A stretch of 64,000 nt of DNA from Peptostreptococcus russellii. GTDB lineage: Bacteria; Bacillota; Clostridia; Peptostreptococcales; Peptostreptococcaceae. Positions 1-64,000 of the stretch are shown here, piece by piece (the stretch's first letter is position 1; each line of letters opens with the position of its first letter). The stretch spans positions 1-64,000 of the forward strand of contig NZ_FODF01000009.1 of NCBI RefSeq assembly GCF_900110295.1. Direction: 5' to 3'. Below the pieces are notes generated by a model, which saw only the letters and a list, made by a program, of their open reading frames with translations, ran no database searches and was not told the DNA's origin. Position numbers and translations under genes: made by a program.

Positions 1-1
1 T

Positions 2-667
2 TCAACAGTAACAGTAGAAGGCTTAGGAGATGGATTAAGCTTTGAAGATGGAACAATTCAAGGAACACCGAGTGTAGACTGGAATGGAGCAGAAGAAACA
101 AAAGATATCACGATAACAGTGAAAGCAGAAAAAGATGGAGCAACAACAAGAAAAACATTTGTAGTCACAGTGCAAAGGGATACAGATGGAGATGGAACAC
201 CAGACATCACAGATACTGACGATGATGGAGACGGAATTCCAGATACAGAAGAAAATGAAAAAGGTTCTAATCCAAAAGACCCTAATTCAATTCCAAAAAA
301 TAACTCCGATACGGGTTCAACTGATACATCTAATACAGGAAATAATTCCGGTTCGTCTGATACTAACAATCCTGACAATACGGGAAATAGCTCTGACCCT
401 AATAATTCAAATACAGGTAAGGATGATGTGAATTCAAATAAAGCAAACGACAATGATAATACCTCAAGTTCACAGAATCCAAATAATAACGCAGGGAAAA
501 TTGATGTAAAGAAATCGAATAACTCTGTTAATAAGCTTGGGAATTTACCAAAAACTGGTGATGAATCTCAAACTGGTTTGTATGGGATTTTAGCATCGTT
601 AGCTGCAAGCATATTACTACTTCTTGGTATCAAAAAAAGAAAAGAAGAGGGGAATGAACAAGATTAA
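2..667 (+). CDS. LPXTG-anchored surface protein, C-terminal part
   Basis: The reading frame is open from base 2, so the gene is cut by the window edge. The visible part begins with the end of an Ig-like/Rib-like beta domain. A thrombospondin type-3-like calcium-binding segment follows, with repeated DxDxDG motifs (DTDGDGTPD, DTDDDGDGIPD). Then comes a long Asn/Ser/Asp-rich wall-spanning linker. The C-terminus is a classical sorting signal: LPKTG, a hydrophobic segment and a KKRK-type tail. The protein should be secreted, cut between T and G by a class A-type sortase, and linked to peptidoglycan. The sortase B at 9477-10283 normally recognises NPQTN-like signals, so it is not an obvious partner. 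Ligand unknown. Confidence 0.9.
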   Translation, partial: STVTVEGLGDGLSFEDGTIQGTPSVDWNGAEETKDITITVKAEKDGATTRKTFVVTVQRDTDGDGTPDITDTDDDGDGIPDTEENEKGSNPKDPNSIPKNNSDTGSTDTSNTGNNSGSSDTNNPDNTGNSSDPNNSNTGKDDVNSNKANDNDNTSSSQNPNNNAGKIDVKKSNNSVNKLGNLPKTGDESQTGLYGILASLAASILLLLGIKKRKEEGNEQD

Positions 668-830
668 TTAATAATCATAAATCATTAGTAATTACACTAA
701 TGTATAGTGACAGGTAAGGTTTGTTATACCTAAAAAACAATGTGTCCTAATATCTTGTTATTTGCACCCTCAAAGATTACTATAGTTAGTTTATATGAAG
801 AGTGTAGATATAGAATGTTTGGGAGGTACT

Positions 831-875
831 ATGAAAAAGGTAACAATGGTAAAGCGATATCCGTTTAGGACATGA
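831..875 (+). CDS. Possible 14-residue leader peptide
   Basis: A tiny frame starts at ATG 831 behind GGGAGG (820-825) and reads MKKVTMVKRYPFRT before a TGA. It lies in the 345-base gap before the sigma-like gene, upstream of a terminator hairpin at 933-976. A translated short peptide followed by a terminator and a regulator gene is the layout of an attenuator, as known for the orf12 leader of Tn916. The good ribosome site is seen; expression and function are inference. Confidence 0.35.
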   Translation: MKKVTMVKRYPFRT

Positions 876-932
876 AAAAATACAACTTAATATAGCAATA
901 ACAAGATTGATACAATTTAATATTGTACCTTT

Positions 933-976
933 AGGAGGACTTTTTACGCCGTTGTGTAGGAGTCCTCCTTTTTTGT
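933..976 (+). terminator. Rho-independent terminator or attenuator before the sigma-like gene
   Basis: A perfect 9-bp stem, AGGAGGACT (933-941) with AGTCCTCCT (961-969), is followed by a T-run. It sits 37 bases before the sigma-like gene, so it would stop transcription coming from the leader side unless read-through is allowed. A weaker inverted repeat (TACAAT/ATTGTA, 911-926) lies just upstream. Confidence 0.7.
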
Positions 977-1012
977 TTTTTAAAACGGAAAACGAAAAAG
1001 GAGGATTATACA

Positions 1013-1426
1013 ATGAGCAAAAAAGAATTCTATTTATATGTCAAAGGGAAGAAAATTTCTGTAAATGAAGAAGTATATAAAACTTATTGGAAAAGCATTG
1101 AGCATGAAAAATATCTTAGAAAATTGGATAGAAAAAATAAATTAATACTTTTTTCAGAATTAAATCATGACGGACATTTTGAAGATAATCTTCAAGACAA
1201 TAGCATTGATGTAGAAAAAATTGTGGTAACACATTCTATGATTGAAACTACAAGAAAAGCGATATCAAAGTTAAGTGAAGAAGAAAAGGATATAATAATA
1301 AGATTATATTTTATGGATGAAACTGTTCGTTCAGTTGCCAAATTCAAAGGTATTTCTCATCCTGCACTTATTAAGAAAAGAAATAAGATTCTTGAAAAGT
1401 TAAGAAGGCTAATTGAAGATTTTTAG
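1013..1426 (+). CDS. Small sigma-70-like regulator of the mobile element
   Basis: This is a 137-residue basic protein. The C-terminal half (about residues 80-137) is a sigma region 4-type helix-turn-helix: 'LSEEEKDIIIRLYFMDETVRSVAK' is followed by a recognition-helix-like stretch with 'SHPALIKKRNKILEKLRRL'. There is no clear region 2, as is common for the short sigma-like proteins of Tn916-type and clostridial integrative elements. The start has a strong AAGGAGG at 999-1005. It stands alone behind the leader/terminator at 831-976. The role is probably transcription control of element genes; the target promoter is unknown. Confidence 0.75.
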   Translation: MSKKEFYLYVKGKKISVNEEVYKTYWKSIEHEKYLRKLDRKNKLILFSELNHDGHFEDNLQDNSIDVEKIVVTHSMIETTRKAISKLSEEEKDIIIRLYFMDETVRSVAKFKGISHPALIKKRNKILEKLRRLIEDF

Positions 1427-1484
1427 AAAAAATGACGAGCAGTGTATCTTTAAGATGCACTGCTCATTTAGATATATAAAAAGT

Positions 1485-2486
1485 TTAATCAAAGTTGTTT
1501 TTACATTTATCACATTCTATGGTACAGTTTCCTTTTTTTGCGAGTTTTCTAACATCACGAGGATAAATTCCTTTAACTTTTTTAAAATAAGAACTGAATT
1601 TACTATGGGAAGAATAACCTACGGATTCAGAAATCTCTTTAATGCTAAGCGGTGAATTAAGCAATAGAGTTTCTGCTATATTCATGCGTCTTCTTTGGGA
1701 ATATTCTGTGATGCTGACCTGATATTTTTGTTTAAATAATTTTTTCAGTTTTGTACCACTCATGGAGGCGATTTTTTCAAGAGTATCTTGCGCAACATCA
1801 ATTGCATAATGATCATCAAGATATTTTGCCACATCCATTAATGCTTGATCATCGTCTTTTGAAATCGTGATATTTCTGTTATTGAAAAAAGCATTAATGG
1901 TTAAGCTAAGCCATTCTTTTGCTTTTGCTTCAAAAAATAATTCTGCGGCAGGAGACGCCATTTTACAATTTAAGATCTCTCTTGCTAATGGCGCAAAGGA
2001 TTTTACAACGGAAGGATTGATAGAGGTAAATATATCTGAATAAGAAATATTCTGCTCTTTCTTTAAAGAAGAAAGATATTCTTCAATCATTTCTTTTTTG
2101 AAGCTAATCCCAACACTTAAATAGGGAAAGTTGTTGTGTAACAGAAATTTATAATCTTTATGCATGTTTTCTATATCAACAATATACAACGAATTTGCTG
2201 ATAATGTTTGATAAGGGTTGAAACTCTCGCCATTACCAGTGATTATATAAGAAGAGGAAAAGGACATAAATTGATTCATATTAGGGGTTGCAGAATGAAC
2301 AAGTTCTTTTTTTATAAAAAAATCATGTATCTCAACAATGAACAAATTTGTCTCATAAAACCAATAACAACCTTCAACTTCTTCTCTACAAACACAGAAA
2401 GTAGTTCCAAGATTACAGTATTTGGGATTTTCCATACAAGAGTCTGCTTCTAAATAGTTTTTAACGAATTCGTAGTAATTTATCAT
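1485..2486 (-). CDS. AraC-family transcriptional regulator (PchR/YbtA-like)
   Basis: This is a 333-residue regulator with a variable N-terminal sensor region and a C-terminal double helix-turn-helix of AraC type. The second HTH (about residues 265-320) carries 'SIKEISESVGYSSHSKFSSYFKKVKGIYPRDVRKL'. An upstream in-frame ATG at 2522 exists, but the start at 2486 is preferred because GGTGGGG sits 8 bases before it. A CxxC pair lies in the tail (ECDKCKNNFD). It is divergent from the ABC/ECF gene set starting at 2719, which it probably controls. PchR/YbtA-type regulators next to YbtPQ-like exporters often respond to a siderophore or metal; that function is inferred from context only. Confidence 0.8.
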   Translation of the reverse strand: MINYYEFVKNYLEADSCMENPKYCNLGTTFCVCREEVEGCYWFYETNLFIVEIHDFFIKKELVHSATPNMNQFMSFSSSYIITGNGESFNPYQTLSANSLYIVDIENMHKDYKFLLHNNFPYLSVGISFKKEMIEEYLSSLKKEQNISYSDIFTSINPSVVKSFAPLAREILNCKMASPAAELFFEAKAKEWLSLTINAFFNNRNITISKDDDQALMDVAKYLDDHYAIDVAQDTLEKIASMSGTKLKKLFKQKYQVSITEYSQRRRMNIAETLLLNSPLSIKEISESVGYSSHSKFSSYFKKVKGIYPRDVRKLAKKGNCTIECDKCKNNFD

Positions 2487-2718
2487 AAATATCCCCACCT
2501 TTATTGTCATAAAATATCCCAATTAGACATTATCCCTTTTAGACTTTAAACTTGTATTCTTATTGTAACATAACAAGAGAGATGATACAATAAAAATGAT
2601 TAAAATAAGGACTAAGTAGAAAGAAAAGCGATTGAAAGTTGTCTAATTGGAATAATAATAGTTATTCTGTATTTTTTAAGATTTTAGCATTATTTTTACA
2701 TAGAAAGAGAGGGATAAA

Positions 2719-4488
2719 ATGAAAAAGGAAAAGAAAACACCTGTTTTAAAAAGAATAATGCCTTATGCCGGAGATAAAAAATATATACTTTTTTTAGCGA
2801 TGTTTTTTTCGGCTATTTCAGGAATTCTGTTGCTAATGCCCATGTGGTATATTCATAAAATTGTAAGGATGATGATATTGGATGAAAATCTGACTGCTAT
2901 AATGATTAAAGAGAATATTCTATATGCAACAATCCTTCCTTGCATTGGACTTTGTCTCTATGTGTTTGCAGGTATCTTATCCCATCTTTTTGCATTTGAG
3001 GTTGAGGATAATTTAATAAAGATTAGTGTAGAAAGATTACTGAAAAAGCCATTGGGATATTTTACAAATAAAGAAAGTGGAAAACTTCGTGGGATTATTA
3101 TAGGGGGTGCGGCTGAAACGCATAATATTTTAGCTCATCAACTTCCAGACATTGCTTCAACCTTTGTTTCTCCAATCGTAATCGTGGTATTTCTGTTTTT
3201 ATTTGATTGGAGATTAGGTTTGGCAAGCCTTGTCCCTGTTTTTATTGGTTTCATTTTTATGGCAACAATGATGACCTCTGAGGGAAAGAAAAATAGAGAA
3301 GAATATTATGAACATATTAATATTTTATCTGCCGAGACAGTTGAATATGTTAGAGGAATTCCAGTGGTAAAAACTTTTGGGCAAAGCGTGGAAAGTTTTA
3401 AGCGTCTTTACGACGCTATTAACACCATGAAAGACAGTGTATTGAAAATGATTATGGGCTACAGAAATAAAATGTCTATGTTTGAAGCAACTTCTGGATC
3501 GACAGCTTTCTTTCTTGTTCCTGTTGCTCTGTATATTATTGCGACAGGAGAAAGTCCTCATGGCGTTGTTGCAAATTCGGTTATCTATTTTTTAATCGGA
3601 CCGATTTTTGGAGTACTTATTATGCGCTCTGCAACTATCGGTCAGTATCTTTATTTTGCAGAACTGGCTCTTAACAAAATAGAAGACGCCCTTGATTATG
3701 AGGAAATGACTTATGGAAAGGAAAAACAATCAACTGGTGGGATTGAGTTTAAAAATGTCTCTTTTTCTTATGGAAATGAAAAAGTATTAGACAATATTTC
3801 TTTTAAAGTAAATAAAGGCGAGACGGTCGCTTTAGTGGGACGCTCTGGGGGTGGAAAGACAACGATCGCCCGCCTTGCGGCGAGGTTTTACGATGCTGAT
3901 GAAGGAAAAATTTTACTTGGTGGGAATGATATAAAAGAATATGACAAAATTTCTCTTATGCAGAAAATTTCATTTGTATTTCAAAATGCCCGACTTTTTA
4001 AAATGAGCTTGAGAAAAAATCTCCTAATAGGAAAGGAAGATGCGACGGATAAAGAGATTGAACAGGCACTTTCTGATGCAGGAGCAAAGGAATTTGTAGA
4101 AAATTTAAAAGATGGGCTAAAAACGGTTTATGGTTCAACAGGCACTTACTTTTCAGGAGGAGAAGCGCAGCGTCTTGTAATTGCCAGAGCTTTTTTGAAA
4201 GATGCTGACTATGTAATCTTAGATGAGGCAACAGCTTTTGCAGATCCTGAGAATGAACACATTATACAGGAATCTTTTAAAAAATTAGCCAAAAACAAAA
4301 CCACTTTGATGATTGCACATCGACTTTCAACGGTGATAGACGCAGATAAAATCCTTGTCATTGAAGATGGACAAATTGCAGAAGAAGGAAAGCACGAAGA
4401 ACTTTTGGGAAAACAAGGTGTATATAAATCGCTTTGGGAGGAATACCAAAGGTCAGTGAACTGGAAGATTGGAGGTAAAAATGATTAA
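2719..4488 (+). CDS. ABC exporter half-transporter 1 (permease-ATPase fusion)
   Basis: This is a 589-residue type I ABC exporter subunit with an N-terminal six-helix membrane domain (about residues 15-310) and a C-terminal ATPase. The Walker A is GRSGGGKTT (about 374-382), the signature FSGGEAQ (about 477-483), the Walker B ILDEAT, and the H-loop IAHRLS. The signature has A in place of the usual K/R after GGE. It starts behind AGAGAGGG. The next gene overlaps its end by 8 bases and is a second half-transporter, so the two probably form a heterodimer. Similar pairs (YbtP/YbtQ, IrtA/IrtB) import metal-siderophore complexes despite their exporter fold. The AraC regulator and the ECF genes support a metal or cofactor role, but substrate is not shown. 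Confidence 0.85.
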   Translation: MKKEKKTPVLKRIMPYAGDKKYILFLAMFFSAISGILLLMPMWYIHKIVRMMILDENLTAIMIKENILYATILPCIGLCLYVFAGILSHLFAFEVEDNLIKISVERLLKKPLGYFTNKESGKLRGIIIGGAAETHNILAHQLPDIASTFVSPIVIVVFLFLFDWRLGLASLVPVFIGFIFMATMMTSEGKKNREEYYEHINILSAETVEYVRGIPVVKTFGQSVESFKRLYDAINTMKDSVLKMIMGYRNKMSMFEATSGSTAFFLVPVALYIIATGESPHGVVANSVIYFLIGPIFGVLIMRSATIGQYLYFAELALNKIEDALDYEEMTYGKEKQSTGGIEFKNVSFSYGNEKVLDNISFKVNKGETVALVGRSGGGKTTIARLAARFYDADEGKILLGGNDIKEYDKISLMQKISFVFQNARLFKMSLRKNLLIGKEDATDKEIEQALSDAGAKEFVENLKDGLKTVYGSTGTYFSGGEAQRLVIARAFLKDADYVILDEATAFADPENEHIIQESFKKLAKNKTTLMIAHRLSTVIDADKILVIEDGQIAEEGKHEELLGKQGVYKSLWEEYQRSVNWKIGGKND

Positions 4489-6208
4489 GCATTTTATGAA
4501 AAAGTATGCCATGTCAGAGACTGGAGCAAATAATCTAACAAAAGCTATTTTTTCTCATACACTTTTAAACTTGACAAAAATGTTCCCACCAATTATCGCT
4601 TTCATGTTTATCTTTCAATTTCTAAGCGATATCGATGGAACAGAGGGATCCATACCATTAACACCACAACACTATGTATTTCTTATCTTGGTGATGTTAC
4701 TGGCAATGTTTTTTGTTGCCAGATGGGATTACACTCGCTTGTACACCAATGTGTATAGTGAAAGTGCTACTGTTCGAGTGGATATTGCAAACAGACTTAA
4801 AAAATTACCATTGTCCTATTTTGGAAAACGCAATACCTCGGATTTAGCTGCTACGATGATGGGCGATATGTCACTGTATGAAGAAATTTTTTCTCATGCT
4901 GTTCCTCAAATATATGCTACGGCGATTTCAACAGCGATTATTTCCATTTTAATTCTTAGCTATAATTTAAAACTTGGGTTAGCAGCATTGTGGGTCATTC
5001 CTGTTTCTCTTTTAATTTTCTTTTTATCTAAAAATAAACGAAAAAAAAACAATGAAAAATGGATAGAAAAAAATAGAGAGGTGCTTGATGATCTTCAAGA
5101 AAAAATCGAACAGATTCAGGAAATAAAGTCGTATAACTTAGAGGAAAAGGCACAAAAACAATTTTTTGAAAAACTACACAAAAGTACAAAACTAAAGGGA
5201 AATGTCGAAATTGTAACCAATGTTGCAGTAGCTTTTTCCGGAATACTTTTGAAAATGGGGTTAGTGACGGTTGCAGTTACAGGTGCACAAATGCTTTTTG
5301 TGGGAGAAATCAGTATTTTGGTATATATTGTATTTCTAATTATGACCGCAAGTATCTATCTTCCAATTGAGGGGATCATTGCCTTTATGGGCATGATTGA
5401 TATGTTGGATAGTGTTGTAGGCAGAATAAAAGAAATAAAGACAATGCCAATTCAAGAGGGGAAAACAGATTTTTCTCCCCAAAATTATGATATTGAGTTT
5501 AAAAATGTTTCTTTTGGTTATGAAGATTACTCGGTTATTAAGAATGTGAATTTTACAGCTAAACAAGGAGAAGTAACAGCACTTATTGGCGCATCAGGAA
5601 GTGGGAAAACCACTCTTACAAAACTTGCTGCAAGGTTTTGGGACATCAATGAAGGAACAATTTTTTTGGGAGGGGAAGATATTCGTAAAGTAGACCCTGA
5701 AACATTACTAAAGAATTTTTCCATTGTTTTTCAAGATGTCGTGTTGTTCAATGCAAGTATAAAAGACAATATACGCATTGGTAAAAAACAAGCGACAGAT
5801 GCTGAAATTCTACGAGTGGCTGAAATAGCAAGATGTAATGAATTTATTAAAAAAATGCCAAATGGAATTGATACAATTATAGGTGAAAATGGAGAAAGAT
5901 TATCGGGAGGAGAAAGGCAACGAATTTCAATTGCAAGAGCACTTCTTAAGGATGCTCCAATTATCTTAATGGATGAAGCAACAGCATCTTTAGATGTGGA
6001 AAATGAAAGCCTTATTCAAGAAGCTCTATCTGAGCTGATTAAGCAAAAAACGGTCATTGTAATAGCCCACCGAATGAGAACAATTCGAAGTGCGGACAAA
6101 ATTGTTTTGCTTGATAATGGTAAAATTGAGGCGATTGGGAAAGATGACGAACTGCTTGAAAGATCAATAACCTATAGAAAAATGATAAATGACTCGAAAA
6201 TGAATTAA
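4481..6208 (+). CDS. ABC exporter half-transporter 2 (permease-ATPase fusion)
   Basis: This is a 575-residue partner of the preceding gene. The start at 4481 has GGAGG six bases upstream and overlaps the previous stop, indicating translational coupling. The membrane domain occupies about residues 20-305, and the ATPase has Walker A GASGSGKTT (about 370-378), signature LSGGERQRISIARAL and Walker B ILMDEATASLD. All ATPase motifs are intact. It most likely dimerises with the 2719-4488 product. The gene is followed after 43 bases by the ECF S-component, suggesting one transcript. Confidence 0.85.
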   Translation: MIKHFMKKYAMSETGANNLTKAIFSHTLLNLTKMFPPIIAFMFIFQFLSDIDGTEGSIPLTPQHYVFLILVMLLAMFFVARWDYTRLYTNVYSESATVRVDIANRLKKLPLSYFGKRNTSDLAATMMGDMSLYEEIFSHAVPQIYATAISTAIISILILSYNLKLGLAALWVIPVSLLIFFLSKNKRKKNNEKWIEKNREVLDDLQEKIEQIQEIKSYNLEEKAQKQFFEKLHKSTKLKGNVEIVTNVAVAFSGILLKMGLVTVAVTGAQMLFVGEISILVYIVFLIMTASIYLPIEGIIAFMGMIDMLDSVVGRIKEIKTMPIQEGKTDFSPQNYDIEFKNVSFGYEDYSVIKNVNFTAKQGEVTALIGASGSGKTTLTKLAARFWDINEGTIFLGGEDIRKVDPETLLKNFSIVFQDVVLFNASIKDNIRIGKKQATDAEILRVAEIARCNEFIKKMPNGIDTIIGENGERLSGGERQRISIARALLKDAPIILMDEATASLDVENESLIQEALSELIKQKTVIVIAHRMRTIRSADKIVLLDNGKIEAIGKDDELLERSITYRKMINDSKMN

Positions 6209-6251
6209 GTAATGAAAGATATGATATTTTTATAAAGAAAAGAGGAAAACT

Positions 6252-6845
6252 ATGAAAAATACACTTGAGATAAAAGATTTTGTTTTAATGGGAATTTTTA
6301 GTGCTCTCATGTTTGCGTTGATGATGTTCCTGATGATGGTCACTGGAATAACACCAGCGGTATATTTGTTTTATCCTGCGATATTTTCGTTTATATGTGC
6401 ACCACTATATATGTTGTTAGCAGTAAAAATTAGGAAAAAAGGAACTTTTCTAATTCCCTCTGTTATTATGGGAATATTGTTAGGTTTAATGGGAGCACAA
6501 ACGCTACTCATTACGATGATTGTTTTTGGTATTATTGCAGAAATCATTGTATCTTTGGATGGGTATAAAAGTTATAAAAAAATGGTATTGGCGTATCTTG
6601 TCCTAATGATCGGGTTTTATGCCGGAGATATTGCCCCGATTTATGTTTTTACTGATTGGTACATCAAACAAGCGACAGGAGGAGTAACAGGTACAGACAT
6701 GAGTTATGTGAATACCCTTGTAGATGTTGCAAGATCTTATCTGGGGATTACATCAGCAGTAGCGTTAGTGATTGCTTCTTTACTGGGGGCAGCAGTTGGC
6801 AAAAAAATATTAAGAAAACATTTTGAAAAAGCAGGAATGATTTAA
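6252..6845 (+). CDS. ECF transporter S component (MptD/Trep_Strep family)
   Basis: This is a 197-residue, very hydrophobic protein with about five or six membrane helices. It matches the MptD-type putative S components (Trep_Strep family) in length, in the N-terminal 'LEIKDFVLMGIFSAL' stretch and in the conserved 'GAQTLLITMIVFGIIAEI' region. S components bind the small-molecule substrate and dock on an EcfT/EcfA module, which follows here. The start has AAAGAGGAAA upstream. The family's substrate is not firmly known. A hairpin separates it from EcfT. Confidence 0.8.
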   Translation: MKNTLEIKDFVLMGIFSALMFALMMFLMMVTGITPAVYLFYPAIFSFICAPLYMLLAVKIRKKGTFLIPSVIMGILLGLMGAQTLLITMIVFGIIAEIIVSLDGYKSYKKMVLAYLVLMIGFYAGDIAPIYVFTDWYIKQATGGVTGTDMSYVNTLVDVARSYLGITSAVALVIASLLGAAVGKKILRKHFEKAGMI

Positions 6846-6857
6846 ATAATCTGTCAT

Positions 6858-6911
6858 TTTAAAAGGCTATTGACTTTATCTCAATCCGAGAAGTAGTCAA
6901 TGCCTTTTAAA
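6858..6911 (+). terminator. Hairpin between S component and EcfT
   Basis: Long arms TTTAAAAGGC-T-ATTGACT (6858-6875) and AGTCAATGCCTTTTAAA (6895-6911) pair with a single bulged base. There is no clean T-run, so it may be a processing or attenuating stem that sets the level of S versus T/A subunits rather than a full terminator. Confidence 0.5.
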
Positions 6912-6939
6912 GTTTAGAAAAATGAGAGGAAGTGATGAA

Positions 6940-7665
6940 TTGACAGATCCTTTAGTTCTATCGGACAAAAAAATGATGCCTCATATCGATCCAAGGATAA
7001 AAATTTTAAACACATTCGCACAGACCTTTCTGTTATTTGCAGTTAAAAGTAATTTGGGGATTATAATTAATTTGTGTTTTATGGCATTGATTTTAGCATA
7101 TTTTAGAAAATTCCTATATGTCAAGAGGTTGTTACAGTATGGGTTCTGCTTATTTTTGTTCATGGTTTTACTGGGTTTCTTAGGATCAATTGGCAAGTTT
7201 TTTGGTTTAACGGCTTATATATTGTTTAAATTTTCGCCTGTATTAGGGAATTATTATTTAATGACAAAAACAGTAAGTATAAGTCAGTTTATCAGTGCTT
7301 TAGAGAAAATGAAACTACCAAAGAGTATAACTATTACATTAGGGGTAACATTGAGGTTTATTCCAACGATTGCAGAAGAAATTCAAACCATTAAGCAATC
7401 CATGAAGATTAGAAATGTTTCGCTGAGTATAAAAAATATTTTGACTAAACCAATTACTATGTTGGAGTATATGTTGGTTCCTTTAATGATGCGTTTTGTC
7501 AAAATCTCAGAGGAGTTAGCGGCTTCAGCGATTGTTCGAGGGATTGAAAAGCCTGGATTACGCACCTCTCTTATTGAATTAAAGATGACTTGGAAAGACT
7601 TGATATATTTGATTGTGCTTGTAATTTTTTCGGGGGTTATGTGTTTTTTTGAATCTCAAGCGTAA
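6940..7665 (+). CDS. ECF transporter transmembrane component EcfT
   Basis: This is a membrane scaffold of an energy-coupling-factor importer, about 241 residues. Several hydrophobic helices precede the cytoplasmic coupling-helix region, where EcfT proteins carry Ala-Arg-Gly-type motifs; here the second is 'ASAIVRGIEKPG'. The TTG at 6940 is chosen as start because AGAGGA lies nine bases upstream. The in-frame ATG at 6922 has no ribosome site. The gene sits between the S component and the double ATPase, twelve bases from the latter. Confidence 0.85.
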   Translation: MTDPLVLSDKKMMPHIDPRIKILNTFAQTFLLFAVKSNLGIIINLCFMALILAYFRKFLYVKRLLQYGFCLFLFMVLLGFLGSIGKFFGLTAYILFKFSPVLGNYYLMTKTVSISQFISALEKMKLPKSITITLGVTLRFIPTIAEEIQTIKQSMKIRNVSLSIKNILTKPITMLEYMLVPLMMRFVKISEELAASAIVRGIEKPGLRTSLIELKMTWKDLIYLIVLVIFSGVMCFFESQA

Positions 7666-7676
7666 AGGAGGTTTCA

Positions 7677-9152
7677 ATGGAAATAATAAATCTAAAAAAT
7701 GTGTCATTTAAATATCATAATGTGCCTATAAATTCCTTAAAAAATATTAATCTTAAAATTTTAAAAGGGGAAGTTATCTTGCTAACAGGAAGAAGTGGTT
7801 GTGGGAAAACGACATTAACACGAACAATAAATGGCTTAATTCCAAAGTTCTATGAAGGTGTATTAAAAGGTCAGGTTTTGATAAATGGCAGAAGTATTAA
7901 AGATTTAAAAAGTTATGAATTAGCAAGCTTTGTGGGAACAGTTTTTCAAGATCCAAGAACGCAATTTTTCACAACAGAAACTGTTTCGGAATGTGCATTT
8001 GGCTGTGAGAATTTACACTTTCCAAGTGATGTTATTAAAGAAAGAGTAGATGAAGTATTCTCTTTATTTCAGATTGAAGAGCTTAAAAATCGCAGCATTT
8101 TTTCATTATCGAGTGGAGAAAAACAAAAGATTGCAATTGCCTCTATCTGTGCAGTCAATCCAGAGGTGTATATCTTTGATGAACCTTCAGCAAATTTGGA
8201 TATGAGATCAACTATGCAGCTTGCAACAGTTATTAAAAAGTTAAAGGATATGGGGAAGACAATTATCATCTCTGAACATAGATTATATTATTTGCATGGC
8301 ATAGTGGACAGAGTAATTTATATGGAGAATGGAGAGATCATAGACGAAACTTCATTTGAAAAAGCATTTTTATTGAAAGATGAAGAAATTGAAGAAAGAG
8401 GGTTGCGTCTGTTTGATTTATCCAGTATAAAAAAACCTGACCATTCATATAAGACGATTGGTACGGAAGAAATATTATATGAAGTCGAAAATTTGACTGT
8501 TAGATTAGGCGGAAGGAAAATAATAGAAGACATTAGTATAAAGGTTGACTCAGAAAACTGTGGGATTGTTGGGATAATTGGCAAGAATGGTGTTGGGAAA
8601 ACAACTTTGGCAAAAGTGTTGTGTGGAATTATAAAAAGCAAAAATGGTAAAGTAACATTAAATGGAAAAAAACTATCCACTCGAGAATGCCTAAAAACTT
8701 CATATTTTGTGATGCAAGATGCAGATTATCAATTATTTACAGAAAGCGTTCATGATGAAATGCTTTTGGGCAAAAAATCGTCAAAAGACCTAAATGAGAA
8801 AATAGAAAAATCATTGAAAGAGTTGAATTTAGACGCATGTATTAATCAACATCCAATGTCATTATCTGGAGGGCAAAAACAGCGAGTAAGCATTGCAATA
8901 GCTACAATAGATGAGGCAAAAATAGTATTTTTTGATGAACCGACCAGTGGTTTAGATGGTGAAAATATGCGCCATGTCAGTCAAATATTAAAAGAAATAA
9001 GTAGAGAAAAAATAATTTTTATTATTTCACATGACATTGAATTTATTGCGAATACTTGTGAGAGAGTGCTATGCTTACATGAAGGAAAAGTTTTTGATGA
9101 TTTCATTTTAGGTCATGAAAACCTAAGCAAGTTAAAGGCACTGTTAGAATAA
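7677..9152 (+). CDS. ECF transporter double ATPase (fused EcfA1-EcfA2)
   Basis: This is a 491-residue tandem of two ABC ATPase domains. The first has Walker A GRSGCGKTT (about residues 38-46) and signature LSSGEKQKIAIAS. The second has GKNGVGKTT (about 302-310) and LSGGQKQRVSIAIA. Fused double ATPases are common in the MtsC/YkoD-like group of ECF modules and power one T/S pair. The start follows AAAGGAGG. It closes the cargo operon that begins at 2719. Both nucleotide sites look complete, although the first signature reads LSSGE instead of LSGGQ. Confidence 0.9.
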   Translation: MEIINLKNVSFKYHNVPINSLKNINLKILKGEVILLTGRSGCGKTTLTRTINGLIPKFYEGVLKGQVLINGRSIKDLKSYELASFVGTVFQDPRTQFFTTETVSECAFGCENLHFPSDVIKERVDEVFSLFQIEELKNRSIFSLSSGEKQKIAIASICAVNPEVYIFDEPSANLDMRSTMQLATVIKKLKDMGKTIIISEHRLYYLHGIVDRVIYMENGEIIDETSFEKAFLLKDEEIEERGLRLFDLSSIKKPDHSYKTIGTEEILYEVENLTVRLGGRKIIEDISIKVDSENCGIVGIIGKNGVGKTTLAKVLCGIIKSKNGKVTLNGKKLSTRECLKTSYFVMQDADYQLFTESVHDEMLLGKKSSKDLNEKIEKSLKELNLDACINQHPMSLSGGQKQRVSIAIATIDEAKIVFFDEPTSGLDGENMRHVSQILKEISREKIIFIISHDIEFIANTCERVLCLHEGKVFDDFILGHENLSKLKALLE

Positions 9153-9269
9153 ATTTACTTGGAGCTGTGTTGTAAAAGAAGGCTACATACTTACAAGTGA
9201 TAGTGATAAACAAGATAAGAACAATTATATAAGTAAATAAAAAACAGAAGAAAAAATATTCCCTTATTG

Positions 9270-9311
9270 AGGACTTTCTGTACTTAAATACAGAAGTCCT
9301 TAATTTTATTG
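9270..9311 (+). terminator. Terminator after the ECF operon
   Basis: AGGACTTTCTGTA (9270-9282) pairs with TACAGAAGTCCT (9289-9300), with one bulge, and T-rich sequence follows. It separates the ECF genes from the sortase promoter. Confidence 0.65.
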
Positions 9312-9371
9312 GAAAATATATCAAGCAAAAATGAGAAAATTATATGTCAAAAGAATATCTTATTTAACTTG

Positions 9372-9400
9372 TTGGCAATGCGGAGAGTATATATTATAAT
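9372..9400 (+). promoter_or_regulatory. Sigma-A-type promoter of sortase B
   Basis: TTGGCA (9372-9377), a 17-base spacer and a perfect TATAAT (9395-9400) lie 77 bases before the sortase start. The rest of the 9153-9476 gap shows only the terminator at 9270-9311. Confidence 0.65.
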
Positions 9401-9476
9401 AGAAAATGAAGAAACAGAGAAAAAATTTTTAATATAAAGATAAAACTTTTGAAAAAGGAGGTGTTATTATACTTTA

Positions 9477-10283
9477 ATGAAACAAAAGAAAAGTAATTTT
9501 ATGAGAATTATAGTGATTCTTATTTGTATAACTATACTATTCTTTTCGGTTTTTCAAATTGTAAAAGTAAAGATAAATGATAAGAAAGAAGCAGAGAAAT
9601 TTGAAATTTTAAGGGAGCGGGTTTCTGAAGAAAAAAACACAGACAATGATAATAAACAAGATGGTAATTTCGTTGCTGAAGTAGTGCCTACAACAAAAAA
9701 CAAAGATGAGCGAAACCCTTATAAAGAAATATATCAAACGAATAATGATTTAGTTGGATGGATTTCTATTGCAGATACGCCAATCGATTATCCGGTAATG
9801 AGTACTCCCGGTAATCCGAATTATTATCTTAGACGAAATTTTGATAAAGAGTATTCGTTGAGCGGGACTCCGTTTATAGGAGATGGCTTATCTCCAGAAA
9901 GTAAATCGTTTATTATATATGCACATAATATGAAAAATAAGACGATGTTTGGAACATTAGAAAATTACAAGGATATTGATTACAAAAATAATCATAAATA
10001 TATAGTTTTTAACACTTTGAATGAAAATAGGGTTTATGAAGTAATCGGAGCTTTTCATACAGAAATAGATGAGGGCAACCCTAATTTATTTAAGTATTAC
10101 AATTATTGTGGTAATTTAGAAAGAGAACAAATGGAGGAATTTATTCATAAAATATCTGATATTTCGATTTACGGAAAACTAAGAGATATTACTTATGAGG
10201 ATCAAATTATGATGCTCTCAACATGTAGCTACTTTGCTGATGAAGGAAGGTTTATAGTTGTTGCAAAAAGAATACAGAACTAA
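9477..10283 (+). CDS. srtB: Class B sortase
   Basis: This is a 268-residue membrane-anchored transpeptidase. One N-terminal helix (about residues 10-30) is followed by a charged linker and the SrtB barrel. The barrel carries the class B pattern 'NNDLVGWISIADTPIDYPVM', the catalytic His in 'IYAHNM', the catalytic Cys in 'LSTCSYF' and a downstream Arg ('GRFIVVAKR'). Sortase B normally attaches NPQTN-like substrates; no such motif was seen in a neighbour. The ribosome site GGAGG is about 15 bases from ATG 9477, farther than usual. It is transcribed from its own promoter. Confidence 0.93.
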   Translation: MKQKKSNFMRIIVILICITILFFSVFQIVKVKINDKKEAEKFEILRERVSEEKNTDNDNKQDGNFVAEVVPTTKNKDERNPYKEIYQTNNDLVGWISIADTPIDYPVMSTPGNPNYYLRRNFDKEYSLSGTPFIGDGLSPESKSFIIYAHNMKNKTMFGTLENYKDIDYKNNHKYIVFNTLNENRVYEVIGAFHTEIDEGNPNLFKYYNYCGNLEREQMEEFIHKISDISIYGKLRDITYEDQIMMLSTCSYFADEGRFIVVAKRIQN

Positions 10284-10303
10284 AAGGTTGTTTATAATAA
10301 ATG

Positions 10304-10329
10304 GCGGTTAAGAGATCTTAGCCGCTCTT
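10304..10329 (+). terminator. Terminator after sortase B
   Basis: GCGGTTAAGA and TCTTAGCCGC form a short imperfect stem followed by CTTTATTT, 20 bases after the sortase stop. Confidence 0.55.
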
Positions 10330-10369
10330 TATTTGAAAAAATAAAGAAGTTAGTAATTTTTGGTTACCA

Positions 10370-10420
10370 AAGAGGTCAAATTTTCCTTTATAAAGTGAAG
10401 GGGAGTTTGACCTCTTATGT
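10370..10420 (+). terminator. Second hairpin after sortase B
   Basis: Perfect 11-bp arms AAGAGGTCAAA (10370-10380) and TTTGACCTCTT (10406-10416) enclose a loop containing an inner CCTTT/AAGGGG pairing. It may be a back-up terminator or a structured end of the sortase transcript. Confidence 0.5.
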
Positions 10421-10429
10421 TTTAATAAG

Positions 10430-10832
10430 AAGAATATTTGATAATGCAAATGAAATGAATATAAAGTAAAGCCCTTTCGATTTTTGATCCTTGACAACAG
10501 AATAGACCAAGGTAGGACTTTATCTACTTGTGGAGAATTATGACTTACGCCATGACCTTTCTGCTAAATGTAAATTTGGTTTTATGAATACTGAGAATAT
10601 AAAGGATATAAGAAAGAGAGCGATAAATAAGAATACATAAAAACAGATGTGGCAACCTGTTCTATGAAGCAAGTAGTGATAATGATACTTCAATAGTTTA
10701 AGCCGGCTCATCTTAATAAGAGGCGGAGGTGAGATTCCTATGTTGCTGCCAAGCACCTACTAATGTCAAAAAACTTTAATTAGATGGAAAATTTATGTTT
10801 TATATATAATTAGTAAATAAGGAGGGAGGCTT
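10430..10832. other. Gene-free stretch inside the element
   Basis: About 400 bases hold no supported gene. Two things stand out. A possible folded RNA at 10469-10521 has CCTTG/CAAGG inside AAAG...CTTT arms. A frame at 10740-10763 reads MLLPSTY behind a very strong GGCGGAGGTGAG and stops at once, which looks like the start of a lost small gene. Confidence 0.4.
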
Positions 10833-11006
10833 GTGGACAATAACTGGAATGGATTGGCGGATTTAATTGCAAATATGATTACAAAGTATGCTGGTGTTTT
10901 GGATTTAGATAATCTGCCTACTCCAATGCCAGTAAACAATCCTAAAGAAGATAAAAACAAAGAGAAAAGTATTGACATGGTAAAAACTCAGATTGAGAAA
11001 TTATAA
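10833..11006 (+). CDS. Small hypothetical protein upstream of the serine recombinase
   Basis: A 57-residue frame begins with GTG 10833, preceded by an unusually strong AAGGAGGGAGG (10819-10829). It starts (M)DNNWNGLADLIANMITKY, continues with DLDNLPTP, then a Lys/Glu-rich tail, and ends at TAA. It is short and hydrophilic with a likely helical N-terminus. It lies 82 bases before the recombinase and points the same way. I do not recognise a family. A recombination directionality factor would be a natural role for a small gene here, but nothing in the sequence proves it. Confidence 0.65.
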   Translation: MDNNWNGLADLIANMITKYAGVLDLDNLPTPMPVNNPKEDKNKEKSIDMVKTQIEKL

Positions 11007-11088
11007 TAAAAATGCTATAATAGTCTTGAGAGAAATGTCCAAACCTGTTTAGCAAAAAAATAGAGAATGAATTAATGAGGTTAATGCT

Positions 11089-12771
11089 ATGTCAAAAGAA
11101 AAAATAAAAGTATACATTTATACAAGAGTATCAACATCAATACAGATAGATGGATATTCTTTAGAAGCACAAAAATCAAGAATGAAAGCTTTTGCTCTAT
11201 ATAATGATTATGAAATTGTAGGAGAATATGAAGACGCAGGAAAATCAGGGAAGTCTATTGAAGGCAGAAAACAGTTTACTCGTATGATGGAGGATATAAA
11301 ATCTGGAAAGGATGGAGTATCTTTTGTTCTTGTCTTCAAATTATCAAGGTTTGCAAGAAATGCTGCTGATGTTTTATCAACACTACAAACGATGCAAGAT
11401 TTTGGAGTTAATCTTATTTGTGTTGAAGATGGAATTGACTCTTCTAAAGATGCCGGTAAATTGATGATTTCTGTTCTTTCAGCTGTTGCTGAAATAGAAA
11501 GAGAAAATATTCGTGTTCAAACAATGGAAGGTCGTATCCAAAAAGCGAGGGAAGGCAAATGGAATGGCGGATTTGCCCCATATGGATATAAACTTGTAGA
11601 TGGTAAATTAATAATTAATGAGGAAGAAGCAGTTGCAATAAGGATTATTTTTGATCAATATGTAAACACAAGTATTGGAGCAAACGGTATATCAAAATAT
11701 TTAGAAAACCATGGCATAAGAAAAATACCAAGACAAAATGGTAAAAATCCGTTATTTGATGCAGGACTAATAAGAAAAATTCTTAAAAACCCAGTATACA
11801 ATGGTAAAATAGCATTTGGAAGAAGAACATTAGAGAAAGTTCATGGAACAAGAAATGAATATAAACAGGTAGAACAAGATGATTACTTGATAGCAGAAGG
11901 TATCCATGAAGCAATAGTTTCTGATGAAATATGGCAAGCAGCACAGGTAAAATTGAAAGTACAAGCTAAAAAATATGAACATGTAAACAAAGGAAAAAAC
12001 ATGCGAACTCACCTATTGTCAGGAATCGTAAAATGTCCATTATGCGGTGCGGGAATGTTTGGGAATAAGTCAATTAAATATAAAAAAGATGGAACGAAAT
12101 ACAAAGATTTTTATTATTATGGTTGCAAACATAGGCAGATGAATAGAGGCCATAAATGCACCTTTAATAAGCAGATTAGAGAAGAGCTGTTAGATGATGC
12201 TGTATCAGAAGTGATAATAAAATTAGTGAGCAATCCAAAGTTTGCAACTATGATGCAGGAAAAAATTAACATGAAAGTTGATACATCAGCTATCGAAACT
12301 GAGATAGATAATTATCAAAAGGAATTGAGGAAAAGTCATTCAACAAAATTTAAACTCATTGAGGAAATAGATAGTTTAGATGTTGATGATAAGCATTATA
12401 AAAGAAGAAAATCTGATTTAGACGATAGACTTTATCGTATGTATGATAGAATAGAAGAGTTAGAAGGACGATTAATAGAGGCTAAAACCAAGAAAGAAAC
12501 TATAGAAACAGAAAAACTGACTGGAGATAATATATATAAAGTATTAATTTATTTTGATAAACTATATAAAGTAATGAATGATGTTGAACGCAGACAACTT
12601 ATAGAAGCTCTTATTTCAGAAATTCAAATTTATGAAGAGAAACAGGAGAATGGGCAATGGTTAAAATCCATTACTTTTAAGCTACCTATCATTGATGAAG
12701 ATCTAAGCATAAGTTTGGACAATGATGAGCAAGATGAGACTGTTGTCTTGTTGTCAAGAAAATACAAATAA
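11089..12771 (+). CDS. Large serine recombinase (element integrase)
   Basis: This is a 560-residue site-specific recombinase. The N-terminal resolvase domain (about 7-150) has the nucleophile Ser15 in 'YTRVSTSIQ', the conserved 'GYSLEAQ', 'FKLSRFARN' and 'SAVAEIERENI'. A recombinase domain follows ('GGFAPYGYKL' near residue 160 onward). A zinc ribbon carries CPLCGAGM and a later YYGCKH...KC, and a coiled coil sits at about 395-485. All catalytic-domain motifs look intact. It would cut and join attP/attB to insert or excise the element. The start at 11089 has only a weak TGAGG. The stop is followed in the same frame by a broken gene, consistent with an element border. Confidence 0.93.
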   Translation: MSKEKIKVYIYTRVSTSIQIDGYSLEAQKSRMKAFALYNDYEIVGEYEDAGKSGKSIEGRKQFTRMMEDIKSGKDGVSFVLVFKLSRFARNAADVLSTLQTMQDFGVNLICVEDGIDSSKDAGKLMISVLSAVAEIERENIRVQTMEGRIQKAREGKWNGGFAPYGYKLVDGKLIINEEEAVAIRIIFDQYVNTSIGANGISKYLENHGIRKIPRQNGKNPLFDAGLIRKILKNPVYNGKIAFGRRTLEKVHGTRNEYKQVEQDDYLIAEGIHEAIVSDEIWQAAQVKLKVQAKKYEHVNKGKNMRTHLLSGIVKCPLCGAGMFGNKSIKYKKDGTKYKDFYYYGCKHRQMNRGHKCTFNKQIREELLDDAVSEVIIKLVSNPKFATMMQEKINMKVDTSAIETEIDNYQKELRKSHSTKFKLIEEIDSLDVDDKHYKRRKSDLDDRLYRMYDRIEELEGRLIEAKTKKETIETEKLTGDNIYKVLIYFDKLYKVMNDVERRQLIEALISEIQIYEEKQENGQWLKSITFKLPIIDEDLSISLDNDEQDETVVLLSRKYK

Positions 12772-12781
12772 GGATTAAAAA

Positions 12782-13113
12782 TAACTATTTTCGAGATTTT
12801 TACGAATGGATGTTTTGTATATAGATATAAACGTGTAAAAGATAAAATTTATAGAAAAGTTCGTAAAGATAGTAGTTGCTTAAATATAACACTTAATACA
12901 TATGGTTCGAAATATGGACTGTAACTCACTCATGGAAATAATAATTTAATTGATCCGGTTTATTGTCAATATAAGAGCTAGAAAGTTATTTTTACAGAAA
13001 GTGAGTTAATAGTTATTAATGTTGAAAAATATTTCATAATTGATAATACAAGAGAAAACAAGATTGTGATAATGTGTAATAATGGGAGTAAATATTATTC
13101 TATACATATTTGA
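12782..13113 (+). pseudogene. Broken reading frame next to the recombinase
   Basis: Directly after the recombinase, one frame reads like protein for about 110 codons but holds in-frame stops TAA at 12922 and TAG at 12979 before the final TGA at 13111. Segments such as 'VYRYKRVKDKIYRKVRK', 'LNTYGSKYGL', 'LTHGNNNLIDPVY' and 'KVIFTESELIVIN' look like real coding sequence. No start codon with a ribosome site is present. It may be the 3' remnant of a host gene hit by the element, or old decay. Family not recognised. Confidence 0.45.
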
Positions 13114-13317
13114 TAAAAGTAAATAATAATATTGTACTATTTTCGAACCATTATTACACATATTTAATTTATTTTAGTACAAAGGTTAGTAATCAAGTAA
13201 TTGTAATAAAAATAGTTTTGTAAAATATTGAATGAGTGTATGTAATTTTTTCTGTAAATTAGCCTTCTATGGCTAATCTGCCAATCAGGCAGTAAAAAAA
13301 TAAATATTTGATTATCG

Positions 13318-13347
13318 GGAAGGCTGTCGAAAATCCAACCTTCCTTT
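13318..13347 (+). terminator. Hairpin upstream of the IS200 remnant
   Basis: GGAAGG (13318-13323) pairs with CCTTCC (13339-13344), followed by TTT. Two further tight stems precede it: ATTAGCC/GGCTAAT (13258-13277) and CTGCC/GGCAG (13278-13292, followed by A-rich sequence). The cluster may end transcription entering from either side. Confidence 0.45.
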
Positions 13348-13354
13348 AATTATA

Positions 13355-13745
13355 GGGACGTGTCCCAGTTGAGCTCGCAAAGCGTGCGAAACAATAAACC
13401 ATCCGCTATGCGGGTGCGCGACAGGTGTTATACAAAAAAATCACCATTCCATAGTATAATTGAATTGTTCAGGCTCAATAATACTAATAGGAAGGTGATT
13501 TTATGGCAAATAGAGCGAACAGCTTATCACATACAAAATGGATGTGTAAGTATCACAATTTATGGGATACCTCAAAGGAAAAAGTGCATTAATGATATTT
13601 GATAAGCACGCAAATCTTAAGTATAAATTTGGTAATAGACACTTTTGGTCTGAAGGCTATTATGTTAGTACAGTTGGTCTTAATGAAGCAACAATAAAGA
13701 AGTACATTCAAGATCAAGAAAAGCATGATATAGCATTAGATAAAA
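13355..13745 (+). mobile_element. Decayed IS200/IS605-family element
   Basis: The left end is recognisable: a GGGACGTGTCCC palindrome (13355-13366), then a CATCCGC-TAT-GCGGGTG stem (13400-13416) typical of subterminal IS200 hairpins. Next comes a long-range pairing of AAAATCACC (13436-13444) with GGTGATTTT (13494-13502) that would hide the transposase ribosome site. The transposase is deleted internally and the right end is missing. Confidence 0.8.
13503..13745 (+). pseudogene. tnpA: IS200-type TnpA transposase, internally deleted
   Basis: The N-terminus (MANRANSLSHTKWMCKYHN, from ATG 13503) and the C-terminal part (from 13562, 'MGYLKGKSALMIFDK' through 'FWSEGYYVSTVG' and 'IQDQEKHDIALDK') of an IS200 TnpA are both present, but in different frames. 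The middle, which in intact family members carries the HUH metal-binding pair (usually DHVHM), is gone. The Tyr-containing 'GYYVSTVG' segment survives. The C-terminal tail is also lost at about 13743. TnpA cuts single-stranded element ends with a Tyr nucleophile; this copy cannot be active. The first break joins at about 13558-13562. Confidence 0.85.
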
Positions 13746-13779
13746 AGAATTATCTAAATGGAGCTATGTTAATTACATA

Positions 13780-14148
13780 TTGGTTATATTCATGTCAATG
13801 ACTATTTTAAGTATTTGTTTAAGTGAGAAAACTACAATAGCGATCTCTTTAAAAGAATGTTTTTCTAATATAAGAGTATCTTATTCAATAATTGGTGCTA
13901 CTTTTATAACAGTTTTAACTCTTACAAATAGATATAAAGAGGAAAAAGTAGAAGTTAGTGTAAAATGGTCTATAACTTTAGCTATAATAAATACAATAAT
14001 TTTTTACTTTGTTTGTTGTTATAATATTTTGGGATTCAGTGAAGAAATATATAAACCTTTAATGCTAGTATGTATTATATTTATAGCTAATTTGTACAAA
14101 AAAGTTAGGAAAGATTATCTTAATATATTAAAAAAGTTTAAAGAATAA
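13780..14148 (+). CDS. Membrane protein fragment, 5' end lost
   Basis: A hydrophobic protein has about four membrane helices and a basic tail ('NLYKKVRKDYLNILKKFK'). The frame is open back to 13744, exactly where the transposase remnant ends, and reads sensibly there ('KELSKWSYVNYI'). So the original start was probably lost when the two sequences were joined. No ribosome site precedes TTG 13780 or ATG 13792. Family not recognised. The fragment may not be expressed. Confidence 0.45.
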   Translation: MVIFMSMTILSICLSEKTTIAISLKECFSNIRVSYSIIGATFITVLTLTNRYKEEKVEVSVKWSITLAIINTIIFYFVCCYNILGFSEEIYKPLMLVCIIFIANLYKKVRKDYLNILKKFKE

Positions 14149-14241
14149 ATATAATTACATTGTTATAATTTTCCAAAAGAAAGATATGGATTGACAAAAG
14201 TTTTTATAGTGGTATTAATTGTATAAAGGGAGAATAATAAA

Positions 14242-14544
14242 ATGAAAATAAGAAATGAAAAATATGAAGAGCAGCTTGCTCGTGTAATTCATATGGAAGA
14301 AATATGCGATAGAGTGATTGAGGCTTTATTATCAAAAGAAGATGTATATAAGAATCTTAAAATATTGAAATCTCAAATTCAAGAGTTAAAAGCATATTAT
14401 GAAGGACCAGATTGGTTAGAGGATTTTGATGCAGATAGAAGAGAACTTTTCCCCAAAGATTTGAAAAGAGGGATTTTAGCAGAAGATACACTTTATAATT
14501 TATTGTATGATGTAGATAAGGTTTTACGTATTAAAGGCAAATAG
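14242..14544 (+). CDS. DUF4298 family protein
   Basis: This is a 100-residue acidic, helical protein that fits the DUF4298 family. The N-terminal helix 'YEEQLARVIHMEEICDRVIEAL' is followed by 'LKAYYEGPDWLEDFDADRRELFPKDLKRGILAEDTLYNLL'. The W-x-x-D-F-x-A-D and P-x-D-L-K-R-G-x-L-x-E-D patterns are family hallmarks. It starts behind AAAGGGAGAA. The biochemical function of the family is unknown. It is followed by a very small membrane peptide gene and a terminator, probably as one transcript. Confidence 0.85.
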   Translation: MKIRNEKYEEQLARVIHMEEICDRVIEALLSKEDVYKNLKILKSQIQELKAYYEGPDWLEDFDADRRELFPKDLKRGILAEDTLYNLLYDVDKVLRIKGK

Positions 14545-14575
14545 CCGAGAAATAATATATTTGGGAGGTGTATAT

Positions 14576-14659
14576 ATGCATCCAAATTTTTGGATAATTA
14601 TTTTGTGTGCAGTTTCTGCAATTTTAGGTGCAATATCTGTTAATAAAATAAAAAAATAG
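14576..14659 (+). CDS. 27-residue single-span membrane peptide
   Basis: ATG 14576 follows GGGAGGTG at ideal distance. The product starts MHPNFWIIILCAVSAILGAI and ends with a Lys-rich tail: one hydrophobic helix, then positive charges. It lies 31 bases after the DUF4298 stop and 21 bases before a terminator. It could be a small membrane regulator or a toxin-like peptide; no antisense partner was recognised. Confidence 0.55.
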   Translation: MHPNFWIIILCAVSAILGAISVNKIKK

Positions 14660-14680
14660 AAATATAGCAACATATATAGA

Positions 14681-14709
14681 AGCTTAGGAGTATATCCTAG
14701 CTTTTTTAT
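14681..14709 (+). terminator. Terminator after the DUF4298 unit
   Basis: AGCTTAGGA (14681-14689) pairs with TCCTAGCT (14695-14702), followed by a run of T. Confidence 0.75.
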
Positions 14710-14811
14710 TTTAATTCATTTTTAAAAATTAAAATTATATTCTTTATGATTTACAGTTTTGTATAATGGTGTCATAATGAGGCTGATAATCATAGCTGAT
14801 TTTTATAGTAG

Positions 14812-15018
14812 TTAATATGGCTTCCAATTGAAAAGATAGAAAATAAAGAACTTATTAAGCAGAGTCCTAAGTTACTAATAATGAAGTTGATGTTAGAAAT
14901 TAAAGCTGAGCAAATAAAGGAAAGAGAAAATGTTTGGAATGATGAAAAGATAGAAAAGCATAATACTTGTATGATTAAACTTATTAAAAAAGATATTGAG
15001 AGGAAGCTTCTAAAATAG
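14812..15018 (+). pseudogene. Possible gene remnant
   Basis: An open stretch of 68 codons has no start at its head and reads 'LIWLPIEKIENKELIKQSPKLL' and onward, ending in a Lys-rich helix. The only internal ATG (14881) has no ribosome site. It looks like the C-terminal end of a lost gene; a NUDIX hydrolase tail is conceivable but not shown. The rest of 14710-15099 holds only a terminator. Confidence 0.25.
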
Positions 15019-15046
15019 AAGTTTAAATTAAAAAAATTAGTATATG

Positions 15047-15082
15047 AAAAAGCTACCTGAATTTCAGATAGCTTTTCGTTTT
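15047..15082. terminator. Terminator of the acetyltransferase gene
   Basis: AAAAGCTACCTGAA (15047-15060) pairs with TTCAGATAGCTTTT (15063-15076), with T-rich sequence after it on the plus side and A-rich sequence before it. It can work in both directions and ends the minus-strand gene at 15100. Confidence 0.65.
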
Positions 15083-15099
15083 TCATACACTTTTTTTAA

Positions 15100-15723
15100 T
15101 TACCCACATTGATAATCATAAATAAAGAAGTTCATTTTTGCTTTTTGTCCTTTAATATCAAAAATATGTTCTTTTTCACAACGTCTGTTCATTCCAAGAT
15201 GTTCATAGAATCCATAGTTGCAGCTAGTGTCTGTAAAAAGATAAAACTCATCAAGTTTATTTTCTTTTATATAATCAAAGGCAGAGTTTAGCAGTTTCTT
15301 TCCTATACCTTTACCTTGGCAAGCTCCACTTACGGAAAATAAGACTAGTTCTGCAGGGTAAGTCTTTCCACACTCCTCTAACAGTTGTTTGTCTATACCA
15401 TGGACTGATTTAAAAATTTTAGAAACTTTTCTACCTTCTCTTGATAAAAGTAATTTTACCATGGCTTTTACTTGCTTTATTCTGTTGGAAATAGGGCATT
15501 TATGATTTTTAATATCTCTTACTAGAATTATTCCTACAACTTTTCCATTTAGCACAGCTACCTTTGAAAAAGTGTAGCTTGTTAAGCAACTACTTAAAAA
15601 TACTTCAGCTAATTTAGATGCTGTTTTGGGACTAGAAAATTCATCATAGTGCCACGTTTCTCTAATGATTTCCTTTAATTGTTCAAAATCTTCTTCGTAA
15701 TATTTTCTTAAATATATTTGCAT
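15100..15723 (-). CDS. GNAT-family N-acetyltransferase
   Basis: This is a 207-residue acyl-CoA-dependent acetyltransferase. The acetyl-CoA loop is 'ACQGKGIGKKLLNSAF' (about residues 134-149), preceded by the strand 'AELVLFSVSG'. The C-terminal 'YGFYEHLGMNRRCEKE' is also typical. Residues 1-50 hold the usual N-terminal 'YLRKYYEEDFEQLKEII'. The start lies behind AAGGAGAA on the minus strand. It is divergent from a MerR regulator across a short promoter region containing a palindrome. Substrate unknown. Confidence 0.88.
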   Translation of the reverse strand: MQIYLRKYYEEDFEQLKEIIRETWHYDEFSSPKTASKLAEVFLSSCLTSYTFSKVAVLNGKVVGIILVRDIKNHKCPISNRIKQVKAMVKLLLSREGRKVSKIFKSVHGIDKQLLEECGKTYPAELVLFSVSGACQGKGIGKKLLNSAFDYIKENKLDEFYLFTDTSCNYGFYEHLGMNRRCEKEHIFDIKGQKAKMNFFIYDYQCG

Positions 15724-15735
15724 TTTTAATTCTCC

Positions 15736-15787
15736 TTGTATTATTATTTTATATATTCTATAATAAACATTACAGTAACTGTAATGT
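15736..15787 (+). promoter_or_regulatory. Promoter and operator palindrome of the MerR gene
   Basis: TTGTAT (15736-15741), a 17-base spacer and TATAAT (15759-15764) form a promoter. Two bases later lies a perfect 10-bp inverted repeat, ACATTACAGT and ACTGTAATGT with one central base (15767-15787). It covers the expected transcription start. This position suggests repression by the MerR-like protein. Confidence 0.65.
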
Positions 15788-15813
15788 CAATAAAGGGAAG
15801 GAAGTTTTTTGAG

Positions 15814-16620
15814 ATGACACAGAATTCTATAAAAATGACTATATCTCAATTTGCAAAGTTACATAAAGTTAATAAAAGGACACTACATTATTATGATGAA
15901 ATCGGACTGTTTTCACCTTCTAGTAAGGGCGAGAATGGATATAGGTACTATGATATATCTCAAAGTATAGTTTTTGAATATATTCGTATGCTTAAAGAAA
16001 TGAATATGAGTATTGATGAAATAAAAAGTTATTGTAAGAATGCAAATGGAGAAAGTTTTTTAAAGATAGCTAGTAAAAAAGAAAGAGAGATAGATTTAGA
16101 AATAAAGAAGTTGGAAAATACTAAAAAAATATTAAACAGAAAAAAAGAACAAGTAGAGATTTGTGAAAATTTAACGGAAGAAGAAATTAGAATAGAAGAA
16201 TTAAGAGAAGAAAAAATTTCAATATTGCCGTATAATTTAATAGAGGGAGGTGTACATGAAATATTTGATTATTTAAAAGATAAGTGGAGCATAGAGCAAA
16301 TAAGAATGGGAATAGGAAGTTTTATTTCAGTTAATAAGTTGAAAAATAAAGAATTTGAAAAATATGATGGCATATATAGTTATACTTTGGAAGGAAGTTC
16401 TAATTCCAAAACAATTATTAGAGAGAAAGGTAAATATCTATGCGCCTACCAAAAAGGAAGTTGGGACAAAGCTTCTGTTATGTACGAAAAATTATTGAAA
16501 TATGCGAAAGAAAATAGACTCGAACTGAAAGGCTATGCCTATGAAATAGGTTTAAATGAATTTGCTATATCTAAACCTGAAGAGTATGTTACAAAGTTTA
16601 TGATAAAAATCGAAGAATGA
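15814..16620 (+). CDS. MerR-family regulator with GyrI-like effector domain
   Basis: This is a 268-residue regulator. The N-terminal winged HTH is 'MTISQFAKLHKVNKRTLHYYDEIGLFSP' and 'NGYRYYDISQ', then a long dimerisation coiled coil (about 75-130), then a C-terminal domain of about 140 residues that resembles the GyrI/BltR-type small-molecule-binding domains. The start at ATG 15814 is preferred because GGGAAGGAAG precedes it by about 10 bases and the HTH follows at once. It probably controls itself through the palindrome at 15767-15787, and perhaps the divergent acetyltransferase and the following ClbS-like gene. Confidence 0.85.
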   Translation: MTQNSIKMTISQFAKLHKVNKRTLHYYDEIGLFSPSSKGENGYRYYDISQSIVFEYIRMLKEMNMSIDEIKSYCKNANGESFLKIASKKEREIDLEIKKLENTKKILNRKKEQVEICENLTEEEIRIEELREEKISILPYNLIEGGVHEIFDYLKDKWSIEQIRMGIGSFISVNKLKNKEFEKYDGIYSYTLEGSSNSKTIIREKGKYLCAYQKGSWDKASVMYEKLLKYAKENRLELKGYAYEIGLNEFAISKPEEYVTKFMIKIEE

Positions 16621-16639
16621 ATTTTATAGGAGAAGAATA

Positions 16640-17158
16640 ATGAGAAAATATGAAAATAAAGAGGATTTAAAACTAGAAATAGAGAAAACTTTTAATAAAT
16701 ATATTTCTGAATTCGATGATATACCAGAAGATCTAAAGGATAAAAAAATAGATGAAGTAGATAGAAGTCCAGCAGAAAATCTTGCATATCAGGTTGGTTG
16801 GACTACTTTAATTCTGAAATGGGAAAAAGATGAAGAAGAAGGACTCGAAGTAAAAACTCCTACAGATAATTTTAAGTGGAATCAATTAGGTGAGCTGTAT
16901 CAATGCTTTAATGAAAATTATGCTCATTTATCAATAAGAGAATTAAAAAATATTTTAGAAGAAAACATCAATTCTATATATGAAATGATAGATTCTATGA
17001 GCGATGAGGAATTATTTGAGCCTCATATGAGAAAATGGGCAGATGATGCCACAAAAAAAGCTGTCTGGGAAGTTTATAAGTTTATACATATAAATACAGT
17101 TGCACCATTTTCTAGCTTTAGAACTAAAATTAGAAAGTGGAAAAAAATAGTATTGTAA
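16640..17158 (+). CDS. ClbS/DfsB-family four-helix protein
   Basis: This is a 172-residue, acidic, all-helical protein of the ClbS/DfsB (formerly DUF1706) family. Supporting stretches are the N-terminal 'NKEDLKLEIEKTFNKYISEFDDIP', then 'PAENLAYQVGWTTLILKWEKDEEEG', 'FKWNQLGELYQCF' and the C-terminal 'WEVYKFIHINTVAPFSSFRTKIRKWKK'. ClbS itself is a cyclopropane hydrolase that protects E. coli from colibactin. Most relatives have unknown roles. The gene starts 19 bases after the MerR stop behind AGGAGAA, so co-transcription with the regulator is likely. Confidence 0.82.
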   Translation: MRKYENKEDLKLEIEKTFNKYISEFDDIPEDLKDKKIDEVDRSPAENLAYQVGWTTLILKWEKDEEEGLEVKTPTDNFKWNQLGELYQCFNENYAHLSIRELKNILEENINSIYEMIDSMSDEELFEPHMRKWADDATKKAVWEVYKFIHINTVAPFSSFRTKIRKWKKIVL

Positions 17159-17551
17159 TTTCTGAAGAAGAATTAAGATAAATAATAATGTACTATTAAA
17201 TAAGTTAAAGATAAAATTTAAAATAAAATAATAATAAGCTTTTAATTTCTTATTAATAAAAAGTAAAGGTATTAAGATACTATTTTCAAGTTGGTTAAAA
17301 ATAATTTAAAAACATAATAGTATATGGACAAAAAAATAGCTATAAATTATAATATAAATTAAGGGAAATAATCAAAATTAATTAAAAAGTTACAGATCAG
17401 AAATTAAAAGTTATAATAAGACTGATTCTATTGAAAGAGTCTAAAATTTATTAATTGATAGTAAAGGAAGAACTTATAATTTTTAAATTAAAATTGTAAG
17501 TTTTTCTTTCTTGTTTAAAAGTAAATATTTACAGTAGGGGGAATAGAATTA
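17159..17551. other. AT-rich gap before the defence operon
   Basis: No gene is seen. A terminator-like hairpin is present at 17471-17505: AACTTATAATTTT paired with AAAATTGTAAGTT, then Ts. It lies 47 bases before the next gene, so the operon promoter may lie upstream with read-through, or between the hairpin and the gene. AGTAGGGGG provides the ribosome site of the next gene. Confidence 0.45.
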
Positions 17552-19840
17552 ATGAAATTTAAGATACATAAAAAATATTTTATTAGGTTAAGTGAATTCA
17601 AACAATTAAAAAGAAATCCTTTTATTGCTGGAATTTTATCAATTATTTTTGGATTCTTAGGTATACACAGGTTTTATTCAAAGAGGCTTGTAACAGGATT
17701 AATATTTTTATTTATATCTATCTATTCAATTAAGATGGACAACATTCTTATTGGTTTTTTAATATTGTTTTGTTTTTTAGAAGGCATCGTGTACTTAATA
17801 GAAGGGCTATTCTTTCTAAAAGAAAAGTTTGTAAAATATAGAATTTTGAAGGCAAATAAAAAAATAGAAAGCAAAGAAAACAGATATATTAAAGAAAAAG
17901 AGAATCAAGAAGAATCAAAAGTTATAGAAAACTCAGAAGAAAGTAATACTACGTTAGTAGAAGTAAAAGAGCCAGAAAAAGAAAATCAAGAAGAATCAGA
18001 AGTTATAGGAAAAGTAGAAGAAGAAACGATTAGAGAAGTATCGGAAATAGATCAAAGTGAAGAAGATATAGAGATAATAGACGTATCCACTTTAGAAGTT
18101 AGTCCAATAGAATACGAAAATATTGAAGTTGAGGAGAGTATTAAGAATAACTGGATAGAGAAATTAGACATACCATATGAAAGAAAAATAATGGAGATTG
18201 ATCAAATTAAATATGAAACTCTGAGATTTTACTTTAAACTTTGTGAGTTTATTGATAAAAAATTAAAAGATAAAAAAAGTTCGTTAAATGAAGAGATTGC
18301 AAGTATTGAGAGAGAAGGTGGATATTATAGTAATATTCTATATACTATTTATTGTATTTCTGAAGGCTGTGTAACAAAAAAATATAGTGGAGGATATAAT
18401 TATTATAACCCTGATTACTCTTATCAATTGCTAGAAAAACATCTTGGAAGTGAGATGCAGAAAGATGTTTTAGAAGAAGCAAATAGAATAGAAAATCATA
18501 TTTCAAGTCCAAATGAAGAAACACGAAGATACTTTGATTTAATGGATTGTGGTATAGAAAGAACTTGGTGGGATAAAGATGGAAGTATTCGAAGTTCTAG
18601 AAAATTCAATGCAGAAGAAGCTAATATATTAAATCTAACTCCTGCGAGAAATACAACGGTTTGGAATATTTATGAGATTAGAAAGAGAATAGTTTATTTA
18701 TATATAGATCTGTGGAAAACGATTTTAGATGGATTATATAAAGAGTTTATATGGCAGAGAAAGAACAAAAAAATAATAAAAAATATCATAAAACACAATA
18801 ATAGATATTATTTAACTAGTGATGAAGAAAAGATCTTATCTTCGCTTATAAGAATTGCAGAAAATTCAGTTAGAAAAATTATGCCGAATACACAACTTCT
18901 AGATGTTGATTATGATAAAAAAATTATTAGCAAATATTTACCTAAAGAAATTATCAGTGCAATAGAAGCTAAAATTTATTATTTTGAAAAAAGTATAGGA
19001 TATGCTGATAAAAAAGAAATATTAGAAGATATGATAAGTTTGAATCCAAATGATTGGAAGTTAAAAGTAGAAGAAATATTAATGTTGAGACAGGATGGGG
19101 ACATTGAAAAATTAATAGAATATAGTGAAGACGATAATTTTATAAAAATTGCTAAAAATATTATTAGGGAAAGTGAAAATGAAAAATTATTATTACTATG
19201 TTTATATGGTGTAGAAACTCATGAAAAATTAAGTCAAAAAAATAGTAAGTTATTAAATCAAATTATAAATCCGAATAATATGGATATGTATGAGGATTTA
19301 ATTGAAGCTAAAGAAACTTTATCCACAGAACTTTTAGAAAAACTGTTAGAGCTAAGAAAAGCAAAAAGAAAGAAAATAGAATTGAACATGGAGAAGGTAG
19401 AAATCTCTAAAAAGGAATTGAATAAAACGGTGGATATATTAAAAGAATATATCGGAGAAGAAAGTGAAGAAGAAAGTGAGAATATAAATAACAATAGGCT
19501 TGCTATAATTTTAGAAAACAATAAAAATACTGAAATAAACGAAACAGAAAATGAAATAGAAGAAGATGAAAAGGTGGATATAAAAGATGACGATCAAAAA
19601 GAAAATTTAAAGTATATTGATTTTCTAAAACTAATAGTTGATAAAGAAAAGGTAAGCATTAAAGAGGGAAAGGAAATAGCACTTAATAATAATGTCTTAT
19701 TGAATGTATTTATAAGTAATGTTAATGGAGAACTTTATGATTATATACAAGATCAAGCAATTCTGATAGAAGATGATTGTATAAAAATAGATGATTTTTA
19801 TGTAGATATGGTAAAGGAGTTGGTTAATAATGAAGAATAA
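17552..19840 (+). CDS. TM2 and TerB-like domain protein, first gene of a Shango-like operon
   Basis: This is a 762-residue protein. Residues about 20-95 form a TM2-type membrane module: 'AGILSIIFGFLGIHRFYSKRLVTGLIFLF' with the G-x-x-G-x-H-R-F-Y core. A Glu-rich spacer with near repeats (KENQEESKVI, KENQEESEVI) runs to about 190. A large central helical region follows that resembles TerB_N-type proteins. The C-terminal about 70 residues ('KVSIKEGKEIALNNNVLLNVFISNVNGELYD' then 'AILIEDDCIKID') fit the TerB_C domain. The end overlaps the ATPase gene by 11 bases. In Shango anti-phage systems a TerB-like protein (SngA), an ATPase and a helicase occur in this order. The TM2 fusion suggests membrane attachment. 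Confidence 0.7.
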   Translation: MKFKIHKKYFIRLSEFKQLKRNPFIAGILSIIFGFLGIHRFYSKRLVTGLIFLFISIYSIKMDNILIGFLILFCFLEGIVYLIEGLFFLKEKFVKYRILKANKKIESKENRYIKEKENQEESKVIENSEESNTTLVEVKEPEKENQEESEVIGKVEEETIREVSEIDQSEEDIEIIDVSTLEVSPIEYENIEVEESIKNNWIEKLDIPYERKIMEIDQIKYETLRFYFKLCEFIDKKLKDKKSSLNEEIASIEREGGYYSNILYTIYCISEGCVTKKYSGGYNYYNPDYSYQLLEKHLGSEMQKDVLEEANRIENHISSPNEETRRYFDLMDCGIERTWWDKDGSIRSSRKFNAEEANILNLTPARNTTVWNIYEIRKRIVYLYIDLWKTILDGLYKEFIWQRKNKKIIKNIIKHNNRYYLTSDEEKILSSLIRIAENSVRKIMPNTQLLDVDYDKKIISKYLPKEIISAIEAKIYYFEKSIGYADKKEILEDMISLNPNDWKLKVEEILMLRQDGDIEKLIEYSEDDNFIKIAKNIIRESENEKLLLLCLYGVETHEKLSQKNSKLLNQIINPNNMDMYEDLIEAKETLSTELLEKLLELRKAKRKKIELNMEKVEISKKELNKTVDILKEYIGEESEEESENINNNRLAIILENNKNTEINETENEIEEDEKVDIKDDDQKENLKYIDFLKLIVDKEKVSIKEGKEIALNNNVLLNVFISNVNGELYDYIQDQAILIEDDCIKIDDFYVDMVKELVNNEE

Positions 19841-21158
19841 GGTAAATCCAAAAGAGGCAGATAATATTATAAAAGCATTAGAAGGTGGAGTTGTTCCTAA
19901 AAAAGGAATTCAGCATCTTTTAGCTGGTAGAAGTGAGGAAGTTCAAGAAATTATAAAGATATTGGATTCTATAATTGAAGGTGAAAGTGATATAAGATTT
20001 TGGGTTGGAGACTTTGGAAGTGGTAAAAGTTTTATGCTTAGAACTATAGAATCTATAGCAATACAAAAGAATTTTGTTGTTTCTACAGTAGATTTGACTC
20101 CAACTAGAAGATTTTACTCAACAGATGGCAAAGCGAGATCCTTATATAGCGCTATAGTAGATAGCATGGTTGTGAAAACATCTCAAGATGGAAAAGCAAT
20201 TGAGACTATATTAGAAGAGTGGATTAATAAAATTATAATGAAAATATCAAAAATAAAAAAACTTCCAGTTAGTCAGTTACTAACAGCAGAAAATAAAAAA
20301 ATAGTTGAGAATGAAATATTAGATATTACTAGTTCATTTAGTTCTGTTGGTCTATCATTTGAGCTTGGTCAAGCTATTGTAAAGTATTATGAAGGTGTTG
20401 TAGAAGATAATAGAATGCTGAAACTAAAGGCACTAAGATGGATTAGAGGAGATATATCAACAAAAACAGAGGCAAAGAGAGAGCTGGGAATTGAAAAGAT
20501 TATTAGTGATGATAATTGGTATGATGCTATTAAAAATTTATCTGAATTATTTTTAGGAATAGGATATTCAGGCTTTTTAATAAACTTTGATGAAGTTGTA
20601 AATTTATACAAGTTACCATTAGCCCGTACGAGAGAAAGAAACTATGAAAGAATACTAAATATATTTAACGAGTGCAAGTCCAGTACTGCAAGAGGACTAT
20701 ATATTAACTTTGGAGTAACTAGAAAAACTATATTTGATGAAAATAGAGGAATGTCTAGTTATGGTGCTTTAAAGGGTAGATTAGGAAGCGAAGAAAGTAT
20801 GGATACAAAACTTTTAAATACAAATAGAACTGTTTTACCTTTAAAACCATTAACTGTTGAAGAAATATATACCTTATTAGAGAATTTGAATTATATTTAC
20901 AATGTCCACTACAGAAAAGATATTATTATGACACCTGAACAGATAAAAATGTATATGGAAGAGCAGTTAAACAGACCAGGAGCAAATGAATTTTTGACTC
21001 CGCGTGCAGTTACAAAGGATTATTTGGAAATTCTAGATTTAATAAGACAAAATCCAGAGGTGAATATTGAAAATATTATATATAGCAAATTTGGCAAGGA
21101 TAGTTCACCAATATTAAAAGATAAAGATAATAAAGATGATGAAATAGAGGTATTTTAA
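19830..21158 (+). CDS. BrxD/DUF2791-type P-loop ATPase, SngB-like
   Basis: This is a 442-residue ATPase. The N-terminal 'KALEGGVVPKKGIQHLLAGRSEEVQEI' and the Walker A 'WVGDFGSGKSFMLRTI' (about residues 65-80) are typical of the DUF2791 P-loop family (BrxC/BrxD relatives). A Walker B-like strand 'GFLINFDEVVNLYKL' lies near residue 253. It is encoded between the TerB-like gene (11-base overlap) and the helicase (TAATG, one-base overlap), so the three are translated together. BREX type 2 uses a relative, BrxD, but no other BREX gene is present here. Shango SngB is the better match by context. Confidence 0.75.
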   Translation: MKNKVNPKEADNIIKALEGGVVPKKGIQHLLAGRSEEVQEIIKILDSIIEGESDIRFWVGDFGSGKSFMLRTIESIAIQKNFVVSTVDLTPTRRFYSTDGKARSLYSAIVDSMVVKTSQDGKAIETILEEWINKIIMKISKIKKLPVSQLLTAENKKIVENEILDITSSFSSVGLSFELGQAIVKYYEGVVEDNRMLKLKALRWIRGDISTKTEAKRELGIEKIISDDNWYDAIKNLSELFLGIGYSGFLINFDEVVNLYKLPLARTRERNYERILNIFNECKSSTARGLYINFGVTRKTIFDENRGMSSYGALKGRLGSEESMDTKLLNTNRTVLPLKPLTVEEIYTLLENLNYIYNVHYRKDIIMTPEQIKMYMEEQLNRPGANEFLTPRAVTKDYLEILDLIRQNPEVNIENIIYSKFGKDSSPILKDKDNKDDEIEVF

Positions 21159-23263
21159 TGGAAAGTTATAATCTGCTAAGAAGAGAAATTAGACAATATG
21201 TATATGATAAGGGCTGGCCTTCTTTGAAAAAAATACAAGCGGCTTCAATAAAACATACTTACAATACAGAAAATAATTTTATACTAGCAGCCCCTACAGC
21301 TTCAGGAAAAACAGAAGCAGCATTTTTACCAGCTATTAATTCAATTGACGATTGGAATACCGGTTTAAAGATTATATATATATCACCACTAATAGCTCTT
21401 ATAAATGATCAATTTGAAAGAATAAATGAATTATGTGATTATATGGATATAACTATAACATCTTGGCATGGTGAGGCATCTAAAACAAAAAAGAAAAAAT
21501 TATTGGATAGACCAAATGGAATACTCTTGATAACACCGGAGTCTATAGAAGCAATGCTATCTTTAAGACCAGAAGAAGCTAAATTTTTGTTTAAGGGAAC
21601 AGAATGGGTAATAATAGATGAAATACATAGTTTTCAAGATAATAACAGAGGTATACAATTAAAATCTTTAATTGAGAGAATAAAAAAGTATATGGAAAAA
21701 GAAGCAAGATTTATAGGTATGTCTGCAACAATAAATAGGGAAGATTATAAAAATATTAAAAATTTTTTTGGAAGTGAAAGAAAAACAGATGTTTTGTTAG
21801 ATAGTAGTAAAAATAGTTTAAAAGTAACAAAAAGCTTTTATAGGGAAAATATTAAAAAAGAATCAAATAATGCTCTAGAAGAAATATACGACTATTCTCA
21901 GAAAGAATCGATGTTAATATTTCCAAACTCTAGATCAGAAGTTGAGAGATTATCTGTTAGTCTTTCTAGTTTAGCTAAAAAGAGAAAGTCGCACACAAAA
22001 TATTTTGCACATCACTCATCAGTTAGTAAAGATATGAGACTAAGTGCGGAAAATTTTGCTAAAAATAATAGAGGTGAATTGTTTACTATTTGCTGTACAT
22101 CTACACTGGAACTAGGAATTGATATAGGGGCTGTAGATAGCATTGTTCAGTATAATGCACCTTATTCTATAGCTAGTTTAGGTCAAAGATTAGGAAGAAG
22201 TGGTAGAGCAACTCAAAGGAATGTACTACACTTTATAGCAACCGATGAATGGTCTTTGTTGCAAGGTCTAGCTGCAATATCGCTTTATGAGGAGGGGATA
22301 ATTGATAAATTTCAAATGATTATAAAACCATATGATGTTTTAGCCCATCAAATAATATCTATTTTATTGGAAAAATCTGGAGTTCCACTAGAGGAATTAA
22401 AAAATATAAACAAAGAATTTGAAACGTGGAAAGAAATTGAGGACAAGGAACTATTAGAACTTATAGAGTATTTAGTAGAAAATAAATATATAGAAATAAT
22501 AGAAGAAGAGGCAATAACTGGTATGGCTTCAGAAGAATTATTAAGGAAAAGTGAGTTTTTTACACATTTTAATATAGATGATAATTTCTTTGTTTATAAT
22601 AGGCATACAAAGATTGGTGAAATTTCTTCAGTAAATCACTTCGAGATAGGAACTAATATTTTACTATCTGGTAAGGTATGGAAAATAAAAGATATAGAAT
22701 ATAGAGCTAAAAAAATATATGTAGACAAAGCTATGGATGGAAAAGCACCTTTATTTCCAGGTGGTAGTGTAAATACAACATATGATATTAGAAAAAGAAT
22801 GAAAGAAATATTAAAAGAAAAGTCATATTGGGAATCTTATAGTAAAAATATAAAGCTAGTTTTACTAGAACTTGCTGATGAAAGTTTTAGATATGACAAA
22901 TTTCACTGGGTAGAATGTGGCGATGGGTTAGGGTTAAGAACTTTTCAGGATACAAAAACAAATAGAACTTTAGAACTACTTTTAAATATGATGTATGATA
23001 AAGAGGCATATACACTAAAAGATAGAGAAAGTACAATTTATGGAAAAAATATAAAAAATGATATTTATGAAGTTATAGAAAAAAATCATAATGAAAAAGA
23101 TGTATTTGAATATTTAAATAAACATCCTCAAGTAGTGGAAAAGTATATATCTAGTAATAAGTATAGAGTTTTGTTACCGAATAATTTAAAAATCAAATAC
23201 ATTATAAACAATGTTCTTGATTTACAGAATGCAAAGAACTACCTAAAAGAAAACTATCAATAA
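21158..23263 (+). CDS. Lhr-like superfamily 2 helicase, SngC/BrxHI-like
   Basis: This is a 701-residue DEAD/DEAH-type helicase. Motif I is 'AAPTASGKTEAAF' (about residues 39-51), motif II 'IIDEIHSFQDN', motif III 'GMSATI', motif V 'TSTLELGIDIGAVD' and motif VI 'QRLGRSGRAT'. The C-terminal portion after residue 400 carries a winged-helix/accessory region like that of the Lhr core. All ATPase motifs are intact. It is the last gene of the three-gene operon, followed by a strong bidirectional terminator. It probably translocates on or unwinds nucleic acid during phage defence together with the ATPase. Confidence 0.8.
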   Translation: MESYNLLRREIRQYVYDKGWPSLKKIQAASIKHTYNTENNFILAAPTASGKTEAAFLPAINSIDDWNTGLKIIYISPLIALINDQFERINELCDYMDITITSWHGEASKTKKKKLLDRPNGILLITPESIEAMLSLRPEEAKFLFKGTEWVIIDEIHSFQDNNRGIQLKSLIERIKKYMEKEARFIGMSATINREDYKNIKNFFGSERKTDVLLDSSKNSLKVTKSFYRENIKKESNNALEEIYDYSQKESMLIFPNSRSEVERLSVSLSSLAKKRKSHTKYFAHHSSVSKDMRLSAENFAKNNRGELFTICCTSTLELGIDIGAVDSIVQYNAPYSIASLGQRLGRSGRATQRNVLHFIATDEWSLLQGLAAISLYEEGIIDKFQMIIKPYDVLAHQIISILLEKSGVPLEELKNINKEFETWKEIEDKELLELIEYLVENKYIEIIEEEAITGMASEELLRKSEFFTHFNIDDNFFVYNRHTKIGEISSVNHFEIGTNILLSGKVWKIKDIEYRAKKIYVDKAMDGKAPLFPGGSVNTTYDIRKRMKEILKEKSYWESYSKNIKLVLLELADESFRYDKFHWVECGDGLGLRTFQDTKTNRTLELLLNMMYDKEAYTLKDRESTIYGKNIKNDIYEVIEKNHNEKDVFEYLNKHPQVVEKYISSNKYRVLLPNNLKIKYIINNVLDLQNAKNYLKENYQ

Positions 23264-23307
23264 ACTATTAATAATTTATATTAAGATAGATTTTAAAATA
23301 CAAATAT

Positions 23308-23352
23308 AAAAAACGATTCTTGTATTTTATTTAGATACAAGAATCGTTTTTT
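23308..23352. terminator. Bidirectional terminator between convergent genes
   Basis: Perfect 18-bp arms (23308-23325 and 23335-23352; core ACGATTCTTGTAT/ATACAAGAATCGT) carry A6 on one side and T6 on the other. It ends both the helicase operon and the minus-strand CWB2 gene. Confidence 0.92.
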
Positions 23353-23359
23353 CTTTGCT

Positions 23360-24421
23360 TTAATTTAATGATTTTAATTCCTTTTCCACATTGCTAGATA
23401 CTGAATTTTCTCCACCAACTATAATTATATTTTTTATATTATTATCTATTATATAGTTTTTAGTATTTTCATCTAAACTATTAGGTTCAGTAAGAAGAAT
23501 AGCTGCATTGTTATGTACAGCTGCTGTTCCTGAAGCTAAAGCATCTGGATAGTTAGTACCGTCGACAATAACAACGGTATTGATATTTTTCTTTAAAACT
23601 GGCTTGTAGGATCTAGCTATTTCTACAGCTGTTTCATAGCGATTGTTTCCTGCAATTCTACCAGTGAAAAATGAACTTTCTGGATCGTAACTTCCATCCC
23701 AACTGTGAAGATTTAAGCCCAAGCTATCTCCTTCAAAAGTTTCAAAGTAATTTGGAACACTTTGATAGCCGCCTATTATAAATCTAAATCCGTCAGTAGA
23801 TTCTAAATCTTTACAAGATGCAAGATAAGTAGCCTCTTTTCTAGTAAGTTCTGATACAAATGGTATAGCTGCTAATAAATCTGGGAACTTGCTATCATTT
23901 ATAATTATTCCAACTGAAGTGTCACCTCTAGGTTCTCCTGCATGGAAGGTGTTAAATATAGGAGTATCAATGTAAGATGTTATTGGATAAAAAAAGTTGT
24001 TCTCATAATCATATGTATCATAGAATCTATCAACTTTTATTCCGATTGATTTTAAACTGTTATCAATACTTCTGTTTAATTGTTTATAATCTCCTAAAAT
24101 ATAGCTTCTTTTAACTCCAAGTCTAGAAAGTTCATTTATCATAGATTGAGATAAACCTGAGTTTGGAATAATATAAAATGGTACATTTAAAGCGTTTGCC
24201 ATATAAGAACCATAAAGTGCAACTCTAAAATTGTTACTAGGTGCAATAACTGCCAAGTTACCGTCAGCATTGTTAAAGTACTTCTGTTCAACTTTCATAT
24301 TAGTTTCATGGCGATCTTTGCCAGAAATTCTTGTAACATTAGTATCAGCTAATGCTGGAATAGTTGAAGAAATAAAAATAGCTATTGATAGTGCGATAGA
24401 TTTGATAGTATTTTTTTTCAT
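23360..24421 (-). CDS. Secreted protein with cell-wall-binding repeat 2 domains
   Basis: This is a 353-residue exported protein. The signal peptide (about 1-25) ends near 'PALAD'. CWB2-type repeats follow: 'VTRISGKDRHETN' near the start and 'GRIAGNNRYETAVEIA' in the C-terminal third, with 'VIVDGTNYPDALASG' and 'NIIIVGGENSVSS'. The middle repeat is diverged. CWB2 repeats bind anionic wall polymer (PSII in Clostridioides difficile) and anchor proteins without sortase. There is no extra catalytic domain, so the protein is mostly anchor. The gene faces the defence operon and has its own promoter region in 24422-24690. Confidence 0.85.
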   Translation of the reverse strand: MKKNTIKSIALSIAIFISSTIPALADTNVTRISGKDRHETNMKVEQKYFNNADGNLAVIAPSNNFRVALYGSYMANALNVPFYIIPNSGLSQSMINELSRLGVKRSYILGDYKQLNRSIDNSLKSIGIKVDRFYDTYDYENNFFYPITSYIDTPIFNTFHAGEPRGDTSVGIIINDSKFPDLLAAIPFVSELTRKEATYLASCKDLESTDGFRFIIGGYQSVPNYFETFEGDSLGLNLHSWDGSYDPESSFFTGRIAGNNRYETAVEIARSYKPVLKKNINTVVIVDGTNYPDALASGTAAVHNNAAILLTEPNSLDENTKNYIIDNNIKNIIIVGGENSVSSNVEKELKSLN

Positions 24422-24698
24422 GATGTCTCCTTTTAAATAATATTTAATAATTGATAAAGGAATATAGATATTACTATATTTTTAATAATTGTCCCTTATA
24501 ATTATGTTAACATTTAAATAAAGAATATTCAATACATTGATAAAGAGAATATAAATTCTTTTAAAGTATAAATATAAAGTATATATTTATACCGGATAAT
24601 AAAAAATATTTTCTTTAAGAATATAAAAAAATGTCTAAAAATACAATAAATGATATAATAATGAAATATATATGTAAAATAGTTTGGAGGTCGGTGTA

Positions 24699-25367
24699 TT
24701 GAATGATGAATTAAAGCTAGCTCTTCAATCACTTTCATTTTGGAGTGATTTAAATGAGAAAGAAAAAAATGTTTTATTAGAAAATGCTTATGTTGAAAAA
24801 TTTTCAAAGGGAAATCAGATAAGCTACACGGAAGAAGAATGCAAAGGACCAATAGTTATATTAAAGGGTCAAATAAGAACATATTTGATTTCTGAAGAAG
24901 GCAGGGAAGTAACTGTTTATAGACTTCATAAAGGTGATTTTTGTGTACTTTCTGCATCTTGTATTTTAGATTCTATTGGTTTTGATGTAAATATTGAGGC
25001 CATTGAGAAAACAGAGCTTCTTGTGATTCCACCAGTTGTATTTAAAGCCTTGCAAAAGAAAAATCCAAGACTGGAAATTTTTCTATTAGAAACTGTAAAT
25101 GAAAGATTTTCTGATGTTATGTGGACAATGCAGCAAATTTTATTTATGGGAGTAGATAAGCGAGTAGCTATCTATCTGTGGGATGAGTTTTCTAAAAACG
25201 GCAAAAGTGAAATACATATAACACATGACGAATTGGCTAGATATATAGGTAGTGCTAGAGAAGTAGTAACAAGAATATTAAATCATTTTACAGAGGAAGG
25301 AATTGTAAGCTTAAGTAGAGGAAAGATAACTATTGAAGATAAAGAAAAATTAAAAACGATTATGTGA
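24699..25367 (+). CDS. Crp/Fnr-family transcriptional regulator
   Basis: This is a 222-residue regulator with an N-terminal cyclic-nucleotide-fold sensor ('GNQISYTEEECKGPIVILKGQIRTYLISEEGREVTVYRLHKGD') and a C-terminal winged HTH ('ITHDELARYIGSAREVVTRILNHF'). The TTG at 24699 is taken as start because TTTGGAGG lies eight bases before it. Cys residues near 'FCVLSASCIL' (about 85-93) could serve redox sensing, but no N-terminal Fnr Cys cluster is present. The neighbouring ferredoxin and NapH-like genes suggest control of a redox function. A palindrome of CRP/FNR type overlaps its stop codon. Confidence 0.85.
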   Translation: MNDELKLALQSLSFWSDLNEKEKNVLLENAYVEKFSKGNQISYTEEECKGPIVILKGQIRTYLISEEGREVTVYRLHKGDFCVLSASCILDSIGFDVNIEAIEKTELLVIPPVVFKALQKKNPRLEIFLLETVNERFSDVMWTMQQILFMGVDKRVAIYLWDEFSKNGKSEIHITHDELARYIGSAREVVTRILNHFTEEGIVSLSRGKITIEDKEKLKTIM

Positions 25368-25379
25368 CTTAGTCACATA
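25361..25379. promoter_or_regulatory. CRP/FNR-type palindrome
   Basis: TATGTGAC-TTA-GTCACATA is a perfect inverted repeat with TGTGA/TCACA ends like CRP/FNR-family sites. It includes the TGA stop of the regulator gene and lies about 170 bases before the ferredoxin gene. It may bind the regulator, or be part of a larger terminator structure. Confidence 0.5.
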
Positions 25380-25380
25380 C

Positions 25381-25433
25381 ATAGCCAACTATTTCTGATA
25401 TATTTGTTTCAGAGCATAGGCGGCTATTTTTTT
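25381..25433 (+). terminator. Terminator after the Crp/Fnr gene
   Basis: ATAGCC (25381-25386) and GGCTAT (25422-25427) enclose an inner TCTGA/TCAGA stem, followed by seven Ts. Confidence 0.65.
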
Positions 25434-25548
25434 ATGTCCCAAATTATATAGAAAAATAAATGGGTAGAATAGTAGATTTAATATTATAAATAAGGATATT
25501 ATTGAATTTCTAAAAGCAGTTTTATTATATTAAGTAAGGAGTGTTTAA

Positions 25549-25743
25549 ATGTTATCTAAAAGGTATGCAGAAGTAGATAAAAATCGTTGTGTGGCTTGTG
25601 GCGCTTGTGGAAATGTATGCCCCAAAGGAACGATAAATGTTTGGCGTGGATGTTACGCCGTAGTAGATAAAGAAAAATGTATAGGCTGTGGTTTGTGTGA
25701 AAAAACTTGTCCTGCAGGGTGCATTGAAATAAAGGAGCGATAA
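25549..25743 (+). CDS. 2[4Fe-4S] ferredoxin-like protein
   Basis: This is a 64-residue electron carrier with two cluster motifs, CVACGACGNVCPKG and CIGCGLCEKTCPAG, the classical bacterial ferredoxin pattern. The N-terminal 'KRYAEVDKNR' and the segment 'INVWRGCYAVVDKEK' between them are family-like. An additional Cys precedes the second cluster. The start has AAGGAGTG upstream. Only four bases separate it from the NapH-like gene, so it probably passes electrons to that membrane protein. Confidence 0.9.
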   Translation: MLSKRYAEVDKNRCVACGACGNVCPKGTINVWRGCYAVVDKEKCIGCGLCEKTCPAGCIEIKER

Positions 25744-25747
25744 AACT

Positions 25748-26326
25748 ATGAAGAAAAAAAGATGGAATGAATATTTATGGATTTGGCCGATAATATATTT
25801 TACACTAGGATTTTTTAACATACTATTTGCATGGCTTGGTATGATCGACTTTCTTTTACCACTAATAATAGCAATTGTAGGAGGTAATAAGGCCTTTTGT
25901 AATAGTTATTGTGGAAGAGGTCAGTTACTTGCAAAGATCGGAAGTAAGTCGGGATGTAGCCGTAATAAGTTAGCACCAAAATGGCTTTCTTCAAAGTGGT
26001 TTAGATATGGATTTTTGGCTTTCTTCCTAACGATGTTCGCTAATATGGTATTTCAGACATATTTAGTTGCAGCAGGTGCAAACTCACTTAGAGAAGTAAT
26101 TAAACTATTTTGGACAATACGCGTTCCATGGGGATGGACATATACAGCGGGCACAGTTTCTAATTGGGTAGCACAATTCTCATTTGGATTCTATAGCTTG
26201 ATGTTGACATCTCTTTTATTAGGTCTTATTGTTATGGCACTTTATAGACCTAAAACATGGTGTACATTCTGTCCGATGGGGACAATGACTCAAGGAATAT
26301 GCAAGATCAAGGCTAATAATAAATAA
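25748..26326 (+). CDS. NapH/NosR-like 4Fe-4S membrane protein
   Basis: This is a 192-residue polytopic membrane protein with two Cys motifs facing one side: 'FCNSYCGRGQLL' (about residues 50-61) and 'WCTFCPMGTMTQG' (about 173-185). Such C-x3-C-x-R-G and C-x2-C-P-M-G pairs occur in NapH/NosR/CcoG-related quinol-linked electron-transfer proteins. Four hydrophobic helices are visible. The upstream ferredoxin and the Crp/Fnr gene suggest a redox- or oxygen/nitric-oxide-related role. The electron acceptor is unknown. Confidence 0.75.
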   Translation: MKKKRWNEYLWIWPIIYFTLGFFNILFAWLGMIDFLLPLIIAIVGGNKAFCNSYCGRGQLLAKIGSKSGCSRNKLAPKWLSSKWFRYGFLAFFLTMFANMVFQTYLVAAGANSLREVIKLFWTIRVPWGWTYTAGTVSNWVAQFSFGFYSLMLTSLLLGLIVMALYRPKTWCTFCPMGTMTQGICKIKANNK

Positions 26327-26353
26327 TTTAAAAAATATTATATCTAGGTAAAG

Positions 26354-26400
26354 AAAATTCTTATAAAAAATAATTGTATATATTTTTTATAAGAATTTTT
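26354..26400 (+). terminator. Terminator after the NapH-like gene
   Basis: Arms 26354-26372 (AAAATTCTTATAAAAAATA) and 26381-26400 (TATTTTTTATAAGAATTTTT) form an almost perfect AT-rich stem ending in Ts. Confidence 0.7.
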
Positions 26401-26541
26401 ATATATAGTTCTATACTCAATGAAAAATAGTATATTTATTATTAAAAAGATTATTTCTAGCTCTTAATGATGTATAATGAATAAAGTAGTATTACTATGG
26501 GTAATCTACTTATATTAGAATAAAATTAAAGGAGTGAAAAA

Positions 26542-27369
26542 ATGAAATTAATTTCGTGGAATATCGATTCTTTAAATGCGGCTCTAACATCAGAATCAGC
26601 TAGAGCAGTTTTATCAAGAAAGGTATTAGATACAATTATAGAATACAATCCAGATATAATAGCTTTGCAAGAAACAAAGTTGTCTAGCAAAGGACCTACA
26701 AAAAAACATTTAACTATATTAGGGGAGATGTTTCCAGATTATAAAATAGCATGGAATAGTTCAGTAGAGCCAGCTCGCAAGGGTTATGCAGGTACAATGT
26801 TTCTTTATAAAAATAATTTGGAACCTAAGGTTATATATCCTGAAATAGGTGCACCAGATACAATGGATTTAGAGGGAAGAATAATTACATTGGAATTTGA
26901 TAAATTCTATATTACACAAGTTTATACGCCAAATGCAGGTGATGGATTAAAGCGTCTAGAAGAACGTATGGAATGGGATAGAAAGTATGCGAAATATTTA
27001 TCTAGTCTAGATAAGGAAAAGTTTGTACTGGCAACAGGAGATTTTAATGTGGCACATAAGGAAATTGACCTTGCTCATCCAAATAACAACAGAAGATCTG
27101 CAGGATTTACCGATGAAGAACGTAAAGGATTTACAAATCTTTTAGATAAGGGATTTGTAGATAGCTTTAGATATGTTCATGGTGATATAAAAGATGTTTA
27201 TACTTGGTGGGGACAGAGAGTCAAGACAAGTAAAATAAACAACTCTGGATGGAGAATTGATTACTGGCTAGTAAGTGAAAGAATAGCCGATAAAATTTTA
27301 AAATCTGAGATGATTGATTCAGGTGAAAGACAAGATCATACACCAATATTAATAGAAATAGATTTATAG
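26542..27369 (+). CDS. exoA: Exodeoxyribonuclease III (AP endonuclease)
   Basis: This is a 275-residue DNA repair nuclease of the ExoIII/ExoA family. It cleaves abasic sites and removes 3' blocks. Catalytic motifs are intact: 'MKLISWNIDSLNA', the metal ligand Glu44 in 'ALQETKL', 'QVYTPNAG', 'GDFNVAH', 'WWGQR', 'GWRIDYWL' and the final His in 'RQDHTPI'. A strong AAAGGAGTG precedes ATG 26542. It stands alone between two terminators. Confidence 0.95.
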   Translation: MKLISWNIDSLNAALTSESARAVLSRKVLDTIIEYNPDIIALQETKLSSKGPTKKHLTILGEMFPDYKIAWNSSVEPARKGYAGTMFLYKNNLEPKVIYPEIGAPDTMDLEGRIITLEFDKFYITQVYTPNAGDGLKRLEERMEWDRKYAKYLSSLDKEKFVLATGDFNVAHKEIDLAHPNNNRRSAGFTDEERKGFTNLLDKGFVDSFRYVHGDIKDVYTWWGQRVKTSKINNSGWRIDYWLVSERIADKILKSEMIDSGERQDHTPILIEIDL

Positions 27370-27376
27370 TATACAA

Positions 27377-27409
27377 AACCACTTAGATAAATTCTAGGTG
27401 GTTTTTTTA
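27377..27409 (+). terminator. Terminator after exoA
   Basis: AACCACTTAGA (27377-27387) pairs with TCTAGGTGGTT (27393-27403), followed by Ts. The rest of the 27370-27718 gap is AT-rich up to the regulatory sites at 27642-27706. Confidence 0.85.
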
Positions 27410-27641
27410 GAATCTATTTAGTAAAATAATATATTTTCAGATATTAAAATCATCATATATTAAAATCAATAGATAATTCTCCAATAAACAATATATTTTA
27501 AATTATATAATAGCTAAAATATAATATCTAAAAATATATAAACCTTTTAGTATTAAATATGACATTGAAAAGTTTATATACAGATCACCTAGAGACACAG
27601 TCTTCAAAAATATATATAAAAAATTTAGGTATTCTTTTAAT

Positions 27642-27664
27642 TTGATAAGAACTTTCATTATCAA
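27642..27664 (+). promoter_or_regulatory. Fur-box-like inverted repeat
   Basis: TTGATAA and TTATCAA flank nine bases. Within it, bases 27644-27662 agree with the classical 19-base Fur consensus at 14 positions. It lies just upstream of the TATAAT of the first haem-locus operon. Iron control is inferred. Confidence 0.45.
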
Positions 27665-27685
27665 TATTGAGAGGATTCTTTTTTT

Positions 27686-27706
27686 ATAATAAGATGTTCT
27701 TATTAT
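27686..27706 (+). promoter_or_regulatory. Perfect palindrome overlapping the -10 box
   Basis: ATAATAAGA and TCTTATTAT are separated by TGT. The left arm shares bases with TATAAT (27685-27690), so a bound protein would block the promoter. It could also fold as an mRNA hairpin near the 5' end. The ribosome site AGGAGG follows directly. Confidence 0.5.
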
Positions 27707-27718
27707 AGGAGGTGTTAA

Positions 27719-29512
27719 ATGATAGAAAAAAGTTTATTTAAATTTTGCGGAAGTGCAAAGAAATATATATATCAAGGAGTAATTATAAATTCAATTAGGT
27801 TGTTTGCAAATATTTTGTTTTCAGTTTCTTTTGCATCCTTAATTAGTAGATTTTTCTTTGATTTTGAAATAATATCAGTCAAGATAGCAATTATATCTAT
27901 TATAATATCTTTGATTGTAAGGCATATTTGCATAAAATTATACTCAAAAAAGAGTGATATGCTCGTTAATGAGGTCAAGGTAAATCTTAGAAATGCCATA
28001 TACAAAAAAGTTCTATCTATTGGAATGGCTTATCAAGAAGTGATGACAACACAAGAGATAGTACATTTGGGAGTTGAAGGGGTAGAACAGTTAGAAAACT
28101 ATTATGGTCTTTATCTTATTCAATTTTACTATAGTTTTGTATCAGCTTGGATTTTATTTTTATTTATTATGCCAATAAGTATAAAGGTTGCATTGCTGTT
28201 ATTGATTTTGTCACCAGTGATACCGGCATTTCTTTTATTAATTTTGAAAATTGTAAAGAATGTTCAGAGAAAGTACTGGTCTAAATATGCTGATGTAGGT
28301 AATCTATTTTTAGATAGTTTACAAGGGATGACCACTTTGAAAGTATTTAAAGCTGATGAATATAGAGCTAAAGAAATAGATGAGATGTCTGAAGGTTTTA
28401 GAAAGGAAACAATGAGGGTTTTATCTATGCAATTAAATTCTATTATGATTATAGATTGGATTGCATATGGAGGAGCTGTATTGGCTATAATAATGGCATT
28501 GTTTGAGTACAAGTCTGGAAATTTAAATATCTATGAAATGATATTAATTTTGATGTTAATAGCGGATTATTTTGTTCCTATGAGATTATTGACTTCATAT
28601 TTCCACATAGCTATGACTGGCGTAAGTGCAAGTGAAAGAATGTTGGATTTTTTAAATAGAGAAGGAAAGATTTCTTATGGAGAACAGAAATATACTTCTA
28701 ATTGTCATATAAAGATAGATAACTTGAATTATTATTATCCAGATGGAACACATGCCTTAAAAAATATGAGCATGGAATTTAAAAATGCAAGTTTTACTGC
28801 TATTGTTGGTGAGTCTGGATGTGGAAAATCTACTTTGGCGAGTTTAATATCTGCAGAATATATAGCATCAGAAAAATCAATTTTTTATGGTTCAAATGAT
28901 TTGTTTATGATGCGTAAAGGTGAAATAAATAAAAATGTAATCAGGATAACTCACGATGGACATATTTTCTCAGGTACAGTAAGGGATAATTTATCTATAG
29001 GAAAATCAAATGCTAGTGATGAGGAAATGATAGAAGTTTTGAAAAAGGTAAATCTTTGGAAAACATTCTATGCAATATCTGGTTTAGACAGTGAAATATT
29101 GTCACAAGGTAAAAACTTATCTGGTGGTCAGGCTCAGAGATTAAGTTTAGCAAGAGCATTATTACATGATGCTGAGGTGTATATTTTTGATGAGGCTACT
29201 TCAAACATAGATATAGAGTCAGAAGAAATAATATTGTCTATAATAGAAGAATTATCAACTAAAAAAACAGTAATATATATTTCTCATAGACTTTCATCTG
29301 CAAAAAATGCAGATTGTATATATGTTTTAGATAAGGGTGAGTTAGTTGAAAAAGGAAAACATAAAGAGTTAATGGAATTAAATAGCGTTTACAAGAGTTT
29401 ATTTACCCAACAAGAATCTTTGGAAAAATACAGACTCAATAAATCTTTTTTAGAGGAGTCTAAAGAATTTACAAATTCCAGATTAAATAAGGAGGTAAAA
29501 AATGAAGCGTAG
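27719..29512 (+). CDS. ABC half-transporter 1 of the haem/iron locus
   Basis: This is a 597-residue type I exporter-fold subunit: a six-helix membrane domain (about 15-300), then an ATPase with Walker A GESGCGKST (about residues 363-371), signature LSGGQAQRLSLARALL and Walker B 'VYIFDEATSNID'. The N-terminal domain resembles CydD/siderophore-type half-transporters. It starts behind ATAGGAGG, downstream of a Fur-like box and a palindrome. The next gene overlaps by 11 bases and encodes the partner. Placement next to a flavodoxin and the NEAT/Shp locus suggests movement of haem, a porphyrin or a siderophore; direction is unknown. Confidence 0.82.
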   Translation: MIEKSLFKFCGSAKKYIYQGVIINSIRLFANILFSVSFASLISRFFFDFEIISVKIAIISIIISLIVRHICIKLYSKKSDMLVNEVKVNLRNAIYKKVLSIGMAYQEVMTTQEIVHLGVEGVEQLENYYGLYLIQFYYSFVSAWILFLFIMPISIKVALLLLILSPVIPAFLLLILKIVKNVQRKYWSKYADVGNLFLDSLQGMTTLKVFKADEYRAKEIDEMSEGFRKETMRVLSMQLNSIMIIDWIAYGGAVLAIIMALFEYKSGNLNIYEMILILMLIADYFVPMRLLTSYFHIAMTGVSASERMLDFLNREGKISYGEQKYTSNCHIKIDNLNYYYPDGTHALKNMSMEFKNASFTAIVGESGCGKSTLASLISAEYIASEKSIFYGSNDLFMMRKGEINKNVIRITHDGHIFSGTVRDNLSIGKSNASDEEMIEVLKKVNLWKTFYAISGLDSEILSQGKNLSGGQAQRLSLARALLHDAEVYIFDEATSNIDIESEEIILSIIEELSTKKTVIYISHRLSSAKNADCIYVLDKGELVEKGKHKELMELNSVYKSLFTQQESLEKYRLNKSFLEESKEFTNSRLNKEVKNEA

Positions 29513-31208
29513 GAATTCTATTGAAATAATGAGAAAATTAATAGTGCTAGTGAAACCTATGAAAGTATATATGATGATAGCAGTGATATTAGGGGTATTA
29601 GGATTTTTACTTTCATTTGGAATAGGGATATTTGGAGCATATGCATTTATATCAACAATTCCTAAAAATTTGAGACTTGAATTTGCAGGAATTCCTTTTG
29701 GTGGAAAGAGCTTTAACTATTATATATATGCACTACTTATTTGTGCTTTATTAAGAGGTGTGTTCCATTATATAGAGCAGTTTTGCAATCATTTTATAGC
29801 CTTTAAGATACTGGCAGAAATAAGACATAAGGTATTTGCTGCTATGAGACGACTTGCACCGGCAAAACTTGAATGTGAAAATCCAGGTAAGTTGATATCT
29901 ATGATTATGGGAGATATTGAACTTTTGGAAGTATTTTATGCTCATACTATATCGCCTATTTTAATTGCCTTTTTAACAAGTATAGTTCTATTTGTATTCT
30001 TTGTAAGTATTAACCCCATTATAGCGATATTTGCTTTAATAGCGCAGATTTATATTGGCGTAATAGTTCCTATAAGTTCTTCAAAAAGAACAAACTCTAC
30101 TGGAGTTTCTTTGAGAAGAAATATATCTTTACTAAATGGAAAGTTTTTAGATGAACTAAGAGGGATAAGAGAAACGATACAATATGATGTTGGTCAAAGA
30201 GGTATTCGTGAAATTAATAGAGCAAGTAAAAATACTATTAAAAATCAGTCGAAGTTGAGGATGGAAGTTGCTAAGATGCAATCAAGGACAGATAGAGGGA
30301 TAATAGTTCTTTCTATGTTGCAATTGCTAGTATGCTATCTTTTATATAAGAATGCTATTATAGATGCAAGTTCTGCAACTATTGCTGTAATTGTTCAAAT
30401 TTCTACTTTTTCTCCATATATAGCGCTTGCCAACCTTGGAACAACCTTGGCTCAAACTTTGGCTTGTGGAGATAGAATAATTTCTTTATTGGAGGAAGAT
30501 GCAGAGGTAGAAGAAGTTGAAGATGGTCAAGATGTGAGTATGAGAGAAATGAGCTTAGAAAAAATTAATTTTTCTTATAAAGATGTAGAAATATTATCAA
30601 ATTTAAGTTTAAATATTGGATTGCAAGAAATAATAGGTATTATGGGGAAAAGTGGAAGCGGAAAGTCTACATTGTTGAAATTAATGATGAGATTTTGGGA
30701 TGTAGATTCTGGAAGTATCAAAATAAATGAATTTGATATCAGGAAGGTAAACACAAAATCAATTTACAGTAATATTGATTATATGACACAGAGTACAGTT
30801 TTATTTGCAGGAACAATCAGAGAAAATTTGTTGCTTGCAAATAGGAATGCTAGTGAGGAAGAATTAATATCAGCTTTGAAGAAAGCTTCAATATATGATC
30901 ACATATTGAAACTAGAAAATGGTCTTGATAGCAGAATTTCTGAACTAGGTGATAATTTTTCAGGTGGTGAGAGACAGAGATTAGGTTTGGCGAGATGTTT
31001 TCTAACTAATAGTAAGATGATACTTCTAGATGAACCAAGTTCAAATTTAGATTCTCATAATGAAGCTATTATACTTAGATCTTTAACAGAAATGAAAGAA
31101 AAATTAGTGATTATAGTATCTCATAGAGAATCAACAATGGGAATATGTAAAAAAATATATACTATGAAAGATGGTAAATTGTACAAAGAAAGTAATTCAT
31201 TAAATTAA
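29502..31208 (+). CDS. ABC half-transporter 2 of the haem/iron locus
   Basis: This is a 568-residue partner half-transporter. The membrane domain runs to about residue 300. The ATPase has Walker A GKSGSGKST (about residues 382-390), signature FSGGERQRLGLARCF and Walker B 'ILLDEPSSNLD'; the usual ATS after the Asp-Glu is replaced by PSS. The H-loop is 'IVSHRES'. The start ATG 29502 follows AAGGAGG. The 11-base overlap with the previous gene indicates coupled translation and a heterodimer. A flavodoxin gene follows after 37 bases. Confidence 0.82.
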   Translation: MKRRNSIEIMRKLIVLVKPMKVYMMIAVILGVLGFLLSFGIGIFGAYAFISTIPKNLRLEFAGIPFGGKSFNYYIYALLICALLRGVFHYIEQFCNHFIAFKILAEIRHKVFAAMRRLAPAKLECENPGKLISMIMGDIELLEVFYAHTISPILIAFLTSIVLFVFFVSINPIIAIFALIAQIYIGVIVPISSSKRTNSTGVSLRRNISLLNGKFLDELRGIRETIQYDVGQRGIREINRASKNTIKNQSKLRMEVAKMQSRTDRGIIVLSMLQLLVCYLLYKNAIIDASSATIAVIVQISTFSPYIALANLGTTLAQTLACGDRIISLLEEDAEVEEVEDGQDVSMREMSLEKINFSYKDVEILSNLSLNIGLQEIIGIMGKSGSGKSTLLKLMMRFWDVDSGSIKINEFDIRKVNTKSIYSNIDYMTQSTVLFAGTIRENLLLANRNASEEELISALKKASIYDHILKLENGLDSRISELGDNFSGGERQRLGLARCFLTNSKMILLDEPSSNLDSHNEAIILRSLTEMKEKLVIIVSHRESTMGICKKIYTMKDGKLYKESNSLN

Positions 31209-31245
31209 AAAATGCTTTAATTGTAGTAAATAGGAGGAATTTAAA

Positions 31246-31797
31246 ATGAAAATAGCAATAGTATACAGCTCCTTAACAGGAAATACAAAAAAACTAGCTG
31301 AGGGAGTTTTTAATAAGATACCTTCAAATTTTGAAAAGTCAATATTCAATGAAAATGATGAGTATGATTTATCGGAATATGATATAGTAATACCTGCCTT
31401 TTGGATTGATAGATCTTTTCCAAATAAATCTATGAAAAATTTTATATCTAAATTAAAAAATAAAAAAATATTTTTTATGGGGACAATGGGATTTTTCCCT
31501 GACTCCAAGCACGGAAGAGATTGTGCAGAGAATACTTTATCTATTATAGACGAGTCATGTGAAGTGCTGGGATATTTTATATGTAATGGAAAAGTAGATA
31601 TGAATCTATTGAAAAATATTTCTAAAATGAAAGCTGAAAGTGTTGGAGAAAAGGCATTTAAAGCACATATGTTAGATGAGAAAAATATTTTGAGATATAA
31701 AATATTAGGAGAGCATACAACAGACCTAGATGTAGATTATGCATCGGCAAGATTGAATGAAAGATTATTGATGGAAGATGAAATAGCAAAATTATAA
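31246..31797 (+). CDS. Flavodoxin-family protein
   Basis: This is a 183-residue FMN-binding protein. The phosphate loop 'VYSSLTGNTKKLAEG' (residues 6-20) is the classical flavodoxin signature, and 'MGTMGFFPDSKHG' matches the second FMN loop. It is the last gene of the operon with the two ABC subunits, behind AGGAGG. In anaerobes, flavodoxins next to haem uptake genes can supply electrons for tetrapyrrole reduction or ring opening (as for radical-SAM haem degradation or bilirubin reduction). No such partner enzyme is in this window, so its role in haem use is an inference. Confidence 0.85.
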   Translation: MKIAIVYSSLTGNTKKLAEGVFNKIPSNFEKSIFNENDEYDLSEYDIVIPAFWIDRSFPNKSMKNFISKLKNKKIFFMGTMGFFPDSKHGRDCAENTLSIIDESCEVLGYFICNGKVDMNLLKNISKMKAESVGEKAFKAHMLDEKNILRYKILGEHTTDLDVDYASARLNERLLMEDEIAKL

Positions 31798-31806
31798 AAA
31801 TATGTT

Positions 31807-31836
31807 TCCTCCTATGAGTTCATAGGGGGATTTATT
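31807..31836 (+). terminator. Terminator after the flavodoxin
   Basis: TCCTCCTATGA (31807-31817) pairs with TCATAGGGGGA (31820-31830), with two wobble pairs and a 2-base loop, followed by TTTATTTT. Confidence 0.75.
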
Positions 31837-31850
31837 TTGTCAATATACAA

Positions 31851-31894
31851 TGATAATTAATTTCATTGACAAGATGGCAATTTAGTAATAAAAT
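31851..31894 (+). promoter_or_regulatory. Promoter with Fur-like box before the AraC regulator
   Basis: TTGACA (31866-31871), a 17-base spacer and TAAAAT (31889-31894) form a near-consensus promoter. Directly upstream, TGATAATTAATTTCA (31851-31865) agrees with the 7-1-7 Fur box (TGATAAT-N-ATTATCA) at 12 of 14 defined positions. The AraC start is about 110 bases downstream. Confidence 0.55.
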
Positions 31895-32007
31895 TAGTTA
31901 TGTAAAAATAGTTATTTTTATAAAGTGAAATTCTTATATATAAATATAATAAGATTAGATTGCTTATGTTTATTTTTATAAATTAATAATTGAATGGAGT
32001 GATGTAG

Positions 32008-32712
32008 ATGACAGAATTAAGTAATTTAAATAAATATAATATACAGCTAAACTATAAAATGCTGTGTGAATCCATTTGTAATGGAAAGGTGAAAGATGCA
32101 TATAATGAATTCGTAGAGAAGTCCTCAAAATTAACGGATTTTAGTGGAATAGATATGATTTTGGCATATAGATTAGCACTAAATAATCTAAATTATAGTA
32201 TTTATTATTATCTATTATTTACTTATGATTTACAACTTACAGAGTGTTGCTATTCTAATACCCTGATTATGCATACTAAGCTTACTGCAGAAAATATAAA
32301 TAAAGTAGCAGAAAATATAATAAGCTCTTATTATTCGGAACTGCTAGATATGAAGGTGTTAAGTAAGAATCCAATTATACAGGAAATTTTAGAATATATA
32401 GAGGAACATATTAGTGAGCCTATATTAATAAAAAATATAGCCAAGAAAATGCATATTAACAGTACATATTTATCACAATTATTTAAGCAAAGTATGGGTC
32501 AGAGTTTCAGTTCTTATTTGGCAGAGCATAGAATACATCATGCAAAAATATTATTATTGCAAACTAATGAAAACATCGATAGAATAGGAGATTTGTGTGG
32601 TTTTAGTTCACCATCATATTTTTCAACAGTATTTACAAACAAAACTGGTATGAGCCCAGGAAGATATAGAAGAAATCATGAACTAAGTTTTGGTGCTAAA
32701 GAAAAGAAATAG
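32008..32712 (+). CDS. AraC-family regulator of the haem locus
   Basis: This is a 234-residue protein with a divergent N-terminal region (about 1-125) and a C-terminal AraC DNA-binding domain with two HTHs: 'EPILIKNIAKKMHINSTYLSQLFKQSMGQSFSSYL' and 'NIDRIGDLCGFSSPSYFSTVFTNKTGMSPGRYRR'. It is shorter than full AraC proteins and lacks a recognisable cupin. It stands between the ABC/flavodoxin operon and the NEAT operon and probably controls one or both. Its own promoter carries a Fur-like box, so it may be iron-repressed. Confidence 0.85.
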   Translation: MTELSNLNKYNIQLNYKMLCESICNGKVKDAYNEFVEKSSKLTDFSGIDMILAYRLALNNLNYSIYYYLLFTYDLQLTECCYSNTLIMHTKLTAENINKVAENIISSYYSELLDMKVLSKNPIIQEILEYIEEHISEPILIKNIAKKMHINSTYLSQLFKQSMGQSFSSYLAEHRIHHAKILLLQTNENIDRIGDLCGFSSPSYFSTVFTNKTGMSPGRYRRNHELSFGAKEKK

Positions 32713-32776
32713 TTATAAGGATATAGATTTAATAGCAGTATCCAAAAAATTTAAAAGAATACCTAAAAATACTTAA

Positions 32777-32806
32777 TTGAAAATGACTATTAATTTCTGA
32801 TATTAT
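32777..32806 (+). promoter_or_regulatory. Promoter of the NEAT/Shp operon with operator-like spacer
   Basis: TTGAAA (32777-32782), an 18-base spacer and TATTAT (32801-32806) form the promoter. The spacer holds TGACTATTAATTTCT (32784-32798), identical at 12 of 15 positions to the Fur-like box at 31851-31865. Confidence 0.45.
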
Positions 32807-32834
32807 GTACTTAGTTTATTAGGGGGATATTATC

Positions 32835-34859
32835 GTGCAGAAAAAATATTTATACATAAAAAGTAAGATTAAGAGTAGAAAAAAGAATATATTTTACAAA
32901 GTGATAACTTTTTTGCTAGCTGTAATCATCTCTTTTTCCAGTGCATTGGAGTATAGTAAAGCATTTCAAAAAATTAAAGATGGCTACTACAAAGTAGACA
33001 TTAGTTTGATGAAAAAATATGATGATGAGGCTTCAATGGGAAATAATGCATTAAAACAATATGCAATAGTTGAAGTATCTAATGGGAAAATCAAAATGAA
33101 ACTTAGATTTTTACCACTTCAATTTATGGGATTTACTGGATATTTATCTAATCTTGAAGTGAAAAACAGAAAAGTTAATATTATTTCTCAATATGATAAT
33201 TATGATATTTATAACGATCCTATAAATGGGAAAAATGAAAAATACAAGGGTGTTAAGTATCCTAAAGATATGGAATTTGATATTTCTGCGGATGAAGATA
33301 CAATTCCTGTAAAAGTATATGTTCCAGTTATGGCAGAACTAGGTTCTGGGGAGCAAGAAGCTAGGTTGAAGATAAACTGGCCGAAGGAAATAGAAAAATG
33401 TAGAATTAAAAATAATGATTTTGATAATCAAAATGAATTTAATGGCAATGTGTCAGAAGAAAGAATAGAAAATCAAGAGCAAGCTTTGGAAATAGGTGAA
33501 GAAAATGCTTATAAAGATAATAGAAAATTACCAAAACTTGAAAAAGGAGAAAAACTTAATTTAGAAGATGGATATTATGAAGTGAATGTTAGCCTGTATC
33601 ATGAAAGAGAAGATAAGCCTTCTATGGGGAATGGAGCTATGGTAAATAAGGCAAATATATTATCAAAAGAAGGTAAGTATCATATGATAATAGCAAGTAA
33701 TAAAATGACAGTTCAAAATATAACTGCATCTTTAGTGTCTTTTCAAGTAAGAGATGATAATGAATATTATTATTTTTCAAAAGCATATGCATATGATCTA
33801 GAAATAGAAGGAGAAAGTCAAAAAAGACCGAGAGTATTTGAATTTAGTATAAATAGAAAAGATCCAATGATTTATGTGAAGGTTGACCCTAAAGTAAAGC
33901 CTATGGGTGAAGTTCCTATAGGAGCTCGTTTAAAAATAGATTGGTCAAGTCTTAGACAAGTTGAAGAAAGTAAGGCTGAGCTTTATGAAATAAAGAAAAA
34001 GGGAACTCCCAAAAAAACATTCAATCCAAATGATAGCATTGATAGACTAGACGATGGAATCAGATATAGAGCTCCTAAAGGAACATTCACTCGAAATGTA
34101 AGATTTAAGTCAGATAAAATATTTGGTGGAAAAGAATACTTAGAGACTGTAAAAAAATTAGGAAGATCTACAAAGTTTGATATATATAGTTTTTCTGCAG
34201 AAGATGATTTTGGTAAAGTTCAAAAGAATAAAAACCCTGTAAGTATCACTATGAAAAAGGGGGAACTATCTGGAATTCCTATAAGGGCTAGATATATTGA
34301 CGATTTGAGTGAAATAGCTACAAGTGTTAAAGGTGATGAAGTTACTTTTAAACTTTCTAGGTTGGGCAAAATAGCTATTATTTATGAAGAAAATAACTCT
34401 TCTAAAAAGCCTATAATTAAAGCTAGTGGGGAAATAAAAAAGGCTAATATTCAAATAAATAAAGATAAAAATAGTTCTCCATCTAGAAATATAGAAAAGT
34501 CGAAAAAAGAAACTTCTAAGAGTGCTAATTTAAAGAATAAGAATGACAAAAAAGATGAATCAGAGAAGAAGAGTAATTTGAAAGGGAATCCACCTGTTAC
34601 AACTCTTACAAATGACAATCAAGAGTTTAATAAAAGTATAGAAGAAAATGATGACAAAAATGAAAATACTCTTGAAGAGAACAATGAAAAGCTAGAAACA
34701 CAAGAAAATTTAAAAGTAATATTTTTTGGAATAATGGCAATAGTTATGAGTGTTATAGCAGCTATTTATGTGTATGTAAATATTGGTAAAAAACTTTTAT
34801 ACGAAATAGATTTAAGTAAGAAGCTCAAAGAAATTATAAATAAGGGGGATATTATATGA
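32835..34859 (+). CDS. Membrane-anchored double-NEAT haem protein (Shr-like role)
   Basis: This is a 674-residue protein starting at GTG behind TAGGGGGA. An N-terminal signal helix (about 18-38) is followed by NEAT domain 1 (about 45-185, 'IKDGYYKVDISL', 'SMGNNAL') and NEAT domain 2 (about 240-385, 'LEDGYYEVNVSLY', 'SMGNGAM'). A further beta-rich region, a Lys/Ser/Asn-rich spacer and a C-terminal membrane helix (about 629-650) follow. NEAT domains capture haem from host proteins. Both domains end in '(A)RLKI(N/D)W' rather than the YxxxY haem motif of Isd proteins, so haem ligation may use the conserved Met, as in streptococcal Shr. It overlaps the Shp-like gene by ATGA. Confidence 0.85.
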   Translation: MQKKYLYIKSKIKSRKKNIFYKVITFLLAVIISFSSALEYSKAFQKIKDGYYKVDISLMKKYDDEASMGNNALKQYAIVEVSNGKIKMKLRFLPLQFMGFTGYLSNLEVKNRKVNIISQYDNYDIYNDPINGKNEKYKGVKYPKDMEFDISADEDTIPVKVYVPVMAELGSGEQEARLKINWPKEIEKCRIKNNDFDNQNEFNGNVSEERIENQEQALEIGEENAYKDNRKLPKLEKGEKLNLEDGYYEVNVSLYHEREDKPSMGNGAMVNKANILSKEGKYHMIIASNKMTVQNITASLVSFQVRDDNEYYYFSKAYAYDLEIEGESQKRPRVFEFSINRKDPMIYVKVDPKVKPMGEVPIGARLKIDWSSLRQVEESKAELYEIKKKGTPKKTFNPNDSIDRLDDGIRYRAPKGTFTRNVRFKSDKIFGGKEYLETVKKLGRSTKFDIYSFSAEDDFGKVQKNKNPVSITMKKGELSGIPIRARYIDDLSEIATSVKGDEVTFKLSRLGKIAIIYEENNSSKKPIIKASGEIKKANIQINKDKNSSPSRNIEKSKKETSKSANLKNKNDKKDESEKKSNLKGNPPVTTLTNDNQEFNKSIEENDDKNENTLEENNEKLETQENLKVIFFGIMAIVMSVIAAIYVYVNIGKKLLYEIDLSKKLKEIINKGDII

Positions 34860-35893
34860 TCAAAAATATAAGCAATCCCATATACTATAGTTTTAAAAAA
34901 TATATAGGAATAATTTGTATAGTATTTATTTTCCTATTTGTTTTTTTTAAGCAAGATGTAAACGCAGGGGAGTTGTATACCGCTGAAGCCGTTGGACACT
35001 ACGAAAATCCAGTTAATGGTGAAATTGAAGATCCAGGAAATAATTCTGGAATAGGTGAAGGAATGGTTAGTAATACAGTGTATGGACTAGCTTTAGTAGA
35101 AAAAGATGATGATGGAAAGTTGTTTGCCACTATACGTTTGAGAAGAAGAAATCATATTAAAGATGTAAGAATGTGGGTTCAAACTAAGGGGACGAGCGGC
35201 TTTTCTGAAGTTCCTGTTGAAGAAACAAAAAGCAGTGGAGATACAGGGGATTTTAGATTTGAAATACCATCCACAGATTCAGTTATCAAATCTAGTTTTT
35301 TTGTAAATCAAATGGGAAGGGCTGTAATATTTTTTATTACCCTAGATAATATGGAAGAAGGAAATACAGATTTTAAGGCATTAGTTTCAACGTCAGCTTC
35401 GAACAACAATGTTCAATCATCAAATTCGAATACAGAAGGAAGTAGTGAAAAAAATCAGGGAGAAGAAAATAAATCGCAATCTAGTAAAAATAGTGTCGAA
35501 AAGAAAAGTGAAAAAAATAAAGGCTCAAAGTTAGAAACAGAGAATAAGAATAAGGCATTAAATAAAAAAAAAGAGGGCAAAAAAAATGTTTTGAAAAGTA
35601 AAGATAAAGATTCTACTATTTCAGACAAAGAAAGCGATGATAAAAAAATAGAGCAATCAGAACTTGGATATGACCACGGACTTTTAACAAACAGTGACTT
35701 TAATGACAATATAAAAAAAGAAAAAGAAAAAAGCAGACCATTAGGACCTCTAAGTTTAGGAATAATTGTATTTTTAATAGTTGTATCAGCAATTATATTC
35801 ACAATATTTATACTAGGAGCAATATTTGTATGGATACTATATGAGAAAACTAAAAAGGAAAATCTACAGATAGAATCAAGATTCTATGATTGA
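34856..35893 (+). CDS. Shp-like haem-binding surface protein
   Basis: This is a 345-residue protein. The signal helix (about 15-35) precedes an Shp-type haem-binding domain (about 38-175): 'YTAEAVGHYENPVNGEIEDPGNNSGIGEGM' and 'LFATIRLRRRNHIKDVRMWVQ' match the Shp family pattern. A long Ser/Lys/Asn-rich spacer and a C-terminal membrane helix (about 302-330) follow. In Streptococcus pyogenes, Shp takes haem from Shr and hands it to the SiaA/HtsA lipoprotein. Here the same three proteins are encoded in the same order. The ATGA overlap with the NEAT gene shows coupled translation. Confidence 0.85.
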   Translation: MIKNISNPIYYSFKKYIGIICIVFIFLFVFFKQDVNAGELYTAEAVGHYENPVNGEIEDPGNNSGIGEGMVSNTVYGLALVEKDDDGKLFATIRLRRRNHIKDVRMWVQTKGTSGFSEVPVEETKSSGDTGDFRFEIPSTDSVIKSSFFVNQMGRAVIFFITLDNMEEGNTDFKALVSTSASNNNVQSSNSNTEGSSEKNQGEENKSQSSKNSVEKKSEKNKGSKLETENKNKALNKKKEGKKNVLKSKDKDSTISDKESDDKKIEQSELGYDHGLLTNSDFNDNIKKEKEKSRPLGPLSLGIIVFLIVVSAIIFTIFILGAIFVWILYEKTKKENLQIESRFYD

Positions 35894-35929
35894 AAGTTAT
35901 AGAAGGTCTAAATGTAGAAAGGGGGGGCT

Positions 35930-36829
35930 ATGTGTAAGTTTAAAAAAATAATATTAATAATAACTTTATTTTTCATTTTGCCACTAATGTCTGCTTGTGT
36001 GGATTATAGTTCTGATAGCAAAGTTGAAGAGAGTATAAATAAAGAAAATCCAAAGATAATTGCAACATCAATGTCAACGGTATTTATAATGGAAAAGCTA
36101 AATGTAGATTTAATAGGTGTACCAGATAGTAAAGTAGATAAACTTCCTAAAAGATATGAAAATGTTGAAAAAATTGGAATGGCTATGTCTCCTGATATAG
36201 AAAAAATAAAGTCAGTTAATCCAGATTGGGTATTTTCTCCTGTTAGTCTAGTAAGTGATTTACAAGTAAAATATAAAAATGCACATTTAAGATATGGATT
36301 TTTAAATTTGAATAATGTAGAGGGGATGTATAAATCTATAAAGGATCTCGGTAAAATACTTAATAGGCAGAAAGAAGCAGATGCTTTAATCAAAGAATAC
36401 GATAATTTTATGAAAGCCTATAAAGAAAAAAATAAGGACAAAAAGAAACCAAGTGTACTTATTCTTATGGGGTTGCCAGGGAGTTATGTGGTGGCAACAG
36501 ATAAATCTTATGTAGGTTCACTAGTAAAAATGTCTGGGGCGAAAAATGTTTTTGAATCAGAAAAGGAACAGTTTATCAATATTAACACAGAAGATATGTT
36601 AAAAAAAGATCCAGATATAATACTTAGAACAGCTCATGCAATGCCAGAAGATGTAATGAAGATGTTCAAAGATGAATTTGAAAAAAATGACGTATGGTCT
36701 CACTTTAGAGCTGTTAAAGAAAAAAAGGTGTATGACTTAGACAATCGTAAATTTGGAATGTCAGCTAAGTTTAACTATCCTAGTGCTTTGGAAGACTTAC
36801 AAAAAATATTTTATGGAGGGAATGAGTAA
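35930..36829 (+). CDS. Haem ABC transporter substrate-binding lipoprotein (IsdE/SiaA-like)
   Basis: This is a 299-residue lipoprotein. The lipobox LMSAC gives Cys23 as the lipidated residue. The class III binding-protein fold has 'SMSTVFIMEKLNVDLIGVP' and 'LPKRYENVEKIGMAMSPDIEKIKSVNPDWVF'. Met in 'IGMAMSPD' and His in 'LRTAHAMPE' correspond in position to the Met/His haem ligands of IsdE. It would receive haem from the Shp-like protein and deliver it to the permease. A very strong AAAGGGGGGG precedes the start. Confidence 0.9.
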   Translation: MCKFKKIILIITLFFILPLMSACVDYSSDSKVEESINKENPKIIATSMSTVFIMEKLNVDLIGVPDSKVDKLPKRYENVEKIGMAMSPDIEKIKSVNPDWVFSPVSLVSDLQVKYKNAHLRYGFLNLNNVEGMYKSIKDLGKILNRQKEADALIKEYDNFMKAYKEKNKDKKKPSVLILMGLPGSYVVATDKSYVGSLVKMSGAKNVFESEKEQFININTEDMLKKDPDIILRTAHAMPEDVMKMFKDEFEKNDVWSHFRAVKEKKVYDLDNRKFGMSAKFNYPSALEDLQKIFYGGNE

Positions 36830-36830
36830 A

Positions 36831-37889
36831 TTGAAAGAATTAAAAGAAAAAATTATATCATTGATTACATCTCCAAACACAAAAGGATATGCAGTAAATA
36901 ATAAGAGAAAGCTAACGGTATTCTCTATAACACTATTGATACTGCTAATAGTATTTTTTATTGGAGCAACTACAGGAAGTATAAATATGAGTATGGGAAG
37001 ATTATTTAGAGGACTGTTTATTGCAAAAGATCCAGATGTAGCTACAATATTGGATTTGAGGTTTCCAAGAGTTTTAATCGCTATTTTAGCAGGAGCAGCA
37101 ATATCAACATCGGGAGCTATGTTACAGTCAGTAATGAAAAACCCACTTACAGATCCCGGAATAATTGGTATTTCATCAGCTGCATCGTTGATGAGTATAT
37201 TGATTGTTACATTTATTCCACAACTTTATTTTTCTATACCAATATTTGCGATTTTAGGAGGACTTGCGGCTTATTTTCTTATATATTCTCTAGCTTGGGA
37301 TGGTGGAGTAAATCCTGTCAAACTAATATTGGTAGGAGTGGCATTGAATATGACCTTCGTAGGATTTGGAGAGTTTTTTAAGGCTGCAGCTGGTGGAGGT
37401 GCCAATTTATCTCAAGTTCAGTCAATAGTTTTAGGGAATATATCTCAAAAGACATGGGCTGATGTAAAATTAATGACAGTATTTGTAATATTTGGACTTA
37501 TCATTTCATATTTTTTATATAAAAAATGCAATATTTTGTCTCTAGAAGATAAGACTGCAAGAGCTTTGGGAGTAAATGTTGATAGAGATAGATTTTTGGT
37601 GGCTCTTGTAGCAATTATATTGGTAAGTGTATCAACTTCAGTAGTTGGAGTTATAGGTTTTTTGGGCTTGATAGTGCCGCATATAGCAAAATTGTTGGTA
37701 GGAAGTGATCATAAGATCAAGCTTCCATACACGATGGTATTAGGAGCTTTAGTTCTATTGCTTTCAGATACAATAGGAAGAAGTCTTTTTGCGCCATATG
37801 AGATACCAGCGGCGATTATAATGTCTATATTTGGAGGTCCTTTCTTCATTTTCTTATTAAGAAGAGGAGGTGAAGGTTTTGGAAGTTAA
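36831..37889 (+). CDS. FecCD-family haem/iron permease
   Basis: This is a membrane subunit of about 352 residues with about ten helices, typical of FecCD/BtuC importers: 'LDLRFPRVLIAILAGAAISTSGAMLQSVMKNPLTDPGIIG' and the coupling segment 'LGLIVPHIAKLLVGSDHK' with 'LLSDTIGR'. The TTG at 36831 is chosen because GGAGGG lies ten bases before it. The start is one base after the lipoprotein stop. The ATPase gene overlaps its end by 11 bases. Confidence 0.9.
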   Translation: MKELKEKIISLITSPNTKGYAVNNKRKLTVFSITLLILLIVFFIGATTGSINMSMGRLFRGLFIAKDPDVATILDLRFPRVLIAILAGAAISTSGAMLQSVMKNPLTDPGIIGISSAASLMSILIVTFIPQLYFSIPIFAILGGLAAYFLIYSLAWDGGVNPVKLILVGVALNMTFVGFGEFFKAAAGGGANLSQVQSIVLGNISQKTWADVKLMTVFVIFGLIISYFLYKKCNILSLEDKTARALGVNVDRDRFLVALVAIILVSVSTSVVGVIGFLGLIVPHIAKLLVGSDHKIKLPYTMVLGALVLLLSDTIGRSLFAPYEIPAAIIMSIFGGPFFIFLLRRGGEGFGS

Positions 37890-38643
37890 AAATTTGAAAT
37901 TTTCATATGGAGATAAATTACCGATAATAATAGATGATATATCTTTCAAATTAAAAAAAGGAAAGATAACAACCATTCTAGGACCAAATGGTTGTGGGAA
38001 ATCGACGCTTTTCTCATTAATGACAAAAAACTTAAGGGCAAAATCTGGAGAAGTTTTATTTGGCATAAGAAACATAGAATCTCTGACTAATAGAGATTTT
38101 GCTCAAAGAGTGGCAATTGTACATCAGTACAATAAGGTTGCAGATGATATTACAGTTGAACAGTTAGTTAGCTATGGTAGAACACCATATCAAAAAATGA
38201 TGAAAAGGCAGACTGAAAAGGATGAAGAAATGATAGCTTGGGCTATTGAAGTAACTAATCTTCAAGACGTGAAAGATAGAACCGTAAATTCTTTATCAGG
38301 AGGTCAAAGACAGAGAGTTTGGATTGCAATGGCAATAGCGCAGGGAACAAAGTATCTATTTTTAGATGAACCTACTACATATTTAGATATAAAGTACCAG
38401 TTAGATATTTTAAGATTAATAAAGAGATTGAATAGAGAACTTGGTATTACCATAATAATGGTTCTTCATGACATTAATCAAGCAATAGCTTATTCAGACT
38501 ATATTATAGGTCTAAAAGATGGAAATATATTAATGGAAGGAAAGCCCTCTGATGTAATAAATGAAAAAAAAATAAAAGAGTTATATGATATAGATTTAAA
38601 AATAGTTGAAATAGATGGTAAGAAGTTTATTTTAGGAATTTAA
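37879..38643 (+). CDS. ATPase subunit of the haem/iron importer
   Basis: This is a 254-residue FepC-type ATPase. It has Walker A GPNGCGKST, a Q-loop in 'IVHQYNKVADDITVEQLVSYGRTPY', signature LSGGQRQRVWIAMAIAQ, Walker B 'LFLDEPTTYLD' and H-loop 'LHDINQAI'. The TTG at 37879 is preferred over the GTG at 37870 because GGAGG lies eight bases before the TTG and overlaps the GTG. It completes the lipoprotein-permease-ATPase importer and is followed after 37 bases by a NEAT-CWB2 gene. Confidence 0.92.
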   Translation: MEVKNLKFSYGDKLPIIIDDISFKLKKGKITTILGPNGCGKSTLFSLMTKNLRAKSGEVLFGIRNIESLTNRDFAQRVAIVHQYNKVADDITVEQLVSYGRTPYQKMMKRQTEKDEEMIAWAIEVTNLQDVKDRTVNSLSGGQRQRVWIAMAIAQGTKYLFLDEPTTYLDIKYQLDILRLIKRLNRELGITIIMVLHDINQAIAYSDYIIGLKDGNILMEGKPSDVINEKKIKELYDIDLKIVEIDGKKFILGI

Positions 38644-38680
38644 AAAAATTAATAGAATTATAAGAAGGAGAATGATTTAT

Positions 38681-40150
38681 ATGAAGAATTTACTTAAAAA
38701 AGGGATATATGTGTCTATGGCAGCAACATCTGCAATATCAGGTTTGGCAGCAACAAATTCTTTTGCAGAAGATGTTGCATCTGTAAAGGAATATTCAGTG
38801 CCAGTAAAACTAAAAAGAGTGGATTCAGAAGAAAAGGAATCTATGGGGAATAAGGCTCTGAAACCTATTGCAACAGTCGTTGAAAAAGAGGGAAAGGCGG
38901 AAATAACAATTCAGTTGCAAGGAATGAAATTTATGAATATGAATGGTCATGTTATGAGAGTTCAGTATTTTGATACAGATCAGAACTCAAAATTAAATGA
39001 TTCAGAGATTATAAAGAGTGTAAAAGAAGAAGATTTAACTGGAAAGTTAAGAGACTTTCCTTCACAGGTCAAAATAAGAAGAAATGCCAATAAGGAAAAA
39101 CGTATTTTATTGAAGCTTTCGGTAGATGCTATGGATTCCATATCTTCACAGGGAGGAGATCCTTATTTAGAAGAAAATATTGGTAAGGGGGCGCAGAATG
39201 CTTATCTTGAACTTGATTATTCAAAGGCAAAATTAATAAATGATAGTTCTCAAGATAATAATAGCAAAATAAAGAGTTCAAGAATATCTGGTAACGATAG
39301 GTATGAAACATCTGTATCTATATCAAAAGAAAATTATTCTAAGGCAGATACTGTAGTTCTTGCAAATGGTATAGTTTATGCAGATGCGCTTGCAGCAGCA
39401 CCACTAGCTAGTCTAAATTCTGCACCAATGCTTCTTAGTGAAGCTAAGACTATCTCTAATGCAACTTTAAATGAAATATCAAGATTAGAGGCAAAGAATG
39501 TAATTATAGTAGGAGGAGAAAATTCAATTTCATCTTCAGTAGTAAAAACACTGGAAAAGAAAGGTTTGTCTGTAGAAAGAATTTCTGGAAATAGTAGATA
39601 TTCAACAGCATTAAATATTGCTAAGAAGATTCGAGAAAAAAATCCTGAAAGCAAGAATGCAATAGTAGTTAGCGGAGAAAATTTTGCTGATGCATTGTCA
39701 GTATCATCTCTTGCCAATGAAAGTAATTCACCAATAATTTTGACATCATCAAAGTATATGCCTAAGGATGTAAAGGATACTATGAATTCTTGGGGAATAA
39801 ATAAGCTCACAGTAGTTGGCGGCAAAAATTCTGTAAGTGATGCCAGTGTGTCTGGAATAAAGTCAAATAAACTTGAAAGAATACAGGGAAAAAATAGATA
39901 TGAGACATCTGCACTAGTTGTTGGAAAGTTAAACAATACGGGGAAGATTATGCTTGCAAGTGGAGAAAAATCTGCAGATGCACTTTCAGCAGGTGCTGTA
40001 ACACATAAATCACAAAGACCATTGCTTTTAGTTTCTAAAAATACAGTATCAAAAGAAGCAAAAGATTTAATTAAAAAGAATCAAATAAGTGATCTACTAA
40101 TAGTTGGCGGATTTGGTTCTATATCAGCAGATATATTAAAGGGATTATAG
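38681..40150 (+). CDS. NEAT haem protein anchored by CWB2 repeats
   Basis: This is a 489-residue exported protein. The signal peptide (about 1-29) ends near 'NSFAED'. One NEAT domain (about 35-185) has 'ESMGNKALKPIATVVEKEG' and 'AYLELDYSKAK'. Three CWB2 repeats follow, each starting with a (R)ISGN(D/S)RYET- or IQGKNRYET-type motif, with 'VVLANGIVYADALAAAPLA' and 'NVIIVGGENSIS'. The start at 38681 has GGAG ten bases upstream; an earlier ATG at 38672 is too close to it. The protein should be a haem catcher held on the wall without sortase. Confidence 0.88.
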   Translation: MKNLLKKGIYVSMAATSAISGLAATNSFAEDVASVKEYSVPVKLKRVDSEEKESMGNKALKPIATVVEKEGKAEITIQLQGMKFMNMNGHVMRVQYFDTDQNSKLNDSEIIKSVKEEDLTGKLRDFPSQVKIRRNANKEKRILLKLSVDAMDSISSQGGDPYLEENIGKGAQNAYLELDYSKAKLINDSSQDNNSKIKSSRISGNDRYETSVSISKENYSKADTVVLANGIVYADALAAAPLASLNSAPMLLSEAKTISNATLNEISRLEAKNVIIVGGENSISSSVVKTLEKKGLSVERISGNSRYSTALNIAKKIREKNPESKNAIVVSGENFADALSVSSLANESNSPIILTSSKYMPKDVKDTMNSWGINKLTVVGGKNSVSDASVSGIKSNKLERIQGKNRYETSALVVGKLNNTGKIMLASGEKSADALSAGAVTHKSQRPLLLVSKNTVSKEAKDLIKKNQISDLLIVGGFGSISADILKGL

Positions 40151-40184
40151 TTATTAATGAAAGAGTATTTTAAAGGAGAATAAT

Positions 40185-43100
40185 ATGAAAAGAAGAGTTG
40201 AACTAGTAAGGACAATCAAAAAAACAACAGCAGTTGCTATGGCAGCTACAACAGTTTTAGGTGCTACATCTAATGTGGCTCAAGTAGTTAGTTATGCTAT
40301 GGATAAATCTGATTATATACTACAGAGTGATAAATACTCTACTAGATTAAAAAAGGGTTACGATGGTAAGGTAATATTTGAATTCGGATTTAAAGAAAGT
40401 GATCATGAAGAAGGCAAAATATATTTCACTCATAAAACAGCTGAAGATATGGTGAAAAAAGCAAAAATAAAAATTAATGACGGAAAAACATATAGTTTTA
40501 AAGATGCTGGAATAAACATAGCTAAAACAGCACAGGGTGGAGATACAAACTCATATTTTGATACAAAAAACTTAGACTTTATAAATACTTTTGTTGATGA
40601 AGATAATTTTAAAGTAACAATAACAACTCCAGAAGGGCATGAAATATCTGTAGAAAATATAGAAAATCAGTTGTCTGAGGAAGAACGTAAAGAATTCAAA
40701 GAAGGTCTTGACAAGCCACAAGAAGGAAGTGGTGATTCAGAGCAGGGAGAAAATCATGATTCTGAAAAAGAAGATACTTCAGAACAAAATCTTCCTAAAG
40801 AGGACTCACAAGGTGAAAAAGACCAGCAAAATATTGAAGATGTAGGTGTCTTTCAAAAACTAAAGGTATCTCTTGTAAAGTCAGGACATTACGATACTGA
40901 ATCTATGTCAGGAGCTACTTTAGAGGAGGAAGCAGAATTACTTACAGACAAAGAAGGAAATAACAAGCTAATACTTCATTATAAGCCTGCAGTTATAAAT
41001 GGAATACTTGCATATGCTACTAATCTTACTTTTAAAGATGGATATAAATCAGAGTTTATACTTAAACAGGATAATTCTGCTGTAGCTGTTGTGGATTTGC
41101 CAAAAATAGAAAATGATTCAATAGTATATGAAGGACATATATATTCATCTGTAATGGATGCAGATGTTGCAATAAAGCTTGAATCTATAAACAAAGTTTC
41201 AGACAATAAGACTAAATACCTAGAGTTGAAAAATAAGGCAAAAAAACTTTTATCTGAAAAAGAATACTATGAAAAATCAACTAAAAAAATAAATGAATTA
41301 TTAGAAAAAGAAGATATTAATAATTATGCCATTGAATATGCGAATTTAGAAAAGGCAATTGCATCTTTAAAAGAGAAAAAAGGCAATCCATTTGAAAATG
41401 GAAAATTATTCCACTTAGAAGCGATAGATACTTCAGTTGTAGGGAAAAACTCTCTATATAAGTATGCTAGAGTTGAAATAAATAGTAAGGGAAAACCAGA
41501 AATCACTTTAAAATACAATGCCTATGACAATTGGGAAGGTAAAAATTATTTTACCATGGTAAAAGTTTTTGATGAAGAGAAAAAAGAGATTCCTTCTACT
41601 TATAAGTTAGATGAAAATGGAAATGGTGTGCTTAAGTTTGAAATGAAGTACATACCAGCAGGTGGTATTTTTAAGACAGAGCTTACAGAAGGCAATACCT
41701 CTAAAAAGATTCAATCAGATATACAGTTGGATTACTCTACAATTCAAGAGGGGGTATTTAGAAAAGCACTTACAGATGCAATCAATGAGTGTGATACATA
41801 TTTAAAAGATGATTATTCTACTATTGGAAAGCTGGAAGAATTAAGGGGAGATTTTACTGAAAAAACTTGGAATGACTATACTAAAATTTTGAATAAGTGT
41901 AAAGAAGATCTAAAGAGAGCTAGTTTAACTCAGGATGAAGTCGATAAGGATATAGAAGAGATTATAAATGCTAGAAAAGATTTACTTTATAAAATAAAGG
42001 CTGGACACGGAAATACTGCTAATATATCGATTGATGGTATAAATAATCCAGAAGTATATAGTAAATATGTTGAAGGAATGAATGAATATCCAGTAGTAGT
42101 GGGCTGGTCAGGCTCTAAGATCAAGTTTGGTAAAGGTGGTTATGTATATAGAGTATTGAACAATGGACAGAGCAGTGGAGAAAGTGGCTCTAAAAAAAAT
42201 ACAGGAAAAATGCTTTTAATGGCAGAAGATTTAAGAGTGAAAAAGCCATTTACAGATCAAGAAAACAAAGTAGTAGAGTATAAAGACAGTATATTAAGAA
42301 AGTATTTAAATGGAGAGTTTTATGATAATAACTTTAGCAGTGCAGAAAAAAATATTATTTTAGATAGTAAAATATCAACTAGAGATGCTACAGAACAAGG
42401 TTTTATAATAACTGAGTTAGATAAAACTGTGGAAACTGATGAAAAAATATTTGCTCCTGATTTATCTATGGTTAGAAATATAGAGTATGGATACTCTTCA
42501 AATGATGCTAGATATACTAACAACTCATACGTGTTAAGAAATCTAATGGAAGATATGTTAGATGAAAGTATGAAAAATCCATTGTCTGTAAAAGCAAGGG
42601 GAAGAATTGGAACTGAGTTTAGATTAAATTCAAAAAATATGCAAACAGCTCCTTGTATGTATATAGATACAAGCAAGATTATGATGACTATCCAAGCAGA
42701 TAAAGAACTTCCTAAGGGTATAAAAAATGTTGAAAAGACTGAGAATAACACTTGGCAATTAGTTTTAGAAGATGATAATTCTAAGTTAAATATAAAAGAT
42801 TCTAGTGTTAGAGGAAGAAAAGTAACTGTAAACTATTCAACAGAAAATGCTGATGGAAGAACATTAGTTGCAGCCGTAGTAAGAGATGGAAATATTAAGG
42901 ATGGTAAGCTTCAGTCTATAGGACAACTTGGAAAGCTAGTAAAAAATGGAAAAATAGAGTTTGAAGTATCTAAATTTGATAAAAATAAAGACAAACTTTA
43001 TTTGATGGCGATGAATTTAAATGATAAAAAAACAATAGAGTCAACTCCAGTGGTGGAGATTGATATGAGTAATATATCAGTAGATAAGTCTAAGCTAGAA

Positions 43101-44603
43101 GGATTGATAAAGAAGGCAGAGGCTTTAAATAAGTCTAAGTACACTAAGGAATCTATATCAGAATTAAATAGCAAAATAGAGAAAGCAAAAAATATAAATA
43201 ACAAATCAAAATCAGAACAAGAAGATGTAGATAAAGCTTATGATGAATTAAATGAAGCTATTAATAAGTTGAAATTGGATACTAAGGACAAAGCTATTTC
43301 ATACGAAGCTCCTGTAAAAATGATAAATTATGATGATTCAACAAAAGAATCTATGGCAAATAATGCAATTGATAATACTGCTAAAATTACAGAAAAAAAT
43401 AATAAGACAAGTATAACAATGAATTTTAAGGCAATTATAAGAGAGTTTGGAAATGCTAAACTAGAAGGTCATCTACTAAAAATGAAAGTAAATGGAAGGG
43501 AAGTAAATGTTCTGAAAAAAGATAGCGAAGGAAGACCACTTCAAGTAGAGTTTACAGTCGAAGGACACCCTAAAAAGATCGAAGCTGAAGTTGAAGTAGA
43601 TGCTATGAATCAAATTGCAGGAAAATCTAGTCCACAAAAAGTAAATATTGTTGTAGATTGGGAAAATAAGGATAAAATAAAAGAATTAGATGAGAATGAT
43701 AATCTTAATGGAGAACAAAATGAAATAGTTATTCCAGAAAATGTTAAGAAGGAAAGAATATCAGGAAAAGACAGATATAAGACATCAGTAGAAATAAGTA
43801 AAAAGTACTTTAATAAGGCAGATCATGTTGTGATAGCTAGTGGTGTGAACTATGCAGATTCGCTAGTATCAGCCTCATATGCTAAGTATAAAGATGCTCC
43901 AATTCTTTTAGTTACTAAAGATTCTATACAGAGTGAAGTTTTAAATGAAATAGAAAGATTGGGAGCTAAGAGTGTTACGATTATAGGAGGTCTTGAAACT
44001 TTATCAGAAGATGTAGAAAATGAATTAGAAGATCAAGATCTGAAAGTTAAAAGAATAGCTGGAAAAGATAGATTTGAAACTAGCGAAAAGTTAGCGAATA
44101 TATTAATAGAAAATGGAGATCTTAAAAAGATAGCTTTAGTAAATGGTCTTAAGAGTGCAGATGGATTGTCAGTGTCAAGTTTGGCAACTAAAGAAGATAT
44201 GCCCGTAGTAATGATAAACAATGAGCATAATAATGAAAAGTTGAAAAAGAAGATATCTGACTGGGAAGTAAAAGAAGTATTGGCTATAGGTGGAAAAGAC
44301 TCTATTTCAGATAATACATTAAATTCTATAAATGTAAAGAAAAAATCTAGAATAGCTGGAAAAGATAGATATGAAACATCTTTAAAGATAGCAAATAAAA
44401 GCTACAAAAAAGCAGAATCTGTTTTCTTGGCAAATGGTGACTCTATGATTGATGCTTTGGCAGCTGGAGCAGTTACACACAAAGAAAAAGCTCCGATAAT
44501 ACTTACTAAAAAGAGTTCTATGCCAAAGAAAATAAAAAATAAAATCAAAGATTTGAAGAAATTAATTATTCTTGGAGGAAATGACAGTATAAAAATAAAG
44601 TAA
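40185..44603 (+). CDS. Giant multi-domain NEAT/CWB2 haem surface protein
   Basis: This is a 1472-residue exported protein. Its layout is a signal peptide (about 1-38), an N-terminal NEAT-like or beta domain (40-140), an acidic linker, a NEAT-like domain (about 225-340, 'ESMSGATLEEEAELL'), a helical stretch, and another NEAT-like domain (about 400-525). A DUF6273 domain (about 640-830, 'WSGSKIKFGKGGYVYRVL', 'APCMYI') and a FIVAR-like helical repeat (about 970-1030) follow. Then come a clear NEAT domain (about 1040-1170, 'ESMANNAIDNTAKI') and three CWB2 repeats (1185-1472). It should span the wall and offer several haem sites. It starts behind AAAGGAGAA, 34 bases after the previous gene. Confidence 0.85.
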   Translation: MKRRVELVRTIKKTTAVAMAATTVLGATSNVAQVVSYAMDKSDYILQSDKYSTRLKKGYDGKVIFEFGFKESDHEEGKIYFTHKTAEDMVKKAKIKINDGKTYSFKDAGINIAKTAQGGDTNSYFDTKNLDFINTFVDEDNFKVTITTPEGHEISVENIENQLSEEERKEFKEGLDKPQEGSGDSEQGENHDSEKEDTSEQNLPKEDSQGEKDQQNIEDVGVFQKLKVSLVKSGHYDTESMSGATLEEEAELLTDKEGNNKLILHYKPAVINGILAYATNLTFKDGYKSEFILKQDNSAVAVVDLPKIENDSIVYEGHIYSSVMDADVAIKLESINKVSDNKTKYLELKNKAKKLLSEKEYYEKSTKKINELLEKEDINNYAIEYANLEKAIASLKEKKGNPFENGKLFHLEAIDTSVVGKNSLYKYARVEINSKGKPEITLKYNAYDNWEGKNYFTMVKVFDEEKKEIPSTYKLDENGNGVLKFEMKYIPAGGIFKTELTEGNTSKKIQSDIQLDYSTIQEGVFRKALTDAINECDTYLKDDYSTIGKLEELRGDFTEKTWNDYTKILNKCKEDLKRASLTQDEVDKDIEEIINARKDLLYKIKAGHGNTANISIDGINNPEVYSKYVEGMNEYPVVVGWSGSKIKFGKGGYVYRVLNNGQSSGESGSKKNTGKMLLMAEDLRVKKPFTDQENKVVEYKDSILRKYLNGEFYDNNFSSAEKNIILDSKISTRDATEQGFIITELDKTVETDEKIFAPDLSMVRNIEYGYSSNDARYTNNSYVLRNLMEDMLDESMKNPLSVKARGRIGTEFRLNSKNMQTAPCMYIDTSKIMMTIQADKELPKGIKNVEKTENNTWQLVLEDDNSKLNIKDSSVRGRKVTVNYSTENADGRTLVAAVVRDGNIKDGKLQSIGQLGKLVKNGKIEFEVSKFDKNKDKLYLMAMNLNDKKTIESTPVVEIDMSNISVDKSKLEGLIKKAEALNKSKYTKESISELNSKIEKAKNINNKSKSEQEDVDKAYDELNEAINKLKLDTKDKAISYEAPVKMINYDDSTKESMANNAIDNTAKITEKNNKTSITMNFKAIIREFGNAKLEGHLLKMKVNGREVNVLKKDSEGRPLQVEFTVEGHPKKIEAEVEVDAMNQIAGKSSPQKVNIVVDWENKDKIKELDENDNLNGEQNEIVIPENVKKERISGKDRYKTSVEISKKYFNKADHVVIASGVNYADSLVSASYAKYKDAPILLVTKDSIQSEVLNEIERLGAKSVTIIGGLETLSEDVENELEDQDLKVKRIAGKDRFETSEKLANILIENGDLKKIALVNGLKSADGLSVSSLATKEDMPVVMINNEHNNEKLKKKISDWEVKEVLAIGGKDSISDNTLNSINVKKKSRIAGKDRYETSLKIANKSYKKAESVFLANGDSMIDALAAGAVTHKEKAPIILTKKSSMPKKIKNKIKDLKKLIILGGNDSIKIK

Positions 44604-45073
44604 CAGCAAAAATTAAGTTGAATTTTTATTAAAAAACTCACATATATATAATAATACTCATATTAAAAAATTAGCACTGTACCTTATTTTACAATTAAGT
44701 AGAAATTGATACAGTGCTATTTCTATGATTTATTTAAAGATTAATTTAGGAGCCAATATACTTTATATAAGCTTGATATTCAGTGCTTTCACTATTTTTC
44801 ATCTATTTAGCAAATATTTACATCACTTCTTACAAAGATAAAAACTAAATATTTATATATATAATATATACCCTTTAAATATATTTTTAAAATTAAAAGT
44901 AATAAAAAGATATTTTATAACAGTAGAAATATCAGGATAAAATAAAATGCTATAGATATTTACAATTATATAATACTAAGCTATAGTTTTTAGTTATAAG
45001 GTATATTTTTAACTAATATGTTAATACTCTATGTTATACTTATTTAAGACAATAGTATAATGGGGAGGTTATT
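44604..45073. other. Gap after the haem locus, with a hairpin
   Basis: A 470-base AT-rich gap holds no gene. TAGCACTGTA (44672-44681) pairs with TACAGTGCTA (44710-44719), followed by TTTCT, with a long loop; it is a probable terminator of the haem operon. Ribosome site GGGGAGG precedes the next gene. Confidence 0.55.
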
Positions 45074-45850
45074 ATGGATAAAAAAGTTGATTCTAAAAAA
45101 GAAATCACCGTTGAAGAAAAACAAAAGAAAAAACGAGAAAGAAAAATTGGTAGAATAATAGTTCTTGTATCTTTTGTAGTATGTTTAGCGGTATATTTTT
45201 TAGTGCCTTCAGTAAATAAAAAGCTGAATCATGCGGTGTATCTACTATCACAACTTGATGTTAAAGCAGTTGTAGAGTATATAAGATCTTATGGAAAAAT
45301 GGCAGCTGTTATATCATTTTTCTTAATGATACTTCAGTCAGTTGCGGCACCTATTCCTGCGTTTTTAATTACTTTAGCCAATGCTACAATATTTGGATGG
45401 GTTAAGGGAGCACTTCTTTCTTGGTCATCAGCTATGGCTGGGGCAACACTATGCTTCTTTATTGCTAGAGCATTAGGTAGAGATGCAGTTGAAAAGCTAA
45501 CAAGCAAAGGTGCTATGGAAAATATAGATGTATTTTTTGAAAGATATGGAAAATACGCTATTTTAGTATGTAGATTACTTCCATTTGTGTCTTTTGACTT
45601 TGTAAGTTATGCAGCTGGTCTTACAAATATGAGTTTTTGGTCATTCTTTATTGCTACAGGGCTAGGACAGTTACCAGCAACAATAGTTTACTCTTATGTA
45701 GGCGGAACTTTAACAGGAGGGGCACAGAAGTTATTTATAGGATTACTTGTTCTGTTTGCACTTTCAATCGTAATAGCTGTAGCTAAAAAAGTATATAGTG
45801 ACAAACATAAGAAGAAAAATGAAACAATAGAAAATAGTGATGCACAGTAA
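45074..45850 (+). CDS. TVP38/TMEM64 (DedA-superfamily) membrane protein 1
   Basis: This is a 258-residue polytopic protein with a Lys/Arg-rich N-terminal tail (residues 1-28) and about six helices. The family core is visible: 'SWSSAMAGATLCFFIARALGRDAVEKL' and 'LVCRLLPFVSFDFVSYAAGLTNMSFWSFFIATGLGQLPATIVYSYVG', with the R-x-x-P motif conserved. DedA/TVP38 proteins take part in lipid flipping and membrane homeostasis. A paralogue follows at 46032. Substrate unknown here. Confidence 0.88.
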   Translation: MDKKVDSKKEITVEEKQKKKRERKIGRIIVLVSFVVCLAVYFLVPSVNKKLNHAVYLLSQLDVKAVVEYIRSYGKMAAVISFFLMILQSVAAPIPAFLITLANATIFGWVKGALLSWSSAMAGATLCFFIARALGRDAVEKLTSKGAMENIDVFFERYGKYAILVCRLLPFVSFDFVSYAAGLTNMSFWSFFIATGLGQLPATIVYSYVGGTLTGGAQKLFIGLLVLFALSIVIAVAKKVYSDKHKKKNETIENSDAQ

Positions 45851-46031
45851 TATATGTAAATAAAATTTTTTAGAAAATTGTATCTGTGATAATCAAATTG
45901 CCTTTGAGGTTTTTATAAACTTTAGAAAAATGATAAAATAACATGATTATTATATAATGAATCAAATAATATATTTTTACTGTATACAGATCTTATATTG
46001 TATAGATTATGTTATTAAAGAAGGATGTATT

Positions 46032-46724
46032 ATGTCAGAAAAATTAAAGAAGAAAATAATAATAGTAGTGTTTGTGGTGATATGTATAGTTATTTACAAA
46101 TTATTTCTTCAGGGCGTTACAGCTCAAGGTATAAGAGACTGGGTAAATGGATTCGGCATACTTGCTCCAATTGCATATATAGGAGTATGGGCTATATTAC
46201 CGATATTTTTTTTCCCAGTACCAATACTTGCATTAGCAGGTGGTCTTTCTTTTGGACTTTTAGAAGGAACGATACTTACACTAATAGGGGCTATGGTAAA
46301 TAGCACTTTAATGTTCTTGTTGGCAAATGTTCTTGCAAAAGATATGGTAACTAAATATCTTTCAAATAAATTGCCAGCAAAGTGGTGGAATAAATTTTAC
46401 AAGGCAGAGAAAAAAGAAGGTTTTTTAATCGTGCTTATATGCAGATTAATACCGATTATGCCGTATAATGTTATAAATTATGTTTCAGGACTTACAAATA
46501 TAAAATTTGGAAGTTATTTTATAGCTACACTTATAGGAATTACACCGGGAACAGTAATATTTTTAAATGTAGGTGATAAAATTTTAGATGTTAGATCTCC
46601 AGAGTTTATAATGTCTATAGTCTTTGTAATTATTTTAACAGTTGTTTCGCTTATACTTGGTAAGTATGTTTCGAAAATAAGTGAAAAAAAGAATATTGAT
46701 AAGAAAACAAAGAATGGTTTGTAA
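46032..46724 (+). CDS. TVP38/TMEM64 (DedA-superfamily) membrane protein 2
   Basis: This is a 230-residue paralogue of the preceding gene with the same core: 'GAMVNSTLMFLLANVLAKDMVTKYL' and 'LICRLIPIMPYNVINYVSGLTNIKFGSYFIATLIGITPGTVIFLNVG'. The start at 46032 is chosen for AAGAAGGATG just upstream; the frame extends further up, but without a ribosome site. The two copies are adjacent and co-directional, but 181 bases apart, so they may have separate promoters. A terminator follows. Confidence 0.88.
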   Translation: MSEKLKKKIIIVVFVVICIVIYKLFLQGVTAQGIRDWVNGFGILAPIAYIGVWAILPIFFFPVPILALAGGLSFGLLEGTILTLIGAMVNSTLMFLLANVLAKDMVTKYLSNKLPAKWWNKFYKAEKKEGFLIVLICRLIPIMPYNVINYVSGLTNIKFGSYFIATLIGITPGTVIFLNVGDKILDVRSPEFIMSIVFVIILTVVSLILGKYVSKISEKKNIDKKTKNGL

Positions 46725-46732
46725 ATAGTTTA

Positions 46733-46765
46733 AGGTTCCTATAAATATAGGAGCCTTTTTTATAG
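46733..46765 (+). terminator. Terminator after the second TVP38 gene
   Basis: AGGTTCCTAT (46733-46742) pairs with ATAGGAGCCT (46747-46756), with one wobble pair, followed by T6. Confidence 0.8.
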
Positions 46766-46818
46766 AGATACTTTTAATTATAGATTTTAAGTTAAAAGGA
46801 AATAGGGAGTGTAATATT

Positions 46819-47829
46819 ATGAATGAGAATAAAATATCCAAAGATTGTATACACTGTGGTATATGTAGTAAAAATTGCGATTTTTTAAATAAATATAAGT
46901 TAGATTTGGCAGGATTTGAGGATAGAGAAGATCTAGCCTATAACTGTTTTATGTGTGGTAAGTGTAAAATAGTATGTCCTAAAAATATAGATGGTAAATT
47001 GATTGCAAAAAAAATGAGAGATAAAAAATGTGCTGAAAATAATGGCAAAATTCCAGAAAAAGGATATTCAGGTCTTTTATTGGAAAAGAAAAACTATATT
47101 TTTAAGAATTATAAAAATGTGGATACTAAAAAGTCTCAGTTAGAGAAAGATACTAAGGGAAAAAGTGTTTTATTTACAGGATGTAATTTTCTTTCATATA
47201 TGCCACAAACAGCGGATAAATTAATAGAAGAAATGAGGGCAAAAGATATAGGAGTAGTATTTGATTGTTGCGGAAAGCCTATATATGAGCTGGGCCTTAA
47301 TGATGAAAGCAAAGATATAATAAAAAATCTTGAAAAAAGATTAGCAGATAACAATATTACAGAATTAGTTATGGTTTGTCCTAACTGCTATTATTATCTT
47401 AAAGATAAGATTGATATCAAAATGGTAGATATTTATACAAAGATGAAGGAATTAGCTATTGGAAAAGAGTTAGAAGGAGAAAAAATACTATTTAGACCTT
47501 GCCCAGATAGGGAAGAGGGAATTCTTTTAAATAGTATAAAGAATTCTAATAAAAATATAAGCGTAGAGTGTTTAAATGAACAATGTTGTGGTGCTGGGGG
47601 CTGTGCCACTGTAAAAGAAGGGGAACTATCTAAGTCTATGAGAATAGATGTAAAAGAACAGATTTCAAGACAGAAGTTAAGTACTTATTGTTCTACTTGC
47701 TTTGGATTTTTTAAGTCTGAAGGAATAGACGTAAGCCACATTTTAAGTGATATGCTAGAGGTAAAAGAAGAAAAAAAATCTAACTCTCTTATAAATAGGA
47801 TGAAATATAAATTTTATAGGGAAAAATAA
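46819..47829 (+). CDS. HdrD/GlpC-like Fe-S oxidoreductase
   Basis: This is a 336-residue soluble protein. The N-terminus has two 4Fe-4S motifs: CIHCGICSKNC (from Cys10) and CFMCGKCKIVCPK. The remainder carries two CCG-type cysteine-rich domains: 'VFDCCGKPIYELG' with 'CPNCYYYL', and 'LNEQCCGAGGCATVKEGEL' with 'YCSTCFGFF'. This is the architecture of heterodisulfide reductase HdrD and of GlpC/LutA-type electron-transfer subunits. No partner dehydrogenase or flavoprotein is next to it, so its electron donor and substrate are unknown. Confidence 0.85.
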   Translation: MNENKISKDCIHCGICSKNCDFLNKYKLDLAGFEDREDLAYNCFMCGKCKIVCPKNIDGKLIAKKMRDKKCAENNGKIPEKGYSGLLLEKKNYIFKNYKNVDTKKSQLEKDTKGKSVLFTGCNFLSYMPQTADKLIEEMRAKDIGVVFDCCGKPIYELGLNDESKDIIKNLEKRLADNNITELVMVCPNCYYYLKDKIDIKMVDIYTKMKELAIGKELEGEKILFRPCPDREEGILLNSIKNSNKNISVECLNEQCCGAGGCATVKEGELSKSMRIDVKEQISRQKLSTYCSTCFGFFKSEGIDVSHILSDMLEVKEEKKSNSLINRMKYKFYREK

Positions 47830-48134
47830 AATAAAATAAGAAATTTTTATCTTTTTAGTTACTAGATTGAAATAAAAATAAATTGATTTAGAAGAATTAA
47901 ATACACAATAAGAAGTAATGTTATATAAAATAGGGTTTTCTGCTTAATATATTTAATAATTTGTTGCTATAATAAGCAATGAAAATATTGAAATATCAAT
48001 GAGTAGAAGACCTATTTTATTGCTTTTAAGGAAAAAATTGTATATAATATTCCATATGTAAATAAGAAAGATAAATATTTTAAATCGATAATTAATATGT
48101 ACTTGTTTTTATGTGTGTAAAGTGGGTATAAAAA
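47830..48134. other. AT-rich gap
   Basis: A 305-base gap has no gene and no clear terminator. The start of the next gene has only a weak AAGTGGG ribosome site. Confidence 0.35.
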
Positions 48135-49145
48135 GTGAGTAATGATAATACCAATCAATTAAAAAATAAAATAAATAAAGCATATTTGAAAGGAGGAGGA
48201 CAGCTGCCTAAAAAGACAGGTGTTCTAGCATATATGAAGGAATTTTTATTGGAACAAGGTGTTCCCGAAAAACTATTAAAAGAGCTTGAAGAATTTAGAA
48301 ATTTTTATAAATTAGATGACAATTTAAAGGATAGAGTACCGACACCTAAATATAAATATTATGGTGGTGAGGTATTGAGCAAATCCATAGCAGCGCTATT
48401 GGCAGGATACAATATTTTACTTTCTGGTCCAAAAGCAACAGGTAAAAATGTATTAGCAGAGAATTTAGGAATGTTATTTGGCAGACCTATGTGGAATATT
48501 TCAATGAACGTTACATCAGATAGTAGTAGTCTTTTAGGTACAGATACATTTGTAGACAATGAAGTAAAACTTAGAAAAGGACCTGTTTATAATGCAGCTG
48601 AAAGTGGCGGTTTTGCAGTATTTGATGAAATTAATATGGCAAAAAATGATTCTCTTTCAGTTATATATTCTGCACTTGATTATAGAAGGGTAATAGATGT
48701 ACCTGGATATGAAAAAATTAATATGCATGATGCTACAAGGTTTATAGGTACTATGAACTATGGATACATAGGTACAAAGGAATTAAATGAAGCACTTGTT
48801 TCAAGATTTTTAGTAATAGAAATGCCAACGATTACAGAAGAAAACTTTAAGATGATTTTAAACGATGAATTTAATTTAAAAGATGAATATCTTGATACTT
48901 TTGTAAGATTATTTATGGATTTACAGAAAAAGTCTTTAAATGCTGAGATATCTTCAAAGGCAATAGATTTGAGAGGACTTTTCTCTAGTATAGAAACTAT
49001 TAAGAGGGGTCTTTCTATAAAGTCTGCTCTTGAAATGGGTATAGTGAATAAGACTTTTGACCAATATGAAAAAGATATAGTAAGAGATGTTATTAATTCT
49101 CTTATTAAGGATAGTGTGAAACCGGAAGATATTTTTATAGGATAA
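48135..49145 (+). CDS. MoxR-type AAA ATPase
   Basis: This is a 336-residue AAA+ ATPase of the MoxR/CbbQ/NorQ kind. The Walker A is 'LSGPKATGKNVLAENL' (about residues 95-110), the Walker B 'GGFAVFDEINMAKND', and sensor 1 'FIGTMNYGYIG'. The arginine finger 'LVSRFLVIEMP' follows, and the C-terminal lid helix 'SSKAIDLRGLFSSIETIKRGL' is present. The K after T-G in Walker A is followed by N instead of S/T. MoxR ATPases act with a VWA protein to remodel metal enzymes or membrane complexes; such a partner follows after 12 bases. Confidence 0.85.
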   Translation: MSNDNTNQLKNKINKAYLKGGGQLPKKTGVLAYMKEFLLEQGVPEKLLKELEEFRNFYKLDDNLKDRVPTPKYKYYGGEVLSKSIAALLAGYNILLSGPKATGKNVLAENLGMLFGRPMWNISMNVTSDSSSLLGTDTFVDNEVKLRKGPVYNAAESGGFAVFDEINMAKNDSLSVIYSALDYRRVIDVPGYEKINMHDATRFIGTMNYGYIGTKELNEALVSRFLVIEMPTITEENFKMILNDEFNLKDEYLDTFVRLFMDLQKKSLNAEISSKAIDLRGLFSSIETIKRGLSIKSALEMGIVNKTFDQYEKDIVRDVINSLIKDSVKPEDIFIG

Positions 49146-49157
49146 TAGGTGATAATA

Positions 49158-51038
49158 ATGAGTAGTAAGTTAAGAAAAGAAAATCTGGTATGGACTATAT
49201 CAGAGGATTATTCTTATGTTCCAACTCTCAATCTTTTTGACGAATACCAAGATGCGGATATGAATTACTATAAAATGGCTGTTTTAGGATATGTCTATAA
49301 AGTAATAGACATGGAAAAATTTTTAGACTTTTTATCTGTTTGTATGGAAAACACAAATATGAAAAATGAGTTCTTAAAGACTGTAGAAATTTTTCTAGAT
49401 GAATGTTTTTCAGATAAATTAATAGAGGATAGACCAGGAGTAGAGGACTATAGGAAAAAATTTCTTAAAAAAATTACAGATAAGTATAAAAAAATAAGAA
49501 AAGAAGATGATAACTTTTTGGAAAATCTGACAGTTGAAGAAGAGATAGAATATGTCTATTATTCGCTTTTAAATAATGAATTTGTTCAAGGAAGAGGCGT
49601 AGTTGAGGAAATGTCATTATATCTTAGACGAAGAAGTGGATTTTTGGAAGAGAAGATAAATGATTTTGTAAAAAATATAGAAAAAGCAGATATTATAGAT
49701 GAAGACAAGGATAAGACAGCACGAGAAGATCTGACTGAAGATATAATTTCCCATCTTAATGGTGTTTTTTTAAAATTCTTTTACGAAAATATGCGTTCTG
49801 AAAATAAAGAAGGAAAAGAGGATATTGAAAAGAAGCATAAAAAGGATAAAAAGCCAAAAGATGAGAAGTTGAAAGCTGCTAGACTTAACTTTAAAATGAG
49901 AAAAAAACACATTAATAAAATGAAGGAAACAGATAAGTTAGGTATGTTTTCTATAGAGTCAGCAGAATTTACAGGACAAATATCTGATGATATACAAATA
50001 GATGATGAAAGGCTAAAAGGCAGTACAAGTCAGACTGCTGTAAATACAAATAATAAAGTCAAGGATATGCTGCTTGCAAGATATGGTGAGTCTATTTATC
50101 CAGATTATATTACAGATTTTCTTGAAAGTAAGTTGTGTACTGGTATTCATGAGGGAATAAAACTTCATTTTACACAGGGAAAGTTTGTAGAAGGAAAATA
50201 CGATAAGTATTTTGCAAATTCTATACAAAGACAAAGAGAAAAAAATATTGATTACTATAAGGATAATGAACTTATCTTTAGAAGGTCGATAAATGAATTG
50301 AAGGAAATTTTAAGAAAGAAGATTTTGCTTGAAGAAGAAGATTCTCCAGAGCTTACAAGAAGTGGTGAATTAGTTGTTTCTAAAATATGGAGAAATAAGG
50401 TTTTAGGAGATGAAAAGATATTTATGAAGAGTAATAAAGACCAGTTGGGATCACTTTCGGTAGATATTCTTTTGGATTCATCTGCATCACAGTTGGAAAG
50501 AGAAGAACTTGTATCTTCACAGGCTTATGTAATTGCAGAGGCTCTAACATCTTTAAATATACCGACTAGAGTTTTTGGATTTTGCAACTTTTTCAACTTT
50601 CTCGTAATGACAGAATATAGAGATTATAAGGACCCTATTACAGCAAACAAAAGAATATTTAATTATAAGGGCTCTGGAAGTAATAGAGATGGTTTACCGA
50701 TAAGATTTTTATCTAAACAAATGGATTCTTTAGAGTATGATAATAGAGTTTTAATAGTATTGAGCGATGGAAAGCCAAATGATAAAATTGACCTGGGAAC
50801 AGTGGGCTTTTTAAAGGTTGATGGAATTGACTATGAAGGAGATACTGCTATAAAGGATACAGCTCAAGAAGTATTTAATATGAAGATGAGAGGGCATAAT
50901 GTATTAGGCGTATTCACAGGTTTGGATGAAGATTTAGACGCAGAAAAGAAGATATATGGTAAAGACTTTGCTTATATAAGAAGATTAGATAGGTTTTCTC
51001 ATATAATAGGTTTTTATTTAGAACAGTTGATAGATTAA
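49158..51038 (+). CDS. VWA-domain protein, partner of the MoxR ATPase
   Basis: This is a 626-residue, mostly helical, charged protein with a C-terminal von Willebrand A domain (about 435-625). The metal-ion site reads 'VDILLDSSASQ' (DxSxS), with 'GSGSNRDG' and 'VLIVLSDGKPND' downstream. The rest resembles NorD/CobT-type partners of MoxR ATPases. The start at ATG 49158 has AGGTG at proper spacing. The two-gene unit probably forms a chaperone-like machine; its client is not evident. The nearby HdrD-like protein is a possible but unproven link. Confidence 0.82.
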   Translation: MSSKLRKENLVWTISEDYSYVPTLNLFDEYQDADMNYYKMAVLGYVYKVIDMEKFLDFLSVCMENTNMKNEFLKTVEIFLDECFSDKLIEDRPGVEDYRKKFLKKITDKYKKIRKEDDNFLENLTVEEEIEYVYYSLLNNEFVQGRGVVEEMSLYLRRRSGFLEEKINDFVKNIEKADIIDEDKDKTAREDLTEDIISHLNGVFLKFFYENMRSENKEGKEDIEKKHKKDKKPKDEKLKAARLNFKMRKKHINKMKETDKLGMFSIESAEFTGQISDDIQIDDERLKGSTSQTAVNTNNKVKDMLLARYGESIYPDYITDFLESKLCTGIHEGIKLHFTQGKFVEGKYDKYFANSIQRQREKNIDYYKDNELIFRRSINELKEILRKKILLEEEDSPELTRSGELVVSKIWRNKVLGDEKIFMKSNKDQLGSLSVDILLDSSASQLEREELVSSQAYVIAEALTSLNIPTRVFGFCNFFNFLVMTEYRDYKDPITANKRIFNYKGSGSNRDGLPIRFLSKQMDSLEYDNRVLIVLSDGKPNDKIDLGTVGFLKVDGIDYEGDTAIKDTAQEVFNMKMRGHNVLGVFTGLDEDLDAEKKIYGKDFAYIRRLDRFSHIIGFYLEQLID

Positions 51039-51402
51039 TAACAAAAGACATCAAGATAAGTATATAATATATAAATAAAATCAATTTATAATTTAATTTT
51101 AAAAATAAAGGGATTAATATATTTAGCTTGAGTAAATCATTTATCAAAACTATAAGTGATAATTTTAAATTAGTAAGATACTCTGAAAATATCTTTACAA
51201 AAAAATATATAATGAAGAAATTTACACAAATAGTATCAGCTTATAGAATAAGTTGGTACTATTTTATCAAAATTCAATGATTTTTAAAATAAAATCTATA
51301 TTTTCTTTATTAAACATTAGAATAATGTGTAATATTGATAAAAATCTAAAAATATTATATAATAATAGATATAAATATTAATAAACTTAAAGAGGTGATT
51401 TA
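51039..51402. other. AT-rich gap
   Basis: A 364-base gap has no gene seen. The imperfect repeat 'ATAAGTATATAATATATAAAT' near its start gives no convincing terminator. AAAGAGGTG precedes the next gene. Confidence 0.35.
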
Positions 51403-51903
51403 ATGTCTACATATGAAAGAAGAATAAATGTTTTGGAAGAGTTGAAGAAAGCAAGAAAACCATTATCCGCCTCTTTTTTAGCAGAACAGTTTGGTGTAAG
51501 CAGACAAATAATAGTTGGAGATATAGCTTTACTAAGAGCTGAAGAAAATGAGATAATTTCAACTAATAGAGGTTATGTTTTAAAAAAGGATGATGGACAC
51601 AGTAAGAAAATAAAAGTAAGTCATGGCAAGGATCAAATAAGAGAAGAATTGAATACGATAGTTGATTATGGTGGAAGAGTTGTAGATGTAATCGTTGATC
51701 ATCCTACATATGGTGAAATAAAAGTGGATTTAAATATTTCAAATAGACTAGATGTAGAAAAGTTCATATCTGAAATGGATCAAAATAATATTCCTTTAAG
51801 TGTACTTACGAACAATGAACACTCACATACTATAGAAGCAGAGTCAGATGAAAATTTAGATTATATAGTAAAAAGATTGGAAGAACTTGGCATTATAAGA
51901 TAG
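51403..51903 (+). CDS. niaR: NiaR-type transcriptional repressor (HTH plus 3H domain)
   Basis: This is a 166-residue regulator. An N-terminal HTH_11 domain ('RRINVLEELKKARKPLSASFLAEQFGVSRQIIVGDIALLR') is followed by a 3H domain. The three conserved histidine positions that bind metal and nicotinic acid in TM1602/NiaR correspond to His74, His100 and His140/142. NiaR represses NAD synthesis and niacin uptake genes when niacin is present. No NAD gene lies next to it here, so targets would be elsewhere. It is probably co-transcribed with the TatD gene 24 bases downstream. Confidence 0.85.
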   Translation: MSTYERRINVLEELKKARKPLSASFLAEQFGVSRQIIVGDIALLRAEENEIISTNRGYVLKKDDGHSKKIKVSHGKDQIREELNTIVDYGGRVVDVIVDHPTYGEIKVDLNISNRLDVEKFISEMDQNNIPLSVLTNNEHSHTIEAESDENLDYIVKRLEELGIIR

Positions 51904-51927
51904 TTGTAAAATAGGAAGTGGATATGG

Positions 51928-52692
51928 ATGAAGAAGAAAAAGATATATGATTTTCATACTCATATAGATGAGTTAAATACAATAGGAAAATATTATGAAA
52001 GTAATATTGTTCCAGTTATTAATTGCCAAAATGAAGATGAATATTATGAATTTAAAGAATACTTTGAAAAATTAAAGGAGAAACTTGAATATGCAAATGA
52101 AGAATTTTATTTTAGCATAGGCATTCATCCAAATGATTCTTTGAAGTATAAGAAAGATGTTAATGATGTATACAAGGATATAGTATTAAACTCTCCTATA
52201 ATAGGGGAAATAGGAATGGATGGATGTTGGTGTGATATATCCTTTGATGTTCAGGAGGAAGTATTTAGAAAAAGTTTGGATATTGCAAAAAAATATTCAA
52301 AGCCAGTAATTCTTCATACGAAATTTATGGAAAAAAAGATTTTTGATATTATAAAAGACTATGAACTTGACTTTATAGTTCATTGGTATAGTTGTGATAA
52401 CTATATTGATGAGTTTATAGAGAAATCTTGTTATTTTACTATAGGTCCTGCGGTACTAGTTGATGAAAATGTAAGAATGCTTGTAAAAAGAGCTCCAATA
52501 GATAGATTACTTTTGGAAACAGATGGGCTAGAGGCTTTGGAATGGCTATTTAAGAAAAAGTACAGGGCTGATGATTTAAGGTCTGTTTTAGAGATAGTTT
52601 GTGAAGAAATATCTCTTCTTAAAAACATTGATATAGATAGGACATATTCTATATTACAAAAAAATTCAGAAAAATTACTTAAAATAAAGTAA
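51928..52692 (+). CDS. TatD-family metal-dependent hydrolase
   Basis: This is a 254-residue TIM-barrel hydrolase. The metal site motifs are 'YDFHTHID' (His10, His12), 'IGEIGMDG', 'VILHTKF', 'FIVHWYS' and 'LLLETDGLE'. The family usually reads ETDxP at the last site, so the Gly-Leu here is slightly unusual. It is shorter and more diverged than housekeeping TatD, closer to the QatD-like or orphan subfamily. Likely a DNase or phosphohydrolase; substrate unknown. It follows the repressor gene and ends at a terminator. Confidence 0.8.
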   Translation: MKKKKIYDFHTHIDELNTIGKYYESNIVPVINCQNEDEYYEFKEYFEKLKEKLEYANEEFYFSIGIHPNDSLKYKKDVNDVYKDIVLNSPIIGEIGMDGCWCDISFDVQEEVFRKSLDIAKKYSKPVILHTKFMEKKIFDIIKDYELDFIVHWYSCDNYIDEFIEKSCYFTIGPAVLVDENVRMLVKRAPIDRLLLETDGLEALEWLFKKKYRADDLRSVLEIVCEEISLLKNIDIDRTYSILQKNSEKLLKIK

Positions 52693-52697
52693 ATTAA

Positions 52698-52729
52698 AAA
52701 TGGGTGGTTATAATATCCACCCATTTAAA
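52698..52729 (+). terminator. Terminator after the TatD gene
   Basis: AAATGGGTGG (52698-52707) pairs perfectly with CCACCCATTT (52717-52726). Confidence 0.8.
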
Positions 52730-52811
52730 TTTACCATTAAAAACTTATTGTATATTTAATTAATAAGGTAAAAACATAAAAAGTATTATTTTTAAATAGT
52801 TAGTGAAAAAT

Positions 52812-52889
52812 ATGAAAACGTTTATTTTTTTTACGAAAAGTACGTTATTTATATATTTTTATATACAAGATACTACTATTATGGTAAAA
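52812..52889 (+). promoter_or_regulatory. Promoter region with cre-like site
   Basis: ATGAAAACGTTTATT (52812-52826) differs from the CcpA cre consensus (WTGNAANCGNWNNCW) at one defined position. An extended -10, TGGTAAAAT, lies at about 52880-52889. Catabolite control of the next gene is a possibility only. Confidence 0.35.
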
Positions 52890-52970
52890 TATTACATATA
52901 TAAATAAAGAATAGCGAACTAAAAATACAAGTGATAAAATTTTGTTCGAGAAAATAGAAGGAGTGAAATT

Positions 52971-54659
52971 ATGGTAAATTACGGCGAAGGAAGTAAGAGT
53001 CCTATAATTATTAATTATAAGAACACTTATTTCAAAGATATATTCGAATTGGCAAACAGCAGAGAAATGGATGAAATAATCCTTGATTATATTTCTGTAA
53101 TCAAAAAGAGAAATGGCAAGATAGCTAAGTATATAATTAGAGATAAGTCAATGCATCAAGCAGCAGCTGATTTTATATCATGTTTAAAGAAGCTTCTAAT
53201 ATATGAGTTAGAAGATATAGAAGATGAATACCTTGAAGATAAGGATTTATTCTTAAAAACTTTTGAAGATATATATACTTATTTTAGAAGTAGACTTAAA
53301 TTTAGTTTGATAGAGCTAAATGATAGCGTCTTAACTTCAAAGAGATTTATGGATATAGACAATCACTTCAATAACCTTGTACTTAACTTTTATAGAACTA
53401 TTGGGGAAAAGGTTCAGGGACACGCAAATAGAGTTTATAGACAGTTAAACCCTGGTTCAAATGCTTGTATATTACTTAATAGATTAGAATGGCCTACAGG
53501 TGAAACTTATAGAAAGCTTGCAGCGATACCATTTATAGATACTATAATGCTTCGTTCACCACTTCTTGTTCACCCTGCATCTAATAAAAGAGAAGGTAGC
53601 TTTGATGAAATATTTGAACACCCTATGAAGAGCTTCAATGAAAGTCCTGAAAACTGGTTCTGTTATCCAGCTAAGATAGGTGAAAGTTTGGCATATATTT
53701 ATTTCCACAAGGATTTTATAGCTAGTGGAGCTTCACTTGCTAACTTATTTGAGTTGGCTAATGAAAATGAAATAAGATATAAAAAACCAGATTTAATTTG
53801 CTTATTTGGTATGAATACAGATACTCCAGGATGCAAGTTCTATTATGACAAATATGAAGATATATTTGTAGGTCAAGTAGCTTATGATAAAAAGGCTGAA
53901 TACTTTGGTTATATAAAGAAGACTTGTCTTACTCTTCATAATGTTTCAATGTTGAAGAAGGGTAAACTTCCAATTCATGGAGCTATGGTAGCAATTACTC
54001 TTAATGACGGAAGTGTAAAGAATGTAGCTTTCTTAGGAGATTCAGGAGCAGGAAAATCAGAAACTATAGAAGCTTTAAGAATGATTTCTGAAGACCAGAT
54101 TAGAGATATGGATATAATATTTGATGATATGGGAAGTTTCTATCTTGAAAATGGAGAAGTATATGCAAATGGTACTGAGATCGGAGCCTTTGTAAGACTT
54201 GATGATTTGGAAAGTGGCGCTGCATATAGAGATATGGATAGAAGTATATTCTTTAACCCAGAAACAACTAATGCAAGAGTAGTTATACCTGTTTCAACAT
54301 ACAAGGAAATTACAAAGGGAACAAAGGTCGATATGTTCCTTTATGCTAATAATTATGACGATAAAATAGGACTTCATTATTTCAAGGATACTAAGGAAGC
54401 GAAGCCAGTATTTGTAGAAGGAAAGAGAAGAGCCCTAGGAACTACAGATGAAAAGGGAATTAGCAAGACTTATTTTGCAAATCCATTTGGACCTCAGCAG
54501 AAGCAAGAACTAGCTGAGCCACTTATAGATGATATGTTTGATGCACTTTTCAAGACAAAAGTGAAGGTAGGAGAAATCTATACACAGCTTGGTATCAATG
54601 GTACAGGAGATGGTATAAAAGAGTCAGCTAAGCAGCTTCTTGAAGAACTATATAAATAA
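52971..54659 (+). CDS. Phosphoenolpyruvate-carboxykinase-like P-loop protein
   Basis: This is a 562-residue soluble protein. The kinase-type P-loop 'FLGDSGAGKSETIEAL' (about residues 354-369) and a second metal-site strand 'MDIIFDDMGSF' resemble the PEPCK (ATP)/HPr kinase fold. The preceding 'GKLPIHGAMVAI' stretch fits the same core. The N-terminal 180 residues are helical and unlike canonical pckA, and motifs around the PEPCK substrate site are not obvious. It may be a divergent ATP-PEPCK used in anaerobes or a relative with another substrate. Monocistronic, flanked by terminators. Confidence 0.6.
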   Translation: MVNYGEGSKSPIIINYKNTYFKDIFELANSREMDEIILDYISVIKKRNGKIAKYIIRDKSMHQAAADFISCLKKLLIYELEDIEDEYLEDKDLFLKTFEDIYTYFRSRLKFSLIELNDSVLTSKRFMDIDNHFNNLVLNFYRTIGEKVQGHANRVYRQLNPGSNACILLNRLEWPTGETYRKLAAIPFIDTIMLRSPLLVHPASNKREGSFDEIFEHPMKSFNESPENWFCYPAKIGESLAYIYFHKDFIASGASLANLFELANENEIRYKKPDLICLFGMNTDTPGCKFYYDKYEDIFVGQVAYDKKAEYFGYIKKTCLTLHNVSMLKKGKLPIHGAMVAITLNDGSVKNVAFLGDSGAGKSETIEALRMISEDQIRDMDIIFDDMGSFYLENGEVYANGTEIGAFVRLDDLESGAAYRDMDRSIFFNPETTNARVVIPVSTYKEITKGTKVDMFLYANNYDDKIGLHYFKDTKEAKPVFVEGKRRALGTTDEKGISKTYFANPFGPQQKQELAEPLIDDMFDALFKTKVKVGEIYTQLGINGTGDGIKESAKQLLEELYK

Positions 54660-54673
54660 AAATTAGAATTTTT

Positions 54674-54717
54674 GACCATCCGTGACAGATTTAAATGAAG
54701 CGGGTGGTCTTTATTTT
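54674..54717 (+). terminator. Terminator after the PEPCK-like gene
   Basis: GACCATCCG (54674-54682) pairs with CGGGTGGTC (54701-54709), with one wobble pair, followed by TTTATTTT. Confidence 0.8.
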
Positions 54718-54891
54718 CTAGAAGGTCAGATTTAAAAAAACTTTTATATCAAGAAATTTTCAATAAATATACTTCGAATGGGGTATAAGTTAAATAGTAT
54801 TGAATAAAATTATCACATGATAAATTGAAAAAAGTATTTCAGTAGATTATAATAAAATTATAAATAGGAAAATGGCTTAGGTGGTGATTGT

Positions 54892-55311
54892 GTGCAAAAT
54901 AGAGAAATAATAAAAAAGTCTTATACCCATGGTTTGTTTGTTTTTGTAATTTTAATGGCTTTTAATTTTTTATTATCTAGCTTTAATTTTGTATGGGCAA
55001 AAAAGTCTTATGAAATAATCATCATAGTTCTTTTTTCCTGTATAGTTTCATTTTCTGAGATGACTATCAAATTAAACAGACGTGCAAGGTATAAAAAGAA
55101 TAGGTTTCCCTTTTTATTAATCGGGATTATATCATCTATAACTGTAATATCCTACGTTAGAGATGTGATCAATGATACAATTACAATTACAAAAAATGGG
55201 ATACTTACAGATGAAAGTTGTATATTTATCATAGGAGTAATGTTTTTAGGTCTATTTTTTGCGTATTTATATAAAGAATTTAAAATAGGAGAGGAGATGA
55301 ATTCACGTTAA
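54892..55311 (+). CDS. Small four-helix membrane protein
   Basis: This is a 139-residue protein starting at GTG behind AGGTGGTG, with four predicted membrane helices and a basic cytoplasmic loop ('KLNRRARYKKNRF'). The size and layout recall DUF3021-type small membrane proteins that sit beside ABC transporters, but I cannot assign a family with certainty. It ends 11 bases before the ABC exporter start, so the two are probably one transcript. Confidence 0.65.
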   Translation: MQNREIIKKSYTHGLFVFVILMAFNFLLSSFNFVWAKKSYEIIIIVLFSCIVSFSEMTIKLNRRARYKKNRFPFLLIGIISSITVISYVRDVINDTITITKNGILTDESCIFIIGVMFLGLFFAYLYKEFKIGEEMNSR

Positions 55312-55322
55312 GTGTAAAATCT

Positions 55323-57080
55323 ATGGATAAAATGAGTAATTTTAAATTAATAAAAAGCGTGGCGCCATATTTTAAGAAATATAAGAATATACTTATATTG
55401 GACTTAATATGTGCGGCACTTACAACAGCTTCAGAGATGATCCTGCCTTTGATATTGAGAAATATAACCAATCTTGGAATGACTGACAGGGCATCACTTA
55501 CAATTCAGCTTATATTGAGAATGGCAATCTTGTTTATTGCTATAAAAATAGTAGAGCTTGTAGCAGTATATTATATGGCATCTATTGGTCATATAATGGG
55601 GGCAAAGATAGAGACTGATATGAGAAATGATATATATGTTCATTTACAGACTCTATCAGATAATTTCTATAATGAAACAAAGGTAGGTCAAATAATGTCT
55701 AGAATGACAAATGACTTATTCGATATTACTGAGTTCTCACATCATTGCCCAGAAGAATACTTTATAGGATTTATAAAGATAGTAATATCATTTGTAATAC
55801 TTATAAATATAAATGTTCCTTTAACGTTGGCTATATTTATAATGATTCCAATAATGTTTATAAGTTCAAGCAAATTTAAAAACAGAATGAGAATAGAACA
55901 AAAGAAGCAAAGAGTTCACGTTGGAAATCTTAATTCAAGTATTGAAGACAGTCTATTAGGGGTAAAGGTTGTAAAAAGTTTTGCCAATGAAGATATAGAA
56001 CTTAAGAAATTCGAAAAGGATAACAATAACTTCCTTTCAATTAAAAAAAGATTCTACAAGTCTATGGCTGGATTTAATACTGTAAATAGAGCTATAGATG
56101 GCCTTATGTATCTTCTCGTTATAGTATTTGGTGGAATACAGTTAATTCATGGTAAGCTTGAAGCAGGGGATATGCTTGCATATGTAATGTATGTAACAGC
56201 ACTTTTGACTACTGTAAAAAGAATAATTGAATTTACAGAGCAGTTCCAAAAGGGAATGACAGGTATAGAAAGATTCAATGAAATTATGAGTATAGAATCT
56301 GATATAGTTGACAGCAAAGATGCCAAAGAACTTGTGCATGCAAAGGGTGATATCGAGTTTAGAAATGTAGGATTTAAATATAGTGAAGGACTTGATTATG
56401 TACTAAAGGGCTTTAATTTGGATATTAAAAAGGGACAAAATATAGCACTTGTTGGACCATCAGGAAGTGGTAAAACAACTGTTTGTACTTTGATTCCAAG
56501 ATTCTACGATGTTACAGAAGGTGGAGTATATGTTGATGGAGTTAATGTAAAAGATTTTACATTAAGTTCTTTAAGAAATAATATAGGTATAGTTCAGCAG
56601 GATGTATATCTATTCTCTGGAACAATAAGAGAAAATATTAGTTATGGAAAGCCTGGAGCAAGTGAAGAAGAAATAATTGAGGCAGCTAAGCTAGCAGGAG
56701 CATATGACTTTATAGTAGATTTGGAAAATGGTTTTGATACTTATGTAGGTGAAAGAGGAGTTAAGCTTTCAGGAGGTCAGAAGCAAAGAATATCAATAGC
56801 AAGAGTATTTTTAAAGAATCCTCCTATATTAATATTGGATGAAGCTACCTCTGCTTTGGACAATCAAAGTGAAGCAATTGTTCAAGAATCTTTGGAAAAA
56901 CTTTCAAAGGGAAGAACAACTATTACTATAGCTCATAGGCTTACAACAATACAGAATGCAGATACAATAATAGTAATGAATGAACAGGGAATAGTGGAAA
57001 AAGGAAACCATAAAGAACTTATGGAAAGAGAAGGATACTATTACAATTTATATACAAGATCTAATTTATTAGAACAGTAA
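55323..57080 (+). CDS. ABC exporter (permease-ATPase fusion)
   Basis: This is a 585-residue homodimer-type ABC exporter. The membrane domain (about 15-310) is followed by an ATPase with Walker A GPSGSGKTT (about residues 378-386), signature LSGGQKQRISIARVF, Walker B 'ILILDEATSALD' and H-loop 'IAHRLTT'. This MsbA/LmrA-like group exports lipids, peptides or drugs. No strong ribosome site lies right before ATG 55323. The GGAGAGGAG at about 55289-55297 is 26 bases away, so translation probably depends on coupling with the upstream small membrane protein. A strong terminator follows. Confidence 0.88.
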   Translation: MDKMSNFKLIKSVAPYFKKYKNILILDLICAALTTASEMILPLILRNITNLGMTDRASLTIQLILRMAILFIAIKIVELVAVYYMASIGHIMGAKIETDMRNDIYVHLQTLSDNFYNETKVGQIMSRMTNDLFDITEFSHHCPEEYFIGFIKIVISFVILININVPLTLAIFIMIPIMFISSSKFKNRMRIEQKKQRVHVGNLNSSIEDSLLGVKVVKSFANEDIELKKFEKDNNNFLSIKKRFYKSMAGFNTVNRAIDGLMYLLVIVFGGIQLIHGKLEAGDMLAYVMYVTALLTTVKRIIEFTEQFQKGMTGIERFNEIMSIESDIVDSKDAKELVHAKGDIEFRNVGFKYSEGLDYVLKGFNLDIKKGQNIALVGPSGSGKTTVCTLIPRFYDVTEGGVYVDGVNVKDFTLSSLRNNIGIVQQDVYLFSGTIRENISYGKPGASEEEIIEAAKLAGAYDFIVDLENGFDTYVGERGVKLSGGQKQRISIARVFLKNPPILILDEATSALDNQSEAIVQESLEKLSKGRTTITIAHRLTTIQNADTIIVMNEQGIVEKGNHKELMEREGYYYNLYTRSNLLEQ

Positions 57081-57085
57081 ACTTT

Positions 57086-57116
57086 AAGGCAGCCGAAAAA
57101 TTCGGCTGCCTTTTTT
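57086..57116 (+). terminator. Terminator after the ABC exporter
   Basis: AAGGCAGCCGAA (57086-57097) pairs perfectly with TTCGGCTGCCTT (57101-57112), then a T-run. Confidence 0.93.
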
Positions 57117-57126
57117 AAAAAGATTC

Positions 57127-57250
57127 TTTACAAAGCTAGAATAATATATTATAATGATGTTAAAAGATATATGAATACTTGCTCATATATTTGTTACATG
57201 ATCTAGTATGAATATATTTTTTTATCGAATAGATGAATGTTTGTTCATAT
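57127..57250 (+). promoter_or_regulatory. Promoter and duplicated operator of the metal-efflux operon
   Basis: TTTACA (57127-57132), 17 bases and TATAAT (57150-57155) form a strong promoter. Two related 20-base operators follow: ATATGAATACTTGCTCATAT (57169-57188) and AGATGAATGTTTGTTCATAT (57231-57250), identical at 16 positions. Both have the imperfect inverted-repeat layout of ArsR/SmtB-family sites. The first lies at the expected transcription start. A second promoter-like pair (TTGTTG 57253-57258, TATACA 57275-57280) follows the second operator. Confidence 0.7.
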
Positions 57251-57318
57251 GTTTGTTGAATGTAATAAAAAGTATATACAGTATAGAGAATGTATATTTA
57301 TTTTTTAGGAGGTATATA

Positions 57319-57705
57319 ATGTCAGATAAAAAAGATATAAAAAAAGAAGATATAGAATTATGTCAAGGATATTGTCTACATAAAGGTCTTGTAGAGGAAG
57401 TAAGAAAAGAACAACCAACAGACGAAATGTTAGATGATTTAGCGAACTTATTTAAAATTTTTGGCGATAGTACAAGGATTAAAATAATATATTCTCTTTT
57501 TGAAAGAGAAATGTGTGTTTGTGATATTGCAGAGTTGCTAGGAATGACGCAATCAGCAATATCTCATCAGTTAAGGGTATTGAAAAATGGAAGACTGGTT
57601 AAGTTTAGAAAAGAAGGAAAGACAGTTTACTATTCTCTAGATGATGAACATGTAGGAAAGATTTTTGATTGTGGTTTATGCCATGTTAAAGAAATGTATT
57701 ATTAA
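57319..57705 (+). CDS. ArsR/SmtB-family metal-responsive repressor (CadC-like)
   Basis: This is a 128-residue winged-helix repressor. It starts at ATG 57319 behind TTAGGAGG. CadC-type metal-binding residues are present: Cys residues in the N-terminal 'LCQGYCLH' and 'MCVCDIAELLGMTQSAISHQLRVLKNGRLVK' with the CVC box at the DNA-binding helix. The C-terminal 'CGLCHVKEM' adds further possible ligands. Binding of Zn, Cd or Pb should release it from the operators upstream and switch on the HMA peptide and P-type ATPase genes behind it. Confidence 0.9.
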   Translation: MSDKKDIKKEDIELCQGYCLHKGLVEEVRKEQPTDEMLDDLANLFKIFGDSTRIKIIYSLFEREMCVCDIAELLGMTQSAISHQLRVLKNGRLVKFRKEGKTVYYSLDDEHVGKIFDCGLCHVKEMYY

Positions 57706-57794
57706 AATAGCAATAATTTATAAAAAATAGAAGTTGTACATAGAAATATAAAGTGAATAAAAGAAAGGAGTCAAGCCTAGGCTTGTGAGAGGTT

Positions 57795-58091
57795 ATGGAA
57801 AAGGTTGAAATATTATTAGGTGGTTTGAATTGTGCAAACTGTGCCGGTAAAATAGAAGAAAAAACTCAAAAGCTAGAAGAAGTATCTAAAGCAAATTTAA
57901 ACTTTATTAATAGAGTGTTGAAATTTGAAATAAAGGATGGATATAATAAGGAAGACTTGATAAAGAAAGTAATAGATATAATCGACACTACTGAACCAGG
58001 ACTGGATATAGAAGTTTTAGATAAAAAGGTTTCAGCAAATAAAAATTATAAAAATGATTTAAAATCATGTGGATGTTCTACAGGTGGATGA
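57795..58091 (+). CDS. Free-standing heavy-metal-associated (HMA) domain protein
   Basis: This is a 98-residue HMA (ferredoxin-like) metal-binding domain with 'GLNCANCAGKIEEK' (Cys12 and Cys15) and a C-terminal 'CGCSTGG' tail that may bind more metal. The HMA domain usually forms the N-terminus of CadA/ZntA itself; here it is a separate gene ending 12 bases before the ATPase start. It probably hands metal to the pump. Ribosome site is weak (GAGAGG). Confidence 0.85.
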   Translation: MEKVEILLGGLNCANCAGKIEEKTQKLEEVSKANLNFINRVLKFEIKDGYNKEDLIKKVIDIIDTTEPGLDIEVLDKKVSANKNYKNDLKSCGCSTGG

Positions 58092-58103
58092 GGAACAGCA
58101 ACT

Positions 58104-60131
58104 TTGGATGTAGTTTACAATCCAAAAGATACTAAAAAAGAAGATTCTTGTTCTTGTGGAGAGCATAATTCTTGCTCTTGCTCTGGTCATGAGCATCATG
58201 GAGAAAAAGTGTCGAATGTCAATAATATAGGTAGAAAACAAAAAGAAAAAACAAGGTTTTCAGAAATGCCAAAAGAAAAAAGAAAACTTATTATGATAAT
58301 TACAGCAATATTTTTCTATGGGGCAGGGATATTGGCAAATCAATTCGGTGTACAAAAGTCTGTGTATATTGCCCTTTTAGCAATAGCATATATTGTTGCA
58401 GGTAAAGACGTATTTAAAGCAGTTTTTAAGAATATAAGTAGAGGGAATTTCTTAGATGAAAATTTCCTTATGACCATAGCGACAATAGGTGCTGTATTAA
58501 TAGGAGAGTATCCAGAAGCTGTAGGAGTAATGTTGTTTTATAATATAGGTGAATATTTTGAATCTAGGGCTGTCAATAAGTCGAGAAAAAATATCGAAGA
58601 ATTGATGAATATAAAGCCTGAGATAGCCTATGTTATAGAAAATGGAGAAATAGTTGAAAAAGATCCTGATGATATATCAGTTGGTGAGCATATAATAGTA
58701 AAGGTTGGAGATAAGGTACCGCTTGACGGTGTTATTGTAAAGGGAAAAAGTAGATTTGATACATCTGCAATTACTGGAGAGTCAGTATTAAAGAGTATAG
58801 GTGAAGGTGAAGAGATAACTTCAGGTATAATCAATAAAAATGCAGTTGTAGAAGTTGAAGTTACAAAAGAATTCAGCGATTCTACAGTTTCAAAAATACT
58901 AGACTTAGTAGAAAACTCTGTAAGCAAGAAGGCTAAAACAGAGAATTTTATAACTGTTTTCGCAAGATACTATACTCCAATAGTTGTAGCCTTAGCAGTA
59001 GCAGTAGTATTAATACCGACATTTGTTTTAGGACAAGACCTTTCAACTTGGTTATATAGGGGACTAATTTTCCTTGTTGTATCTTGTCCATGTGCTTTAG
59101 TGTTGTCAATTCCTTTAAGCTATTTTTCAGGAATAGGTGTTTCTTCTAAAAATGGTATACTTGTCAAAGGTAGTAACTATATAGAAGCATTGAAAAATGT
59201 AGATACTGTACTTATGGACAAAACAGGAACGATTACCAAGGGTGTTTTTGAAGTAAGCAAGGTGAATGTAAACGGTGATTTTTCAGAAGATGAGCTTTTA
59301 AAGTATGCAGCAATAGCAGAGTCAAGATCATCTCATCCTATAGCAAATTCTATTACTGCTTATTGTAAGGGTAAAGTAGATATAGATATTAGCAAAATAG
59401 AGGAATATGAAGAAATAAGTGCCCATGGAATAAGGCTAATATATGATGGTATAGAAATATTAGCAGGAAATGATAGATTGATGAAGTCTAAAAATATTAA
59501 GTTCAATGAAATATTTGCAGCAACTACAAAAGTATATATTGCAGTAAATGGCATTTTCTGTGGCTCAATAGAAATTTCAGACAAGATTAAGCCAGGGATG
59601 AAGAATACTATAAAGGAAATGAAGTCTGTCGGCATAAAAAATATAGTTATGTTAACTGGTGATTCAAAAGAAGTAGCTGAGGAAGTAGCTAATGAAATAG
59701 GAATAGATAGATACTATTCAGAACTTCTACCAAATGACAAGGTAGACATAGTTGAAAAACTAATGAGTGAAAATAGCGAATCATCAAAGACTGCCTTTAT
59801 TGGAGATGGAATTAATGATGCACCTGTAATAGCTAGAGCAGATGTAGGTATTTCAATGGGTGGATTAGGAAGCGACGCTGCTATAGAGGCTTCGGATGTG
59901 GTATTTATGACAGATGAAGTTTCAAAGATAGTACCGGCAATAGAAATTGCAAGAAAGACCAATACAATAGTATGGCAGAATATAATATTTGCCATAGGTG
60001 TAAAGGTATTGGTACTAATATTAAGTGTATTAGGATTAACTAATATGTGGGTTGCTATATTTGCAGATGTTGGTGTAACTATTTTAGCAGTTATAAATTC
60101 ACTAAGAATTTTAAAATATAATAAAAAATAA
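58104..60131 (+). CDS. cadA: Zn/Cd/Pb-exporting P1B-type ATPase
   Basis: This is a 675-residue pump. A His/Cys-rich N-terminal tail (residues 13-35, 'SCSCGEHNSCSCSGHEHHGE') replaces a fused HMA domain. Core motifs are 'TGESVLKS', the intramembrane 'CPCALVLS', 'DKTGTITKG', the 'SSHPIA' loop, 'MLTGDS' and 'GDGINDAPV'. The last helices carry Lys ('IGVKVLVLILS') and 'FADVGVTILAVINSLR', the pattern of P1B-2 (Zn2+/Cd2+/Pb2+) pumps. The TTG at 58104 is preceded by GAGGA at nine bases. Controlled by the ArsR-type repressor two genes upstream. Confidence 0.93.
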   Translation: MDVVYNPKDTKKEDSCSCGEHNSCSCSGHEHHGEKVSNVNNIGRKQKEKTRFSEMPKEKRKLIMIITAIFFYGAGILANQFGVQKSVYIALLAIAYIVAGKDVFKAVFKNISRGNFLDENFLMTIATIGAVLIGEYPEAVGVMLFYNIGEYFESRAVNKSRKNIEELMNIKPEIAYVIENGEIVEKDPDDISVGEHIIVKVGDKVPLDGVIVKGKSRFDTSAITGESVLKSIGEGEEITSGIINKNAVVEVEVTKEFSDSTVSKILDLVENSVSKKAKTENFITVFARYYTPIVVALAVAVVLIPTFVLGQDLSTWLYRGLIFLVVSCPCALVLSIPLSYFSGIGVSSKNGILVKGSNYIEALKNVDTVLMDKTGTITKGVFEVSKVNVNGDFSEDELLKYAAIAESRSSHPIANSITAYCKGKVDIDISKIEEYEEISAHGIRLIYDGIEILAGNDRLMKSKNIKFNEIFAATTKVYIAVNGIFCGSIEISDKIKPGMKNTIKEMKSVGIKNIVMLTGDSKEVAEEVANEIGIDRYYSELLPNDKVDIVEKLMSENSESSKTAFIGDGINDAPVIARADVGISMGGLGSDAAIEASDVVFMTDEVSKIVPAIEIARKTNTIVWQNIIFAIGVKVLVLILSVLGLTNMWVAIFADVGVTILAVINSLRILKYNKK

Positions 60132-60143
60132 TAAAATAAAAAT

Positions 60144-60190
60144 GAAAAAAAGCTTTTATGTAGAATTATTATACATAGAAGCTTTTTTAT
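60144..60190 (+). terminator. Terminator after the metal-efflux operon
   Basis: AAAAAGCTTTTATGTA (to 60162) pairs with TACATAGAAGCTTTTT (from 60172), with one wobble/mismatch, ending in T6. Confidence 0.85.
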
Positions 60191-60296
60191 TTTATAAAAA
60201 ATGATTTATTTTTTTGTAAAATGTCTATATTCTATAAAAAGCCTTGATTATAAAAAGTTATTCTATAAAATTTTTTGTTTGGGGGAGAGTGATAAA

Positions 60297-61169
60297 ATGG
60301 AAATATTGAATCTTACTAAAGAAATTGAAAGCTATGTAAATGAATTTGACTTGTCCAATGAAGAAGTGGATATATTAGAAGATATTTCTCTAAAGGGCGA
60401 CGATTATTTAGATCATCTTGATAGAGTTTTGGTATGGAAAGGTTCGCATGGGGATATGAAGGCTAGAGAACTATTCATACTGGGTAAAATTTCTTATGTA
60501 AAAAAAATTGTTAAGGCTGACAAAGAAGTTATAATATATAAAAATAAAGGCTTGGATGAGGAAGATCTTTTTCAGACAGGAATAATAGGTGTGATGGAAA
60601 CCATAGAAAAGTATGACTTTAGAATTGATGTAAAAGTTAGAACTTTCCTTGCGTGTAGGGTTAGATTTGCAATAAAAAATGCTTATCGATGTTACGGAAT
60701 GATAAGTGTTTCAAGAGAAGCAAACTCAATATATGCAAAATTTAGTAGAAAGTTTTCTGATATTCCAGATAAAATATCGGAAAAAACATTAAATGCAATG
60801 TCAAATGAAATAGGAATAGATAGTAAAAAAATAATGGATGCGATTTTGGCTATAAAAAGTAATAATTCATTGTTTTCTTATGATAATGAGGGTTATATTG
60901 AATTAGACAATAAAAGTAGAGATAAGAGTAGCAGTGCTATAGTAAGGGATTTTAATGAGGAAATGGATAGAATATTTGATTATAAAGTAGTAATTAATTC
61001 ATTTTCAATTCTGTCAGAAAAAGAACGATATATAATGGAAGAGATATATATAAAAGACAAGACTCAAAAGATAATCGCCAAAAAATTAGGCTGTTCAGCT
61101 ACCACTATTGGCAAAATAAGAAAAAATGCTATATTAAAGATACGCAAAAAAGTTCAAGATTATTCATGA
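60297..61169 (+). CDS. Sigma-70-family RNA polymerase sigma factor
   Basis: This is a 290-residue sigma factor with region 2 ('DLFQTGIIGVMETIEKYDFRIDVKVRTFLACRVRFAIKNAYR', about residues 95-135), a diverged region 3 (about 150-220) and region 4 ('LSEKERYIMEEIYIKDKTQKIIAKKLGCSATTIGKIRKNAILKI', about 240-283). Region 2 is of the group 3 type (SigF/SigG/SigB-like) but diverged. It is monocistronic, with no anti-sigma gene (SpoIIAB/RsbW type) beside it. Start ATG 60297 has GGGGGAG upstream; the frame extends further up without a ribosome site. Regulon unknown. Confidence 0.82.
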   Translation: MEILNLTKEIESYVNEFDLSNEEVDILEDISLKGDDYLDHLDRVLVWKGSHGDMKARELFILGKISYVKKIVKADKEVIIYKNKGLDEEDLFQTGIIGVMETIEKYDFRIDVKVRTFLACRVRFAIKNAYRCYGMISVSREANSIYAKFSRKFSDIPDKISEKTLNAMSNEIGIDSKKIMDAILAIKSNNSLFSYDNEGYIELDNKSRDKSSSAIVRDFNEEMDRIFDYKVVINSFSILSEKERYIMEEIYIKDKTQKIIAKKLGCSATTIGKIRKNAILKIRKKVQDYS

Positions 61170-61330
61170 ATGTATAAAAATTATAAATAGCTTAAATAGA
61201 TAATTGCAATATAAAGATAAGGAAAATATGTTTTATATTAAAAAAAGAAGAGAAAATGGATATATTAATAGCGATAGATTCCTCTGTGTGATATACTAAT
61301 ATTGCTAAAAAAAATAAAGGAGGATAATTT

Positions 61331-62257
61331 GTGAAATTAGTATTTACCAACGTATTAATACTATTCATTTTAATGTTTATTGGATATATTCTGGGAAAAA
61401 GAGAAGTTATAAAGCATACTTCCATTAGTGATTTAACGAATTTACTTATTGATGTAAGTATACCTGCAACTATTATAGTTTCAATGATAAGACCTTATAG
61501 TCCTGAATTGATGAAAGATACATTTAGAGTATTATTTATTATGACAGTCTATCATTTATCAGTAGTTGCCATTGCATATTTTGTAACAAAAATAATAAAA
61601 GTCGATAAAAAAGATGTCGGTGGATGGATTTTTGGCATGGTTTTTTCAAACAATGGTTTTATAGGCTATCCTTTAATGTATGCAATATACGGAAATGAAG
61701 GTTTGTTCATAATGGCAATGGGGAATATCGTACAAAACATACTAATATTTTCATTAGGTGTAAAATTGATAACTATGAATTATGAAACAAAGGAAAAGAT
61801 AAGTATAAAAAACATATTGTTTACTAGACAAAACGCAGCAATTTTAGTAGGAATGATATTATTTGTTGGAGAGGTTAAAGTTCCAGAGCCTGTAGTATCT
61901 CTACTTACCTATTTATCTAATCTTACTGCACCTCTATCAATGATAGTAGTAGGATTATCACTTTCAAGATATAAGGTAAAAGATATGTTTACAGATAAGG
62001 AAGCCTATAGGCTGACAGTTTTTAGAATGGTTATAGTTCCGATGGCTATACTTCTTATTTTTAAGTTAACTAATATATCGGCTAATAATGACCTTCCATA
62101 CGCAATAATGTTTTTTACAGCAGCACTTCCAAGTCCAGCACTTTTGTCGATTATGGCAGAAAGATACAATACAAGTACAACATTTTCATCAAGATGTGTA
62201 TTTCTTACGACTTTAGCAAGTGTGATAACTGTTCCTATTTTTGCAGGACTACTTTAA
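61331..62257 (+). CDS. AEC-family (auxin efflux carrier-like) transporter
   Basis: This is a 308-residue protein with about ten helices in two inverted five-helix halves, as in AEC/bile-acid-carrier-like transporters. Typical stretches are 'LLIDVSIPATIIVSMI', 'GMVFSNNGFIGYPLMYAIYGNEGL' with the N-N-G-F-x-G-x-P motif, and 'AALPSPALLSIMAERYN'. It starts at GTG behind AAAGGAGGA. Bacterial members often move dicarboxylates such as malate. It lies just upstream of the TPP riboswitch but is probably not part of that unit. Confidence 0.87.
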   Translation: MKLVFTNVLILFILMFIGYILGKREVIKHTSISDLTNLLIDVSIPATIIVSMIRPYSPELMKDTFRVLFIMTVYHLSVVAIAYFVTKIIKVDKKDVGGWIFGMVFSNNGFIGYPLMYAIYGNEGLFIMAMGNIVQNILIFSLGVKLITMNYETKEKISIKNILFTRQNAAILVGMILFVGEVKVPEPVVSLLTYLSNLTAPLSMIVVGLSLSRYKVKDMFTDKEAYRLTVFRMVIVPMAILLIFKLTNISANNDLPYAIMFFTAALPSPALLSIMAERYNTSTTFSSRCVFLTTLASVITVPIFAGLL

Positions 62258-62321
62258 TGAAATGGTTTACAAAAACTAATCTCTGTGCTATTATCTAATT
62301 GTAGTCAAAATAGAATAATAT

Positions 62322-62405
62322 ATGAGGGGGCTGATAAATCGGCTGAGATAAGGATGTGATCCTTGACCTTTGAACCTGATCTGGGTAATGCCAGCGTAGG
62401 AATTA
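62322..62405 (+). promoter_or_regulatory. TPP (thiamin pyrophosphate) riboswitch
   Basis: The THI-box core is clear: GGGGGCTGATAAATCGGCTGAGA (CTGAGA at 62343-62348), a variable stem (AAGGATGTGATCCTT), then the highly conserved ACCTGATCTGGGTAATGCCA (62374-62393) and GCGTAGGAA. TPP binding should promote the terminator at 62446-62476 and lower expression of the thiamin genes that follow. Confidence 0.96.
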
Positions 62406-62445
62406 TAATTTTTATGGATAATATATTATATGAAAAGATAAACGC

Positions 62446-62476
62446 GAGCATATACTTAGGTGTATGCTCTTTTTTA
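62446..62476 (+). terminator. Expression-platform terminator of the TPP riboswitch
   Basis: GAGCATATAC (62446-62455) pairs with GTGTATGCTC (62460-62469), with one wobble pair, followed by T7. It lies 40 bases after the aptamer and 50 bases before thiD. Confidence 0.85.
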
Positions 62477-62527
62477 TGTAATGATTTATATTTTGCGAAC
62501 AAAGATAACTTTAGAGGGGGAGAGTAG

Positions 62528-63358
62528 ATGAAAAAGGTATTGACGATTGCTGGCTCTGATAGTAGCGGAGGCGCAGGAATTCAAACTGATTTAAAAACTT
62601 TTGCTGCATATGGAGTATATGGTATGAGTGTGATAACAGCCATAACAGCACAAAATACGATAGGAGTTCTCGGTGTTGAAAGTGTTTCGGAAAAAATGGT
62701 AAGAGAACAAATAAGGGCAATATTCGATGATATAGAAGTTGACGCTATAAAAGTTGGTATGCTTTCAGATATAAATATAATAAAAATAGTAGCAGACGCA
62801 ATATCTGTTTATAGGGTAAATAATGTTGTAGTAGATCCTGTAATGATTTCTACTTCTGGATTTGATCTTATAAACTCGCAAGCAAAGAGCGTTCTTGTAA
62901 ATGAACTTCTTCCTAAAGCAAATTTGATTACACCAAACTTATCCGAAGCTCAATGTATATTGTATCAGATAGACAAAAATAATAAATTGAAAATATCAAA
63001 TTCAAAAGATATGGTAGATGCAGGTAAAATAATTTCTGATTTTACTAAAAATCATGTTTTGATAAAAGGTGGGCATCTAGAAGATAGACCATGTGATGTA
63101 CTGGTTACTAAAGATAAGGAAGTATTCTTTTATGATAATGAAAGAATAAATACCAAGAATACTCATGGAACAGGTTGTACTTTATCCTCTGCAATAGCAT
63201 CAAATCTTGCATTAGGATACCCAATAGAAAAAGCAGTTGCTAATGCTAAAAAATTTATAACGGATGCTATAAGAAATTCTCTTGATATTGGTCATGGATG
63301 TGGGCCAACAAATCCCATGGGAGAAATATATAAAGAACTTAAAATGATAGATAAGTAA
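62528..63358 (+). CDS. thiD: Hydroxymethylpyrimidine/phosphomethylpyrimidine kinase
   Basis: This is a 276-residue ribokinase-fold enzyme. 'LTIAGSDSSGGAGIQTDLKTFAAYGVYGMSVITAITAQNT' is the ThiD N-terminal signature. 'VVDPVMISTSGFDLI' and 'NTHGTGCTLSSAIASNLALGYPIEKAV' form the ATP/anion-hole site with the catalytic Cys-region GTGC. It phosphorylates HMP to HMP-PP for thiamin synthesis or salvage. It lies directly behind the TPP riboswitch with GAGGGGGAG as ribosome site. Confidence 0.95.
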   Translation: MKKVLTIAGSDSSGGAGIQTDLKTFAAYGVYGMSVITAITAQNTIGVLGVESVSEKMVREQIRAIFDDIEVDAIKVGMLSDINIIKIVADAISVYRVNNVVVDPVMISTSGFDLINSQAKSVLVNELLPKANLITPNLSEAQCILYQIDKNNKLKISNSKDMVDAGKIISDFTKNHVLIKGGHLEDRPCDVLVTKDKEVFFYDNERINTKNTHGTGCTLSSAIASNLALGYPIEKAVANAKKFITDAIRNSLDIGHGCGPTNPMGEIYKELKMIDK

Positions 63359-63503
63359 ATTTTAATATTAGAATCATTAATGAAAACAATTTTTGTAATA
63401 TAAGTATGATTTTAAAAATTAAAAATAAAATTTGAATACAGAATTTTATGAAATAAATGAGTTAGAAGATGACGTGAAAGCGACTATATAATTGGAGGAT
63501 GTC

Positions 63504-64000
63504 ATGAATAAAGATAAATTGATAGAAAAATTATGTGAAGCTATAAAAAAAGTAAGGGAGAAAAATCCACTTGTTGAACAGGTAACAAATTACGTTACTA
63601 TAAATGATTGTGCCAATGTAACTCTTTCAATAGGAGCATCTCCTGTTATGGCCGATGGAAAAGAAGAGGTAGAGGGATTTACCCAAATAGCTAATAGCCT
63701 TGTGCTAAACTTTGGGATTATAGATGTACAGCCATTAGAGACTATTATTAAAGCAGGAAAAACAGCTAATGATAATGACATACCAATAGTTTTTGATCCA
63801 GTAGGTATGGGAGCTATTGAGTATAGAGATAGAGCAATTTTAGAACTATTGGAAAATGTCCACATGAGTGTTATCAAGGGTAACGCAGGTGAAATTATGG
63901 CGCTTGCAGGAAAAAGTGGAGTTACAAAAGGAGTGGATTCATTGGCTGAAAGTAGTGAAGCTATTGAATCGGCAATTAAAATTGCAAATAAATATAGATG
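63504..64000 (+). CDS. thiM: Hydroxyethylthiazole kinase, N-terminal part
   Basis: The frame starts at ATG 63504 behind TTGGAGG and runs off the window. The visible 165 residues fit ThiM: 'NPLVEQVTNYVTINDCANVTLSIGASPVMADGKEEV', 'LVLNFGII' and 'DIPIVFDPVGMGAIEYR', then 'VIKGNAGEIMALAG'. It phosphorylates the thiazole precursor for salvage. Together with thiD and the riboswitch it forms a thiamin salvage operon; thiE probably follows outside the window. Confidence 0.95.
   Translation, partial: MNKDKLIEKLCEAIKKVREKNPLVEQVTNYVTINDCANVTLSIGASPVMADGKEEVEGFTQIANSLVLNFGIIDVQPLETIIKAGKTANDNDIPIVFDPVGMGAIEYRDRAILELLENVHMSVIKGNAGEIMALAGKSGVTKGVDSLAESSEAIESAIKIANKYR

Follow-up and report, generated by a model that had tools for sequence, protein, structure and literature searches.

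A three-gene operon in Peptostreptococcus russellii

The window analysed here is a stretch of 64,000 nucleotides from Peptostreptococcus russellii (assembly GCF_900110295.1, contig NZ_FODF01000009.1, positions 1-64,000 of the forward strand). It carries three forward-strand ORFs at 17552-19840 (762 aa), 19830-21158 (442 aa) and 21158-23263 (701 aa), which in the ORF list overlap by 11 nt and 1 nt, exactly at the coordinates given in an earlier note on this DNA. The first gene, sngA, codes for a protein composed of a TM2 domain, a Glu-rich linker, an IIDVS motif, a TerB-like body and a TerB_C domain. The second, sngB, codes for a BrxC/BrxD-type ATPase in which inspection revealed an intact Walker A motif (GDFGSGKS, residues 60-67) and Walker B motif (LINFDE, residues 250-255), and the third, sngC, codes for an SF2 helicase of the Lhr/BrxHI type with motifs I, II, III and VI intact.

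A possible promoter, TGGACA-17-TATAAT, lies on the same strand at 17325-17353 and is a consensus match only (11 of 12 positions). Given that the promoter scan returned fewer promoter-like sites than shuffled sequences did (35 versus a mean of 42.2), we regard this site as weak evidence. A terminator-like hairpin of 20 pairs, four of them G-C, follows sngC at 23308-23352 on the forward strand, and is likewise a consensus match only. The G+C content of the operon (22-30%) is near that of its surroundings (25-33%), and thus composition lends no support to transfer.

The operon had also been described as lying next to integrative-element and IS debris. A serine recombinase ORF with Resolvase, Recombinase and zinc-ribbon domains is located at 11089-12771, which bears out the integrative-element part of that description and that part only. 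No recognisable copy of the genes at 10-26 kb of the window was found upstream of the flanking exonuclease gene in four relatives of the genus, and therefore an empty site is not defined. For the flanking Crp-type gene, matches within the genus are weak (20% and 27% identity) and confined to two of the other eight genomes. At the DNA level, only small parts of the stretch were matched in the plasmid collection, mostly the ClbS-type gene upstream. Relatives of SngB were absent from the viral contigs and phage records searched. Among 5426 complete E. coli genomes, 479 carry SngB-like DNA, and in 467 of these the match spans 80% or more of the query.

A constant fourth Shango gene was sought among 700 flanking ORFs at 80 loci (the window plus 79 others) and was rejected as a candidate; four clusters recur in at least four genera, none of which includes a neighbour from the window. 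One of them is an upstream gene found at 14 Bacteroidota loci in four genera, with a BRCT domain in both members scanned (2 of 14).

Relationship to Shango and BREX

A TerB-type protein, a BrxC/D-type ATPase and an SF2 helicase stand adjacent here in the order of the Shango system, as the earlier note had proposed, and PADLOC profiles match all three proteins in the order A-B-C (SngA 6.5e-15, SngB 1.1e-138, SngC 2.3e-180). Canonical Shango from E. coli and P. aeruginosa PA14 has this gene set and gene order in its published description (PMC10250203), and so do the E. coli loci examined here. The SngA match covers residues 417-757 and is confined to the C-terminal part of the protein (53.7 bits, profile positions 254-526 of 528), whereas canonical SngAs score 228-292 bits. 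The earlier note would have abandoned its proposal had the first protein fallen outside the TerB families, and here the TerB_C domain (residues 600-754, 19349-19813 of the forward strand) scores above its Pfam cut-off (PF15615, 39.8 versus 26.3 bits).

The same note named a second ground for withdrawal, namely an ATPase and helicase nearer to BREX. The BREX proteins BrxD and BrxHI are indeed homologous to this pair, and the operon could be read as a BREX remnant or accessory pair preceded by an unrelated gene, since SngB matches the BrxD profile (131.5 bits) and SngC the BrxHI profile (389.5 bits). However, the Shango profiles score far higher (461 and 600 bits, respectively), the NCBIfam BrxD equivalog reaches only 133.4 bits against a cut-off of 350, and the partner gene carries TerB_C. 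Furthermore, the genome contains no match to PglZ and no BrxC/D gene other than sngB. We therefore consider a BREX remnant ruled out for practical purposes, and this origin to be the least credible of those we weighed. Searches of solved structures returned none matching SngB, and matched SngA only at E values of 0.025 or above, the best being histidine kinases, which we take as chance.

The window operon is distant from canonical Shango. Its SngB is only 28-36% identical to 21 canonical SngBs from Clostridia, and its SngA can be aligned with canonical SngA only over the last 156 residues. TerB_N has no Pfam match in the window SngA and does not figure in the family listing of set A2 (75 SngAs), in contrast to its presence in all 15 canonical SngAs scanned. 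TerB proper (PF05099) is not among the window SngA matches at E 0.01 and occurs in five of eight plasmid SngAs. We know of no published Shango definition that requires TerB_N.

Among the best 80 of 278 relatives, the nearest are Tissierella pigra (L044) and Clostridiaceae UBA4839 (L043), whose SngBs are 77% and 80% identical to that of the window. The former has an SngA with TM2 (42.4 bits) and IIEVS, and the SngA of the latter lacks the start of the TM2 domain. Judged by gene set, gene order and profile matches, the window operon is complete and belongs to a divergent Shango branch. Its distinctive characteristics are that divergence, an SngA with no recognisable TerB_N, and the IIDVS motif.

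Predicted anchors and a conserved peptide on SngA

The TM2 domain of the window SngA (residues 20-57, 17609-17722 of the forward strand) exceeds the Pfam PF05154 gathering cut-off by a margin of only 2 bits (29.9 versus 27.9), and hydropathy marks residues 24-42, 49-67 and 69-87 as transmembrane segments. Next is a Glu/Lys-rich linker (residues 91-174, 17822-18073, same strand) with 25 Glu residues, in which an 81-nt unit is imperfectly duplicated in tandem (17893-17973 and 17974-18054, 72% identical). The N-terminal TM2 module and Glu-rich repeat linker reported from the first examination of this DNA are thus both confirmed. The conserved IIDVS motif (residues 175-179, 18074-18088, same strand) follows directly, and is where the profile alignment with Bacteroidota SngA begins.

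Counts across the family come from three samples. From the best 80 of 278 relatives, 74 were left after dropping six: L115, where the ORF set held no SngB match, and L047, L048, L063, L064 and L069, where no SngA was assigned just upstream (SngA-like ORFs of L048 and L069 were Pfam-scanned and stand outside the 113 SngAs counted below). A second set of 42 SngB matches in 39 genomes supplied 21 canonical SngBs and three weaker ones that served as outgroup; L033 belongs to the group of the window, and we excluded the remaining weak matches along with fragments and one second copy. Lastly, 16 loci from plasmids, archaea and E. coli were hand-picked from hundreds of matches, such that the 12 of 16 that are anchored do not represent a frequency. 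SngA profile comparisons took in 17 of 28, 21 of 48 and 32 of 37 SngAs.

TM2 was found in nine of the 94 SngAs scanned, from Bacillota, Bacteroidota and one haloarchaeon, and therefore a TM2-bearing SngA is not unique to this genome. Nor does the suggestion of membrane tethering as a new variant hold in the form given, since 40 of 113 SngAs have an N-terminal transmembrane segment, including all three read from E. coli, where the predicted anchor is a single N-terminal helix. By the same test, which calls a segment from a Kyte-Doolittle window above threshold rather than a trained predictor, none of 105 SngBs and none of 76 SngCs has one. The other 73 SngAs, including nearly all of Anaerococcus and Chryseobacterium, have no such segment, which implies that Shango does not always need an anchor, unless one is provided by a partner or by a protein of the host.

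On the SngB tree, the anchor state changes at least 13 times, and at least seven switches between anchored and soluble forms are forced by well-supported branches. This tree is of a quick kind with long-branch warnings, eight of its 105 rows have no anchor state, and the TM2 state was assigned by hand, including to L043 with its incomplete domain and to L059, which scores below the Pfam cut-off. The many changes indicate that different anchors have been joined ahead of the same body. Predicted anchors of several unrelated kinds thus recur on SngA, and Shango may act at the cell membrane.

Of 75 SngAs from two related branches (relatives drawn from the best 80 of 278), 56 carry IIDV[S/T] beyond the anchor and linker, and none of 21 canonical SngAs from Clostridia has it. 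Its position ranges from residue 5 to 43 in soluble SngAs and from 51 to 445 in anchored ones, a pattern by which the peptide marks the border between the predicted anchor region and the SngA body.

Where Shango may act

In the reading we judge most likely, SngA stations an SngB-SngC helicase machine at the membrane. The TM2 helices and long charged linker would hold the TerB-type protein on the inside of the cell membrane as a fixed platform, and perhaps a sensor, that keeps the ATPase and helicase close to the sites of phage DNA entry or copying. When phage DNA is met, SngB would load SngC or power it, and SngC would unwind or strip that DNA, so that infection is blocked. We infer the localisation at the membrane in the cell, the A-B-C complex, the signal sensed, this order of events and docking through IIDVS, and we place the proposal as a whole somewhat above even.

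A less probable arrangement, though the strongest of its competitors, would have the core in the cytoplasm, with SngB and SngC acting on phage DNA wherever it lies in the cell and the anchor only tuning or localising the system. The many SngAs with no segment favour this view, but the repeated, independent appearance of anchors on SngA and on neither partner suggests selection. It is rather unlikely that SngA is instead an effector whose transmembrane part, on a signal from SngB-SngC, harms the membrane so that the infected cell dies or ceases to grow (abortive infection). SngA is the sole anchored subunit, and membrane effectors are used by other defence systems; however, anchors of unrelated kinds that are often absent suit a tether better than a pore. 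TerB domains have been tied to stress responses, and the three genes might accordingly have been domesticated for a housekeeping role in DNA repair or stress responses rather than serve in defence. Against this, a BrxC/D-family gene is present in one of nine genomes of the genus, in keeping with an accessory, mobile trait, and relatives occur on plasmids, so we hold this origin to be very improbable.

Extended from the window to the family, the membrane-stationed platform leads to a more tentative proposal, which we put a little short of even. Shango would be membrane-stationed throughout, with SngA as a modular receptor whose anchors (TM2, a single helix or helix pairs) have repeatedly been gained, lost and swapped ahead of an unchanging body, and IIDV[S/T] would dock the receptor to the helicase machine in the branch to which the window and the Bacteroidota belong. 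Zorya and Kiwa are membrane-linked defence systems, and they serve here only as a working comparison of a membrane part with DNA-acting partners, with no homology claimed.

A 2026 review gives the mechanism of Shango as unknown (PMC12926258). The repeated anchoring of SngA, which extends to the E. coli type that is amenable to laboratory strains, offers a way into the question of where Shango acts, and the conserved IIDV[S/T] peptide provides a handle on what SngA binds.

Identity and setting of the operon

Three plus-strand ORFs, sngA (17552-19840), sngB (19830-21158) and sngC (21158-23263), overlap by 11 nt and 1 nt, with a terminator-like hairpin downstream of sngC at 23308-23352. The gene positions agree with those given in the earlier note, and the Shango identity proposed there is upheld by PADLOC matches to SngA (6.5e-15), SngB (1.1e-138) and SngC (2.3e-180). 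Pfam places TM2 at residues 20-57 and TerB_C at residues 600-754 of SngA, but did not find TerB proper (PF05099) in this protein; SngB carries BrxC_BrxD, and SngC carries DEAD and Helicase_C. The Walker and helicase motifs are intact, and the SngA linker, earlier noted as Glu-rich and repetitive, is rich in both Glu and Lys and has an imperfect 81-nt tandem duplication. Assignment of SngB and SngC to BREX was rejected because both score higher with Shango than with BREX profiles. SngB also lies below the BrxD equivalog cut-off, the only BrxC/D-family gene of the genome is sngB itself, and a genome search yielded no PglZ. We conclude that the operon is complete, belongs to a divergent branch of Shango and encodes an SngA anchored by TM2.

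Among nine genomes of the genus, a BrxC/D-family gene is confined to this one, which suggests that the operon was acquired. An ORF for a serine recombinase is located 4.8 kb 5' of it, and the DNA of a DUF1706 gene directly upstream (16640-17158) resembles that of ClbS/DfsB-type genes carried by many Enterococcus plasmids, a sign of mobile surroundings. Base composition of the operon gives no transfer signal, and island borders were not definable from the four genus relatives compared. Elsewhere in the window, a TatD-like hydrolase ORF (51928-52692; PADLOC QatD match, 3.9e-21) is likely an ordinary TatD nuclease.

A divergent Shango branch

SngB matches at ≤1e-30 occur in 39 of 391 genomes of the class, and the best 80 of 278 relatives, kept from a scan of named genomes, included Tissierella, Anaerococcus, Vagococcus and many Bacteroidota. 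A tree of 105 SngBs contains three supported groups, comprising canonical Clostridia (21 rows, support 97), Bacillota including the window (33 rows, support 99) and Bacteroidota (48 rows, support 99). The window SngB is 28-36% identical to the 21 canonical Clostridia proteins, and 65% and 49% identical to those of loci L024 and L026. TerB_N is present in 15/15 canonical SngAs scanned (8 + 7 in two scans). The Pfam families listed for 75 aligned SngAs of the window and Bacteroidota groups do not include it; 73 of these proteins have TerB_C. In profile comparisons, the window group aligns with canonical SngA solely over the window protein's last 156 residues, and with Bacteroidota SngA from an IIDVS motif to near the end.

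Gene order varies. An SngA-like ORF lies 3' of SngC in two Ruoffia loci (L063, L064) and on the opposite strand in Ligilactobacillus salitolerans (L048). Among the Bacteroidota, 14 Shango loci from four genera share a gene 5' of the operon (e.g. L078:5599-6489, L080:4678-5592); the two scanned have a BRCT domain, and it may be an accessory gene. Downstream of both haloarchaeal operons (L170:8736-11278, L179:8736-11203) lie genes for a metallophosphoesterase and for an SMC-type ATPase, by annotation an Mre11/Rad50-like pair.

N-terminal anchors and the IIDVS motif

The earlier note suggested that a membrane-tethered SngA would be a new variant, a view that does not survive comparison, given that hydropathy of the first 150 residues reveals a transmembrane segment in 40/113 SngAs, and that TM2 occurs in 9/94 scanned (eight above cut-off). 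The 73 SngAs lacking such a segment count against a general anchoring rule. Anchored proteins make up 4/21 in canonical Clostridia, 18/48 in Bacteroidota and 6/28 in the window group; the 12/16 among plasmid, archaeal and E. coli loci is not a frequency, these having been hand-picked. All three E. coli SngAs inspected (L168, L176, L177) start with a transmembrane segment. Predicted anchors are restricted to SngA, the same test finding none in 105 SngBs and 76 SngCs.

TM2 carriers among the 75 aligned SngAs number six: the window, Tissierella pigra, Vagococcus silagei, an Aerococcaceae (under cut-off), Myroides albus and an uncultured Flavobacterium. Others are canonical Clostridia L136 (64 bits), haloarchaeal plasmid L170 (61 bits) and Persicobacter L182. 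By eye, haloarchaeal L179 has almost the same N-terminus as L170. The Persicobacter protein (L182:2340-4997) has SH3_3 ahead of TM2 and TerB_C. SngA of the nearest relative, Clostridiaceae UBA4839 (L043:940-2829), begins within the TM2 region with its first helix absent, which may be either a real truncation or a MAG assembly artefact.

On the SngB tree, the states TM2, other and none require at least 13 changes (minimum possible 2; shuffled labels average 25.9). Anchored versus soluble requires 10, seven forced by well-supported branches, and TM2 gain or loss requires five, two so forced. SngA anchors thus recur and are exchanged, and tethering by itself does not make this operon new.

Of the 75 aligned SngAs, 56 carry the motif ([IV][IV][DE][VILT][ST], usually DDSIIDV[ST]) in their N-terminal part (200 shuffles: mean 1.85, maximum 6). 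Counted by group, it is present in 42/48 Bacteroidota, 14/28 window-group and 0/21 canonical Clostridia SngAs. It occurs in 1/16 hand-picked SngAs (a Hymenobacter), 1/79 SngBs and 0/75 SngCs. A search of 25 genomes with a strict DNA pattern yielded 13 matches, at most one per genome and all within SngA; a reversed control gave one. Located at residues 5-43 in motif-bearing soluble SngAs and 51-445 in anchored ones, the motif marks the border of the anchor module. In the window group it is present in 6/6 anchored versus 8/21 soluble SngAs, and the many soluble proteins without it argue against an always-essential role.

Possible function of anchoring

In published work, SngC is classed with BrxHI, DruE and DpdJ (PMC12278908), Shango is found in E. 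coli genomic islands too (PMC11096173), DruE is described in a preprint as a helicase-nuclease on replication intermediates (PMC13192584), and a 2026 review gives the Shango mechanism as unknown (PMC12926258). Among the literature matches listed, no description of SngA as membrane-anchored or as carrying TM2 was seen, which is not proof of absence. Under our proposal, SngA would tether SngB and SngC at the place of phage DNA entry or copying, and the helicase would work on this DNA. We consider the repeated, exchangeable anchoring of SngA to be a more interesting result than the window operon itself.
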